A DNA stretch of 64,000 bases from Karstenula rhodostoma CBS 690.94. Its lineage: Eukaryota; Ascomycota; Dothideomycetes; Pleosporales; Didymosphaeriaceae. The stretch spans positions 882,051 to 946,050 of the forward strand of contig MU001508.1 in the NCBI GenBank assembly GCA_010093485.1. The letters are read 5' to 3'. The notes under the pieces were generated by a model. That model saw only the letters and a program-made list of their open reading frames with translations. It searched no databases and had not been told where the DNA came from. The position numbers and the translations under genes were made by a program. Positions 1 through 64,000 of this stretch are shown here, in pieces. The stretch's first letter is position 1, and every line of letters starts with the position of its first letter.

Positions 1-90
1 CCGGCTGTCTCTGGCTGTCTCTGGCTGTCTCTGGCTGCCTCTGGCTGTCTCTGCCTGTCTCTGGCTGTCTCTGGCTGTCTCTGGCTGTCT
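1..90. repeat. 10-bp tandem repeat (CTGGCTGTCT)n
   Basis: Nine consecutive 10-bp units of CTGGCTGTCT with single-base variants (CCGGCTGTCT, CTGGCTGCCT, CTGCCTGTCT). The array reaches the first base, so it probably continues to the left. A 10-bp period does not preserve a reading frame, so it is unlikely to be coding. Confidence 0.95.
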
Positions 91-676
91 TCGGCGCAGG
101 CCATCGGTGTGGCTGCTCGGCAGGGCCGCATGGCTCGGTGCCCGCTTCGGAGTGGGCATTGGTCATGACGGCGGTGAGCTCACGCTGGAGCCCCGTGTTG
201 GCGACGAGATCAAGCAGTGACGACGCAGTTGGTGAAAAGGGACGGACCAATATTCGCGTCGTCGGCCCAAAGACTTTCCTGCAGCCGCGCCGTTGCAGCA
301 GCACTAGCCGCCGCTGCTGCCCTAGTGCTGGCCTTTCCGCGTGTTCCGACATAGAGCACGACGCCGCGAAAGACTGCGTGTCAGCAAGCATATACTAATC
401 CCTTGCGTCTCCACCTTTGCCCTCTTAGTCTTGTCTTGTTGCCCTACCTTTTTTTTTCTCTCATACTTTTACGTGGTCAATAACAACCAACTGTGCGGCA
501 GCTCCAACCAAGTGACAACACCACTTCCAGGGTACAGCTACCCTTGTTTACCCCACGGAAGATCGCGGCTGTTGCGCCACCGCTTGCTTTGGAATCCGCA
601 GAGGTCGCGTGCCCAAGAAGCAGCTGCCTTTTCGTCCGACCGCTCGCCAGCTCCTCACTTCTGCACATCTTCTATC
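91..676. other. Upstream region of the PAP2 gene
   Basis: No gene recognised. Pyrimidine-rich stretches including an eight-T run near 451 and CT-rich tracts are consistent with a fungal promoter and 5' leader for the gene starting at 677. A frame open from 341 extends the downstream protein but has no family-like sequence before Met at 677. Confidence 0.5.
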
Positions 677-2079
677 ATGGGTGTCGGAGCGTTTATGGAG
701 CCGCTGGTCGTCGTGACCCTGCTCTTCGGCGGCACATGGGTCAATCGAAACACAACGTACCGCGTCTTCGACCGTCGTAGAGATCACGCAAACTCGCGAT
801 CGACTTCGCCTGATGGTTCCGCCGAATCCGGCCGCTCCAGCCCACGCTCCAGCGCATCGCTGCTCGATGGCTACCGAGCATCTTCACCGTCGCTACTCGC
901 TGAGCAAGTACCATACTGGAGGAAACGCGAGGTACGGGTTCTTGGCTTCCGGAAAGAGGTGGTGTCGCCCAACACGCGGAGGTTCGAGGGCTACTTCTTG
1001 AGTCGGTTGCTGCAGAAGTTCCCATTCCTCGTCGAAGCATGGTATTGGGCGTTGATATACTGGGTCAGTATCTCCAGGCCACCACCACAACGAGCATGAA
1101 TACTTACTCCACGCAGGTGTACCAGCTCGGACGTGCTTTCACAGCTCTTACGCTCGTAGACGAGACCGTCGACGTAGCTCGCCAACATGCCCTAACCCTT
1201 ATCCACATTGAGCAGCGCTTCCATATCTTTCACGAACTCGATGTCCAACACTGGTTCCTGCAACATCCCTTCATCTTGCACTGGACCAACCGCATTTACT
1301 CCTTCATCCACATTCCAGGCACCATCCTCTTCCTCGTTTGGCTCTTCTACTACACCACCACCCGCAACCGCCTGGACCTCCCTCTCCCCAACAAGCCCCT
1401 GGGTGAAGCCGACGGCTCACCCGCCGGCCCCCGTCTCTTCGCCGCCCGCCGCCGCACCATGGCCGTCTGCAACCTCATCGCCTTCGTCGTCTTCACCCTG
1501 TGGCCGTGCATGCCACCCCGCCTCCTCTCGGACCCCAACGTCTCCGGCGACGTCGGCGAGGAAGCCCGCGCCTTCGGCTTCGTCGACACGGTCCACGGCA
1601 CCAAGGGCGAAAGCTCTGTTTGGACGCAAAACAAATTCTGCAACCAGTACGCCGCGATGCCCAGCCTGCACTTCGGATACGCCCTCCTCATCGGCCTGAC
1701 CATCTGCTCCATCCCGCTCGCGCCGCAGCACCACCGCGCCCGCTCGTTTCCCCTCCCGCTGCTCCGCGTCCGCGTACGCATGCCCGCCCCGCGCCGCCTC
1801 GCATGTCTCGCCATCGGCATCGCGTATCCCACCATCATCCTCGTCGCCATCGTCGCGACGGCAAACCATTTCATCCTCGACGCGGTGGCGGGCGCGTGCG
1901 TCTGCGGGCTTGCCTGGACGGGTAACCGCGTACTGCTGAATTTGCTCCCCGTGGAGGACTACTTCCTGTGGTGTGTGCGGATCCACAAGCCGGAGCGGCG
2001 GACGGTGCTGCTGGACGGCGAGGAAGAGGAGAGGTGGGGGAGTGAGACGGTACGAGGGAAGGGGGCGCTGTTCAATTAA
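677..2079 (+). CDS. PAP2-superfamily membrane protein (inositolphosphotransferase-like)
   Basis: Two exons, 677-1063 and 1117-2079, joined by a 53-bp intron (GTCAGT...GCAG), give 449 aa. The protein is multi-pass. The PAP2 signature is visible as MPSLHF near residue 308 and NHFxxDxxxG near residue 378, the second and third phosphatase motifs with their catalytic His and Asp. The spacing and the preceding FCNQYAAMPSLHFGY context resemble the fungal PAP2_3 group (Aur1/IPC-synthase-like and related phosphotransferases), which act on membrane lipids. The N-terminal ~100 residues are Ser/Arg-rich and probably cytosolic. Start chosen at 677 because a hydrophobic segment follows at once and upstream in-frame sequence is low-complexity. 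The exact substrate cannot be read from the sequence; a generic lipid phosphatase remains possible. Confidence 0.85.
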
Positions 2080-3690
2080 GCCCCAAGCCCTTGCTCTTGC
2101 ATGTCTAACATTCTTCTGTTTGGTAGGATTTCGCGGTATGACGGTGTTGTAATGGATGGACCGAAGTGGGAATGTTTGTGAACAATTGGAGCGGGGCTCA
2201 AGAGAAGAGAAGAGCAGAGCAGAGCAGAGCAGAGCATTGTTGGTGTTGACTTGCGTTGCATAAGCGCTTTTTTCTTTCTTGGTCCGAGATGGGCATACGA
2301 CATTTCTCGTTTTGAGCCGCCTCGCACCTCTCTATTTTTCTTCTTTTCGTCTATTCTTCTCGCACGGGATACCCATTGCAGATGGGATGGCTGTACGAAC
2401 GAAGCTCACGGAACCGGTCGCTGTACACACCTATGTATTCTTAGCATTGCTTCCCCACGCACGCTAATGCTGTAATGAACCTCTTTACTCACATGGTTCG
2501 AAGCGGAGTGTCATGCCTTGCTGTACGCCTCGTTGGATGAGGATGGCACGTCGCGAGAAGTGGAATGAGTGACCTCGACTGGGGAACCCGGATAGACGGT
2601 CGGATCTCCCTACTTGCTTATTTACCTCCCCCGTGGACGACGTACGATAGGCCCGCGCGTATAACCCGTAATCGACACCCAGCGCCCCGCACACCACACC
2701 TCGCCGTAGCCTCTCCCGCGTCGTCGACCTCCCACCTCACGCGGGTCTCGCAATAGCATCCTCATGCAGCGATTACCTAGGTAGTGGTTCCGTTTTTTCT
2801 TTCTTTCTGTATGCAGGGTCCAGCTAAGCTTTCGGGGTGGTGTCGGGATGGTGAGCCGAGGTGGGCCACTAGAGGGTGAGGATACCGAATTTGCCGGTTG
2901 CGTGGGTAGGCTGTGCGTGGGGGGGAGGTGGCTTGGGCTGGGGATGGGATGGGGTGGGGTGGCGCGTGTCTGGGTACGGTACGCGGATCGTGCGGTGGGA
3001 GGGTGCGTGTGTGGCGGGGGCACAGCGCGGGATGCAATGATGTGGTGTTTGTGTTGCAAGTTAGGGTGGAGTGGAGATGATAATGAGGTGGGAGTCTGTG
3101 CGCTATGGAAACTAGGATTTACGATGTGGGGTTTCGGCACGGCAGGATTACGAGGTGCAGTAGTGCTGGTGCGTTCGGGTGCGGTCGCGGGGTGAGGATG
3201 GGTCGCGTGTAGATTCTGGTAACGTCTGATGTGCGGTGTGATGGAAAGCAGGGGTGGAACTAAGGTGGGACTAGGGTTGGGTGACATCCCACTGGGACGA
3301 ACCGTGGGCATGCTCCCTCTATCTAGCAGCAAGTGGCCACCCGTATTGGTATCTTTGTTAAAGACACTGTTGCTGCGGCGCTTGCGGGCATGATACGAAT
3401 CGACTACTTGCGAAGAACTCTGAATCTCATCGGAAAGCTAAACACATCGAGATCAAGCACCATGTGTTGAGGAACCGTATTCAGGGACGCATACAGTAGA
3501 TTGAGAAAATACAGGGCTGTTACAACTCAACAGGTTATGAGCCCGGGTGCTGGTAGCAGGAATGAGAATGTGTGCACTGATAGATAGCTGAGAAGGGAAA
3601 TATTGAGAAAATTGACAGTGATAGAAACTGGTATCGTATGTAAGCTTGAATTGACTCCAATACTTGTAAAAGGTTGTGTACTAATCAATA
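2080..3690. other. Gene-free interval
   Basis: 3' flank of the PAP2 gene and strand-asymmetric G-rich sequence at about 2840-3200. The G/T-rich plus strand creates a long Pro/Thr/His-rich reading frame on the minus strand, which looks spurious. Nothing else recognised. Confidence 0.5.
2211..2235. repeat. (AGAGC)n microsatellite
   Basis: About five uninterrupted AGAGC units, preceded by AGAAG variants, 130 bp downstream of the PAP2 stop codon. Confidence 0.85.
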
Positions 3691-3696
3691 CACGGT

Positions 3697-3800
3697 TGCC
3701 CCGTCATCTACAGCGACAAAGACGCGCTTGTTGATCACTGCCGCGCCCACGAGCGTGATCCGAGGGGCCTGTATCAGTGTGCCTTGCAGAAGTTTCTTTC
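3697..3800 (+). pseudogene. C2H2 zinc-finger fragment (copy 1)
   Basis: The plus strand around 3710-3765 encodes a short stretch, SDKDALVDHCRAHERD, that closely matches SDKDALANHSRAHERD at about 5080-5120. It has the His-x3-His end of a C2H2 finger, but the upstream Cys pair is incomplete (CPVIYS instead of CPVVCS) and no open frame surrounds it. It reads as an isolated, decayed piece of the same gene family as the fragments at 4548-5130 and 52390-53400. Confidence 0.6.
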
Positions 3801-3865
3801 CACCTTCCATGGTTCAATGTTGATAGCTGGCCAATATTCTATAGATATATACACTATAGAGAGCT

Positions 3866-4030
3866 AGCCATTAGCGCTATCTTAGACGAAAACTGAGCGC
3901 TTGGTGGTGCTGTCTTAGATGAAGACTGAGCGCTTAGTGGCGCTGTCTTAGACGAAGATTGAGCACTTAGTGGCGCTGTCTTAGACGCTGTCTTAGACGA
4001 AGACTGAGCACTTAGTGGCGCTATCTTAGA
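3866..4030. repeat. 33-bp tandem repeat, about four copies
   Basis: Imperfect 33-bp units of the type CGCTGTCTTAGACGAAGACT followed by GAGCACTTAGTGG. One unit carries an extra 12 bp (CGCTGTCTTAGA). The period is exactly 11 codons, and the insertion is also a multiple of three, so one minus-strand frame stays open through the array and reads KTAPLSAQSSS repeats. The open frame is only 61 codons, so it is annotated as a repeat and not as a gene. Confidence 0.85.
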
Positions 4031-4547
4031 TATATGCAATATACCCTTTACTTCACTATCTAATATCCCCGCCTGAATACAACTGATATCGTATACTAGT
4101 CCCTAAGCTGACTATGTATCAACTCCAGTGGCTTGGTGGCGAAATGCTGTCGTGTGAGGCTCTCTTCTTATCCAGAGCAGGTACATGGCCGCTGCACGAC
4201 GTACGCCAATTCGGTTCTTATTTCCGCCTTGCCTACCATGCCTGCAGACCAGCGTGCCTAAAGGTGAGCTGCGTGACGACGGGAGAGCTTATGACTGTTA
4301 ATGAGCTGTGCCTTGACTTGACAAAGTAACATATTGTATACCAGCCAGCGGACAAACCCAGGCAGTCCCTCTAGCCAGCATGCCGAGAGTTACCTCACCC
4401 ACCGCCCAGCTGCATTGCGTTTACTTCTTACACTGGGCAGCCCATCGCTCACATGCCTTGCTCGTCATGGTACGTCTCTCTGCGAAGGACGCCCGGTCGT
4501 CTGCTGCGATTACTTCATACTTCAGTCCTGTCTCAGTTTGAGACGAC

Positions 4548-5130
4548 GTGCTGCGCGCTGTCAAACGTGTAAAGACTACAGCAGCAACCTCACCCGCTAC
4601 GACAGCTTCTTCCACCGCGACAGCTCCATCCATCGCGACAGCTTCGTCCACCGCGGTTTCGTCCACCGCGCCAGCTTCCACCGCGACTGCTTCAGCAGAT
4701 TCTCCACGTAGGTTATCAGAAGCTTGCTTTTCTTCGACGTGTCTAATAGTTGAGCAGCAATGCAGCCGCTACAGGCTGATGGTCCATACATTTGTCCTTT
4801 CCAAAACTGCCCGCAAAACGGACACGAGTACGCATCATAAGAGTCTCTCTCAGCACTGCCGTCTATCCCACCTTGGCAGGGTCAGCGATCCTAGCTCGCT
4901 ATTCCAGAATGGGACGCCCAAGATTCCATGTCAGCGAGGCTGCGGCACCCTCTTCTCCTCATACACGCAAGTCGTCGACCACGCGAAGCCCTCACGAGAG
5001 TGTAAAGCGCCAAACAGATTCAGAACATCCGCTGCCCGTGGAGTGGCCACACTGGCTGCCCAGTTGTATGCAGCGACAAGGACGCACTTGCTAACCACAG
5101 TCGCGCACACGAGCGTGATCTAAGGAGCCC
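4548..5130 (+). pseudogene. Decayed C2H2 zinc-finger gene (copy 2)
   Basis: Zinc-finger-like pieces are spread over different frames. A Ser/Thr/Ala-rich repeat stretch lies at 4606-4700 (STATA-type units). Near 4780 a piece reads CPFQNCPQNGHEY and is followed by a stop. Near 4930-5010 a piece reads PCQRGCGTLFSSYTQVVDHA and keeps Cys-x3-Cys and a His. Near 5060-5120 the piece CPVVCSDKDALANHSRAHE is a full Cys-x3-Cys...His-x3-His finger. Frameshifts and stops separate them, so no intact protein is possible. Fungal C2H2 proteins of this kind are usually nuclear regulators. It is related to the fragments at 3697-3800 and 52390-53400. Confidence 0.6.
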
Positions 5131-6170
5131 GTAATACTATGCTATAGGCTATAAGTAATTTTACTTATACATACATATGCTGGCGAACCATGAGGCAGAA
5201 TGTAATAATAGAGGTTCAGCCATTGAGGACGCTACCCTGCGTTGCATGCTAATCCCCTCCCTGATTCGTGCACTGTGTTACCCCGCGGTCCCTTCTTGCT
5301 CAAAAGTATAGCTGATGTATTGCATTGCAAGTCGTTACGCCATACATCATAAATGTATGGTTTGGCTTTCATTACGATGCTTGGCTATTGTAGCTCACCT
5401 CGCGGAAGGACCTGGCAGGGCATATGATGGAGGGCCCCGGTCTAGCTAGGATCATCACTCATACAATACAATACTTTGCATACCTATTCTGTATGACGCC
5501 GGCTCACATACCACGTTGGCCTGTAAACACTTCTTACTGAGAGAGAATGCCACGATCCTAGATTGGCAGCCCTCAATCAATCAAGCGATTCGTTCCTACT
5601 GCCCAGTCCTCGGGTGTATGTGCCGGCGAGCTAGCGTGCACTAGCTACAGGCGGGAAGAATTCCTGTCATATCCAATCGCTGTTGAGCATCGTCTTCCCT
5701 TTCATGCATCGCGCATACTTTGAAGGGGCGTAGACTACTATGTTGCCCATACATCAAATATGGGCACTCACAAATAAATCCAGGCAGTCGCTTCAATCAG
5801 TTCCTAAGCATGTGAGCAGCTTCTAAACTGCTGTGGGTTCTTTATCATAGAACGTGTCAAATGCACACTTACGGGTATATCCCATCTGTTAAACGGTGAC
5901 AGAAAGCTACACCTACAACTGGCTTTGTAGACGGACAATTAGGATTGATATGTGAGTTAGCGTAACCGTGTTCCGTAGGAGGAGTAATGTTCCTGTGGTT
6001 GGCAGTCAGCCTGGTAGGAGCGATCTCTTAGTGCTGTCCTACTCTTTCGTGCCCCACTTTCGCTTCCGGTGCCCCGCTCTCTCGCCCAGCGAGAATTCGC
6101 ACGACTTTATTCGTACTCAATTATTAGGTATCTATATGTTTTATTTCGTATTAAAATCATCAAATCACAT
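5131..6170. other. Gene-free interval
   Basis: No coding pattern, repeat or RNA gene recognised. Composition is near balanced with short AT-rich patches. Confidence 0.45.
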
Positions 6171-6313
6171 GGTGAGATGGGTACGTTCAACATCTTCGTC
6201 ATAATCAAACATCAACTAAGTTATCTACAGCCGAGCGGTTAAGGCGCCAGCTTCAGGATTATCTAATTCTGCTGGTCAGTTTACTGGCGTGGGTTCGAGT
6301 CCCACTCTCATCA
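6171..6313 (+). tRNA. tRNA-Leu(CAG) with a 12-nt canonical intron and a 50-nt GT-AG insert
   Basis: With 6181-6230 removed the locus gives a complete cloverleaf. The acceptor GGTGAGA (6171-6177) pairs with TCTCATC (6306-6312), seven pairs including one G-T, and the discriminator is A at 6313. The D stem is G6180 plus CC with GGC; the anticodon stem is CCAGC (6247-6251) with GCTGG (6271-6275); the anticodon is CAG at 6254-6256. A canonical intron after position 37 spans 6258-6269. The variable arm is CAGT/ACTG, as expected for Leu, and the T arm is GTGGG/CCCAC with loop TTCGAGT. The B box lies at 6292-6302. The A box (TGG+CCGAGCGG) is split by the insert. Without removing the insert, the 5' acceptor strand would be TTATCTA, which does not pair. 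Whether the RNA is made and matured cannot be seen; it may be a disrupted copy. Confidence 0.75.
6181..6230 (+). other. 50-nt GT-AG intron-like insertion inside the tRNA gene
   Basis: The segment starts GTACGTTC and ends TTATCTACAG, with an AACTAAG branch-like string 11 nt before the 3' end. Its length, donor hexamer and acceptor match protein-gene introns in this window; an intron of the seven-TM gene also starts GTACGTTC and ends CTACAG. It sits between tRNA positions 10 and 11, far from the only site used for introns in most eukaryotic tRNAs (37/38). Confidence 0.7.
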
Positions 6314-6322
6314 ACATCATCG

Positions 6323-6354
6323 GTTGAGCTCTTCGGAGCTCAGCAATACTTTTT
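6323..6354 (+). terminator. cUUCGg hairpin followed by T5 (putative Pol III end)
   Basis: Ten bases after the tRNA end, GTTGAGCTC (6323-6331) pairs with GAGCTCAGC (6336-6344) around a TTCG loop, giving the very stable C(UUCG)G tetraloop. TTTTT follows at 6350-6354, a normal RNA polymerase III stop. The hairpin would form in the tRNA 3' trailer. Confidence 0.65.
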
Positions 6355-6787
6355 GCTCTTTAGCAGCAGCTTTGGGAGTTAGGGAAGTCGCGATATTTTT
6401 GGAACATTGTGGATGAGCGAAGTCGGTTAGATCTGTGGTGACGGTGTGCAGCCAGTTTGGGAGCTATCGAATGTTACTTGAGCAGCATTTAGAATCACTA
6501 TACAGGTGGATGATGACGACATATGTGAGTTAGTTTATCTATGCTACCACTGCATGATGTGTTCGTGCTCCCAAGCTCATTGCGATACTCAGATATGTTC
6601 AAGGAATGCGGAGCTTGCCCACTTCGTCCCAGCTCAACCAACCTTCGCGCACTTGTTGCATACGCTCATCTGATGATACTCAAGTTGTTATGTGCATAGG
6701 AACAGCAGCGATTGTTGCTTCGTATCGCCAACTACTTGCGGTTGTAGAAGTGCTTCGGAAACAAAGGCTCATTTTCCTACGCGTCAC
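6355..6787. other. Gene-free interval
   Basis: 3' flank of the aldo-keto reductase gene and unassigned sequence; nothing recognised. Confidence 0.45.
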
Positions 6788-7796
6788 TTAATCACGGCTG
6801 ACCGTAGGATCCCACGCGCAGGACTCATATACCCCAGTGTCCAGACTCTTCATCTCTTCAGTGGAAAGCTCGAAGTCGTAGAGTTGTGCGTTCTCCTCGA
6901 TGCGTGACTTCGTTACCGATTTCGGCAGTGGTACAAAGCCCTACACAAGTATGAGTCTGTGCCTTCGTACTTTGAAAAAACGAGCTTACCATCTGCAGGC
7001 TCCAACGCAACAAGATCTGGCTTGTCGTCTTGTTGTGCTTCTTTGCGAGCGGCAGTAGGAGCGGGTCTTCCGCCTTTGTGGCGCGCACGATAGGGCTGTA
7101 GGCTTCCAGAATGACCCCTCTCTTGTTACACCAATCAACGATATCTTTCCTCGCAAGCCATGGGTGGAGTTCCACCTGATTGACGCTCAAGATGCCTCCT
7201 TTGCCCTTGCCCTCCTTCTCACCCGTGCTCTTGATGTACTCTTCAAGTTCGTCGAGGTGGTGTACGCCGTAGTTGCTTACGCCAATACTCCGGATCTTCC
7301 CGGCCTCAACACCTTCAACGAGCGCCTTCCAAGCACCAATGCGGTTGGTCTTGCCACCATACGGCGAGTGCAGGAGGTACAGGTCGACGTAGTCGAATCC
7401 GGTCGCTTCTAGGGAGTTATCCACGTGCTTCTTAGCATTTTCATAGTTCATGTCCTTCGGAGGTATCTTAGTGGTGAAGAAGATCTGTTCACGTGGGATC
7501 CCAGAGTTCTTGATGCCCTCGGCTGATGGTGCTTCATTGCGGTACGCTACTGCAGAGTCGACGTGGCGGTATCCGACTTCCAGGGCGTGCCCGACGACTT
7601 CTGCTGCAACATTCGCAGGAGTTTGGTACACGCCATATCCCAATACGGGGATCTCGTAGCCTGAAGGCATCCGGAGAGTGGACGTGAGCGAAAGCTTCGC
7701 CATGGTTGATGATGACGTGTGAAACGAACGGGATCTACTCTGGAACTGAGATTGTAGGAGAGAAAATCTTGACAGTGCTGTAGAGACCTTTCGCAT
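6788..7796 (-). CDS. Aldo-keto reductase
   Basis: Two exons on the minus strand, 7796-6990 and 6940-6788, with a 49-bp intron (GTAAGC...TGTAG), encode 319 aa. NAD(P)H-dependent carbonyl reductase of the AKR superfamily, a TIM barrel. The catalytic tetrad is visible: Asp80 and Tyr85 in VDSAVAYRNE, Lys110 in FFTTKIP and His143 in YLLHSP. The downstream SIGVSNYG and the C-terminal PLPKSV (second exon, NADP-binding) are also typical. The first 31 residues are Arg/Ser-rich without acids and look like a mitochondrial targeting peptide; a second in-frame Met at residue 32 (MAKLSL, position 7703) would give a cytosolic form of usual AKR length. Substrate unknown. It is isolated, with no close neighbour suggesting a pathway. 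Confidence 0.93.
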
Positions 7797-10700
7797 GCTT
7801 ATGAGGTGAAGGAAAAGGGAAATGGACAGTTGGGTTCAGATTATTGATTCTCCGTTGATGAAACCAAGCTACGTCGGAGTTACGCCAAAAGCCGATTTGA
7901 AGCTCCGCTCTTTCTGTAAGCTTTGCACGTGATCGTGTGCGACCGATGGAAGGTCTTATTTTAACGTTCTTTACCATTTCTACACCAAGAGCTCTATCTG
8001 CCACCAGAAAGCTTAAGCCTTAAGGTTTCACCAGGACTTGTTATTGTTACTGGAGATAACGTGTTTGGCTGCTAATTGACCACATGCGCCTCGGCCGCAA
8101 CTCGGGAGCGAGTATTATACGAAACCATACTTAACATGTAATCAGGATATCTATAAATGATCTGAGATTGTGTTCCTCGGCTAAGTACTGGCGAGCTATA
8201 GACTGTGAAGAGCAGAGTTGCAAAGGAATGATGGACTCTCACTATGGATGAACAGGATGCTATTTTAGATGTATGGGATAATCGTTCACGAGAAGTTCGT
8301 TATCATTCCTATTTGCCAGATGCACGCACGTGCGATTCGGCAATTCTCTTTGATAACCACAAAGATTCCAAATGTTGCGTGCCGTTCCGAAGGGTAAGCG
8401 AAGTGCACGTACATTAAACAGATTAAAGGGAAACTAGCTCGATACGTTATGTGTCTATGCACTCGAGCAACCAAGCCCTTAAAAGTTAGTCGTCATGAGC
8501 GGCAGCAGGCGAAGCTACTGTGCACCTACCTCTTGGAGGATCCCGCGTCCGATCGGCGACAACAGCACAGCCCCATCTTTCGAGATAACGCTGTGTAGTC
8601 TGAGCATGTGCGGTGGCAGTTCGTTTTTGAGTACTATCCCGAGCGTCAACTACATTCTTCGGGTAACAAGAGCTGCTCGCCCTCTCGCACGGCACTATAA
8701 GGCTTTAGGCACTGATGGTGGCGGAGCTGCTATATTAACTGCAGCAGGAATGGAATTCTGGGGCAGTATCTCGGTTCGATGCACAGCCTTAGGCGGCATG
8801 ACGTTGGGCGCGAAAGTGGACAGACGACGTCGCTTCGTTGCTGTGGATAATGATGAGCCCACATGACCCACCGGCATGGTGCACATGCCACAAGGCATCC
8901 TTGGAAAACGATTTTATGGAGCGTAGTCGCTTGAGGAGTCGGATGAACGGCTGTTAAGGGAGATCGGAGTCTTCGCAACAAACATCGATCTCAGCACCGT
9001 ACGAACAAGACAAATGAGTGTATCAATCGAGTGTCAAGCTACTGCTTTGTTCACGCAGAGGCTGCATACCACCACTGCTTAAAGTCTGCTATCTTGCAGT
9101 ACGATACTCAACATATGGGTTTGGACATGATCTTCCTAGGGTGTCAGTCCTTCAGTTCAGCACTTCCTATCATTCCACAACGGCTAGGTGCCTCCGCCAC
9201 CTATAATCCGCGGCCAAAAGCAAGTGCATAGCTCGTCAGTCACAATTGCGCTTGCTCATGGACGAATAGACTTTCAACATCATAGGGACCAACACTAAGA
9301 AAACAATTGTGTTGCGCCTAAGTCCACCTCTTCCATCGAGATAAAGTTGAATTATGAACTCACTATAGGATTGTATATTCTGTAGTGACTCGTTGTATAA
9401 TCTGTGTATGAAACAGAGCCATATGAATGCATAGTTGACGTTCACACGTCCCTGAGAGCTTAATGTGCGAACTTCAGTTTCCAAGAATGACGGTGAGTAG
9501 TATCACCGACGTTCAAGTTTGAAGATAGTTCGGCTCGAGACAAACTCTCCACGGAAGGAAACAAAGGCGAGACTTAGTCTAACATTTAATATTGGGTGAA
9601 ATAAGCCCCGAATCATGTATACCAAGACGTTCAAAAGACCCAAAGCGTGATACGCGTCCAGACTCGAGTATGTATTGGCCTCTTATTCCAGCAATCGGCG
9701 TGCTCTCCTTTGCCGATAGAAGGACCGATACTCTAGCAAGTAAATGTTCCAGGGTCAATGACATCCAGCACTACATTCCGGGAATGCAATCCAGCCTCAG
9801 CGACCCCGAGATTATCTGATCCGTCTCACTGTTTTGATATGCATGTACCGCACGATACTTGCAGAAGCAGGCCTGGCTCTATGCCTGCAGGCGCCGTTTC
9901 ATGGATGTTGAACCCCGGGACGCGGGCCATGCCACCAGTAAGCGAGTCTTTCTTTCCTCTCTCATCTCGCGTTCGCAATGTGCTATTTCGAATATCACTG
10001 ACAGGCTGGGGAGCGAGTTGCGCATGCAAGGGCGGCAGCCCTCGTATAGCGACGATCAGGAAGCCACGCCCAGATCTTCTCCCGCCCATCCCCCAGCCTT
10101 GCCGGCAAATCTCCCTTCTCGGAAGCGCCGCCCACTCAAACGCCCTGAATCGCTACATGCACGTCACACGCCAGCTATTGTATGCCTCGGACGAATCAGC
10201 AGCACACACGCTGGTCGCCGTCCAGCAGCGAGCATATGATTGTGCTGTGCCGCTCGGGCAAGAACGCTGCGCCGCAGCCTCGTGCGACTGCTCGAGCATT
10301 CGATTGAAGTCGATATGAAACAGAGGCTTCAGAATGGGCCACTGGTGTCGCGTGGCTCGGACATACTGTCTCTTGCGTTGGCAGTCTAAGCGCTCTGAGC
10401 CTCTATCACGACCGAGCTGATGACGTGTAAGATTCGTATCAACTGAAATACGCCACGGGATGGAGGGCGGGGAGGCGAAACACCTAGATCTCGTGCACCG
10501 TATCGGGATGTAGTCGGTGGTCGGCCATCGGAGAAGTGACATCTGGGGATCGAAACCGCCCCCCGGAATCGGTATTCTTCGACGTCCGACGTACACTGTA
10601 GAAATCGGTGCCAGAATCTTGCCCCCTTGCCTACGGCGCTGGACGACCGAACCTGCGCGAACCAGCTCAGCACACGTACAGCAGCGGAGGGGATGCGCTA

Positions 10701-12192
10701 CGCGCTCTCATGTAGCCACGGCAAGGCTAACATCCTGCATCCATTAACTGACCCTTCATTTTCGAATCGAATCGCATCTCCAGGATCCGTGTAGCGGGGG
10801 CGAAAGACACTGGACCACGCTGACGGGCGCCGTGTTCATCGCATCGCGGACCAAACCCTCCGCGCAAACACGAAACTGCACCGCCAAAAACGCTCCGACG
10901 CAATTGCGCTTGCAAGCAGCCCGTAGACCTCCCCCACCATGCATGTATGAGAAAATCTCACGCTCACCATCTCCGCACATACCCAGCCTCATTTCCGCCC
11001 ATCCTTCACGCCACGATCCTCATCCTGCTCTACGAGCAAAACTCCCACATGCATCCCCTCTCCCAGAAAAACTCTCAGTAGCACCCTAGCCCGGCCCCGT
11101 TCCTACCTCCCATAGCCCCATCCCCTCTGCCACTCCACTTCCCCCAAACACCTCGCTTCGGGGCCCCACTCCCCCCCACCCGCCTCCCGCACGAGTGATC
11201 CAGCACCCCCAACGCCGCCCACGAACCTCGCGCCCAGCCCAGCGCAAAAGGAACAGCACGCACTAGCCCGTGCCTATTACGGCTGGGAACCCCCTACGCC
11301 ATCGCGTCCGTTCCCTCTCCCGCCGTTGGATTCTCTTGGGCGCGCCTCCAATCCTTTGTCCGTTGCTGGCGCCGCCCGCTGTGCCGCCCGCGCCCAATCG
11401 CGCGCCGCAGATACGAGCAGCGAGAAGGAAAAGGAATGTTAGCCTAGCGTCGTGATGCGCGTGGGAAGAGCGGCGCGTGGCGGGCTGCCGTTGCGTTGCG
11501 TTGCGGCCTAGACTGGACTGAGGTCAAAGAAAGAACGGTTGTATTTGGAAGGGGGCGAGGATCAGGGGTTGGCTAGGGTGTAGAGTGCTAAGATGGGAAA
11601 CCGAGGGAGATGGGTAAAGACGTTTTGTGCTGGCGTGGATGGAAGGGCGCGCAAAGTGGGAAGTGGGAAGTGGCACAGTCGTTGCCGCGGGTAGGATGCG
11701 AGCCTCGCGCTTGCGTATGTGCATGCGATGAGAGGGCGCAGTTTTGGAGAGTCTGCCTCGCAGAGGGGGCTTTCCTACGCCGCGGAGGCTGCAGAGAGGG
11801 TTTAGATGGCTTTGTGTTTGTTCATCGGTGTGGTGCTGGTCTCATCATTGCCACGTTTTGCGCGTCGTTCCCGATGTAGTGGAAGGCACAGGTCGTATCA
11901 GCCCAAGATACAACTGCCAGAACACGGTGGCTTCAAAACATGCACATGCAATGAGTGGTGGGGTGACCCCGAAAGACGATTGTATTCAAGACAAGCCTAT
12001 ATGGGACTGGGTATGGAGAAGGGAAACGCCATCGCTGACGGCCGTAAAAGTATACACGTGGACATGTGAACCGCGCCGCAACACCAAAGTGGAAGGGCGG
12101 TGGGGAACAATAGACGCCTCAAGCTGGAGGCTAAAAACAAAAGACGGCGCACTGCCATCTCACGAACAGGGTATAGGACATAAACAAAACGC
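7797..12192. other. 4.4-kb gene-free interval
   Basis: Only short random reading frames. About 10900-11450 is C-rich on the plus strand with long pyrimidine tracts. A (GTTGC)n-like stretch lies near 11490. No transposon, RNA gene or recognisable protein fragment seen. Confidence 0.45.
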
Positions 12193-13525
12193 TTATTGAA
12201 TGTGGACATAGGGCATAAATGGATGTACTTCCACCGGGCTCATGGTGTAAGCAGCATATGGTGGCATGTGGTGCTCGTAGGTCGTGTATGGGGTTGGGCC
12301 GGGGTCGATTTCGGCCCATTTGCGCGCGCACTGCCGAGCAGTCCACTTCTCTGCTGCACCATACTCGAGCATCTAGCACGGTCAGCGGTGTCTTCATGAT
12401 GCGTGGGCGCTTTTGCTCACCTTTTGGGAAATGATGTCGAACTTGCTCTGAACCCAGTACTCGTGTGCCATGCGGAGTGCCTTGACGTCGGGTTCGGTCC
12501 ACACTCGCATGCGTTCTCGAAGCCGCTTCAGGCGCATTTGCAACGCGGGAATCTGGTACGTCTTGCCGAGATCTGACTGAAAGCGAGCAGCAATGTCCTT
12601 CCAAGGCATGCTTTCCTCGTCCTTGAGTCTGATAAGGAGACGGTCCTCTTCGCCTAGCTCTATTGTCGCCGAAGTGTTGGAGTCTGATCGTTTTCTCCTC
12701 TTTGACTGATCTGATTGCTCATCATCATCCTCGTGGGACCGTTTCGGAACGCTCCTGCGAGAGCCAGTTGGGTGGGGAGCGATCGGAGCATATAGACGGC
12801 GTCCATTCGGCAAATCGCCGGACAAGTCCATTGCTGGCTCGCTCAGACGAGGGCTACGAGGGTACGTCGGACTGGAGTAATAGTGCTGGTGCATGGTCGG
12901 TCCAGAAATGCCGAGCGGATTCATAGTCCAAGAAGGATACTCCAGGGGAGTACTTCGCGGTCGACTGGGCGAAAGGCCTCCGGAGAAATGGGTAGATGCG
13001 TCGGGAGAGGGTTCCTGATGGTGCTGGACGTACTCTGGCTGTGGCCTTTCCGAGCCTCGCGAGCAATGCGACACTGGAGAGAAGTTGCCTGCTGGGTGCT
13101 CTATGCTCGACGGTGCGGATACTGCGACGTCGGATGGTGACGAAAATTGGTGTTGTGGTGAGTATGGTCCAGCAGATGACGGATGTGAAGGAAGAAAGGT
13201 CTGGCTATATGAGAAAGCACCAAAAGTCTGCGAACGATCGGTCAGCATGGATGGCGGGGCAAGTGAGCGGCTGACGAACCTCGTTTTGAGCGTCCGGGGC
13301 CGAAACCGAAGCGCCAAACCAACTCGAAGAGGGCGGAGCTTCTTGCGTGGGAAGCGGGCTGTCGTGCAGGCGCGGGACAAAGGTGGTCAGCGACTCTGGC
13401 GTCATGGGAGTGGGCGAAGAGGCAGAAGAGCCGTAGCAGTGAGAGGAGTACGACGGCCAGGGAGAGTTGGTAGACAGCTGCAGATGCGGCGATGGGGGCA
13501 CAGCACTTTCAAGTAGGGCCGGCAT
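12193..13525 (-). CDS. Myb/SANT-like DNA-binding protein
   Basis: Three exons on the minus strand, 13525-13280, 13227-12421 and 12372-12193, with introns of 52 and 48 bp, encode 410 aa. The N-terminal two thirds is Ser/Pro-rich and disordered. A basic nuclear-localisation-type KRRKR lies near residue 258. Residues ~276-325 (GEEDRLLIRLKDEESMPWKD and following) form a helix-turn-helix Myb-like module. Residues ~327-390 (WTEPDVKALRMAHEYW..., continuing across the second intron into KWTARQCARKWAEI) form a second one. The third exon only makes sense in the spliced frame, which supports the join. The first donor, GTTCGT, is non-consensus. It probably acts in the nucleus as a transcriptional regulator; targets unknown. 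Start taken at the Met after GACC (good context); the frame is open further upstream. Confidence 0.82.
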
Positions 13526-16500
13526 GGTCACGACTGTGCCGGACGCGGGAAGCAGATTGGATTGGTCTGGAAGCACGAGTGAGGAGCCGTGCGTGGTGTG
13601 CTTAGGCTGGGCACGGTGAGGCGCGGGAGCTGTAATGTGCTTTGATGGAGGTAGATGATGATCGTGACCGGAGCAGACTGAGGAGCATCTATGCGGATAT
13701 ATCAACTCATGGCGATGGTAGCAGGGCCCAGCGGTCGAGCTAGCTGGAAGCTGTGGACAAGCCTTAGTGCGACAACTCTATCGACGCCCCCGGTTCGCGG
13801 ATTTGAAGGATGGCTCAACGCACAGGCAAGCCAGGGCGTGCATCTTAGCGCCTGCACGCTGGAATCCATGCTGCATCAACGCCCCATGGATCATGGATGA
13901 TTGCGCTGGAGCCGCACGGCGACCACAGGCCCCTGGGCTGTTGAACGGCTGCGCCCGGCCCAATGGCGACCTGGCCGCCTGTCAGGAACGACATGTTGGG
14001 AGTCGGTGACAGAGACTCGAGCAGCTTGGCCGTTGCGCCGTCTGCGGGATGCTGGTGGATCTGTAACGGGGGCGGGCGGGAGTCGTTGTGAATGTCACTG
14101 AGGCGGGCCGAGAAGGAGGTCCAAACTGTCGCAAGTACAGTACAGCCTCGCTGGCGGCGTGCTGGCGAACGTATGCTCTGTCGCTCCTCGCGGCTAGTAC
14201 GTCGCTGGCCGTACGATCCTTCGCGCGTCCATGTAGCCGTCTTCGGAGCTAGAGACAGCTTCGCCAGTCAATTAGCGGTGCCTAAAGGTCGCAAATTCTG
14301 CCTGAAGCGGCGCCCCGGTCTGGGTGGTCATCGTTGACGACAGCCACAGCGCCGTGCAGGACGCCAAAGCCCGCTAATTTGCTGCTTCCGGTGCCACGCT
14401 CGTCTACAACCTCAGCTCTCCAACTGAACTGGTCTACAGTACGAGACGGATACGCTACCACTAGAGCCCCCTCGTCCTCAGGCTCGGGGTGTCTCAAAGC
14501 GACCATTGTATTTCCTGCAAAACTGCCCGTGGGTTCTGTTCGCAGCAATTGCTGCGATGCGCAATACCACCACGTGCCTTCGTGCACCATAGACCTCGCT
14601 CATGACTAGGCAAGTTCAGGGATCCACTGCCTCACTCACGCCCCCGTCGTGCTCGCCAGCCTACCTGTGGTTTCGTATCATCTTACAGCTACGAAGCTCA
14701 CCGGGGACCGACCACGGCGCGCCTCAACATCGACCGCGTCAACGCCAGTGAACAACTTGTCCTTCAGCTGCAGCATGAAGGTCAATGATTCGGTCACTGT
14801 TATCGGTAGCGACTGTTCCAACTTTCTGCATCTGCTTAGGGTTGTCTTGTATGGATTGCGAACGCCGCTTCGCATTCACCTGCAGCCAGCCGCAGACTGA
14901 ATTGCACCGACATACAAATCTCTTGATTAGCATGCACCAGCGCCACCTCGCCACCACACAGGCGACCGCTACTGATCCACATGGTATTCGGGCCTGTCGC
15001 CATCTTGTCGTTGCGGGTCCAGATCAATTATGGAAATCATCCATAGTCGTGGATGTAGGGTCCTGCGAGGAGAAACCTTTGCCATGCAAGCCTGGACCCT
15101 TGAGCCGCTACTTTTAGCGGAGGCGGCTACGGTAAGGCTTACAGTCTGGTTGGAGGAGTAGTCTGCCTCGTCCTATAATGAACTGTTACTTTAGCTGCGC
15201 TCCTAGAATTGTGACTAATCCGGGACACTCGCTGAGCCTCCGCGTCGTCTTCAATCCGAATCCTCCACAGCACGTGCGCCGACCTATTGTTCTCAGCATG
15301 TCTCACTCCACCGCTATCGGCACGCTGCGGATGCCCATGTGCCCTTGTGCCCTACATGTCGTTTCGGCCACCGGACTCCGGCAAGCCGCGAAACACAAAA
15401 CCGACTTCAAGATCGCCGGACGGGACCACACGGGACGTTTTGGGAACCCGGAAGGCCTGTCAAGTTCTGGTGGGACCATCGCGTGTCCATGCTTGACGTG
15501 GTTGAGATGCATAAGTCGCTAAGACGACATGACAGGAACCATACTGTCGGTAAAGAGGATATCGCGATAACCGCAGCTGTTGTGGCACAATACGGATTTG
15601 GTCCGGAGTGCTAGGCTGTGACAATTCTCGATGCAGCTCAGTCGCTTTCAGCATTGCCATGCCATGCTTTGCTCAATGTAGATGCAGGTAGTGGAAGCTC
15701 ACGTGCTGCTGGCCTGTCGGGGATCATCTGAACAAGAATCAAGCTGGCGCCGGGGGCTAAATTAGCGACAACCGGGCATTGGCGACTACCTAGATGCGTG
15801 ATGAAGCGTCGTAAGGCATGCACAGAATTCGTCGCAACGGACTTGTTTACCACTAGGGCCGCGGGGCGACTGTTGGACTGGTTTCCTGCTAAGGCATGGA
15901 CTTGTGCTGTATGTCGCCGATTCAACATGCTGGTAGGAGATCCCAATGGGGATCATCATGTCCTGAGGCGGTGGCTCCTCCGGGGTTGGCGTTCTTTCGC
16001 TGCAATCGCGCCACTGCCAATAGGCTGTCAAATTTGGAGGTTGTAAACGATTCTCTGGTCTGGATTCAGCAGGACAACCAACCGTTCGTTGATGCGAGGT
16101 TTCCGATCGTAGGTACTGGGATCTGTATGGCATTATGCATGCCACTGCCCTGCATCTTCAATTCAGGGTCCCGGGTGGGTACTCTTCCCTGCTGACAGGC
16201 GAACTCGTCAAGCTTCAAGGTAAAACCCTGGAGCCTGATCGCCTAGGTGAGGATAGCCGTTTGCTAGAAGTACATTGGGGCTTACAGCCAGCGCACGTAC
16301 GCTCGAGCGTTAATGCTTACTTGCAGTACAGCCACGGCAGCTGGCATTGGATTTTCAAGATCCGCGTCTTGCGCTCCACCGTAGGCAGCACTGAGGGTCG
16401 ATAGTGAACGTTGTACAGTTTTCAATGGCTCAGTTGAGGTCCGACTCCGCGGTGTGTTAGCTCGAGGATGTCTCAACCAGCAACACTGCAGACGGAGTAG

Positions 16501-17383
16501 CAACACCAGCAGGCTGCATGGGTACTACCGGTGGCATGAACCAGCGGAGCAGATGGCTTGGGCACGGCTGCCCGGTGGCAGACGTTGACCCACCGAGGGT
16601 GCAGATTCCGTTGCTGCCACAGCGAGACTGGCCAAGAGGATGAGGCTTTGCACACCCACTGTGTAGCAGATGTCAATGGCGCAGTACCCAGATGGCTTGG
16701 GGGCAATTTAGGAAGGCACAGCTACAGCAACGTGCAAGAGCCGTGGCGGGTGCGGCGCGTCCGCAACTGATCGTTACCGGCAGACAGCCGAGGCGGCGTT
16801 CACAGATGCAGGTATTCTTGCAGCGGAGTCAGGGTCCAAGGTTCCCTCAGGCTGGGACACGAGGTAATGTGTTGGATGGGTCCTCTGGCGTACTGGCGTG
16901 CTCTCCCCACGGGCGCTCGCCAGGCGTGTCCGGGCCCAGGGTGTGTTTTTGCAGCATGCATGTCTATGAGTGAAGAATTGCGGCGGCTTGCTCTCCGTGC
17001 TGGAGCTGGCGCACACAGTGACGAAGCAAACGGTAAACGGCAAACGGTGGTGGAACATTCAGGCTTAGGGCTGCAGTGTGGACTGTGGACACGGAGACGT
17101 CAGCGGGACTAGGCCCAGGACGGCTAGTCGCACATCGACGGTGCAGGCTTCGGGCCGGACACTACGACCTCATTCCACGTTGACACTTTCCAACATCCAG
17201 ACCGCAGCCTGCTGCCCCAATAGCGAACACGCTCCTTCACGCGGCCCCCACCATCACCTTCGACTCGCACACTGGCTCCGCGCCATCCGACGCGTGCTGG
17301 GCACCTCGACGCGACTCCCTGCCAAAGCTCCGGCCTCCGCTGCCGGCCGCGTGCTGCGTAGCACGTCGCACCCGCTGCCCGCC
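13526..17383. other. 3.9-kb divergent intergenic region
   Basis: Lies head to head between the Myb-like gene and the Erd2 gene, so it holds both promoters. No repeats, RNA genes or protein homologies recognised. Confidence 0.45.
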
Positions 17384-18550
17384 ATGGGCTTCAACGTCTT
17401 CCACGTCCTCGGCGACGTCTCGCACACCGTCTCGAAGCTCATCCTGATATGGGCCATTCACGCCAACAGCAGCGCTGAAGGTGGGCGAACCCCCGCTGCC
17501 TCGAGGCCCGGCTGACGCGCTCCCCAGGTGTCTCCCTCCTCACGCAGGTGCTCTACGCCCTTGTCTTCTGCTCGCGCTACCTCGACATATTCACCACCTC
17601 GCCTGCCCAAGACTTTGCCCACACATGGAACTTCTCGCTAAAGGTGAGAGCACGCAGGGCATCCTACTGGGCACGCAGCTAAGCGCAGCCAGATATTCTA
17701 CACTCTGTCCTCGTTCTACATCATATTCCTCATGACTAGCGTACATGCTCGCACAAGGGAACGCGAGAAGGCGTGGAAGTTTGGCATGTACTGCCTTCTT
17801 GCACCAATTGCCATCACTCCCTTCTGGTACTGGCTGTTTCGCGAGACTGTCATTGGTAAGAACGCGTTTTTGAAGATTATGTGGGTCTTTTCCGAGATCC
17901 TCGAAGCAGGCGCCGTTGTTCCGCAGCTCTTGCTGCTGCGTCAAACAACCGTGCCCACCGTGCTTGACTCCTTCTATCTGGTCGCTCTCGGAGCCTATCG
18001 CTTTCTCTACATCCTCAATTGGATCACCCGTGCGACAAAAGAAGATGATTACAAGGACCCTACTTCTTGGGTATGGGGAACCATCCAGACAGCGCTTATT
18101 CTCGACTTTGCCTGGGTGTATTGGAGCCGACAGCGGGTGAAGCTCCGACGAGGCGGCGTCGTAGACTCGGAGGATCTGGGCCGTGGTTGGCTTGTTGGCC
18201 GCTTTGTGGGTCGGAAAAGTGTTGATTTCGATTATGACCAAGAAGAAGCCCGGCCCGCTGACCAGGACGATCGCCCAAAGAACGCGTGGGGACGGCGAGG
18301 CATCTCGGTCTCTGCAGATGAGGATGTGCATGGCGCCCCTCGTCGCAAGAGCCCTGGGCCGGGCAACGCAGATCCAGAAGCTCAGCCTCTGGCAGACCCT
18401 GCCGCTTTTGAAGACGACGAGAGCGACGACGGTCTGGACGCGCCACGTCCAGCAGCACACGAGAGCGGAGTGATGGGCGGCGACGAGTGGAACGAGGACG
18501 TCGATGCAGACGCACAGGAGCATACAGGAGCTCCCGAACGAACTTCATAG
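17384..18550 (+). CDS. ERD2: ER lumen protein-retaining receptor (HDEL/KDEL receptor)
   Basis: Exons 17384-17480, 17528-17643 and 17693-18550, with introns of 47 and 49 bp, encode 356 aa. Seven-helix Golgi/ER receptor that returns HDEL/KDEL-tailed proteins to the ER in COPI vesicles. Family hallmarks are present in order: N-terminal MGFNVFHVLGDVSH, the SRYLDIF motif in exon 2 with a TSPAQD-type loop, and LEAGAVVPQLLLLRQT, the equivalent of the LEAVAIVPQL signature. Yeast Erd2 is 219 aa. The extra length is a hydrophilic C-terminal tail of about 130 residues, rich in Asp, Glu and Pro, after the last membrane segment. Tails of this type occur in filamentous-fungal Erd2. The Met at 17384 aligns with the family start. 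Confidence 0.95.
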
Positions 18551-21500
18551 TTCAATCGTCATCTCATCTAGGCATTGTTACAGGCTCGATCTCCGTGTAC
18601 CATGGCACGTAACGGGAATCGGAAGCACAAGTGCAAGGACGGTCCATCCTTCAGCTGTCGGCGTGCATATCGTACACTTGCTATTAGCGACGCAATTGAT
18701 ACCTTTGTCTATTACGGAATCTTGTCCGTTTACATCTTCGGCCTCATTCTGATCAATCTCACGGCCACGTGTTTGCATAAGTAGAATTGTGAATCACCAC
18801 AACGATGACTGAATCAACAACCTGGACGGACGATGGCGGAAGGATCCTTCGCAACGGTCTGGCGCCCGCCGCAACCCGTTAGCCGTCAGCAACAACCTTA
18901 CTCAGTAGTACATGCATCTAAGCGAGCTTAATTTTAAACTGGATGACGCCCCATGACCTGTCTTCCGCTCCGATATCTCGCCCAGAGACCGAACTCACCC
19001 GACTACATCGCCTTGCGGCCTGATCAAGCGTTACTGCGCTGCTGTGGCCGGTGTCAAAGAATACTGTATCGCTATAAGCTATCTGAACACCGGCCTTCTG
19101 AAGCTGTCTAGCTGACTTCTCGCACGGCTGCGTAAAGCGTGTTTCGAATGTCACCACCAGCTAGCTCGCCTTCTGTCCTAACTTGTGACAAACGAGTCAC
19201 TGCCAGTCGAACATACCCACTGTGGTATCAGTTGCGTGCGAAGTGTACATCCGTACATGAAAGCTGCATAGGGTCCGGTCCTAAAGACTGGCGCGAACTT
19301 GGGTGTTAAGGATGCTAACCGCTCTGCCTCTATCGTTTCAGGAGCGCTGCGCCTACGCTAGCGAACGCCTTCTCGATAGGATTACTCCTCTGCCAACGAG
19401 ACTCACGATTTCAAGCCTGCGAAAAATCACCCTTTGAATTCGGCGATCGGAGCATGTCATCCTGGCATGCACGAACGCCGATGCGCTGCTGCCCTGCTGC
19501 TGCGGTCTCGAACATCGGTGAAGCCTATCTTACTGTACCCGTAGCCATGTATGCGCTATGCCCGTTGTAAGGGTACTTGCATGGGAGGGCTCACGTGCCG
19601 CAAGACCAGGCGCATACATACGTATTTCTTGCAGCTACCAACCCCTCACTAACCGTCTTCTACTCCACACCTTGGCAGCGGTAGTTGAAGTCACTAAATA
19701 GCGTATGTGCCCCCGTGCACTGCGAGATGTGGTTTTCTAGCCACGGACGGCTACACCGCGATGCACCGCGAATGAACTCACATGTGCATGATTCCTTGCG
19801 ACGGACGGAAGTCCCGCTGAACGATCGGGAAAGCGGCATCGCATTTCAAGTATTTCGAGTAAGCCTGTCCCGATGCTGTGGTTTGCTTCCTGATTATCTG
19901 ATATCGCGAGTGAGAGGGCGGCCGTTTCCCACCACCATAGCGCATCCGAGTCGAACCGAGCCGAATCGTTTACATCTTCAGCGTTTGCCTTCTCTCATGG
20001 TAGGATTTATGGTTCTGTTATTACCCCTCCGATCGTCGGAGGATGAACTCGGTTGCGGGAGGCTACCAATGACAGTTTCAAGAGGACAGTGATCGCATCC
20101 CATACATGAGGTCGAGACACCGAGGCACCGTGAGCGGTAAATGCGATCTTGGGTGGATCCGGGATACAGTATACAGCGTGAAGCCCACCGGTGCTTTTGC
20201 CACGGTACCTATACAAAAATACCCGTGACGGGTCGCAGTAGAAGCCATATACGGCGTTAGGCGAGCACCGTGACGAGCTTCGCCATTGCGTGCCAGCGAC
20301 TAGTAGACGCTTCAGGCTTCGAGACGGCGCTATTAACCCGCTATTGTGCTCTTAACTGCCCCGTAAGGCTAAATGAAAGGCAGTCGCACCGATAACCAGG
20401 CGCCTCGGTCGTCATATGCAGGAGTAGCCCTACCACGTTGTAGGTTGAGTGGTATCAGGTCCTTTGGAAGAGACCCACCGCTTTGGGTAGGAAGACATTG
20501 ACCTCAACTCACGGGGCACTCTCCGTGAATCTAACGCTCTGGGGGTCCAGGCCTGTGGCTGTAGTGCGACGCTACGTCACATGGCGATTCCCATCAACAT
20601 GGCCGTTAGCATCGCATGGGATGGTCACTGGTGAGAATGGCGGATCCATCACAATGCCGGCATCACGGATGAGGGCATCTTACCGATGAGATGGTCCAGA
20701 CGGAGCTGTGGCCAGCGGAGCTTCGTTCCGCGTAGACGCTCACACACGTTCGAGGCAAAAGTAAGACTACATCTGGTGGCATCCACCTCAACAATTCAGA
20801 TGGTCCAGGAGACAAGCTCTACTACACAATCGTGCTTACTGACCGGATTTGACAGATCAGATAATCCGTCTAGTCGCTAAGCACGGAGCGTTTCTTTTGG
20901 GGCTGTGGACAAGACGGGCAGATTAGCGAGAGTCGTTAGGCTGCCCATTGAACGTATGACGAGACGTTCGTGGAATGCGTGCATGCGCCTGCATCGCCTG
21001 TCAGCAGGATGTGGACCCTGGTTGCCCACGACTCTCCACGCGACGGAAGCCACTCCATCTGCCTGCGGCGCGTACATACCAATACCGCGTGCAGTGGTGG
21101 CCCACTTCGCCAAAGGCCAGCATACGCCAACGTGGCCGCCGTGTTCGCAAGGTATTGCCAATTGGCAACGACTTGGTGTGGAGATGCATTGCGCTTCCTT
21201 CGCGAGGTCGACAGACGCCTCTTTTAACTTTACCCACCCGTTCAGCAGCCTATCTTGTACCCAGGACCAATGACCAAAGCATCGGTACAACATGCCCTTA
21301 TCTCAAGGCCAGGCGGACCGGCCGGGATAGATGCAGCCGTATTCGACGGCCCATCCCGCACGCCGATAATTCCTTGGTGGCTTGGGTTGCTTTTGGCGTC
21401 AACAGGGTGTGAGCTTCTTAAGCTATCTAGTACTGGACATGTACAACAATCCCTAAGACTCAGTGTAGCTACGGCTACAACTATAACAAGTCTACTCGAG

Positions 21501-24500
21501 GAGTATCTTGACATATTCAATCTTCATCATGGAGATACACAGGTATATGTAGGAGCTCGCCCCTGTTGGCTTGCATGCCGCTGCTGACTCGCTTCCACCC
21601 GCACCGAGCGGCAGTCTTCCGCTCTGGGAGCGGACAAGGGGCCGATAGCCAATCGTAAGAAATGACAGACTGGCTGGCATGGTGTGGCTTTGGTTTCACG
21701 ACCGCGAGGCCGCCTGAAGCTTTGGCACCCGGTTCGCCATCTATCCCTGCACCCATCCCGGGCGCCGCCAGCTGTGAGATGATGCTGAGACAGCACGCCT
21801 GACATTAATATTGCCGTTTAACTCGCATTTTGCTGTCAATACGGTCTGAATGGGATAATGTTCGAAGCTTCGGAGACCGAAACGAGGCAGGGATCAACCA
21901 CAGCGGCGGAACCGCATCTTGTAGCGAATTTCTAGAAATACGGACACGCTTCGTCATGTGTTCAGTGGTGCGAAGCTGGGTGCGTCTGCACAATGGCTGA
22001 GTGAGGGGAGTAGCGGTGAAGGCTTGAACTGCAATACCTATATTAGCCGCGAGGGCCGCCCAGAGGGATACGTATTGCTTGATGTCGCAATACGGCAGAA
22101 GTCTGAAACTGCTATCATCTATGGGGGTTGATGCAACAGATCCGAATCACTGGTGAGTCCCAGGCTGAATAGTGTGTCCGGAAACCGCTGATTCGGTTTC
22201 CCAGCAAACGGCCATCAGCAGTGCGCCGAGACTGATCGACGGTCGTGCGATGAATGGCTTTCCACCTGTTGTGCGACCCGACCTTGGGTCGGACCTCGGC
22301 GGTTGCGCAGGGCATCAAGTACATCCACGCACGCAGCAGGACCGCACTACGACCTCACCACAGCATCCTGATTCCTGTCGTAGCGTCAAAAATGGCACGG
22401 TGCATCCGGCCGAAGGAAGCCAAGCGCCCTGATCCATAAGAACCTCTTCCAAGTCAGCCTTCTCCCCGTCCTCCGTACGCCTTGCATCCACTTCACCCCC
22501 TCTCACCTCCGCTCCGCCATCCGATCGGCCATTTCCCTCTCACCGGCCTCCCCATCTCATCAGTCCTGCATGCAGCACGCGGGTAGGGGCAAGCTCGGCG
22601 CATCCGTACCTTGCACATCTGCAACGCCCTCTCCGCGTCTACTCTCCCTCCAATCACTCCCATGTCCGCCTCTCCCACGCACGCGAAGTCCGAAATCGCA
22701 CATGAGAACGCTAGCCCCCATCGGGCGCCCCAGGACGGCGTGCCCTCGGGGACCACACCCACACCCACGGCTGAGGTGAGCGATTCGCACGCGGCAGCTG
22801 CGGTCGCACAAGGTGGTGATCTGCCGCGTGGAGCACAGAAGGCGGGGAGCCACGTGGACTGAACCCCGAATAGCACGCGAGCGCGGACTCGGGGAGGCGG
22901 CCTGCGTAGGCCGCGGGCTCTGGAGGCTTCGCGAAGCTCACGGCGCTGCGGAGCCGTCGTGTTGCATTGTCTGTCTGTCTGTCGAGATATCGGTCCAGGA
23001 GGCCGGAAGGCAGGCAGGTAGGCAGTCGGACGACTACCTCCTTTACAGTGCAGCGCGCACGCGCTCATATTCATAAGCGCAATGCCCATAGGATGTATTG
23101 CCCCTTACCCACTCCCATGCCCTCTATCCACGCTCATGGCAAGAGCCCTACTATCCGATCCAGCTCCAGGGTTGTAGAAGGCTACTCCCAGCATGCGAAG
23201 CGGCTCAGCGGAGTCCCGGCTCTACTCGTACCTGGTCTGCGAGAGCCAATCGACGGCGCTGTGGCATGTCCGCCGCGCCACTTGGGCCAGTATGCGGGCG
23301 TGCGGCGTAGAGAGGCACGTACCGGTGGGTTTCGGTACGTAGGCGATGATAAGACCGCGCGGCCATGGGACGGAGACAGCTTGGGATTCCGTAGACCGAG
23401 CTCTCGGTGCGCGATGGGGGATGCTTTGCAGGGTTTTGACAGGAGCGAGGGTGGGTGCTGCTGGGGCGCGTTATTCAGACTTCGAGGGAAAGGCGTATCT
23501 GGACTGTGTGTCGGACTGATGTTCCTGAGATTACGTGAGAAGACTTGCACTTTGAATCATGCGAGTTGTTTTGGTGCTGTGGGCAGAGCATCCAGAGCTT
23601 GTTGAGTTGATGTTCATCTCATCACCCATCGCGTTCCGCTGTCTATCTCCATCGCTCCACCATCCCACGCTTCCCAATCACCAGTCCATACTCCTCCCCA
23701 CGTCCGGAGTGCCGTCCGAGAACCAGCGAGTCTTGAGAGAGCATAGTGAATGACCCGTAGATAGCGGAGCCTGGGCGTCGGCCTCCGAGCACAAATGATA
23801 AGAATATAGCGCCCGCGCTATCGTGGTCAGCCGGGAAGACTGAGACGGATCAGGGATGGACCGTGTATGCCTGGCGTACGACGACGGGATAAGCAGCGGA
23901 TAGCAGCGCGTCGGTTCTCGTAAGCACTCGGGCGTGCATGCTGTTGCAATTCCATACTTCCGACCTGTTCAGGCTTCTGCTGGTGACTAGGGCTGCGAGC
24001 AATAAGGGGTGGTTTGTTTGCATGTACGGTACCGTCAATTGGTACCCTTGGATACTGGTTATTCCGAAAATTAAACTGGCTTGATGCTCGCATGAACACT
24101 GGGAGCGAGTCAGAGAGTCCCCCGGCAGACACCGCCTGAACGGTACTTGGAAGAAAAGCAGTGATAATGATCATGCCTTGTAAGGCTATGTTGGAAGCAC
24201 GTGGCACTGCTGATGATCTACGTTCCCCTGTCCACTGTCAGATTCCTTGCGTGATAACTGTCTATCAAGCGACATGACTTCCGATGCAGATGGTGTAGCA
24301 AGAGATATCGCCAGTAGAGGTATTCCTGGCAAAGGTATCCCAGAGACGTTCTCAGCTTGTGAAGTAAACACTTTACGGTCCATCGCCTTAACTGCTTTCG
24401 CATCGCTCTCGTGCTTGGATCGATATCGTGACACAGCCCATCTAGTTGATGGACGAGATGTCCCACGCTTCTCAGAATCTGGGAAATGAACAAAACGGGA

Positions 24501-25751
24501 AGATGCGTGCAGTACAATTGTATTTTGATACTCTAAGAGATGGTATCAGACAGGCACTTCTCCGATGAATTTTCTCATCAAGCCTACAGATTTGCTAAGC
24601 AGCTGCCCAATCTGCATTTTTAGACAAAAGCTACTATACTAACCACTTACTATAGTGGAATTGAACTGGTAACTCAATCTGTTGAAGACATATTCCTTAG
24701 AAAATTATCTTGTTACTAAGACAGCGCTTTGGTGGAGAATGTACGATCGACTGTGTATGAGAGTGAGGAGAAGATGTAAATAGTCTCGGCACGGTACAGT
24801 TAGGAAGCTGATCAAGATTGGGACGGTCGTCGTGGATTTATTCGCAGCTCAACACGACCTAAAACAACTACTTCAACCAAGAAGATTCTCCGAATATCCT
24901 AGATTGTTTTGCTATCAACTGGAAAGAAATTTGTACTATCCTTGAGTGCTCGGTATGACTACAATGCTCAAACAAGTAATACAGCAGCTTGCTTGAGGAT
25001 TGCGGATTACGAATCGCTCATCATAGGTGGCTTACAGACCTGCTTCATAGGTTTTTCAGGATCACTATCGACAGCTCTTGTACGTTGAATGGCATTTTGC
25101 AGAGTTGCTCTGCTCACTCATCGTTCTTGGTAGTTTACATGTGATTCACGAGATAAGATCTTGTCTTGATGCAGCAGATCTCGACATCGCCATTATCGAC
25201 CGAAAACACAAAGTACTCGAGTTCACCGTGGGGAATTTTAGACGTAGGGTCATGATCGTGACTTCTTTACCAGATCAGTCCATCTCCAATGTTGCCCCGG
25301 GGCTCATGCCAGCGTATTCCGGGATCTCGACTGCGCTGTCGACCGTAGCTGCCACCTTCGCTTCCTGGTTCTGGACCGCGCTAACCAATAATTTCATCCA
25401 ATTCCTGAAAGTGATCTTCGCTAGGTCAGCGTCTGGTAGATGCGAGTTATTTCCTCAAAGATCCCGAGTGCTGACACCCAACGCCCGATCGCCTGTCGCG
25501 TTCTTGACACATCGTCCGAACTCCGAATGGTAATTCACTACCTCATCCGACTTCGTTTTCAGGGCCTCCGAGAGTGTTGTTTTCTCGACTTTCAAGCCAT
25601 CGCGCATGGAAGGGGGCGTTCAAAACCCAGGATTCACTGTCCCGAAAGCGTTCTAAACCATCATCTGTAGTAGCTGAAAATCGTATAGAGCGACGGGCCA
25701 AAGTATCTTACTTCTCAAGAGTAAGAGGGTGCGAAACTAAGCACAGCTAAC
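18551..25751. other. 7.2-kb gene-poor block
   Basis: No supported gene. Reading frames are short, overlap on all frames and lack family motifs. Minor items: a (GTCT)n microsatellite at about 22970-22983 and AGGC-rich repeats near 23010. From about 24500 the sequence becomes more AT-rich. A 151-codon frame at 25078-25533 precedes the coiled-coil pseudogene but resembles nothing known to me. Confidence 0.5.
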
Positions 25752-27062
25752 AGCGAGCTGATCGAGGGCATACTCAGCCATACACGGGACGGGTCTAACG
25801 AGCGGATCCAAGAGCTCACTGAGGAAGCTGCTACTGCTACACGTAACAGAGAGAGCGTTCAGGACAGTCTCAACGGAGCCAATAAACGAGTTGGCGAACT
25901 TTCGGATGAGATTTCCAGTGTTACCAGTAGCCGAAATGACATCCAAAGAGAACTTGACGGAGCCGCCGCAGACAAATCCATATTGCGCAGTCAATTCGAT
26001 GGGCTGAAGACGATGTATGAGTGGGTAGTACATGAAGCCGAATATAACACAGAAAGGATCAGGACTCTTGAAGCCGAGATTTATGAGATGGATCATCGCT
26101 GTGCCCGCGCCCTGAACGCTCAAACCGCAGCAGAGGAACTCCATCAAACGCAAAGACAGGATATTGCGGCATCAAGGAACATCAGCCTCGTTCGTAGTCT
26201 CACACATCCTCGTTCCGGCATGCGTAGCCACATCAAGCGCTTTAGATCCGTGTCAATGTCGCTGATGGGCAAGATCTATGAATAGGGACGCGGCCTCGCC
26301 ATCGTCAGAGGCGTTCTCGCGGTATTAAAAGATCTGGGAAATAAACTCAGTTCGGAACTCGAGAACACCGGGGAGGAGCTTCGGCAAACACCAGATGCAC
26401 TCGAAAATGCGAAATCGTTGCTGCAACAGGCCGAACAAGATGTCATGGTGATAAGACAGACTTTGAACGACAAGATGGCCAGGACAGCTTCCCTAGAAGA
26501 GGAGGCACGTTGCCAAGTCGAGCTGGAAAACCAAAAGGCCAAACAATATACCAAAAACATTGAACAGAAACGCCTCGACGCGCAAAAGCAGCTCGAAGAA
26601 CTCCGAGAGGCTTACAATGAGTGCCACCATCGCTGCGAGGAATTGAAAACGACTCGAAACAAGATGACCAGAAAAACAATCAACAAGCTGAACGCATCAA
26701 GCAGCTCGAGAGGTCTCAAAAGCAGTACCTGGAGCATTGCGACACGCTCAAAACAGAGCTCAATGAGACCAACCTTTGGGCAGAAGCACAGCTCTCTACC
26801 ATAGAGAAACTCTAAGGATCTGATCAAACGAAGGATGCTCGACTCAAGGATCTGAACCAAAAGCTCACGAATGCAGAAAGAGCGGCAAGAAGGCAGAATT
26901 ATACGATTACTAGCTTGAGGAAGGATCTGGCAGACCAACAGCAGAAAGGGGTCACGATCCAGAGTACAAAACCAGGATCGGATTGCCAGGGTGCGACAGA
27001 CGGCAGTACTGAGAGAGGCTCTTGTAGGATGCGTAGTCTAAGCTGTGCAGGCGCAACTATCT
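25752..27062 (+). pseudogene. Broken coiled-coil protein gene
   Basis: From 25752 to 26285 one frame encodes a Glu/Gln/Arg-rich helical protein with heptad-like spacing (ERIQELTEEAATATRNRESV and onward). It ends in a stop at 26283. A second frame takes over at about 26287 (GNKLSSELENTGEELRQTPD), a third at about 26632 (IKQLERSQKQYLEHCDTLKT), and after a further stop near 26814 the third frame continues as coiled coil to about 26940. The amino-acid pattern is continuous across at least two frameshifts and two stops. This indicates a former protein of more than 400 residues, of structural or motor-associated type; the family was not recognised. No intron boundaries reconcile the frames. Confidence 0.65.
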
Positions 27063-27863
27063 GATTTGTAGTAATGAAATTATCAAGCCTAGTTGTAACT
27101 AAGACACGCCGTCGTTCTCGTCATCGTCCCGAGCACCAACCTTTGTCTTCTTTCGCGGAGGTAGATATCGTCCTTCATCTATATGACTGCCATCCGAGCA
27201 CAATAACGAGTCACACGATTAAGACGATGCGTCGATATCTCTATAGTTGAGGTATCTCTCTATCATAGTTAATGGGATAGTACGCACTATCATATAACCA
27301 CCTTTAATCATTCATACCTAACGCGATTTTTACCTAGTAAATAATTACTAACTTCTAATCCCCTTCCTTCGCGCAAGCGTGTCTCCCTACTCTGATGTTA
27401 CAGTACCGGAACACATCATCATATATGATTGCCACACGATGTCTCTTCCCAGTTAAACCGATCGACTTCACGGCCTCAATTCGTTAATTGTCATGTAGGT
27501 GTATTATGCTTCTTGAACTCGCTGGCTGGTATATGATAGTTTACTTTTTTAGATCAAAGCACAGCTTATTAACAGTTATACGTTCTCTAATCAGTACCCA
27601 GAACTCTAGATGTTCTATCGTCATATCTCAGAGAGCAAACATGCCACTACGCATAGCAGACAATAGTTCCAGCTACCACAAGAGAAAGGTTGTTCGACAG
27701 GAAAAACTGGCCCGGGCGAAGATAAAAACGAGGCTGATGCGGATGAGGAGGATGAGCACGGCGACTTGCTAGGTCCTTACTCCGAGCACACGGACGGTGC
27801 AACCATCCTCACGCAGCCACGATGAATCTCCCACCTCCACACGTCATAATCCAAAACTTTTAT
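27063..27863. other. Gene-free interval
   Basis: AT-rich in its first half. 3' flank of the minus-strand seven-TM gene. Nothing recognised. Confidence 0.45.
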
Positions 27864-29682
27864 TCAAGTGTCGTTCGAGGTCCGCAGCAAAGCCAGCGGC
27901 GCTGGCTGCGCTATCAACACCACCTCATCCCCCGCCGCACTATTCCTGTCCCCATCCCCCTCGTGTTCCTCCGACATGTTACTCCCTCTACTACCCCGAT
28001 CGATGATCTCCCCACTCCCCAAACTCACCCCCCCCAAAGCTAAAACATCCCCGCTCTCCACCTTCACAGTCCCACTCCCCACCTTCACGCCTCCCCATCT
28101 TAGCAACTGCGCACTCATCTGCGACCGCCGCCGACTCAGAACCTCGTACTCTTCCGTCTTGATGATCCCATCGCCATCCACATCCCCATCTTCCTGTCGC
28201 GGCAGCGACCAGCGACTGTGGCTGTGCGTGTTGGGGCATGTAGGGTCGGGGTTGGAGTCATCATCCAGCGAGGCGAAGGTGAGCATGAAGGAGTTTTGGG
28301 TGTGGTTGGAGAGCGCGATTCGCCGGATCAGGTTCGCCATGATCATTTCAATGTTGAGCTTTACGAGGAAGCCGAGGGGGTGGAACATCGCGTAGCTGGT
28401 ACACACATACAATGTTAGCACTGGATTGCCTTCCACACCGCGTCTCTAATCATGTGAAAGGATGGAAGCAGGGACGGAGGGAGGGACGGACGAACAGGAA
28501 GCCATTCGGGAATCTCATCGCGCCGATGATCATGACGTCCATGAGCAGTGAGACTATAATAACGCGCTGGTTGAAGCGGACGAGGCGGTTGTATTTTTGC
28601 AGGCCATTGACGACGAGGTTCTGCTTGACGATGCGGATGAAGTACCAGTTGAGGCAGGCGTCGACGAGGAGGTAGAGCACTTTCTCGACGCGGTCCCAGA
28701 TGTTGTTGATGTGGATGTATCTGGGGGCGGGTGTCAGCGATTTTTCCACGCTTGGGAGGTGGTTGACCGATTTGAATGGAGACATACCGATTGCTAATCT
28801 GCAACCGGGCGGGTATCCAGATGCAGAAGACGCTGATGTTAAGGCAGAGGATGAAGAGGGCGACGCTGATGATCATTGCTCGGCCTTTGGTTCGGTCGTA
28901 GAGGATAACGCGGATGCGGTTGATGATGATTTGGAGCAAGAGGTGGATTTGTATCGCCCACAAGATCACTGTAGAGTCAGCGTATCCGCATTGATATCGA
29001 CATCCTGGCCTGAACAAATGAGAGCGGAACGTACATAAGGACATGAAAAAGTAGAAGCTGGGCGGGACGATGTAGAGCAGGTAGAGCAGGCATTCAATAG
29101 CAATAATGATACATGCTACTAGTTCGATCCATATCATCCATATGTATATGCTCTTCAAGGGCCTTCGCGAGTTTCTTGTCTGCTGGACGGCAAGATAGGC
29201 TGCTGAGATGGCAAAGGCCATGGATAGACCGAATACGATGCCGGCGACAATGATAGCGCGGTATCTGTGGAACGTAGAAAACAGTTAGTACCAACTATGC
29301 AAGTGGCGACTGGGTACCGGAGAGGCATCAGGTAGAAGTCAAAACTGGTGCTAGCTCCCCAGGCTCTAAGAATCGCATATCCACAATGCTCAGGACGCTG
29401 GATGTTCGGGGTGGTGTCTCGCCACAGCTGCAATGGCTCTGAGTCCACGTACGTTGTTGGCATTATCTCGAAGGTATCCGGATCGAGGAACGGGCCGAAC
29501 GCCTGGAAGCGACGATAACCCTCTGGGTCGAAGACATCCCCTCCATGGATGGGCATAGCTTGAGCCGACAACAAGGCGAGGTAAGCAATACAATGCGATA
29601 GTGGGGCAAGAGCAGAATGCGATGTTATGAGCTCTCCACACAAGCGGCAAATCCAAGCATGCCCTACAGGAGCCACTGACAT
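27864..29682 (-). CDS. Seven-transmembrane integral membrane protein, function unknown
   Basis: Five exons on the minus strand: 29682-29318, 29264-29035, 28968-28788, 28720-28496 and 28395-27864. Introns are 53, 66, 67 and 100 bp. The sum is 510 codons with frame kept throughout. An N-terminal hydrophobic segment and ~75-residue non-membrane domain precede seven hydrophobic helices (for example YRAIIVAGIVFGLSMAF, VACIIIAIECLLYLL, FILCLNISVFCIWIP, VSLLMDVMIIGAM). A ~150-residue hydrophilic Gly/Ser/Asp-rich C-terminal tail follows. Intron 1 carries a perfect TACTAAC branch site, although its donor, GTACCC, is weak. Intron 4 uses GTTCGT. The topology suits a receptor or transporter-like role at a membrane, but I do not recognise the family. 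The N-terminus is uncertain: Met at 29682 or the internal Met of MPIHGGDVFD. Confidence 0.75.
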
Positions 29683-30822
29683 GTTGAATGCGCATCTCGT
29701 CGCAAGCGTACCCTCTAGACGACCAGATCAAGCAGCTGTAACGTGCGAATCATAGTGCGCGAATTCCCTGTGTGGGAAGCGCATTGAGGTGTTCGGGCTG
29801 GCTCCGGGAGGTGTGATTGGAGACACAAGCGTGGCTGCATCGCCAGCAATAGCGCTCAGCGAACGCTTCGCATAGATACATGCAATTGGACGGTCTATCC
29901 CGTATTTAGTATTGTAGTAAAATGTCGATGCGGTCAAGAAACACACATGTAGCTGGCTGGCAGTCTGGCAGTGCCACATGATATCAAATGAATCGGGGTT
30001 CTGATCAGCAGTTATACGGATGTATTGCGCAGGCTGCGATACCGTTAGTAGTAGGAACTGCAAAACTATCTGCCTATAAGAGCGCGGGAAAGCGAAAGTT
30101 ACCTGTGGACAGATATTTCCCCTTGGGTCGCACAGCTTCGTCGCGCTGGTGTACCAGAATGTCTTCTAACGAGTCAGTAAGCAGTATTATAACAACCAAT
30201 AAAGCGCAACTAGAGAGCATTGATTTGGTGCTGGTTCCTCGGGGAGCCGGAACTATATACACTGCCCTGGCATCCGGCTAACTTTATCTAAACTGCAGCG
30301 CACATTGTGCGACCCACATTTTGCATCTGCTTAGCTCGATCTTGATTCTCAGGTGTTGCAACTGCATGTGCAGAGGGCTCTTTATCCTGACAACCTTTGC
30401 ATGTAGGCCCCGTCGGAAGGTCAGCTTTGACGTACACAAATGTCAAGATTTCAGTGTAAATAACATCTGACGAAGGGCGGATAACGCCTACTATAAGTTT
30501 AAGCTTGTATTAAGTTTAGGTCTTTCGTTTGTATATCTTGGTGTCATGATCAGCATTTTGTACAGTCAATCAGGCTCAAGAGGAGGTAGGAGCCAGATAG
30601 CACCCCTCTCGTGTGAATGTAAAGACCGGATGGAAACTGTTTTGTCAGTGGATCCTTAGCAGTTGACCCTGAGGTTACCTGATCTACTATATGAGTATCT
30701 AGAACGTGGGACGTGAATACTTTATCGCCGGTGTTCATGTTGTCACGAGAGGCGCCCGCTACAACCCCCCCACCAATGTAGGAATTATATATCCAACCAT
30801 CCCAGTAATACCAATCTCACCA
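29683..30822. other. Gene-free interval
   Basis: Upstream of the seven-TM gene and downstream of the 528-aa protein gene. Contains one copy of a diverged repeat at about 30645-30735; otherwise nothing recognised. Confidence 0.45.
30645..30735. repeat. Diverged dispersed repeat, copy A
   Basis: The copy includes blocks shared, in the same orientation and order, with about 32708-32820. The shared blocks are GACCGGATG.AAACTG.TTTG.CA (just upstream, 30625), CTACTAT..GAGTAT, a short GAAC/CAAC-GT block and TATCGCCGGTGTTC. Spacing between blocks differs by a few bases. Confidence 0.55.
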
Positions 30823-32505
30823 TCAACTCTCCATATCCCCCATGTGCATATGGCGCATACTGTCAACCTCATTCGCCTCATCCGTAAACACACCCGTGGG
30901 TGGCTTAATTCCTACCCTCTTCATCTCCTCCACCATCCCCTTCCTCTCACCCGCATACCTCTCGCTCGCAAGATACAGCCCCGCCCTCCGCCACATAGCC
31001 TCCACATCCGCCACGCCTCCATCCTCCCACCTATACTCCAAAATTTCCTCTTTCCACTTGTCCTTTCCTTCCATCAAGGCAAGTGCACCCGCAGTCCACG
31101 CGTAGATCAGCGCGATATCCGACGACCCGATGAAGTCACTGAAGAAGTCGTCCATGTCGGCGTTCGGTGACATGCCCTGACGGACGAGCTTGATGGACCG
31201 GATGCCCCAAAAGGCTGCTTCGTTGGGCTGCCCGAGGTGGACATAGGTGCGGACCATGCGGGCGACCAGGCGGATGCGCAGGACCACGCGGACCGTCATG
31301 GCGGCTTGGCCGGCGAATCTCCCCTCGTGGATGTCATCTGCGAAATGGCCATCGGCGAGGATCTTGCGGTTGCGACCGGAGATCTTGATGTGTATCGCGT
31401 CGAAGGACTTGATGTAGGTGTCTAGTGCGAGCTGGGGCTTATTGGTTGCGAGGAGGAGATCGCCATCTTCCATGAGGGTGGTGGCTAGCTCACATGATTC
31501 ACGGACTGTAGGGTAAGGCACTTTCATTGCTTTGTGGAGCTCGGCGATTACGCTTTCATCGTAGCCTGTGAAGTCTGTATCGTAGAGGTCTTTCACGTCG
31601 CCGAAGGGAAGGAGGAGTTTTCTTTGGATCTCAAGGGGGACGGGCTTGGGATCTCTTGGATTGTACAGCTCGCGGAGTCCAAATATGAGGCAGAGCTGTG
31701 GGTTGAGGCTGATGTAATTGAGCGCAGAGTAGAACCAAACTTTAGTGAATTTGGGCAGGTCCTCCAGAAGTAGGACGATGTCGTGGTCCGGTACAGTGAC
31801 GCCATGTAAGGGCGCTGTGATCTGGACGAGGCCTCTGTGCTGAAAGCACTCGTGCGCACGGGGCCCAGCGGCGACGATGGGAACCTGCCCTTCGGATCTG
31901 ATATGGTGGACTAGTCTCAGTCAGCCATGCAAATGCACAAAAGAAACTGTCCATACCAGCATGCGGCCACGGCGTCTCAATCCGCACAAACACGTTTTTC
32001 CTCCAGCTCCTCAGCGCTTCTTGCCAGACCTGCTTGTTCGTCCTCAGCAGTGCAAACTCGAAGTTGTACATGCCACCCAGCCCATCACCAACCTCATACA
32101 CCTCCAATCTGTTCTGTCAGACATCAGCCTCTCTCTCTCGTGCACTACGTGGAGGCTCCCTACTTCGGGCCTAAAGTATTCATCGTACACTTGTTCGCGC
32201 AACTCCAACGGCAACCGCATGAACGGAAACGGTTGCTGTGGCACCGGCGGCTGCACAACAGGGGCACGATGTCTGCGCAGCTGCTCGTGGAGCTTGTCGA
32301 ATGCGGCGACCACGTCGGGAGTAAGGGACTCGTCTTCGGAGTCCTCGTCGATAGATACGTGGTCCATCGATCCGAGAGCGAAGTCGACATCGTCGCGTTC
32401 TGAGGGCGGACTGCTGTAGGGCGGAGGAGAGTGGGGTCGGGACAGCGGGGTGTCGGTCCAGCCGCCATTCACGGGATCTTGAGGGCGCGGGCGGGAAGAC
32501 GCCAT
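30823..32505 (-). CDS. Uncharacterised 528-aa protein with an F-box-like N-terminal motif
   Basis: Three exons on the minus strand, 32505-32164, 32113-31957 and 31910-30823. Introns are 50 and 46 bp (GTAGGG...GACAG with CTGATG, and GTATGG...CTAG with GCTGAC). Together they give 528 codons in frame. The N-terminus is Pro/Ser/Asp-rich. Residues ~100-114 read FMRLPLELREQVYDEYFRPE, the LPxELRxxVY style found at the start of many fungal F-box-like and related uncharacterised proteins. This is followed by LLRTNKQVWQEAL, as in those families. The C-terminal ~350 residues are soluble and helix-rich with no recognised domain. Function unknown. It is flanked on both sides by copies of a diverged repeat. 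Confidence 0.75.
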
Positions 32506-33035
32506 AGCATGTGAGTGAATGAACAAAGCGGCCGTTTCAGCAGTGAGTTTCGGGGGAAATAGTTCGGAGCGATGTTCGAGGCGATTGGCAAGCTTCCCCG
32601 CACAAACAACCGCAGTCGCACTATCTCCGATTGGCCCGTTGTTGCGATTCATTGATTGGCTTCAGAAACACTTTATCTTCCGCGCAGTGCACTCTCGAGT
32701 TAACCCGAGGACCGGATGTAAACTGCTTTGCCAGACGGAATCTCGATATATGGCCCTAGGACGACTTGGGCTACTATGAGTATCCACAACTTGAACCTCA
32801 TCGTGTATCGCCGGTGTTCTTTGATGAGCCATGAGAAAAGACACGTCGGATCCGCTGTATGTCGCATATCAGGCAATAGGGCATCATGAACTGTGGTACT
32901 TGGGTCTGCCCAATATCTTATTTATACATATGCATTATACAGTACAGTTTCCAACCCGCCCAATGCAACACCGTTCCTTCTACAAGAGTGGAAGCGGCGC
33001 ATGATATCACATCCCAAACGCCTTTCGTGGAGATT
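32506..33035. other. Intergenic region
   Basis: Upstream of the 528-aa protein gene and downstream of the Tim50 gene, both on the minus strand. Holds repeat copy B; nothing else recognised. Confidence 0.5.
32703..32820. repeat. Diverged dispersed repeat, copy B
   Basis: Partner of the copy near 30645 and in the same orientation, so the two copies form direct repeats around the 30823-32505 gene. Shared strings include GACCGGATGTAAACTGCTTT, ACTATGAGTATC and TATCGCCGGTGTTC. Confidence 0.55.
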
Positions 33036-34721
33036 TTACGGTGTCTTGCCAGTCTCAGATGCTGGCGCGGCAGGTGGTGGCGGCTGTTGCGAAGGAGCAG
33101 CCGCGCTGCCTCCGAACCAGCTCATTGCGCCGCTCTTCATGTTCTTCATTTGCTCCTCCTGGAACTTCTTCTCTTCCTCGGCCATCTCCTTGAGCCACTT
33201 CTCGCCGTTCTCGCGAATCTCCTTGTCCATGGTCTCGTACTGCTTCCGGCCAATGTCTCGGAACATATCAATCATCATCTTCCCCTGTGCCAGTCCTTCC
33301 GACATGTTGGTTCCGTCGGCAAGGACCATCTGGCCTTGCTTGCTGTTCAGGCCGAGGGCACCCACGAAAGACCCGAGTTTCTTGCCCTTCTTCGCTTTCT
33401 CTGCCTCCAGGTTCTTAAGGTGCTCAGCACGCAGTTTTGCTTCTCGGCGCGCAAACTCTTCCGGGATTTCTTGGCCCTCCATCGACTTGAGGGCGTGTCG
33501 CACGTCGAAGTTGCCGCCGCCCTGCTGAAGCATGGCAAGGTACTCGAGGAACGGTATCAGGGCTACGAGACCTTTGTCGCCAGGTTGTCCTTTCCACTTT
33601 GGAAGCACAATGGCGTTCTCGGGCTGGGCCTTGACGTGTGAAGGGTCGGTATCGATGATGATAGTCCGCGACAGGTCGCGGTTTAGATGTGAGAGGTCCT
33701 GAAGAAGTTAGCAACGTCCAGTTTTCTGTTATTCTGGGAGACATACCTTGATATATTCACCCTTCTCGTAGCGGGTGGCCTCACGGAACAGCGGCCACAT
33801 GACGATGCGGTAAGGGTCGAGTTTGCGGATGATGGGGTCGGCGTCCATGGACTTTGCAGACGTGAAGATGACCAGCTCATAGTATTGGCTCAGATACCGG
33901 AGGAAGTAATCGACGCCAGGGCGCTTTGCTGTCCGCCAGCCGTGCTTGGTCGTCCATTCGGAGTGCACCAGCAGATCTTCCAAGCTCAAAACCAAGGTCA
34001 GAGGAGGCATCATCTCCACCTCTGGAAGGAGCTTGTTAAAGGTTGGCTCGGTGTAGTAGCTCATCTCGCCGTTGAGACGAGCCTTCGCACGCTGGTACAT
34101 GAGGGTGGGGGTCCATCCCGAGGGCGCAGCTGCATGTTTCTTCTCCTCCTCTTCGCTCTCCCAGTTCCGGCAAAGATACGCTCCTCCCGTGGTCGCGGCT
34201 AGTGCGAAAGCAATGTATGACCAGTTGGCGACCTTGTTGCGCCTCCTATCGGTGCTGGTCTCGTATGCGGATTTGGGGAGCTCTCCACCCTCGCGACCGG
34301 GACCGGGTTCCTTTTCAGGGTCCTCGGTGACGTTGTTGGGATCGTGTTCGCCCTTCTGCGACTTTGCCTCGGCGCCTCCATACTCTGCGCCAAACGTAGA
34401 GGGGATGCCGTACCGTAGGTCAGGCAAAGGCTTTTGCGGCTGCTGTGGGGCCTCTTCTATAGGCTCGCCGGGCTGCCCTGATGGGGTTGTGTTGCGCTCC
34501 GGTGCTGCGGCCGCATCGAACTCGGGCTGCTCGTTGGGATGGACGGGGTCGTTGGTCGCCTTGGTCGCCTTGGTGGACTTGAATGTGTCGTTCTTGCCGG
34601 ACTTCTTCGCGTAGAAGCGTATGCGCTGTGATGTGGAGGCTACGGGTGCTATGCGTCGGACGGGCAGGGCAGGCGCGGTGCGCAGCCCGTGGAAGGCACG
34701 AGTTGCTGCGCGCGACAACAT
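33036..34721 (-). CDS. TIM50: Mitochondrial import inner membrane translocase subunit Tim50
   Basis: Exons 34721-33747 and 33698-33036 on the minus strand, with a 48-bp intron (GTATGT, GCTAAC branch, TTCAG), encode 545 aa. Receptor of the TIM23 complex that takes presequence proteins from the outer-membrane translocase. An Arg/Ala-rich presequence fills the first ~40 residues. A Pro/Glu-rich linker follows, then a single membrane anchor at about 166-184 (NWSYIAFALAATTGGAYL), and then the NIF/FCP1-like HAD domain from about 240. The DxDxT phosphatase motif is replaced by LSLEDLL, as in Tim50 proteins, which are not phosphatases. Also typical are RPGVDYFLRYLSQYYELVIF and DPYRIVMWPLFREATRY. The C-terminal tail is Pro-rich (SQQPPPPAAPASE). 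Confidence 0.95.
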
Positions 34722-35024
34722 GGCGGCAGAGGAAGGGGTAGACTACAAATTACAAGGGCCCTGGAAGGCTAGAATACATGGAATGAAAGAACGGGAGCTG
34801 GCGATTGTTGCGACGCGCAGGTGGTGACGCCAATGCGGTCTCCCGATCGAACTATTTTTCTGACGACAGCGCCAAGCGCGGCGCACGGGCGAGAGAAAGC
34901 AACAGGTGGCCCGCGGCGCACATCCCGGCAACGCACACCTTGCCATGACTTGACCCTCGAAGCTTCGCGACCCCGCTGTTCCTTCTCTCGGTTCACATGT
35001 CGCCAAATCGGGGCTCTCTTGGGC
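34722..35024. promoter_or_regulatory. 303-bp divergent promoter, TIM50 / EDEM-like gene
   Basis: The two start codons, 34721 on the minus strand and 35025 on the plus strand, face away from each other across 303 bp. Both transcripts must start here, so some control may be shared. No specific factor site is called. Confidence 0.6.
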
Positions 35025-38000
35025 ATGCACTCCTCCGGACGGCCTGCACGGCGAGGCGCCCCAGAGCCCGGGGGAGCTGCCTGGAATCTGATATGGACGC
35101 TGTTGCTGTGTCTGTGTGCTTGGGCGACACCCGCGCATGGCATGTCAGATGAGACAGTGGCAAGCCTGAGGTATGCACGGCAGATGATGTGAAAAAGCTA
35201 CGTGCTCATCCACTCAGACAAGAGACGATAGACATCTTCTACCATGGCTTCGATGGCTACATGAAACACGCCTTCCCCGAAGACGAGTTGCGCCCGCTCA
35301 GTTGCACGCCTCTCACACGCGACCGCCACAATCCTTCGCATATCGAGGTCAATGATGTCCTAGGAAACTACTCGTTGACGCTAATAGACAGCTTATCGAC
35401 ACTTGCGATCCTCGCTTCTTCTCCCCCGCCAGCGAAGCGGGGGCGGAACAGACCTCTCGACGATTTCCAGGACGGCATCAAGGCGCTGGTGGAGAATTAT
35501 GGAGACGGCTCCGAGGGTCCGAGCGGCCATGGAAAAAGATCGCGGGGTTTTGATCTGGACAGCAAGGTGCAGGTCTTCGAGACGGTCATACGGGGCGTGG
35601 GCGGACTGCTCAGTGCGCATCAGTTTGCGGTTGGCGATCTGCCCATTCGCGGGTACAACGCAAAAGTGCAGACGAAGAAGGGAAGAGAAGGCATCCTTTG
35701 GCCCAACAAATTCGTGTACGATGGACAGCTGCTTCGGCTGGCCACGGACCTCGCTGAACGACTTATGCCTGCGTTCCATACGCCAACTGGCCTTCCATAT
35801 CCACGCGTGAACCTTCGGCACGGCGTGCCTTTCTACGCCAATTCGCCATACAACAATGACGCTGAACACGGCCAATGCGGCAAGGACACAAAACAGCAGG
35901 GGACCGAGGTTACTGAAACATGCAGTGCTGGTGCCGGCAGCCTTGTTCTGGAGTTCGCTACGCTCTCCCGTCTCACTGGGGACTCGCGCTTCGAAATCGC
36001 AGCCAAAGACGCCTTCTGGGCTGTCTGGTCGCGCCGCAGTACCATTGGTCTGATTGGAGCTGGTATCGATGCAGAAACAGGCCACTGGGTGTCGCCATAT
36101 ACCGGTGTCGGCGCAGGCATTGACAGCTTCTTCGAGTACGCTCTGAAATCACACATCCTGCTCTCTGGGTTGCCCTACGATGAAGAACACGCCCATCTCG
36201 ATTCGCCAGATGCTTTCCTCCGAACATGGCAGGATGCGCACGGTGCGATCAGGAGACAAATTTATCGCGGACCACAACACCAACATCCGCATTATTTCCA
36301 AGTAGACCTCTACACTGGTGCCATGCGTGCCTTCTGGATTGACAGTCTAAGCATGTTCTATCAGGGTCTCTTGGCCATGGCCGGGGAGCTGGACGAAGCA
36401 ATCGAGACTCATCTACTTCACACCGCCCTCTGGACCCGTTATTCGGCAATGCCCGAAAGATGGTCGACAGCAACTGGGAATATAGAGAGCGGACTGCGGT
36501 GGTGGCCTGGACGCCCTGAGTTCATCGAGTCCAATTGGTATCTGTATCGTGCTACTAAGGATCCATGGTATCTGTACGTCGCCGAAATGATTCAACGCGA
36601 CATCAAAAGACGATGCTGGACAAAATGCGGCTGGGCAGGCTTGCACGACGTTCGCAGTGGAGAACTGAGTGATCGCATGGAAAGCTTCTTCTTGGGAGAA
36701 ACCGCAAAATATCTCTTCCTCACCTTTGATCCTTCGCATCCACTCAACACCTGGGATGCGCCTTACGTCTTCACAACTGAGGGACATCCGCTAATCATCC
36801 CTAAGCGTTTGCGACCAGCTAGCTCTGTCAAACACACGAAGCCAGACCCAGGACCGCAGCCCACGCTTGGTGTATGCCCTCTCCCACCAAAGCACCTTCC
36901 CTTTAGCGTTTCTGTGACTGCTGCTCGGTCTGATATCTTCCACGCCGCGAGTCTGGCTCGGCTACACTTGATGCCTACTAGAGAAACACTCGAATCGCCG
37001 TTGGTAGAGTTCACTGCGGATCATCCAAGCATCTCCGCCTCTGACATCCAATCACCTTCGAACTATACGTACTACCCATGGACTCTTCCTCCCGAGTTCA
37101 TTCCCTACAACGCTACAAGTTCCAAAATGACTGTTCGCGCTACGTTCGACCTTTCGTTTCCAAGTCTACCGAGTAGCTCGCAGTCTGGGTTATTACAACG
37201 TGTAAACGAAGGTATCCTCGTTAACTCGATGAGTGGGGTACGTCTCGGTATGGTTCGGGAATCCGAACCATTCCCACTCGAACAAAAGATCACCATGGAC
37301 GAGCAGTTCCGGATCTACGCCATTTCCAACGTGGCCCTGGGCCGCGATGAAAAGATATATATGTCTCGTTCAACGATCGACAGTTTCAATCCAACTGATC
37401 CCTTCTTTACGCGTACTCGCGACGCGGTGACTGTAGATCTTGTCATCGACGTCCCACCTGAACCTGTAATCACACCATCTTCGGGTATACTGTCAGACTT
37501 ACTCACTAATTCTATCGATGGCATGGAGAACATATCCAATATGGAGGTGATCGAATTGGATGTCGACAAAGAGCAACTCGAGAACGGCGAATCATACTTA
37601 TCTTCCCTTCTGCACTCTCTTCAGTCACTGCTGGCGGCGACTTCTTCTTCGACTTCACCGCCCTCGGCATCCGGTACCCAGAAGCCCCAAACGATCCAAC
37701 GCTTGGCCATCCAAGGTACTTTGCCGCTCGGACCCGGTTCTGTTCCCTTGCCAGATGTCCCAGATCCCGACCTCTCCTACAGCAAAACAAATGTGCTCAG
37801 TTGGTCGACTATCTACATCCACCCAAACGCTCTGTGCGACGAACGTCTACCGATCAATATCCCTAAGAGCTACCAAATCATTGTGATTCCGCGAGGCGGC
37901 TGCTCGTTTTCGGCCAAACTGAGGAACATACCTGCGTTCCCACCCAGTAGCTCAAGCTTGCAGATGGTAGTCATAGTGAGCTATCCAGAGCACGAGGGAC

Positions 38001-38443
38001 CACAGTACGAATTCGAGAGCTCGAGCAAGCCGCATGACGAGGAAGGTACACCAGATGAGCGCGAAACAGCCGAACCAAGCCACGGCATCAAGAAGCGCAC
38101 CCACGAGAACAAACCCTCCACCCCCGCTACACTCGGAAAAACAGCCAAAGACAATAATCCTGCGCCTTCAGAAGACGCGCAGCCTCGCTCGAAAACATCG
38201 TCGAAGAAGAAAGCGCAGTCGTCGTCGGACGAGCAGGTCCCGTTCAACCTCGTCCAACCCCTCCTCGACGAAACGCAATACACACCCTCTGGCATCCCGC
38301 GACCGCATCCCATTCCGCTCGTCATGGTGAGCGGCGGGGACGAGACGATTGCGTCGCTCAGAAGGGCTACGGCGGTTGGTGTGCGGCGCAGGTACTTCTT
38401 CCTCAGCCAGGGTGTGCGGATCAATAACTTGATTGTGCTATGA
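35025..38443 (+). CDS. MNL1: ER degradation-enhancing alpha-mannosidase-like protein (GH47, EDEM/Mnl1)
   Basis: Exons 35025-35170 and 35218-38443, with a 47-bp intron, encode 1123 aa. ER glycosidase-family protein that trims mannose from misfolded glycoproteins and commits them to ERAD. A hydrophobic signal (LIWTLLLCLCAWATPAHG) lies at about 22-39. The GH47 domain spans about 50-560 and has its marks in order: FYHGFDGYMKHAFPEDELRP, LGNYSLTLIDSLSTL, GAGIDSFFEYALKSHIL, RPEFIESNWYLYRATKDPWY, MESFFLGETAKYLFLTFD and TTEGHPL. A PA (protease-associated) domain follows near 900-960 (SYQIIVIPRGGCSFSAKLRN), then a Lys/Ser-rich linker and a short conserved end. Yeast Mnl1/Htm1 is about 800 aa and lacks a PA domain; EDEM3 has one. 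No HDEL-like tail is present. Confidence 0.92.
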
Positions 38444-39190
38444 AGGGTTGATGTATATAGGTGTGGAGTGTATTGGTGCTTGGTTGAAAGGGCCTACGGG
38501 GGACTGATGTTCGTGACTGGGCTGAGTGATGTTTGCATATAGAGGCATTAGATGGGCGTGGGCGTTTGCCGGCGTTTTCGCCAAGGTTGAGATGTTGTAT
38601 ACCTCTACACTTTGGATATACGTACACGTGTTTGACGTTCTCGATTTATACCCGGTTCAGAAGAGAGGTGATGTTGTCTCCGTGCGTAAGGCTTGGTCCG
38701 TACTGCACTGCGCCGATTGATGTTGACGCGCTGGCAATGCCGTAGGTGAGAGGAGGTGGGGTGCCTCGGGTCCTTGGGGAGATGAAAACGTGGCTAAGCT
38801 TGTTGACGTAGGTATGAGCGAGTTAGGGTACGCGCGCACGTTGGTGACGTACTGTACTTGGACAAAAGTCTGAGTACAGTCGGTCAGCGTATTGCATACC
38901 CTGGGGTATCACGCTGTACTTGGAAGTTTGTCCTGGTGCTGTATGTGCTGCCTAGCTTTGATGAAAGATGACGTTCACGATCACGCTCATTGTGTAAGTA
39001 CGACACGTTGAGACAAGTGAAACGAATGCCTTGAAAAGATGAACCCAGAAACCCGAACGCCGTAAACCCATGAATGAAAGCGATGACCCAAAAACGAAAG
39101 CGTTGACCCGAAACGAAAGTGGTACGCAGTGACTGATGTCTCGGACGATACTGATCATGGCCAAGGGATCAAGTACACGATGAGGATCCT
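38444..39190. other. Gene-free interval with repeat fragments
   Basis: 3' flank of the EDEM-like gene. Holds copy A of a ~60-bp repeat at 38888-38950; no gene recognised. Confidence 0.45.
38888..38950. repeat. ~60-bp repeat, copy A
   Basis: CGTATTGCATACCCTGGGGT and the following ~40 bases match 39653-39712 (CGTATTGCCTACCCTGGAGT...) with scattered substitutions, in direct orientation about 765 bp apart. Confidence 0.65.
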
Positions 39191-39192
39191 AC

Positions 39193-39357
39193 TTTACGCT
39201 CCACCTGTATCTCAACGACGCCGCAGACCAGCTCAAGGGCGGCGCAACCACATTCTACGACTATTGATTGGACAAGAAAGTCGATGTTGTCCCAAAGAGT
39301 GGGCGCATCCTCATCTTCCAGTATCGCGGAGCGGGCGTTTGGGTCTATGAGCGATCA
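39193..39357 (+). pseudogene. 2OG-Fe(II) oxygenase (prolyl 4-hydroxylase-like) fragment
   Basis: One frame reads FTLHLYLNDAADQLKGGATT, then FYDY, a TGA stop at 39265, then LDKKVDVVPKSGRILIFQYR. This is the core of the P4H-type 2OG-Fe(II) oxygenase fold (LxLxxYLN, GGxTxF, VxPxxGRxLIF). The frame is interrupted and no N-terminal iron-binding HxD segment is found upstream, so it is a dead fragment. Confidence 0.65.
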
Positions 39358-39429
39358 TCAAACCCTTCGTGCGCGCCAAACCATGGCTCCGCTGCCTAAT
39401 CGCACGCCAAAAGCTCCAAAAACCCGATT

Positions 39430-39985
39430 GTATACGAAGGAGTGAGCAGTATCGAAGCGACGGGTGAACGAAACGGACGCGTTGCGCAGCTCAAGATGAA
39501 ACAAACGGGCAATAGGCATATGGGTCAATGAGCGACTCTATACGAAGGAGTGAGCGGTATACAAGCGATGGACGAACAGACTTGCCCAGAGATTCGCGAC
39601 GTGCGCCAAAACACTACAGCACTGGGACAAATTTTTTAGTACAATTTGGCGGCGTATTGCCTACCCTGGAGTAACACACGGTACTCCGAATTCCGTCCTG
39701 GCGCTATATTGCAATATTGCTGAACAAGCCCATTAACGCCATTTCCTCAAGTACAAGAAAATTATCCGCCTTCTACTCTACGCCCATCCTGCGCTTGAAC
39801 GCTTGCCGAATGAGCTCCAACTCCAGATCCTAGACAAATACATCCACCTTTATGGACTCCACCAACCCATTCCGTGTGACGACGCACAGAGTTTTAATAT
39901 CGAAGAGACCGGTGAGCAGAATGGACGCATTGCGCGGTAAACGGTCAATAGGCGTAGGGTCAAGAAGCGATTTGCGACATACAGC
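39430..39985 (+). pseudogene. Duplicated fragments of an F-box-like gene
   Basis: At 39751-39945 one frame reads IIRLLLYAHPALERLPNELQ, continuing LQILDKYIHL, an F-box-like start, and then reaches SFNIEETGEQNGRIAR and a stop. At 39440-39520 a similar end is seen, SSIEATGERNGRVAQLKMKQ. DNA identity between 39465-39535 and 39912-39972 is clear (GGACGC.TTGCGC, CAATAGGC, GGGTCAA). A second short match, TATACGAAGGAGTGAGC, occurs at 39428 and 39539. These are partial, rearranged copies of one gene family. Confidence 0.5.
39653..39712. repeat. ~60-bp repeat, copy B
   Basis: Partner of 38888-38950; see that entry for the match. Confidence 0.65.
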
Positions 39986-40153
39986 CCAGGGCGTGCCCGC
40001 ATCGGCACACACAGCATCGGCGTGAACAGCGTATCGTAATGCACACGTGGGGTCGATTATTGTAGCACTGGCAAGGTGAAGTTCAGTAATTGTGGGTCTG
40101 GCTACGGATCTATGGGGGAGATGGAATATGGTACGGACATTTTTGCTGAATCA

Positions 40154-40179
40154 CCTCAACCTCAACCTCAACCTCAACC
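40154..40179. repeat. (CCTCAA)4 hexamer repeat
   Basis: Four exact CCTCAA units. Not the fungal telomere repeat (TTAGGG/CCCTAA). Confidence 0.9.
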
Positions 40180-40443
40180 ATTTTCTATGACTCATATACC
40201 AACTCTCTTTCATTTGGGACATCCGTGCCATGAGATTCCATGGAACGTATCGTGGCTGTGCTGCGCTTGAGACGTGATAACATTTCCTGCAGGCGAAATC
40301 TATTCTTCCATCATTTGCACCCTCGTCGCTCATCGTTCGTACAGACAGTCAAAGCACACACAAGGCTACTTGTACCGACAAATCACGGACTCCGCTTCAC
40401 AAACGAACAGCCACGCCATCAGATCAAATTTGAAGACATCACA

Positions 40444-41304
40444 ATGTCTCCCTCGAACTTGCCGGCGGCAGTTGCCTCCGCCATCGCATCGGGCAATGTC
40501 ACCAGTTTCAAAGCTCTCTACGAACCCAACATACCGCTGGAGGAAATCGCCAGGCATGCTGCACTATACGGGCAGCCCGTGATCATGCAATGGTGTTGCG
40601 ACCAAGGCTGGAGGCCTCCTCGGGAGACTTTGAATAGCGAGTTCATCACCTCCGCCGTTTATGGCGCGTCTCCTGCTATCTGGCAAATCATGATCGACCA
40701 CGGCTTAGACCTCAACGCCCATGAAAACGAGATTTTCGGCGATCCACTATCTACTGCTGTCATCTGCGGTCACTACGACTTGGCAAAGTGGCTACTTGAG
40801 CATGGGCATCGATCGACCCCGAAAGATCGGTCATATGTACCAGGAAGCAGCATCTCATGGACGATCAGCGGATACGAGCCTAATATGAAAATGCTCAAGC
40901 TGCTGCTTGATCACGGCCACGATTTGAAGGACACCGGGGCCGGGGTGGCAGCCGCGGATGAGGGGAATGTGGAAGCGCTGCGGCTGCTTCTGGATCACGG
41001 GCTCAACATCGAAGACCGAGACATGTCGGGGTATCCATTTAGTGAAGAAGATGATGAGCCGTTCGAGTCGCAGGGCACGGCACTTTACCGTGCTTGTCGG
41101 CAGGGGAACTGGGAGTGCGTCGAGCTGTTGCTGGAACGAGGCGCCGATCCGTTGGCCACGGACCTTGGAGGGACATCTTGTCTGGAAATCGCGAGGCAGC
41201 GTGGCCATGAAGACGTTGTGTGGATTTTGAAATACACTAGATTGGTGCAGTTGACCAGAGGAGCTAAGTCACTTTTAGGGTTCATCAAACGTTTATTCTT
41301 CTGA
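40444..41304 (+). CDS. Ankyrin-repeat protein
   Basis: Single-exon gene of 286 aa from the Met of MSPSNLPAAV, which lies in an ACAATG context; the frame is open further upstream to 40240 without family-like sequence. Several degenerate ankyrin units are visible: DPLSTAVICGHYDLAKWLLE, MKMLKLLLDHGHDL, GNVEALRLLLDHGLNIEDRD and, best conserved, GTALYRACRQGNWECVELLL followed by ERGADPLATDLGGTSCLEIA. Ankyrin repeats bind other proteins; no catalytic domain is attached. Genes of this kind are numerous and variable in filamentous fungi. It lies next to the repeat-rich pseudogene region, so it may belong to the accessory part of the genome. Confidence 0.85.
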   Translation: MSPSNLPAAVASAIASGNVTSFKALYEPNIPLEEIARHAALYGQPVIMQWCCDQGWRPPRETLNSEFITSAVYGASPAIWQIMIDHGLDLNAHENEIFGDPLSTAVICGHYDLAKWLLEHGHRSTPKDRSYVPGSSISWTISGYEPNMKMLKLLLDHGHDLKDTGAGVAAADEGNVEALRLLLDHGLNIEDRDMSGYPFSEEDDEPFESQGTALYRACRQGNWECVELLLERGADPLATDLGGTSCLEIARQRGHEDVVWILKYTRLVQLTRGAKSLLGFIKRLFF

Positions 41305-43225
41305 ATCCAACCGCGAAACTGCAAGGCAAGTGTCTTTTCCAGGAACGCTGCAGGATTCCGGTGGGTTACACTAGTATATAGATTTTGAGATATCATGGAG
41401 GTTGGGCTTCTCTTACCTCGCGATGCAGCATGTACGCAAGGGTGTGGACACAGGCACCTCCTTCGTCGAGGTGCAGGCTTTACTAGATTATGAATAACAT
41501 AATTGCGTGCAGTGCTGTGCCTAGCGCAGATCTCCGATGTTTGGCCATGACATGGTGTGATTAGCTCTAAAAAGATCAATTCTGATTGGCCGAAAGTGGA
41601 TGCTTAGATGTTTCGCGGATGACTTGATTTGGTGACGAGCATTCACAGGAGTTGCAGGGTAAACTCGGAATCTTTACAATAGACGTTACCAGAATGTCCG
41701 AGCTCTCCCTGCGTCTACTGTGATTTCTTCGCTTGAATATAAGGTGCAGTAGTCCACAAAGTCTCGTTGCTTTACTTTTTGCTCCAGTTTCGGCTTCAAA
41801 TATTATTCTGCAACGTTCGATTGGAGTGCAGGGAGAAGTCGGTAATCTGGCAAAATGAAATCGGGTCATGCTCACAACGGAGTGCTTGCGCTACACCGAT
41901 TAGTGAAGTAAGCTGTGCTGTGTCGCAATAGGTCCTAGAAACGGATGATTCAGTTGATGTGTTCTCGGACGACAGTAACCATGGCCAAATTGGTTGATGT
42001 ATGAGTAAAATATGGAACGTATGCACGTGCACATGCACCTCGCCAAGGTCTCCCGATATTCGACCATGATGGAAAAAGAAGCCTAATAATAACTTTCCTG
42101 TGTACTTACGCGTTGATATTGTAGCGACCGAAAACTGTAGGCGGCCATACCTGTAGCGCCAATTCAAGCGTCTAAGTATATTGTATTATCCTAGGAGGTG
42201 CAAGGGAGCACTCAACTTTGTCTTGGTACTGTAGGTAGGTACCGTAAAAATCGGCGGATCTTAACTAAAAAGGGAACGAGATGAAGATATGCGCAGCTGA
42301 TGATGCCTAATAGTGACCGTTCATTGTGCTGCATCACTCAGACCAAGCCTCGGCCCGCATCGTCGTTACTATATCCATTGCGTTCCGGATAATTTGCTCT
42401 ATTCGATCAGCACCACCGGTGGGATTCTGCTTCAGATTTAGTGCTGACGTGGTCCAAAACCCATTGTTGCCCAACAGACTCTAGTGCAAGTAAGGATTCG
42501 AGCTATGCCCACTAACGGCTTGTGCTCCGTCTGATATTCGCGATCTGTTGATTGACGACCACCATCATCAAAATTGGACTGGGGCCACGCACACAAGAAA
42601 TATTGAATAGGGAGGACTTTTTACACTCTATTATCTTATCTATTTAGATCTGATCATGGCCCTCGATTAACAAAGGCACATAGTTGGTGGTTGCGAGAGA
42701 GCGGGGGTATAGTCTGACAGGATTACGTTCCAGGTTGGAAAGCCAGATTGCCATCCTCACCGTTTAAAACATCGCTCAGCGCACGCGACCCGAAAACTCG
42801 GAGACCCTAGTCCTATAGTCGCTTTCCATCTCAAGCACAAGCAAATGTGCCGGACATGCAGGATTCCAATCCTTCCTAGCACTGCACCCTACCAGCAAAT
42901 TCAAATGCCCAGCGTGCGGAGTTTCTCTTGTAAAAGACCACTTGGAGGTCTGACGCCCCCCAGACGCGCTAGGCACCCGAACTTGCTAAATGCACGAGTT
43001 CATGTGGCATGTCTACGGGTGTTCGGGCCCTGTTGTCGTACGAAACGGCGTGCGAGGCACACTCTCATTGGCTATTTATCGTAGCACCGAGTACCGTTCT
43101 TAATTCGGGCATTTTCCAAAGCTTTAATCTGCAATATTGACTATGAGCTGAGTAGTACCCGGTCGGTTTATAGGATCTCTTTTACCACTTCACAGTCTGC
43201 CAGCCGATGAACACTTGGATTTATA
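41305..43225. other. 1.9-kb gene-free interval
   Basis: Contains a short match to 39140 (TCTCGGACGA.A.T, CATGGCCAA) near 41965-41985, which suggests more repeat debris. It also holds the promoter of the halogenase-like gene. No gene recognised. Confidence 0.45.
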
Positions 43226-45463
43226 ATGGAAGCCCCTTTACTATCTTCGGCCGAGAGCCTTCTCCACGAAGAACACAAGCCTTCCAGAGATCTCTGGACA
43301 GCTCTTTACACCGGCGGCCTTTCATCGTCGTTGTATTTCTGGCAAAAATACGGACTTCATTCCTCGTCGGCACCACGCAAGGCGCCCACGACTGTGCCGC
43401 CCATCTCTGATGCCGAATTCCTAAATTCGCAAAACGTCCAACCTGGTGTACCATCATCATCCGACGTTGTGGTTGTAGGTGGCGGGATTCACTCGCTTAT
43501 ATACGCTATCCATCTTCGCCTCCGCTCCCAGTCTCTTTTTGCGAGCGACCCGACTCTCCATGTACCCTCCGTCACTGTGCTTGAACGGCTTCCCTCACCA
43601 GGCTACAAGATTGGAGAATCGACACTTACGACCTTTGGTGTCTGGTTGAAATCTGCTGGCATCAGTACTTCAGTCGTGTGGCGATTGTTCGGTGCAAAGG
43701 ATGGCCTCGCCTTTTACTACCTCCCTCAAGACGGCTCCTGGGACGGAGTCACGTCGTTTTGTGCCAATGGCCCGAGCGGTGATTTCGTAGCTACGTTGCA
43801 GATCGAGCGCAAGATCAGCGAGCTACTGTTGACGCTTTACGCACAGCGGCTGGGGGTGAAGGTCCTCCATGGTACGGGCGTCGACGTCCCTGGGACGCCG
43901 ATAAACAATGACCCGGTCAAGGCAACGAGCTCGTCTACGGTTCCAATCTCGAAGCCAGAATCCTCGGCTTTTCGTACTGAGCCTAAAGGTGGACAAGTGA
44001 AATTAACAAACGGTCTAGATATAAAGACGAAGCTTTTAGTCGATGCAACCGGTCGATTTCGTCGTTTTGCCTCGAAACAGAGTCACTCAAAGCGTTTCGA
44101 GGGGTTCAACACAGACTCTTTCTGGGCGTACTTTGAGATGACGGGCGATGAATCAGATTTGCCTTTCGAAAATTACGAGAGTTGCCATACGAACCATATC
44201 TGCCTCGCTGAAGGGTAAGTTTTGTTGTCTCATACTTCAGTAGTGAGCGTGAGTGACGGAGCTTGAGACATAAAGCTACCTTGTGCAGTAAGATTGAGCT
44301 AATGTGTGTATTACAGCTGGGCGTGGCTCATTCGGCTGCCCACATGGGAAGGTAGCTCAATCCCCAATCTTACGGCTATGATCAATCATTTGTTAGACCT
44401 CAACCAGGTCAACACCCCTTCGGACTCGTACCCATCAATGCAAGAGCTGGCTCAGAAGTTCAATTGCAAGGTCCGCTGGGTCACGAGCATCGGATACGCA
44501 CTTCGCAACGACGTCGTGTACCCCCCTCCGGGGGAACTGGAGATATACGGTGCTTGCGAAGCAGAACGAAAGTTCAACTGGATCACATCCAAGTACCCGC
44601 GTATGCAAGCATTCATGGATCGCCACCGACTCGTGAAGGACTTGTATGGGAAGAACTCGACATGGTTCATTCGCAAGCAACTTACTTACAGCACACCCAT
44701 CGTTTCCGGTATCGCGAAGAAGACTGAGGAAGATGAAGGCATGGTGTGGGCAGCTATCGGTGATGCGGCTGGGTTCACGAACCCGCTATACTCGCCAGGG
44801 ATTAATTGCAACATGGCAACCAGTGTTTTCCTGGCCGAAAAGACCCCTTTCCTCCTGTCGAGAGCCATGTTGGAAAAAGAAAAGATTCTGGATCAATACA
44901 ACAAGTTCTGTTCGGAAAGAGTGGTCAATCTACACCGCATGAACAAGTACAACTACGTACTCATGCAGTCGCCCCGAACCGGACCCCTGGGGCCACTGTG
45001 GCAATATCTTTCCGGAACAGGAAATGCCCTGTGGCGCAGATCTTCCGAATTCGTGTCCATCGACCGGGTCGCAGAATTCGTGACCACGTGGGATTGGGGC
45101 TCTCAGCACCCAGAGTACACCATGTTTGCAAAAGAGGCCATCCGACTTCTGGGGAACCGCTTGAGCGACGGACCGCCTGGGGAGGCGCGAGTGGAAGAAG
45201 TGTTGCGGCTCTCAGAGGAGATGCTGGCTCGGGCCAAGCAGAGCGGCAAGTATGTGAATCGCTGGGCAGGACTGTTCAGTTGGTATGATGATGAGTTGCG
45301 ATTCGATGCGAGCAAGAAAGGAAGAGATAAGCTCGCTGTGCGCTGTGAGGAATGTGGGAATTGGCGCATCTTGACAGGTGTCTCGACAAGGTGCTGCACT
45401 TGCGGAATAGTATGTAAGGAGGTGGACATTCTCAGGTACGACGATGCACGAGGTGGCAACTAG
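43226..45463 (+). CDS. Flavin-dependent halogenase-like oxidoreductase with C-terminal zinc-ribbon-like motif
   Basis: Exons 43226-44214 and 44317-45463, with a 102-bp intron, encode 711 aa. An FAD-binding Rossmann start sits at residues 81-90 (VVVVGGGIHS; the third Gly of GxGxxG is Ser). ERLPSPGYKIGEST at about 120-133 parallels the GES/GEA segment of Trp-halogenase-type enzymes. Downstream lie LVDATGRFRRF, WAWLIRLPTW at 331-340 (compare the halogenase WxWxIP motif) and VWAAIGDAAGFTNPLYSPGI, a late flavin-binding segment. The last ~45 residues carry CEEC and, 12 residues later, CCTC, a CxxC...CxxC pair like a zinc ribbon. The likely role is FAD-dependent halogenation or hydroxylation of a small molecule; which one is not decidable here. 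It converges with a DHA2 exporter gene 245 bp away. Confidence 0.8.
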
Positions 45464-45604
45464 AATTAGCAGCCTGCTACCCAATCATCACTGCGCTGTA
45501 GTTTACACCCGAGGAACGAGACTCAGCCCCCCATGAGGCGTAGGAAAAGATTTATTTGTTCAATGTTCTAGTCCTTAATTTTCAGTAATATAGAGGCGAT
45601 GCCA

Positions 45605-45632
45605 CCCCCCCCCCCCCCCCCCCCCCCCCCCC
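45605..45632. repeat. C28 homopolymer
   Basis: Twenty-eight uninterrupted C residues in the 245-bp gap between the convergent halogenase-like and MFS genes. An A10 run follows at about 45674. The exact length may be an assembly estimate. Confidence 0.85.
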
Positions 45633-45708
45633 TAGCTGATAGCTCAAGAATAACGTAATTAAAAAGTGTTATTAAAAAAAAAGGAGTGAGATGTCTATCA
45701 CTCTACCT

Positions 45709-47414
45709 TTAGACTTCCCCGCTCTTGCATTCGACAGCAGCGTCTTCCTCTACCTGGTTTTCCTTGTTCTGTTTGACGCTCTTCCATTCCACCAGGAGTG
45801 CAGGCACCAAGCTGAAGCACGCTAGCCCAAGTGCAACATAAATAGTGTTGCAAATCGCAGTCCTGTAGCCCTCGAGGAACACACTAATCAACTGTTGCGG
45901 CACCATGTTACGGATACTAGTCGCACCCATCTCGACGACCTGGCTCTTGGAAAGGTGCAACCCGGGTATCTTTGTCAACTGCCGGGCTAATTCACCCGTA
46001 AACACTGACTGCGCAACGCTCAGGAAGATGGCGCCGCCGAAGTTCTGCGCGAACATCATAAGCGACACGCCGGTCGTTTTGTCTTCTTTGGGTAAGACAA
46101 TTTGTGCATTCATGGAAGGCTGTTGCATGCCGATGCCGATACCGATACCGACTAGGAACTGATAGCCAATCCAGGCGCTGTGGTTGACATCGACTGGCCA
46201 TGTAGTGATCAGCCCAACGCCAATCGAGAGTATGACAGCGCTCAGAATCATGAAAGGAGCTGGGTATCCAATGCGCTGGACCAGACCACCTGCAAGGATC
46301 GTTCCAACGACCAGAGAAAGAATAAAAGGAATGGTCGCGACGCCAGATTTCATTGGTGAAAAATTCTTCAGGGCTTGAAAGAAGATCGGGATGTAGTAGG
46401 TGACAACAATCATTCCGGCTTGACTCGTGAATGCGAACAGAGCTGAAGCAGCCACTGTTCGTTGTTTGAGAATGCGCATCGGTAGTGTTGCTGTGTCTGG
46501 CCTCCAGATCTGGACCGCAAGGAATCCGATAAACAATAGGCCCGCGAGCACTAACAGGAGAACTATTCGCCAGCTTGACCACGCGTAAGTCGTACCGCCC
46601 CACTGAAGAGCCAGAAGAAGGCACACAATGGATGGTAGGAAGAGAATTGTGCCGATGGGGTCCATTCTCTTGAATCGTTCCAACAGAGTCAATTGCTCGC
46701 GTATCTTTGATGGTAGGTGCAGCACCAAGATAAGGACACCAATGGCTAGGCCACCCAGAGGCAGGTTGATGTAAAAACACCACCTCCAGCTCACATGCTC
46801 GGTAAACGCGCCACCAAGCAATGGCCCGACTACACCAGCAATGCCGAATACCGCACCGATCAACCCGGTGAACATGGGCCTCTTTTCCAGTGGCGTGATT
46901 TGTATGACCACTACGATGGCTCCGTTCGAGATACCAGCACTTCCAGCTCCGGCGATTGCGCGTCCTACAATCAAGACCGGAGAGGATGGCGCAGCTCCGC
47001 AGAGAGCACTGCCAATCTCGAAGACGACGACTGCAGCGATGAAGGTGACCTTGACAGGGTAGAACGTGTATATTCGCCCCCAAAACATCTGGAAAGCACA
47101 GAGCGTGAGCATGTAAGACGATCCGTACCAGCCAATGTCGGATAAAGAGTTGAAGTCGTTAGTTATTCGGGGCACGGCAGTTGCGAGGATGGTTTTGTCC
47201 TGTGTTCGAGTCAGATTGGCCACGCTACACGGGGAGTGCAAAGACTTACCAGTGCGACAAGGAACATTGTGAGATAAAGACAGCCCATAATGATCCATGT
47301 GCGGCCTGGGGTGGGGTACTGGGGATCGTCCCTGTCTTGTGGCGTCTTCTCATGGCTCAATGTGCGGTTTTCCAAGGCTCTACCAACATCCTTTGAGTTT
47401 GAAGTAGTCTCCAT
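45709..47414 (-). CDS. MFS drug:H+ antiporter, DHA2 family (14 TM)
   Basis: Exons 47414-47250 and 47199-45709 on the minus strand, with a 50-bp intron, encode 551 aa. The intron splits the classic TM1 motif, which becomes FLVALDKTILATAVPRI after joining. Other DHA2 marks are WYGSSYMLTLCAFQMFWGRI, the TM4 segment VGRAIAGAGSAGISNGAIVV, motif C in TM5 (GLIGAVFGIAGVVGPLLGGA) and SWRWCFYINLPLGGLA. About fourteen hydrophobic helices are visible. Such proteins export toxic small molecules or secondary metabolites across the plasma membrane. The gene is convergent with the halogenase-like gene and divergent from another MFS gene. Confidence 0.94.
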
Positions 47415-48172
47415 TGCATACGTCAATTTTGCTGAGGGCGTCGAGTGGATTTTTGTAGTAGAATGGTTTCGTGATTGTTGACCCGAATCACGAAGTAGTG
47501 TACCGTAAGATAATAGAAAAAGTATAGACTGTGACTGCCGCCTGATACTAACACGAAATGAAGCGTTGTAAGTTGTGGTAGAATAGATCGCGAAAACAGT
47601 GAAAGTGGAACGAGAGTGGAACGGGCGGGCAGACTCCCTTGAATGGATTGCCCATTGTGCAGCAATCCGTCTACTATATACGTACTGAAGACTGAATAGT
47701 TGCCGCCCGACTCTGTTATTTCGGTCCCTTGAGGCTGTGGGCTGATGGCATTCGGACGCGAGTAGGGCGGCTTCGGCCCCGAAACGCGTGCACGGGCTCC
47801 TGCGTCGTGCATTTGAAAGCCCGAGCGTGCCGCAAGTTGTTAACAATACAACATTTTCAACCAGTATTTATCAGGCAATGTCTAATAGAGGCAGTATGAA
47901 TGGCACAGTAAACTCGTTTTACTCAAATTCGCATACGTCCCGATGGGCGCGGAGAAGATTCCCCAGACCTGGAGGTTCAAGGGTCTGTGATTGGTTGCAC
48001 CACGGCCCGAGGGAGCAATGACAGGCAACGTAGGATGGTACTGACACTCGTTTCCATCTCAACTTCATTCATTAACCATTACCGCCTCCACTCTCCTCGT
48101 CTGCATGTTTTTCGTATCGCGTTTCTAGTCACCTCTTTCCTTCGCAGTCTGCGCACTGCATCCGCATCACAG
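47415..48172. promoter_or_regulatory. 758-bp divergent promoter between two MFS genes
   Basis: Start codons at 47414 (minus) and 48173 (plus) face outward. A copy of the ~75-bp interspersed repeat lies at 47464-47543, within 130 bp of the DHA2 start codon. Confidence 0.55.
47464..47543 (+). repeat. ~75-bp interspersed repeat, copy 1 (diverged)
   Basis: Matches 55828-55903 in the same orientation: TGATTGTTGAC, AAGTAGTGT.CCGTAA, ATAGA.AAA.TAT and GACTGCCG are shared, with substitutions and small indels between. Confidence 0.75.
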
Positions 48173-49642
48173 ATGTCCTTTCCCCATGCCAATGAGACCA
48201 CGGGTCTTCTAGATGTCCCAGACGATGACACCGCCAGTTCTCAGCTCGCTCAAGACCAACATGGAAACGAAAGTCCGATGTCAACGAGTCTCAACTTTCG
48301 TATCGCGGCTACTATGTTCTCTTTCATGGTCACTGGGCTCTTCAATGCATCAATCGGCGTTATGCTCGCACCTATGTCGCGTCACTACACTCTAACAGAC
48401 CTCCATGTCTCTTTTATTTTTCTTTGCGGTCCAATCGGATACGTTCTGGCGTCACCTTCCAATGCTTCAATTCACTCTCTGCTGGGTCAGCGCGGCATTG
48501 CACTCATTGGACCACTCCTTCACACGCTGGCCGCCCTAGGGATCGCGGCGCACCCTCCTTTTCCAACCGTACTGGTCGCCTTTGTAGTCAATGCGATGGG
48601 TATTGGTCTGGTGGATGGGAGTTGGTGCGCATGGGCTGGTGGGCTCGAGAAGGCAAACGTCGTGAGCGGATTGCTCCATGGAAGCTATAGTGCGGGAGCT
48701 GCGGCTGGCCCATTTGTTGCAGGCTTGTCACTTGGAAAAACGTCGATGACATGGTGGAATTGGTACTATGTTCTTGTGAGTCGATTTACTAGAACAAAGC
48801 ACCTCAAATTGGAGGTCGTTCTTACAGTAGTGTCTGGTCAAGGTTTGAGTACACTGCATTACCCCGGAAGGAGCAATACAGTACCAATGCTTTTGATCTG
48901 GTACTGCATTAGACGCAACTGACTAGTTCTGCAGGCTGGAGTATCGGTGATAGAGCTGATAATCCTAGCTACTGCTTTCAGATTCGAAAACGCGGCCAGA
49001 TATCATTCCTCGAAAAGCCACATTACTCTTGAGCCAGGAAGCACCTCCTGGAAAGAGATCTTCAAGCATCCAGGCACCTGGTTCTCCGCCACGTTCTTCC
49101 TCACCTACGTCGGGATCGAAACGGCAATCTCAGGTTGGGTTGTTTCCTTCATGGTGCGTTCTCGCCATGCCTCCACGTATCTCGCCTCGCTTTCTTCCTC
49201 CGGCTTCTGGGCCGGGATGGCTATAGGACGGTTGACTCTCGGCTATGTCACGGACCGAATTGGCGTGCGTCGTGCAGCGGCCATGTACCTCCTCTGCGCC
49301 ATCGCGCTTTTACTACTATTCGCACTCATCGGCTCACCAATCGTGTCTATCGCTGTGATGGCCTCCGCTGGCTTCGTCATGGGACCACTATTTCCATCTG
49401 GTGTGGTCGTCTTGTCTGACTTGTTGCCACGGGAACTGCACGTTGCTGCTGTTTCTTTTGTAGCGTCCGTCGGACAAATTGGCGGTGCTGCATTGCCGTT
49501 TGGAATCGGCGCTGTCGTACAAGGGCTTGGAATTGGGATCTTCCGATGGGTCATCCTGATCTTCTCGTGTATTGCGCTCTCTGTGTGGATCTTGTTCGCT
49601 CAGCTGAGACCCAGAGACCTTGTCAGGCAGAGGATGGATTGA
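48173..49642 (+). CDS. MFS transporter, FHS/Bsc6-like
   Basis: Exons 48173-48775 and 48935-49642, with a 159-bp intron (GTGAGT...CTGCAG), encode 436 aa with about twelve hydrophobic helices. TM segments include MFSFMVTGLFNASIGVML, FIFLCGPIGYVLAS and VVNAMGIGLVDGSWCAWAGG. The GSYSAGAAAGPFVAG and SGFWAGMAIGRLTLGYVTDR segments (the latter the MFS loop 8-9 signature) resemble the FHS (fucose permease-like) group that includes yeast Bsc6. Substrate unknown. The in-frame region upstream of the Met at 48173 is not membrane-like, so this start is preferred. The intron is longer than its neighbours'. Confidence 0.88.
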
Positions 49643-50348
49643 TGTCCGGGGGCCATAGTTCTAGATCGTGAATCTTTCAAAGTCGAACAACCACTTTGGA
49701 GGAATACACAATACCGTAAGGATCTCTTGTGTGGCGTTTTCGAATCAAAAACTTGGAAATAAGAATGCTCCTCAACAAGCACAGATCCGCAGGTATTTCT
49801 ACCGAATTTGCCAACACCACCACAAGAAGACAAGCAAGCTTTTACTATGGTTGTCGGTTATTGCATTTGTGCGCCAAGACTTGTCTCGCATAGAACGCGA
49901 AAAAAGGTTTTAGTCAGCCTGGAAGCCTGATGACGGATCAGCTCTAGGCATTCTTGTACATGTACACTAGAGGACAGGCAGATGCCGCCGCAGCGTGGCA
50001 GCGCTGCGACATATATACCTGTCCCAACAAGAAAAAGCGATCGTGTCAACAGTCCTGAGGTTTTATGGCGGGCCGCTAAGCCTTGCTTACTTACCTAACC
50101 TTGTTTATCTACTCACAACGCTTCCTTTTGTATCACCTTTGGACGGCAGTCTATGTCTATGTCCATATTTGTCTATCGCTTTACGGGACACTACTTTGTA
50201 GTTTGAGTCAACAATCAGAAAACCGTAGCACGACTTCGTACCTCAAACCACTTTATCCAGGGCACAAATTAGTTTCTTTAACCTACCTCTTATAGTACCA
50301 CGGTTGTGTCGCAATTGAAACAGCATCTCCGTACCGCCATAGGGAGCC
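49643..50348. other. Gene-free interval
   Basis: 3' flank of the MFS gene and upstream of the F-box-like gene. Contains copy 2 of the ~75-bp repeat. Confidence 0.5.
50138..50224 (-). repeat. ~75-bp interspersed repeat, copy 2 (inverted)
   Basis: 50163-50224 is the reverse complement of 55829-55890 with essentially one mismatch over 62 bases. After a 12-nt tandem insertion (CTATGTCTATGT, 50151-50162) the match resumes at 50138-50150 against 55891-55903. Confidence 0.9.
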
Positions 50349-51844
50349 ATGGCGCGTTTCGAAAACTTGCCCGCCGAGCTCTACGATGAGGTATGATAAT
50401 CTACCACCGAAGCAAAAAGAACCCGTCTAAATTATCAACCCAAGATTATCGAGCACCTTGTCTACTCCTCATGGAATGTCGACAACATGGTCACGCGTCG
50501 CCGTTTACGCAAGGGCACGCACCCTTTTGATCGCGCTATAAACATCCATCGCCGCCCAATCGAGCGTGGCGTATGCTTTTGGCCGCATCCAAGTGATATC
50601 CAGCTACGTCTCGTCAGCCGTGCTTTCAATCGCGCGATGCTTCGTGTGTACTTCAAGTATCCTGGCGCCGTGTTTTCCCCTTGCGAAGAAAATGCTATGG
50701 AGCGGCTCGAAGAGCACGTGATCAACCGAAATAGAAGCGTATCGTGGAGCATCGCCGATGCAATAGGAAAGTTTACAATTGAGCTGTGCCCTTCAAAATA
50801 CGGGGATGAGGCGGCTGTCTTCCGCAAGAGCCACAAGGAGTTGAGCAACTTGGAGGAGTCAGCCGACAGGATTCCGACACTTGATGATACTGCAGAGAGG
50901 CTAAAAGCTGTTCTTCAGATCGGAACCTTGGCCAGGGCGGTTCAGAGTATGCCAAGGTTGGAATCACTTGTTGTCAATCTAAACCAGGATTGGCGCGACG
51001 ACGAAGGTGACTCGTTCAGCAGCGAGGACGATGAAAGTGACGTCGAATCTGGCCTGCGACTTCGACTAGAGCTGCTGCAATGTTCGTGCCGTTGGATGCC
51101 CCCCAAACCCACACCGGAACCAGCCATCTCCCGTTTCTGACATATCTGCGGCTTAAGCTCCCTTGCGCCTACGACTTCGCTCACCTAGCTTCTTGCATGC
51201 CTGGTACTGTAGCCCTGCGCCTCCGCCACTTGTGTCTTCAGATTGTCGACGGGACCGGACCCGGGGGCGATCTTTCCTACACTCGCAGCTGGCAGGGCGA
51301 CGGGAACCCATTCGATAGCGATGAAGGCCACCTGTTCTCTAATCTCCAGAGAAAGCATCCGAATACTGCATATATGCAGGATATTTGCGGTCTTGTCAAC
51401 CGATGCAAAAACCTCGAGAGCCTTGGCCTCGTAGGCACGCAGTGCATCAACTTGGAAAGCCTTAACTGGCAACCCGCCGAGGGGCCAGGACTAAAAACCT
51501 TATACATGTCCCGAGTTATCGCAACTGCAGAACAGCTTCTAACACTACTTTCCTCGGGACGGGGAGACGGCGCTTGTCATATCGAAGCTTTCGACATTAA
51601 AGACGTGGAGCTTATGAACGGCACGTGGGAATCTGTCTTCGCTCGCCTACTCACTTCGTCGTCGCTTGTGTTCCTACAAATTTTCAACCTTAAATATAAC
51701 ATCCGCGGTCATTCTGCGCATCTTGCACTGTACAACTCTCGCCCATGGGAGAATGTCTCCGAAATATGGACCAAAAGCCGCCAAGATTGCGAGAGGCTGA
51801 GCGATGTCATTTCAGCGGTGGAAAGTCGCGTAGCAGCGGAGTAG
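50349..51844 (+). CDS. F-box-like protein with a one-base frame break
   Basis: Exon 1 (50349-50390) and exon 2 from 50445, with a 54-bp intron, give MARFENLPAELYDEIIEHLV, an F-box-type start (LPxELxxxI), then a soluble leucine-rich protein. The frame ends at a stop at 51138, but the protein clearly continues in the +1 frame from about 51080 to 51844 (SHLPFLTYLRLKL and onward). The two frames meet at a run of six C at 51099-51104; one extra C would join them into a protein of about 480 aa. Alternatives are a very short 38-nt intron (GTGCCG...CCAG) or a sequencing error. F-box proteins recruit targets to SCF ubiquitin ligases. Substrate unknown. Confidence 0.65.
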
Positions 51845-52389
51845 AGAGTATGGTAGAGTACGGCAAGTTGCGTGGGCGTGTGGACAGACGAGCTGACAAG
51901 AGACAGATTCGCCGATGAAAAGGACGAAGATGATGCGAATTTCGAGTTTGCTTGAACTATGACTACAAATAATCCCCTGTATTCCATCACATAGGTAGAG
52001 TGCCGCGCTTAGTGGCATTATTGCGTACAGTACTGAGAAGAAGAAAGAAGCGGGAATTGCACATTCTTTAAATAGAAGAATAGATAAGGAACGGTAAAGC
52101 GTAGATGTTCAGCTACCTAAGGCCCCTAGAAATAAGATACCAGAAATAAGATATCTGAATAGACGACGTTGCAGGCCCTACTGTTTAACGTTTATTTGCA
52201 CCCGAGCATCACGCGCCTCACTTTTAGAGTTAAAAAGTGTCACATGCCCGCCACCTTGCCTCAGCCTACAAACCTTTTTACTTGTGCGGCAGCTTTACTT
52301 CGACACTCAATTCTGCCTCTTCACGAAGCGCGACAGTCCGAGGCTTTGGTTAGGTAAGATTTCACACTCACAGGTTGGTACTGAAGATT
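51845..52389. other. Gene-free interval
   Basis: 3' flank of the F-box-like gene and AT-rich sequence; nothing recognised. Confidence 0.45.
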
Positions 52390-53400
52390 CTAGAAGTTGA
52401 CACTGCTAGAAAGCTTTACTCCCTTATTGCTAAAACCTCGCTGCCCTTTTGCAGACCTGCTGTCCCGTCGCCAAACCCGCTGCCCTTGCTGCTCTTTGAA
52501 GACCGCAGATGAATGATAGCCCGCCCACCATACACCATCCTGTAGCGAATTCGGCTGAGAACCCATAGTGTATAACATCTTTCGGTAATCACAGTACAAG
52601 CTCGAACCTCAGCTGTCGATTGGTATTGAGGTATTCGCAGATCCTCGGAGTGTTGCAGGCCCAGCCGTCAACGCCGATAAAAAAGATGATTGGGGTAAGT
52701 CCGGCTTTGTTCGCAGCAATGAGATCCTTCTCAATGGCGTCAGTGAACAACTTCGCCCGCTTGAAACTTCGTCGGGGTCCGTACGGCTCATCTGCTGCAG
52801 GTTCGTATGTCGCCATTGCTGGGAGATCGCGGGAATGCACTTCGTATGAAGCATGTAGCACAGCCAAGGGATTGTAAGTTAACTTTCCCAGGTAGAATAA
52901 GTAGCTGAAAGCTTACCTTGGTAGTTGGCACTCCCACAAACTTCCCGTACTGGGCGAGCATTTGTCGACCCCATATCGACAAACCGTCAACCAGGCTACC
53001 CGTTCCGACTTCTACTCTTCAGGGCAGTGACTTGATGACCTCACCACAATCAAGACGGTTGAAGCAGAGTTGATAGCGCGAATGAGGTCGAAACGCAGGA
53101 CTGCGGTGCTGGATGTGTCTGGTTTGGAATTAATAGCTACCTTGCATTTCTCTACGTGGGCTGCCAACACGCAGAGGTCTGCAAAGAGCTTACTGCAACC
53201 ATGGCACTTGTATGGGCTGCGTATGGGCTGCGGAGGTCTTTCGAATGCTGTGTCGCGTGGTTGTTTACTCCCTTGTGGCTACTAAAGACCTTCGAACATC
53301 CAGTATACGGCCCTCAGGGACAAGAGATGCTCGGTGGAGGACTTCCTGCGCAGTTCCTCAGGTGGGCTATAGCAAAGATGTAGCGGTAAAGGAATGCCCC
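52390..53400 (-). pseudogene. Decayed C2H2 zinc-finger gene (copy 3)
   Basis: On the minus strand near 53310-53230 one frame reads GCSKVFSSHKGVNNHATQHS and then KDLRSPY, a C2H2 finger end. A second frame then reads SPYKCHGCSKLFADLCVLAA followed by HVEKC, a C2HC/C2H2 finger. The frames are offset because an 11-bp string, TATGGGCTGCG on the plus strand, is repeated in tandem at 53211-53221 and 53222-53232. Stops follow further on. A C-terminal part at 52867-52589 stays open (MATYEPAADEPYGPRRSFKR and onward) but is not recognised. Finger and linker (HERDLRSP versus HSKDLRSP) resemble copy 2 at 4548-5130. The lower part could instead belong to a separate small gene. Confidence 0.55.
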
Positions 53401-54747
53401 ACACTCGTTTCAGCACGGTATCTTCTAGGTGCCATCCTCGAGTGGTGATGCGTGCAGTTCTGCTGGTGGTGGGATGTAAAGGTGATCAGGAGTCTGTTGG
53501 GCTGGGTAACCCGGGTTCTCACGGGAAGGTGAACACTGGCGATACAGTATTAAGGTAAGGTTATAAACTTGTATAATAGCCTGAGTTGCCTTAGGATTGA
53601 CTATTCTATAACTAACTAATAAAGACCTTAGCTTGCATCCGGTCTTTATGTTCCCATAAGAGCCTGGGGAGCCGGCTCGTAGAGGAGCGGCGTGATGCCG
53701 GTGATCAACGAGATCTGTCCGTCCCCAAGTGTGGTTGCGACCTCTGCTTCGAACTGTCCGACTGGAATTTCGGCTCCTCGACCAGTGACAAGTTTATGTC
53801 ACGTGATCGATCTCGACTTTTCGTTGGGTCGCGCAGTGAACCTAGACTATCCATCACACACTGCACAAAAGGATCACTTTACAGTTCGACGCACGACTCC
53901 CCCGGAACGCTACCATCAGCGAAACAACGGCTAGCGAGGAAAGTTTGCGGTCCGTTTCAAAACGGACCATGCCCACGGTGGTTTTTTGCCCGAGCACCAG
54001 CGACTTCTGCGCAGGCTGAGCAACGCCTCTCCAAGCGCTACAGACGTCGTCAATCTTGGCAGTTTTGCCGCCTCTTCTACGCACCTAGCAGGGGATGTTT
54101 TGTAGTTGCGCTGTTGAAGCCTGTGGAGGCTGGGGTTGCTTGACCCGGGCTGACGTTCTCTTCGGGAAATATCCTGAGATCGCCTACGATAATGCGAGAT
54201 TTGGTATAGGACCAGCGCACCTGCACGAAAACCATCTACAAACCACTCCCGCACACAGCCGAAATAAGGCCCTGCAGACTGCAAGGCGCACGTGGAGGGC
54301 TGGCGTAGGCTTCGTGCAAGGCGCACGCTTGCTTCTGGGTGCCAAGAGCCCGAACAAAGCCACCGAGTGTCGATAGCCAAGGCCGCCCATCTCACAATAG
54401 GAGATATGATGATGATTTCGCATATTGGCTCATACACTGGACGAGGTACTTCCTGTCAACCCGGCAGTCGAGACCTTGACATGCTCTAATCCACGCACAG
54501 CTTCCCGCGTCCCAAGCAGTTGGCGCGGTGGCCTGTAGCTGCACAGGAGAAACATGGCTCTTGGCGCAGGTGTATTCACACCTGTTGCCTTGTAAGGGTA
54601 ATGCTGCGCTGCTCTTGGCACTATTCTGTTGCCATGCCGTGTGGAACTCGAATTGAGGCGGAGTTCATTTCGTGAAGTTTATAAGGCACATCGCGCGCCC
54701 AAGGGGCATCCTCTTGGTCACCAGTCGCAAAATCCTGCATCATCATC
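53401..54747. other. Gene-free interval
   Basis: Between the decayed C2H2 gene and the carbonic anhydrase. Only short, unfamiliar reading frames. The last ~100 bp is the CA promoter and includes TTTATAAGG (54677-54685). Confidence 0.45.
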
Positions 54748-55625
54748 ATGCTTTTCTCATCACTAGCTCTTCTAGCTGCATCCGCGACAGCTGTTGTTGG
54801 ATGCCCTCAGCACTCTAACAACAAACGGTCACATCTGCAAGGGCGCCAGACCGACCCCAATGCCAACACCACACAAAACATCTGGGCATACGAAGTCTGT
54901 ATACCCCATCGCATGATCACTGGAGTGTGCTCGCTAACCGTGCTTTGCAGGCGCCCTTTAACTGGGGCAAGCTGAGCCCTGAGTATCGTCTCTGCCAAAC
55001 TGGAACACAACAATCTCCGATTGCTCTCTCCCTCGGCAATGGATTATCTCTCAATCACGTTCCCACCTTCAACTACGCCGGCCCAATAACTGGCAACTTC
55101 TTCAACTGGGGCTACGGTCCTGCGTTTACGGTAGCGCACAACGGAGACTGGACATCGCACCCCAGCTTCACTTACGACAACGAGACACTCTACCTGACGG
55201 GATGGCACATCCACGCGCCGGCAGACCATTCTGTCGGAGGCGACCGCAGCAAGGCCGAGATGCACTTCGTCCACGTCGACGCGGAGGGCCACGAAGGCGC
55301 TGTCTTAGCCTTCCGCCTTGACCCTGGTAACTTCAATAGCACCTTCTTCGATCAGCTTCCTGCGATGGTTGGGTTCGATGAGATGCAAACAGAGGAGTCT
55401 GTTGAGATGGATCTTTCGTTGGCTATGGAGGCGGTGCAGTACTTCAACGAATTCTGGACTTACCAGGGTAGCTTGACCAGCCCGCCTTGCCATGAGGGTA
55501 TCAGATGGTTCATTGCCAGGCAGATCATGTTCACTGGTGTCGAACAGATGCAAGCGATCTTGGGCGCAAGCACTTACTCTGCGAGAGCTGAGCAGGAAGT
55601 CTGGCAGCACCGCATTAACGAGTAG
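54748..55625 (+). CDS. Secreted alpha-carbonic anhydrase
   Basis: Exons 54748-54894 and 54951-55625, with a 56-bp intron (GTCTGT donor, GCTAACC branch, TTGCAG), encode 273 aa. It interconverts CO2 and bicarbonate. A cleavable signal peptide is clear (LFSSLALLAASATAVVG), so the enzyme is secreted. The domain begins APFNWGKLSPEYRLC, with QQSPIAL as in all alpha-CAs. Two zinc His sit in WHIHAPADHSVGG and the third in AEMHFVHVD. LTSPPCHEGIRWFI near the C-terminus is the conserved TTPPC-type loop with the Cys that pairs with the N-terminal one. Length is normal for fungal secreted alpha-CAs. Confidence 0.95.
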
Positions 55626-55827
55626 TTTTGTAGTCGTGGGATACGTCTGAGGAAGTACGAGAGTAGATAGGCAGATGTGTTGTATATACTTACGAGGTAT
55701 GATGCCCAGTAGATATGGAATAATTCGATGTAAAACATATCAGTGCCAACAGAGTCTGCTGAGATAATTATTTTATCAAATGGTCAATGTACAACACACT
55801 AGTTGAACAACTTGGTGGAATGCCTTG

Positions 55828-55903
55828 TGGTTTTCTGATTGTTGACTCAAACTACAAAGTAGTGTCCCGTAAAGTGATAGACAAATATGGACTGCCGTCC
55901 AAG
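55828..55903 (+). repeat. ~75-bp interspersed repeat, copy 3
   Basis: Reference copy of the family (core ACTACAAAGTAGTGTCCCGT). Nearly identical to the inverted copy at 50138-50224 and related to 47464-47543. It lies 200 bp after the carbonic anhydrase and 200 bp before the amidase. Confidence 0.9.
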
Positions 55904-56103
55904 TGGAATGCCTTAATGAGCTTATTAATTATAGGTACATGTGGATGCGGAGAAGATCGGAGTAATCGGAGTGATCGGTGTGGGAAGTGTCCCAGCTCGC
56001 GTTACGCCTCTCGTCCTCGGCTCAACCCCAGATAAGCGCAGCGGCTAGTAGCGCGTCGGAGTAGGCAGCTCTATACGTGCGCGACTGGAGCTCACAAAGA
56101 GCC

Positions 56104-58053
56104 ATGCGACCAGTTGACCTGGCTCCACCCAAGTTGGTTCTTCAAAAGGGCGACCGAAGCTGCATTCCCTCCCTGGGAATCCTTTCCCTCGGTCAAAATA
56201 GCAGCAGGAGCTATGGGTCTTCTAGAATATCGGCAACACAGGCGCGACTGGTAGCTAATCACCCCACTCCTGCAGGACATGATAAGCTGAACGTCAACAG
56301 TGAGCGCAAGCAATCCGAACGCGCCTCCAGAATCGCGACCCTCCCGCGAGCATACCTGTACCCGCTCTCTCCCGAAGAACGCACCATCCTCGGCAAGCCA
56401 ATTCAGGACCTCGTCCAGGATGTACACAAACAAGTCACCAGCCCAGTCGACATCTTGCGTGCCTACGGCAAGGTCACGCTGAAGGCACATGAGAAGACGA
56501 ATTGTGCGACGGAAATCCTGTTTCCAGAGGCGGAAGAGTGGGCACGGGATGAGATCAATCTCAAGGGTCCGCTCGCTGGTATACCCGTATCTCTCAAGGA
56601 TTCAATACAAGTAAAAGGCTTCGACATTTCGATCGGTTTCTCAGGACACACTGGGAAACCGTACGCTAAGGATGGACCGATGGTGCAATTACTAAAGGAA
56701 GCTGGTAGGCCTCTAAAAATCCCATGGGAGAAGTATGCTGACATTTGAAGGCGCCGTACCTTTTGTGAAGACAAACCTACCCATCACTCTACTATCGTTC
56801 GAGTCAACCAATGATGTCTGGGGTCGAACCACCAATCCTCACAACGATAAATACTCGCCCGGCGGATCTACCGGAGGAGAGTCAGCGCTGCTGGCATTTG
56901 GCGGTAGCCGCATTGGTATCGGCTCAGACGTTGCAGGCTCAGTACGAGTCCCTGCGCACTTTTCCGGATGCTACGCGCTTCGTTGCTCCACCGGACGATG
57001 GCCAAAGATCGGTATGGACACAGCCATGTTTGGACAAGAAGCCGTACCGAGCGTTTTCAGCCCCATGGCTAGGACGTTGAACGACCTTACCTACTTCACA
57101 CGCAGCCTGGTCCAAATGAAGCCGTGGAGGCTCGACTACACGGTCCACCCGCTGGAGTGGCGGGGGGATATCGAGCAAGAGTACAAAGACAAGAAGAAAT
57201 TGAAGGTTGGTGTTTTACGCACCGATGGCGTCGTAGACCCCGCCCCAGCTTGTGCCCGCGCACTCGACGCAGTTGCTTCCGCGCTCGCCGCCGACGGCCA
57301 CGAAGTCTACGACGTGCACCCGCCGTCGCCGTACGAAGCTCTCCAGCTGGCATCACAGCTCCTACTCAGCGACGGTGGCAACACCTTCATGTCTGGCTTC
57401 CGCACCGGCGAATGGAACGACCCCGGCGCAAAACAGATGGTTTATTACATGCGACTTCCTCGGCCCATCAAATACGTATACTACCTGTGGGTGAAGTACG
57501 TCAAACGCGACGACATATGGGCGGGTCTGCTGCGCGACTGGCACCCGAAGACTGGGCACGAGTACTGGCAGTTGGCGGGCAGGCGGGAGGCGTACAAGGC
57601 GAGGTTCTTCCAGTGGTGGAACGACGAGGCGAAGATGGATGTCATGATTACGCCGCCGAACGCTACGCCTGCTGTGCCGCATGACGGGATGCACGATGCG
57701 GTAAGCAGCTGCGGGTACACGTTTCTGTTCAACTTGGTAAGCCACATCCACTCCGCACATCCGCGCGGTATCTGACATAGCTGTAGCTGGATTACACTGC
57801 TGGTGTGTTACCTGTGACGCACGTCGACCCAGCAAAAGATCAATTACCGCCGACGTTCAACTTCAAGCAACTGAATGGCGTGGCGAGGGGGGCGTACAAA
57901 CACTACGATGCTACGAAGATGGCTGGATTGCCGGTGGGTGTGCAGGTCGTGGGCCGGAGGCTGGAGGAGGAGAAGGTACTTGCGGTCATGGAGCGGGTTG
58001 AGGACGCGCTTGAAAGGCACGGTGAGAAGTATCAGCTACTTGAAGTCGACTAG
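56104..58053 (+). CDS. Amidase-signature family hydrolase
   Basis: Exons 56104-56704, 56751-57736 and 57787-58053, with introns of 46 and 50 bp, encode about 617 aa. Fungal amidases hydrolyse small amides such as acetamide. The Ser-cisSer-Lys triad is present: Lys in AGIPVSLKDSIQVKG (about residue 163), and the two Ser in GGSTGGESALLAFGGSRIGI plus GSDVAGSVRVPA. The first intron lies exactly between KEAG and AVPFVKTNLP, a conserved junction, which supports the join. The C-terminal exon carries MAGLPVGVQVVGRRLEEEKV, typical of the family. The first ~65 residues are not family-like. The true start could be downstream or after an unseen intron, and an in-frame Met at 56077 is also possible. Confidence 0.88.
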
Positions 58054-58932
58054 AGGAACGGGTTTCAACTTTTCGGGATTTCACGTCATCGGACAGAGGG
58101 TCCCGGAAGGAGCTAGCTCAACCACAACGCAAGTGAATTGCATCGGAATCTATACCATGAGACTAGACTAGACTAGATTTCACTACACGAACTCCTTGGG
58201 CGGCTGGTGCTGTTTATACCATGAATCGCACGCAATGGCCGTTCCGAGGCTTCTTTCCCCTACCTGAACAACCCAGGCTAGTCCGTGCCAGAGCTACCCT
58301 CATTTCCCGCCAACATCTCTCCAAGATCATTGCAATGGTTAGATAAAACATACATCACAAACTCGTTCCCATCCATCAAGAATCCGCCGGAAGCGTGCAA
58401 AGTTGAGATGGCCGCATCACATGGTCATACGATGAAGGTGCAGGGGTGATCCCGAGCTTCTTGCACGGCTCGTCGCGTCGATGCCGTCCCCAGACCCCAC
58501 GCAAAAGATGGGGTTCCATCGCGGGGGCAAATTCAAGCTAGCGGGCGGGAGGGTTTCGGACCGTCGCCGAGGCCGTCTTGTGAATGCGGGAAGTTCGTAG
58601 AATAGACCTAGGTAGATAGAGAGGACTCGTGGACAGCTTGTGGACTAGTTCAGCAAGTGGCTCCTGGGCAAATGGGCATGTGACTGCTAGGGACGCGGGG
58701 ATGTAGTGAAAGACTGCGACGAACATTTCTGTAGGGAAATGGGAGAAACAGGTCTTGGAATGTGAGTTTTGTGGATAAATGCATTTGAAAATATTACTTG
58801 TCCCTCGCCTAGATCCGCTAAGGCGCCTGGATGCCTCCGTCATGAGAATCGTGAAACGTATCAAACTGCGAAATCGCGAGAAAGCCACCGAACAGGACCG
58901 CTAAGAACGCCATCGACCCGTGTGCACAGAAA
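58054..58932. other. Convergent intergenic region
   Basis: 3' flanks of the amidase (plus) and the Arg/Asp-rich protein (minus). No gene recognised. Confidence 0.5.
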
Positions 58933-59787
58933 TTATCTCCTCGAACCACCCTGCTTCAGGAAATCGCCCGCATATTTCGCGATCAACTTTGGCCCTTCCT
59001 TCTTGATGACTGGCAGCGCATGCGTGTAAAACATGTTTTTGGCTTGTCTCTGCCATTCGGGCACATCCTTGCCGGAACCATGGCCCCTCACGCGATCGTC
59101 GCGCGGGTCCCTAAGCAGTCGATCGTCGTAGCGAGGATCCCGGTCGCGGCGGGGTCTCTCATCGTACTCGGTACGTCCATCTCGTCGACGAGGTCGCTCG
59201 TCGTGCCGCTCGTCGTGCCGCTCATCGTAGGGATCTCTTCTGCGTGGTCGGTCGTCGTGGTCCCGGTGGCGGGGAGGCTCGTCGTAGTCATCTCTCCGAC
59301 GGGGCCTCTCGTCATATGCATCGCGCCTGGGCCTGTCGTGGCGACTATCCGAGTAGTAGTCATCGTCTCGGGTACGTCGTCGACGCGGAGGTCGGTTGGG
59401 GTCGTCGTAATCGTCGTAAGGAGCAGGTGCGTCGGGGGCGCGAGCTTTTGGGCGCGGCGGAGGAGACTCTCGTCGTCTGCGGGGCGGGGGGCTGTCCGAG
59501 TCGGAGTCGGATGGAGGATAAGGTCGCGGGCGGGGGTCGCGGTACGACTTTGCGCGACGAGGACGATCGCGATCCTCTGTGCTCTCTGAGATGAAGTTCT
59601 TGACAGCATCGAATGCACCTCGCATACCTCCTCGTCCTGCAGTCCGGTCGTCTTCGAACCGGGGGCCGCGTCCTCGGCTGCGCGCAGGCTGGTGGTGCCT
59701 GCCGCCAAACTCGTCCATGTAGTCCGGCGGAGACGCTTCAGTCCTACGGCGTCGTTGACCGCCGTAAGGCGAAGGCGATCGTGGCAT
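58933..59787 (-). CDS. Arg/Asp-rich low-complexity protein
   Basis: Single exon on the minus strand of 284 aa from MPRSPSPYGG; longer in-frame upstream sequence looks like leader DNA. The middle (about 95-235) is built of irregular RPRRRD, DDRPRR and YDERHDERHDE units, highly charged and disordered. More ordered ends flank it: GAFDAVKNFISESTED near residue 58, and a C-terminal helix-rich end, EWQRQAKNMFYTHALPVIKK followed by EGPKLIAKYAGDF. RD/RS-like repeats occur in RNA-processing proteins, but no RNA-binding domain is present, so the function stays open. The repetitive codons explain long open frames on the opposite strand, which are not genes. Confidence 0.75.
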   Translation of the reverse strand: MPRSPSPYGGQRRRRTEASPPDYMDEFGGRHHQPARSRGRGPRFEDDRTAGRGGMRGAFDAVKNFISESTEDRDRPRRAKSYRDPRPRPYPPSDSDSDSPPPRRRRESPPPRPKARAPDAPAPYDDYDDPNRPPRRRRTRDDDYYSDSRHDRPRRDAYDERPRRRDDYDEPPRHRDHDDRPRRRDPYDERHDERHDERPRRRDGRTEYDERPRRDRDPRYDDRLLRDPRDDRVRGHGSGKDVPEWQRQAKNMFYTHALPVIKKEGPKLIAKYAGDFLKQGGSRR

Positions 59788-60746
59788 CGTGCAGCGTCTG
59801 TATCTGTGTCTGTGTGGTCGTGTGGGATCGATGGTAATAATGTGGTAATAATAATGGTGTGGTGTGGTGTGGTGGATACACCCCACCGCCAGATGGTCGC
59901 ACGTCCTTTCTATACCTGAGTGCTTGGGCAAGCATGACCTAGCCACAAGACCCTGCATCAATGTCTGCGCCTACCCGCATCGCCTGTCGTCATGCTCCAC
60001 TCATCCTCACCGCCCGCCCTCGCAATCACGCGCAAAACAAGGGCTGGAATGTTTGCAACAGGCTGGGTGCGTTGGCGGCTGTACTCGTGGGCTGTGTCAT
60101 CGTGCATGCCAAAGTGGCGGTTCATTCCCCGCAAAGACCTCTCAAATGGACAATGGACCCGGATCCGCCCGAGCAAAGTTGAACATCGGCATTGCTTTCT
60201 TGGACGCGGACCTCACACCAAAGAGAGAGATGGTCAGCTTTCCAGGGCGTCGTAAAGCCTGCACAACCATTTCGCCAGGCAGCCATGGCCGAGGCTCCTT
60301 CGGCCTACATGCCAACTGGTTGTGTGATTGTTAGACATGAGACATTTTCGTCTATGTCTGGAGTGGAATGACTAGAGGATACAGGACATGGTAGAAACGC
60401 AAGCCTTACAAACCCAAGACCTCAGACCATGTTCTGCGTGAGCTGAATAGTACCATCTAGAACTTCAGTCCTCAGCCATTGCACACATTGTGGCTAAGTC
60501 ACTGCGCCACAGTGGCACCGCTCAATGGACCCGATACTGGACGGTTTCTTCTGCCCTCGCCAGTCCCAGTCTCCTCGCCCAAGATGGTACGGATCCACTC
60601 TGAACTTGCCTGCTCATCCTAGGACGTTACCCGGAAATGATTCGTTCGTGTCGGTGTGTCTACGGAAGACTTACAACCTCAGAGCTTCAAAAAGACGTTT
60701 GCGATACCAGCTTATTCCGCTAAATTTACAGTCCACATCTCCATAA
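59788..60746. other. Gene-free interval
   Basis: Promoter of the Arg/Asp-rich protein gene, with short TAATAA/GGTGT microsatellite at about 59834-59876, and the 3' flank of the reductase gene. Confidence 0.5.
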
Positions 60747-61863
60747 CTACAGCTGACTCCCCTTAACTCCCGGCGTATCAGCAATTCGGAACACGTACTT
60801 CACCGCACTCGCATTCCCCTCCCTCAAGTCCGTAAGCGCCTTCTCCACGCCCTCCAAACCCCCCTTGACCACCTCCGCCGGATGCGGCGTAAACCACCCC
60901 TCCTCCAAACCTCTCGCAATGTACCTGAAGAAGATATACGCAAAATCTTTGTCACCGCTGTGTGCCTCGCCCACGGTGGTAACCGTCTTGTGCACCGTCT
61001 CCGGAATACCCTCGTACTTCTTGCCCGGCAGCACGAGCGTGATGTGCCCGTCCTTCTCCAGCACCTGCACGATGTTGGTGTAGCTGTTGTGCTCGGAGAC
61101 AGCGTCGAACGCGTAGTACAACTTCTTGCCCTTGAGCGCGTCCTTGATGCCCGAGACGACGGCGTCGTCGCCCTTGCGGTAGTCGACGACGCTGTCGCCC
61201 TTGGAGGGGTCGAGCAGCTTCTCGACGAAGGGGATGCCGCGGCCCGCGACGGCGATGATGGGGTGGATGTTGGCTTTTTGCGCGAGCTTGATAGCGTAGG
61301 CGCCAACAGCGGAGGCTCCGCCGTAGACGACAAGGGGGGTTTCGGAGTTCTTGGAGTTGGGAACCCAGGGGGCGTCGAGGCCGAGGCGGATGTGCAGACC
61401 GAGGGCGGCGGTCATGGCAGCGAGGGGGAGAGTGGCGGCGTCTTCGAAGGAGAGTTTCTTGGGGAGGTGGAAGGTCGTGTGCTGCCATCCTACAGCATAC
61501 TCCGCAAAGCTTCCTCCGCTCGTCCTCATCTCGTGGAAACTCGCGACACGATCGCCCTTTTTGAACTCCCAGACGTTCTCGCCCACCGAGTGCACGATTC
61601 CAGCAATATCATCACCGGTGTTTGCTGACGTATCCGTCCATTCTGGGACTTTCCTGATGTCCACGTGATTAGCTGACTGCCATGATAGAAAAATTCGTAC
61701 CACCAGAAAGAGCGGTTTTGTGGTTGTCTCACCAGTCCTTGGGGTTGCTCCCGCTGACAACAACTTGGATAACAACTTGCTCGGGGCCAGGCTCAGGAAC
61801 AGGGTTGTCCACAATCTTGACCGACGGGCCCTTGGACACAATTGCTTCCTTCATAGTGCTCAT
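60747..61863 (-). CDS. Medium-chain zinc-type/quinone oxidoreductase (MDR family)
   Basis: Exons 61863-61733 and 61653-60747 on the minus strand, with a 79-bp intron, encode 345 aa. NAD(P)H-dependent reductase of the MDR superfamily, in the fungal enoyl-reductase/quinone-reductase-like group. N-terminal GroES-like fold: PEPGPEQVVIQVVVSGSNPK, then (across the intron) DWKVPEWTDTSANTGDDIAG and VGENVWEFKKGDRVASF. The Rossmann part starts LVVYGGASAVGAYAIKLAQK, the nucleotide-binding AxGxxG-type turn. The catalytic-zinc Cys/His set of alcohol dehydrogenases is absent, which points to a quinone or enoyl reductase-like activity. Two Met codons lie close together at 61863 and 61854. The substrate is not predictable. 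Confidence 0.92.
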
Positions 61864-62652
61864 AATATCTCTTTCCGTCAGAAACCACAAATGAATTTAA
61901 TGACTTGATTGAAAATGGTTCTCTGGACGCTTGAAAATCCAATGCTATGTGCAGGTATTGGCGGGGTAGCTCTGCCCCCGAGGGGCCCCTTGTGTTTATA
62001 CTCTACATCATTGATGGAGACCCCACATCGCGCCATTAGTAATGCTGTTGCGTGCAAAGGCATTGACAGCCGGCGATGCATTTGTGGCGAGTCGAATGTT
62101 CGTCCAGCCGAGGTTAGCCGCTGTCACCGGAACTGTGGATGAAGTCGTTCCGACGCGCGCGTTGCCGAGACGAACCTTCACGATATCCACACATCAAAAT
62201 GGTGCTCAAGGATGGAGACATACGCACATGTACTGAAATGCCTACTGCGAACCCAATAACAGAATGTGGAACGACGACTTCAAAGTCGAAGAGGGAACAG
62301 TAGATCCCTAAGACGAGGTTTGTATGCATCATTATGTATTAACAGAGGAATACACACAATCAGGCCTGGAACGACCCTGATAGCCCACTCCCCGAAGACG
62401 CCAGAATCCGCTCGCGCAGATTTCATTTGAACAACCCACCCCCAACAATGCATGACCCAGGATGATTTCCAGAATGCGAAGTGACTATGCAAGGAGAACA
62501 AGACGGATATCCACGACTCCACTCAAACGCCGCATCGCCAACGCTCAGCGATCTCGATAGACAAACAACGCCGCTTGGGAACCCGGCAACTCAAATCGGA
62601 AAAAGCCAACGCTCTGTCTAAAATATCAGTCAACAAGTCGAAAAGAAGGTAT
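61864..62652. other. Intergenic region
   Basis: Promoter of the reductase (proximal part) and 3' flank of the kinesin-like gene. Apart from the STRE-like palindrome nothing recognised. Confidence 0.5.
61981..61990. promoter_or_regulatory. Palindromic STRE-like site AGGGGCCCCT
   Basis: Two overlapping stress-response elements (AGGGG/CCCCT) form a perfect 10-bp palindrome about 118 bp upstream of the reductase start codon. A TATAAA string (minus strand) follows closer to the gene. Binding by a Msn2-type C2H2 factor is inferred only from the motif. Confidence 0.4.
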
Positions 62653-64000
62653 TCATCGCCAAGCACTCTTCGAAGAAGGTATGAAGCTGCTCCTCGATCC
62701 AGTCGAGCTGTTGCTTGCAATTCGAATTGGCGCCCTATTCAACGATCCACCTGCGCCTCGATCTTCGCCAGTCATAGTCACAGTCGTTCTTCGCGCCGGC
62801 CCCTTGACTATAGCGGCAGGTCGCGGGCTAAGGACGCTGGCTCTCCAGTCAACATCGCGGTCTCCCTTGACCATCCGGCGCGCTGCACCAGCCGAGAGGA
62901 GCGTGTTCTCACTCTGGGGACTGCCTGTCGCGGCAGAGGGACTGCGACGGCGATGTGCGCGGTTCATTGGCACGGAGCCATGCACTCCTGACGAGCGTCT
63001 CTTCATTGCTGATCCGATCTTGCGCGCATCCGATTGATCCATGTTCCACTTCTCCTCATCTGATCCAGAAGATGCGTCTGTAGAGGTCAGGTCCGCAGCA
63101 TTCTCGATGCTCTGCAGTGACGAATGGCGGATTGTGTTTGTGCCAATTTCCCGCAGAGGAGACGTATCTGAGTCCGAAGAGAGAGCATGGGAACCATCGG
63201 ACTTCTTCGAAAGGAAGCCCGTCTGGAATCGGCTCGACTTTGATTTAAGATCGATTGATGCTTTCGGAGGGCTTGGTATAGGGGAGGAACCACCGTTTTG
63301 GTCCGGTACAGGAGCGTCGATCGGTATGGAGAACACAGGCGGAGGAATATCAATGGACGAGCTTGTTGGGGTTGACTCCACTGGATCCGGCGTCTTCTGG
63401 AACTCCGCCAGCGTGCCATTTTCTGTATCATCCCTCCACCGGACGCCACGTTTAGCTTTGGAGGGTGACTTCTTCTTCAATGGAGAAAATTGCACGCTCT
63501 TCTTTGCATTACCCATCTTACGCGGCCGGCGAGGCGAGCCCTTCGGTGGTGATGCCGCCAGGTAAGTTGCTTCAGTGAATGATGGTGCTGCCAGGGGTCG
63601 CACCTCAGAAGGGCCTGTCTTGTTATACAGTGGCGCCCTGCGCTTGGGCGTGCCTTTCTGGGTAGGCGCAAAGAATTCCGTGACCGGAAGATTACCATCT
63701 GGTCGGACCGCTCGTGCAGTGGCGATTGTGCAAGAGTTCATTATTTGTGTGAGAATCTTCCTCGCCGCTTGGACGGCCTCCTCTTCGTCCATTTGGGTGA
63801 TCTGACTCAATATAGCGACCGTCTCAATGTGGGCCTGGACGAGTACTTGCACAACTGCAGCGTCGCCACCCTTTTCTTGATCCAGAAGCACACCCAGCGC
63901 CTCCCGTTCCGCGTTCGACTTCAGGATCTCGTATTCGCGCTTGATGTTTGCAGCATCGTGGCTGTCGTCAGAACCGTCGATTTCGCCAAGTTGCCGCAAG
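62653..64000 (-). CDS. Kinesin-8 (Kip3/Klp5-6)-like protein, C-terminal part
   Basis: A minus-strand frame stays open from the right edge to a stop at 62653, so the N-terminus lies outside the window; 448 or more residues are visible. The first ~110 residues are helical (EYEILKSNAEREALGVLLDQ, IETVAILSQITQMDEEEAVQ). They are followed by PDGNLPVTEFFAPTQKGTPK, then a basic Ser/Pro-rich disordered tail with SVQFSPLKKKSPSKAKRGVR and WRDDTENGTLAEFQKTPDP. These blocks resemble the tails of filamentous-fungal kinesin-8 motors, which shorten microtubules, but the motor head that would prove it is missing here. Alternative: another microtubule-associated protein. Confidence 0.55.
   Translation of the reverse strand, partial: LRQLGEIDGSDDSHDAANIKREYEILKSNAEREALGVLLDQEKGGDAAVVQVLVQAHIETVAILSQITQMDEEEAVQAARKILTQIMNSCTIATARAVRPDGNLPVTEFFAPTQKGTPKRRAPLYNKTGPSEVRPLAAPSFTEATYLAASPPKGSPRRPRKMGNAKKSVQFSPLKKKSPSKAKRGVRWRDDTENGTLAEFQKTPDPVESTPTSSSIDIPPPVFSIPIDAPVPDQNGGSSPIPSPPKASIDLKSKSSRFQTGFLSKKSDGSHALSSDSDTSPLREIGTNTIRHSSLQSIENAADLTSTDASSGSDEEKWNMDQSDARKIGSAMKRRSSGVHGSVPMNRAHRRRSPSAATGSPQSENTLLSAGAARRMVKGDRDVDWRASVLSPRPAAIVKGPARRTTVTMTGEDRGAGGSLNRAPIRIASNSSTGSRSSFIPSSKSAWR

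Follow-up and report, generated by a model that had tools for sequence, protein, structure and literature searches.

Introns with spliceosomal signals interrupt tRNA genes in the fungus Karstenula rhodostoma

A tRNA-Leu(CAG) gene of Karstenula rhodostoma CBS 690.94 is interrupted in its D arm by an insert with the boundaries and splice signals of an mRNA intron, the same anatomy is found in 16 other tRNA genes of this genome, and in each case joining of the exons restores the correct tRNA. The best explanation, and on the sequence evidence a very probable one, is that the gene is transcribed by RNA polymerase III into a precursor from which the spliceosome would take out a 50-nt GT-AG intron and the tRNA-splicing endonuclease a second, 12-nt intron at position 37/38. 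While the insert, its boundaries and its signals are observed directly, it is splicing, the spliceosome as its agent and transcription by polymerase III that we infer, from sequence evidence of several independent kinds.

The interrupted tRNA-Leu(CAG) gene

The window, i.e., the whole stretch of 64,000 nt that was analyzed, corresponds to C17:882051-946050 in a genome of 44.3 Mb on 29 contigs. The gene and its surroundings comprise the following features, given in window positions:

6129-6136, plus strand: TATA-like box TATCTATA, found by pattern match, 42 nt upstream of the tRNA 5′ end
6158-6163, plus strand: CATCAA leader motif, noticed by eye ahead of many of the genome's tRNA genes
6171-6180, plus strand: exon 1, GGTGAGATGG, comprising the acceptor 5′ strand, T8, G9 and G10; abuts the exon 2 sequence in L002-L006
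6181-6230, plus strand: spliceosomal-type GT-AG intron of 50 nt that separates positions 10 and 11, assigned from splice signals and boundary comparison
6216-6220, plus strand: branch-point-like CTAAG with the branch A at 6219, 11 nt before the intron end
6231-6257, plus strand: exon 2, comprising the remaining D arm and the 5′ half of the anticodon arm, with the anticodon CAG at 6254-6256 (ARAGORN)
6258-6269, plus strand: second intron, 12 nt long and without GT-AG ends, at 37/38, the canonical site for the tRNA endonuclease (ARAGORN)
6270-6313, plus strand: exon 3, comprising the 3′ half of the anticodon arm, a long variable arm, the T arm with intact B box, the acceptor 3′ strand and the discriminator A
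6323-6354, plus strand: polymerase III-terminator-like element, a hairpin at 6323-6344 and a T5 run at 6350-6354, from a scan for bacterial-type terminators

The CATCAA motif has a putative role in initiation. Nucleotides 6171-6177 pair with 6306-6312 (seven pairs, including one G.U), which bears out the claim of a preliminary description of this DNA that the tRNA starts at 6171-6180. Its account of a 50-nt GT-AG insert with a branch-like string, sitting in the D arm and splitting the A box, was likewise exact; the insert starts with GTACGT and ends with CTACAG. For the raw window DNA, cmscan reported a match at 6229-6305 only, which lacked the acceptor stem and, at 27.4 bits, fell below the gathering score of the Rfam tRNA model (29 bits), and ARAGORN found no tRNA. 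After removal of 6181-6230, and with 37/38 introns allowed, ARAGORN returned a tRNA-Leu(CAG) with a 12-nt intron, in agreement with the additional intron described before. This comparison with and without the insert, which the preliminary description had proposed as a check, rests on ARAGORN and not on the Rfam model score.

Five further Leu genes (L002-L006) read GGTGAGATGGCCGAG unbroken across the insertion site of the window gene. Because these five are uninterrupted at this site and carry similar GT-AG inserts of their own, the insert in the window gene is not a product of chance. Folding of the unspliced 6171-6313 was not informative (z -1.86, with 9 of 200 shuffles folding equally well).

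Leu(AAG) and Leu(CAG) genes

Searching the DNA of the whole genome with 6150-6330 yielded six places at E values up to 0.001, all of them tRNA-Leu genes. Read base by base, all six Leu(AAG) and Leu(CAG) genes have their D arm broken by a GT-AG insert, with three insertion sites among them:

Insert between positions 10 and 11: window gene, Leu(CAG)
Insert between positions 18 and 19: L002, L003 and L005, Leu(AAG), and L004, Leu(CAG)
Insert between positions 24 and 25: L006, Leu(AAG)

As each site is unbroken in those members that do not have the respective insert, the family supplies its own empty sites. The genome searches run here found no intron-free gene for Leu(AAG) (0 of 4) or Leu(CAG) (0 of 2). 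A count of other Leu(CAG) genes, suggested earlier as a way to judge the window copy, thus gave one more gene (L004), interrupted too, and no intact one. Since all six genes are interrupted, these isoacceptors would as a rule be made by splicing. In six ORFs, CTC (96 of 301 Leu codons) and CTG (80 of 301) are the two commonest Leu codons. The genes for Leu(TAG) (L054) and Leu(CAA) (L057) are free of GT-AG introns. Intact L054 might read some CUN codons, namely CUA and CUG, and the need for the interrupted genes is therefore firmest for CUC and CUU.

One of the Leu(AAG) genes, L005, stands in tandem with the Gly(GCC) gene L096 on the minus strand (C10:1111926-1112500), with a T4 run alone between them. 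Each of the two has its own GT-AG intron, in the D loop and the T loop, respectively.

Interrupted tRNA genes across the genome

Altogether, GT-AG introns were found in at least 17 of the about 110 tRNA genes seen, i.e., in the six Leu genes and in 11 more for initiator Met (iMet), Pro, Thr, Gly, Ala, Glu and Val. They occupy 11 positions from the acceptor stem to the T loop, with position numbers assigned by hand. The total of about 110 is the sum of 54, 27, 6, 18 and 5 genes; it includes L098 and L103, whose isotype is doubtful, and excludes the tRNA-like L094, L095 and L126. Both 17 and 110 are rough lower bounds, because the patterns used miss genes that lack a T-run or have the T arm split and because the searches score part of the candidates.

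The Rfam tRNA search, with 62 of 1177 candidates scored, gave at least 54 genes, all 54 of which were read. A pattern combining T arm and T-run matched 100 places vs 26 in a reversed control, and the places outside the 54 were inspected with the exception of four. Three variant patterns matched 71, 74 and 66 places vs 54, 40 and 75 in the controls; as these control counts are comparable, the matches are mostly due to chance, and 20 regions were picked by eye and read, 18 of them with a counted tRNA gene. The interrupted genes beyond the Leu family, with the search that led to them, are:

L059, initiator Met: intron between 38 and 39 (Rfam search)
L060, Ala(CGC): intron between 25 and 26 (Rfam search)
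L086, Glu(TTC): intron between 13 and 14 (T-arm-plus-T-run pattern)
L093, Ala(CGC): intron between 25 and 26 (T-arm-plus-T-run pattern)
L107, Val(TAC): intron between 15 and 16 (T-arm-plus-T-run pattern)
L096, Gly(GCC): intron between 60 and 61, in the T loop (T-arm-plus-T-run pattern)
L121 and L123, Pro(AGG), and L125, Pro(TGG): intron between 20 and 21 (variant patterns)
L135, Thr(CGT): intron between 5 and 6, in the acceptor stem (variant patterns)
L140, initiator Met: intron between 46 and 47 (variant patterns)

Two DNA searches with 43 tRNA sequences, each with 40 candidates scored, revealed no new interrupted gene. They added five tRNA places, counted by match and not by base-by-base reading, one of them matched over 70 of 87 nt only. 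Genes for tRNA-Phe, tRNA-His and Leu(TAA) were not recognized in the gene lists read, and a pattern for a tRNA-Phe unbroken from anticodon to T arm matched 19 places (14 in the control), none of which looked Phe-like by eye; the genes for these tRNAs may be interrupted, or may have been missed through the limited number of candidates scored. A lone broken copy in the window had been considered as a candidate explanation and is ruled out by the 16 further interrupted genes.

Two further observations concern tRNA-like sequences. The excluded elements L094, L095 and L126, located on C9, consist of an A box, a Trp-like anticodon loop, more than 100 nt and then a T arm, and may be either repeats derived from tRNA or Trp-like genes containing long inserts. 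Behind the tRNA-Tyr genes L128 and L130 stand one or two additional 3′ ends made up of T arm plus acceptor strand, arranged in tandem and each with its own T-run.

Intron signals and boundaries

All 17 introns are between 48 and 61 nt long, 16 of them within 48-53 nt. Their 5′ end reads GTnnG without exception, with T at position 6 in 14 introns, and their 3′ end is always YAG (CAG in 10, TAG in seven). CTAA followed by C, T or G is likewise present in all 17 and places the branch A 9-11 nt from the intron end; CTAA starting at one of three given places is expected by chance in about 1% of inserts. For 13 genes, comparison with an intron-free sister or with family members having the empty site served to set the boundary without assuming GT-AG. 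The GT-AG placement is allowed in all 13 and is the only possible one in five.

A scan of the window for introns of protein genes gave 62 groups, mostly noise, with plausible introns at 47200-47249 (50 nt) and 44215-44316 (102 nt). Protein families recognized in the window with Pfam are MFS with a TRI12 match, GH47, PAP2 and aldo/keto reductase, a set in keeping with a filamentous fungus; the GH47 ORF has its best match in PDB 29te.

Polymerase III features and the U6 gene

A run of at least four T was found 3′ of all 17 interrupted genes. This count is biased for the pattern-found genes, since those patterns require a nearby T-run; it is free of that bias for the Leu genes, which DNA similarity revealed, and for L059 and L060, which came from the Rfam model. 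Upstream, a TATA-like match is present in 11 of the 17 within the 60 nt scanned (25 nt for L140), the other six having no match to the patterns used. The A box is split by the intron in some genes, the window gene included. In Gly(GCC) L096 it is the B box that is split, and another B box, GTTCGATTC, lies 85 nt downstream. No downstream B box was found within 200 nt of the intact Gly(GCC) gene L051, nor within 200 nt of five Leu genes checked, whose internal B box is intact. Downstream B boxes are also present at all three iMet genes, the intron-free L016 included, and at the U6 gene; in this check, Pro L121 was covered with 14 nt of flank only, and the Ala, Glu, Val(TAC) and Thr genes lay outside it. 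Taken together, this reads as if polymerase III promoters had been kept or rebuilt around the introns. B-box-like GTTCRANNC motifs were seen 28-50 nt downstream of iMet and Val(AAC) genes (L016, L059, L140, L137 and L138).

In other species, U6 is an RNA made by polymerase III. The U6 gene of the present genome (L141:1501-1659) carries a 54-nt GT-AG intron that contains a B box; the branch A lies 12 nt before the intron end, and a 14-nt stretch of the intron is identical to the T arm found in the Leu tRNAs (blastn-short, E 0.04). The U6 intron of Schizosaccharomyces pombe is spliced and thought to be derived from reverse splicing (PMC10484740). A second U6 copy of the present genome, inverted and partial, lies about 0.3 kb downstream (C3:1528364-1528462, minus strand) and is 5′-truncated and intron-free. 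Its interpretation as a processed copy was dropped, since it shares the 3′ flank beyond the T-run; for the same reason, it may predate the intron.

Spliceosomes usually act on polymerase II transcripts. This habit, together with the split A box of genes such as the one in the window, could suggest that the introns are removed by the spliceosome from polymerase II transcripts, a route that the preliminary description had also raised. Such a route is not needed, however, with the polymerase III features kept: the T-runs, the TATA-like boxes, the additional B box downstream of the gene with a split internal one and the precedent of U6 all argue against it, and we consider it unlikely.

Origin of the introns

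The introns probably arose by insertion into tRNA genes that were already working, perhaps through reverse splicing of excised introns. Support for the latter comes, for one case, from the window intron, which is 77% alike to the intron of Pro(AGG) L121 at a different site. From the 5′ splice site to the branch, none of 20,000 dinucleotide shuffles reached the score of this pair (z 6.6), which ranks first among 136 pairs; the likeness concerns a single pair, with A/C-rich stretches about 30 nt long, and a local blastn-short search against the loci studied (E up to 0.05) did not report it. Because the two introns differ both in their host tRNA and in their position within it, the likeness is not explained by conversion of the gene, whereas movement of the intron alone, such as by reverse splicing, would account for it.

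Introners, or introner-like elements, are spliceosomal introns gained at many sites, which form multicopy families in protein genes. The likeness between the window and L121 introns could also be expected if the inserts were such a multicopy family bursting through the genome. Yet 16 of the intron sequences, searched against the whole genome, match only themselves and the sister Pro intron L123. At the sensitivity of this search, which is limited in that blastn-short misses the window/L121 pair, there is thus no introner family, and this explanation appears very unlikely. Of the earlier suggestion of an introner-like or reverse-spliced origin, reverse splicing stays alive through the resemblance to the Pro(AGG) intron, and the introner part found no support in the genome check that had been proposed for it.

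Two kinds of introns within one gene

Besides their GT-AG intron, 15 of the 17 interrupted genes contain an ordinary intron at 37/38, and GT..AG ends are found in none of these 15. Conversely, position 37/38 is not used by any GT-AG intron, the nearest of their sites being 38/39 in iMet L059. Bulge-helix-bulge pairing averages 1.2 of four pairs for the GT-AG introns vs 2.0 for the 37/38 introns, and is a poor discriminator. It could be argued that the inserts are themselves introns of the tRNA-splicing endonuclease (TSEN) at unusual sites, as in archaea, nucleomorphs and Cyanidioschyzon, and that their GT-AG look is incidental: non-canonical tRNA introns outside the anticodon loop do exist in eukaryotes (PMC4090602), and nearly all of the genes here also have the ordinary intron. 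With GT, YAG and a placed CTAA in every one of the 17 inserts against no GT..AG among the 37/38 introns, however, this reading is highly improbable, and removal by the spliceosome remains the preferred one.

Capacity of the genes to encode tRNAs

When the exons were joined and 37/38 introns allowed, ARAGORN assigned the expected isotype and anticodon to all 17 genes, 15 of them with a 37/38 intron, whereas from the raw sequences it called one gene correctly, four wrongly and 12 not at all. Without the 37/38 option, two joined genes were called correctly (both iMet) and L060 and L093 were mislabelled, so that 15 genes require this option. The exons of iMet L059 and L140 are identical to each other and equal to the intron-free L016.

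Compared with the exons, which are 0.89-0.96 alike among the Leu and Ala paralogues, the introns have drifted. For same-site Leu introns, core identity is 0.48-0.50 vs 0.49-0.51 after shuffling in four of six pairs, and 0.62 vs 0.53 and 0.68 vs 0.49 in the remaining two; for the Ala pair it is 0.36 vs 0.39. A clear relationship exists between the two Pro(AGG) introns (core 0.79 vs 0.54; exons 0.96), and the Pro(TGG) intron is hardly related to them (0.51 vs 0.46-0.47; exons 0.79-0.80). Introns that drift while their splice signals persist form a pattern as selection for splicing would leave it.

That the interrupted genes are pseudogenes killed by the insertions, as had been considered for the window copy, could be supposed from the intron-free sisters that exist for iMet, Pro(AGG), Pro(TGG), Thr(CGT), Gly(GCC) and Val(TAC), but is extremely improbable given the interruption of every Leu(AAG) and Leu(CAG) gene found and of 17 tRNA genes in all, the right tRNA obtained from the exons of each, the identical iMet exons and the splice signals kept in drifting introns.

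Implications and comparison with known systems

The introns of tRNAs and of mRNAs are taught as separate worlds with separate enzymes. Those described here are likely ordinary introns in an extraordinary place, which would amount to a new way of making tRNA if the spliceosome removes them. We see about an even chance that they represent a third kind of tRNA intron, one that is spliceosomal, hops between tRNA genes by reverse splicing, makes an essential tRNA supply (every detected Leu(AAG) and Leu(CAG) gene) dependent on the spliceosome and leads to processing of one precursor by both spliceosome and tRNA endonuclease. If true, the need of every detected gene of an essential tRNA for the spliceosome would couple translation to mRNA splicing, and polymerase III transcripts could be routine substrates of the spliceosome. 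The genome would then also provide a natural test of intron gain, as the iMet, Pro, Thr and Gly genes include sisters that have identical exon content, one with and one without an intron. For annotation, it is relevant that genes of this kind are overlooked or wrongly labelled by tRNA gene finders, as happened with ARAGORN for 16 of the 17 here.

A literature search, with preprints and most subscription papers outside its scope, found no title on spliceosomal introns in tRNA genes among those listed. According to a 2014 review, most eukaryotic tRNA genes with insertions in the D or T arm are supposed to represent pseudogenes, with nucleomorphs and Cyanidioschyzon merolae as exceptions, and its main text contains no word beginning with "spliceosom" (PMC4090602). 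The tRNA introns of these exceptions resemble the present ones in lying outside the canonical place, D and T arms included (PMC4090602). However, those of the Guillardia theta nucleomorph measure 3-24 nt and in C. merolae bulge-helix-bulge motifs seem decisive (PMC4090602), whereas the introns described here are about 50 nt long and have GT-AG ends and a branch motif. Canonical 37/38 introns, removed by TSEN plus ligase, interrupt tRNA genes as well and accompany most of the GT-AG introns; the latter differ from them in their positions, their mRNA-intron signals and their length of 48-61 nt. With introners, the introns share the spliceosomal type and the gain at many sites, but nearly all of their sequences are unique and their hosts are tRNA genes. 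A further parallel is the U6 gene of S. pombe, whose introns reportedly hold a B box, as does the GT-AG intron of the U6 gene in the present genome. The S. pombe case also resembles the present one in being an mRNA-type intron in a polymerase III transcript with a supposed origin by reverse splicing (PMC10484740). There, a single RNA of the spliceosome itself is concerned, whereas in K. rhodostoma such introns are found in 17 tRNA genes, at 11 positions, in seven amino-acid families plus initiator Met.
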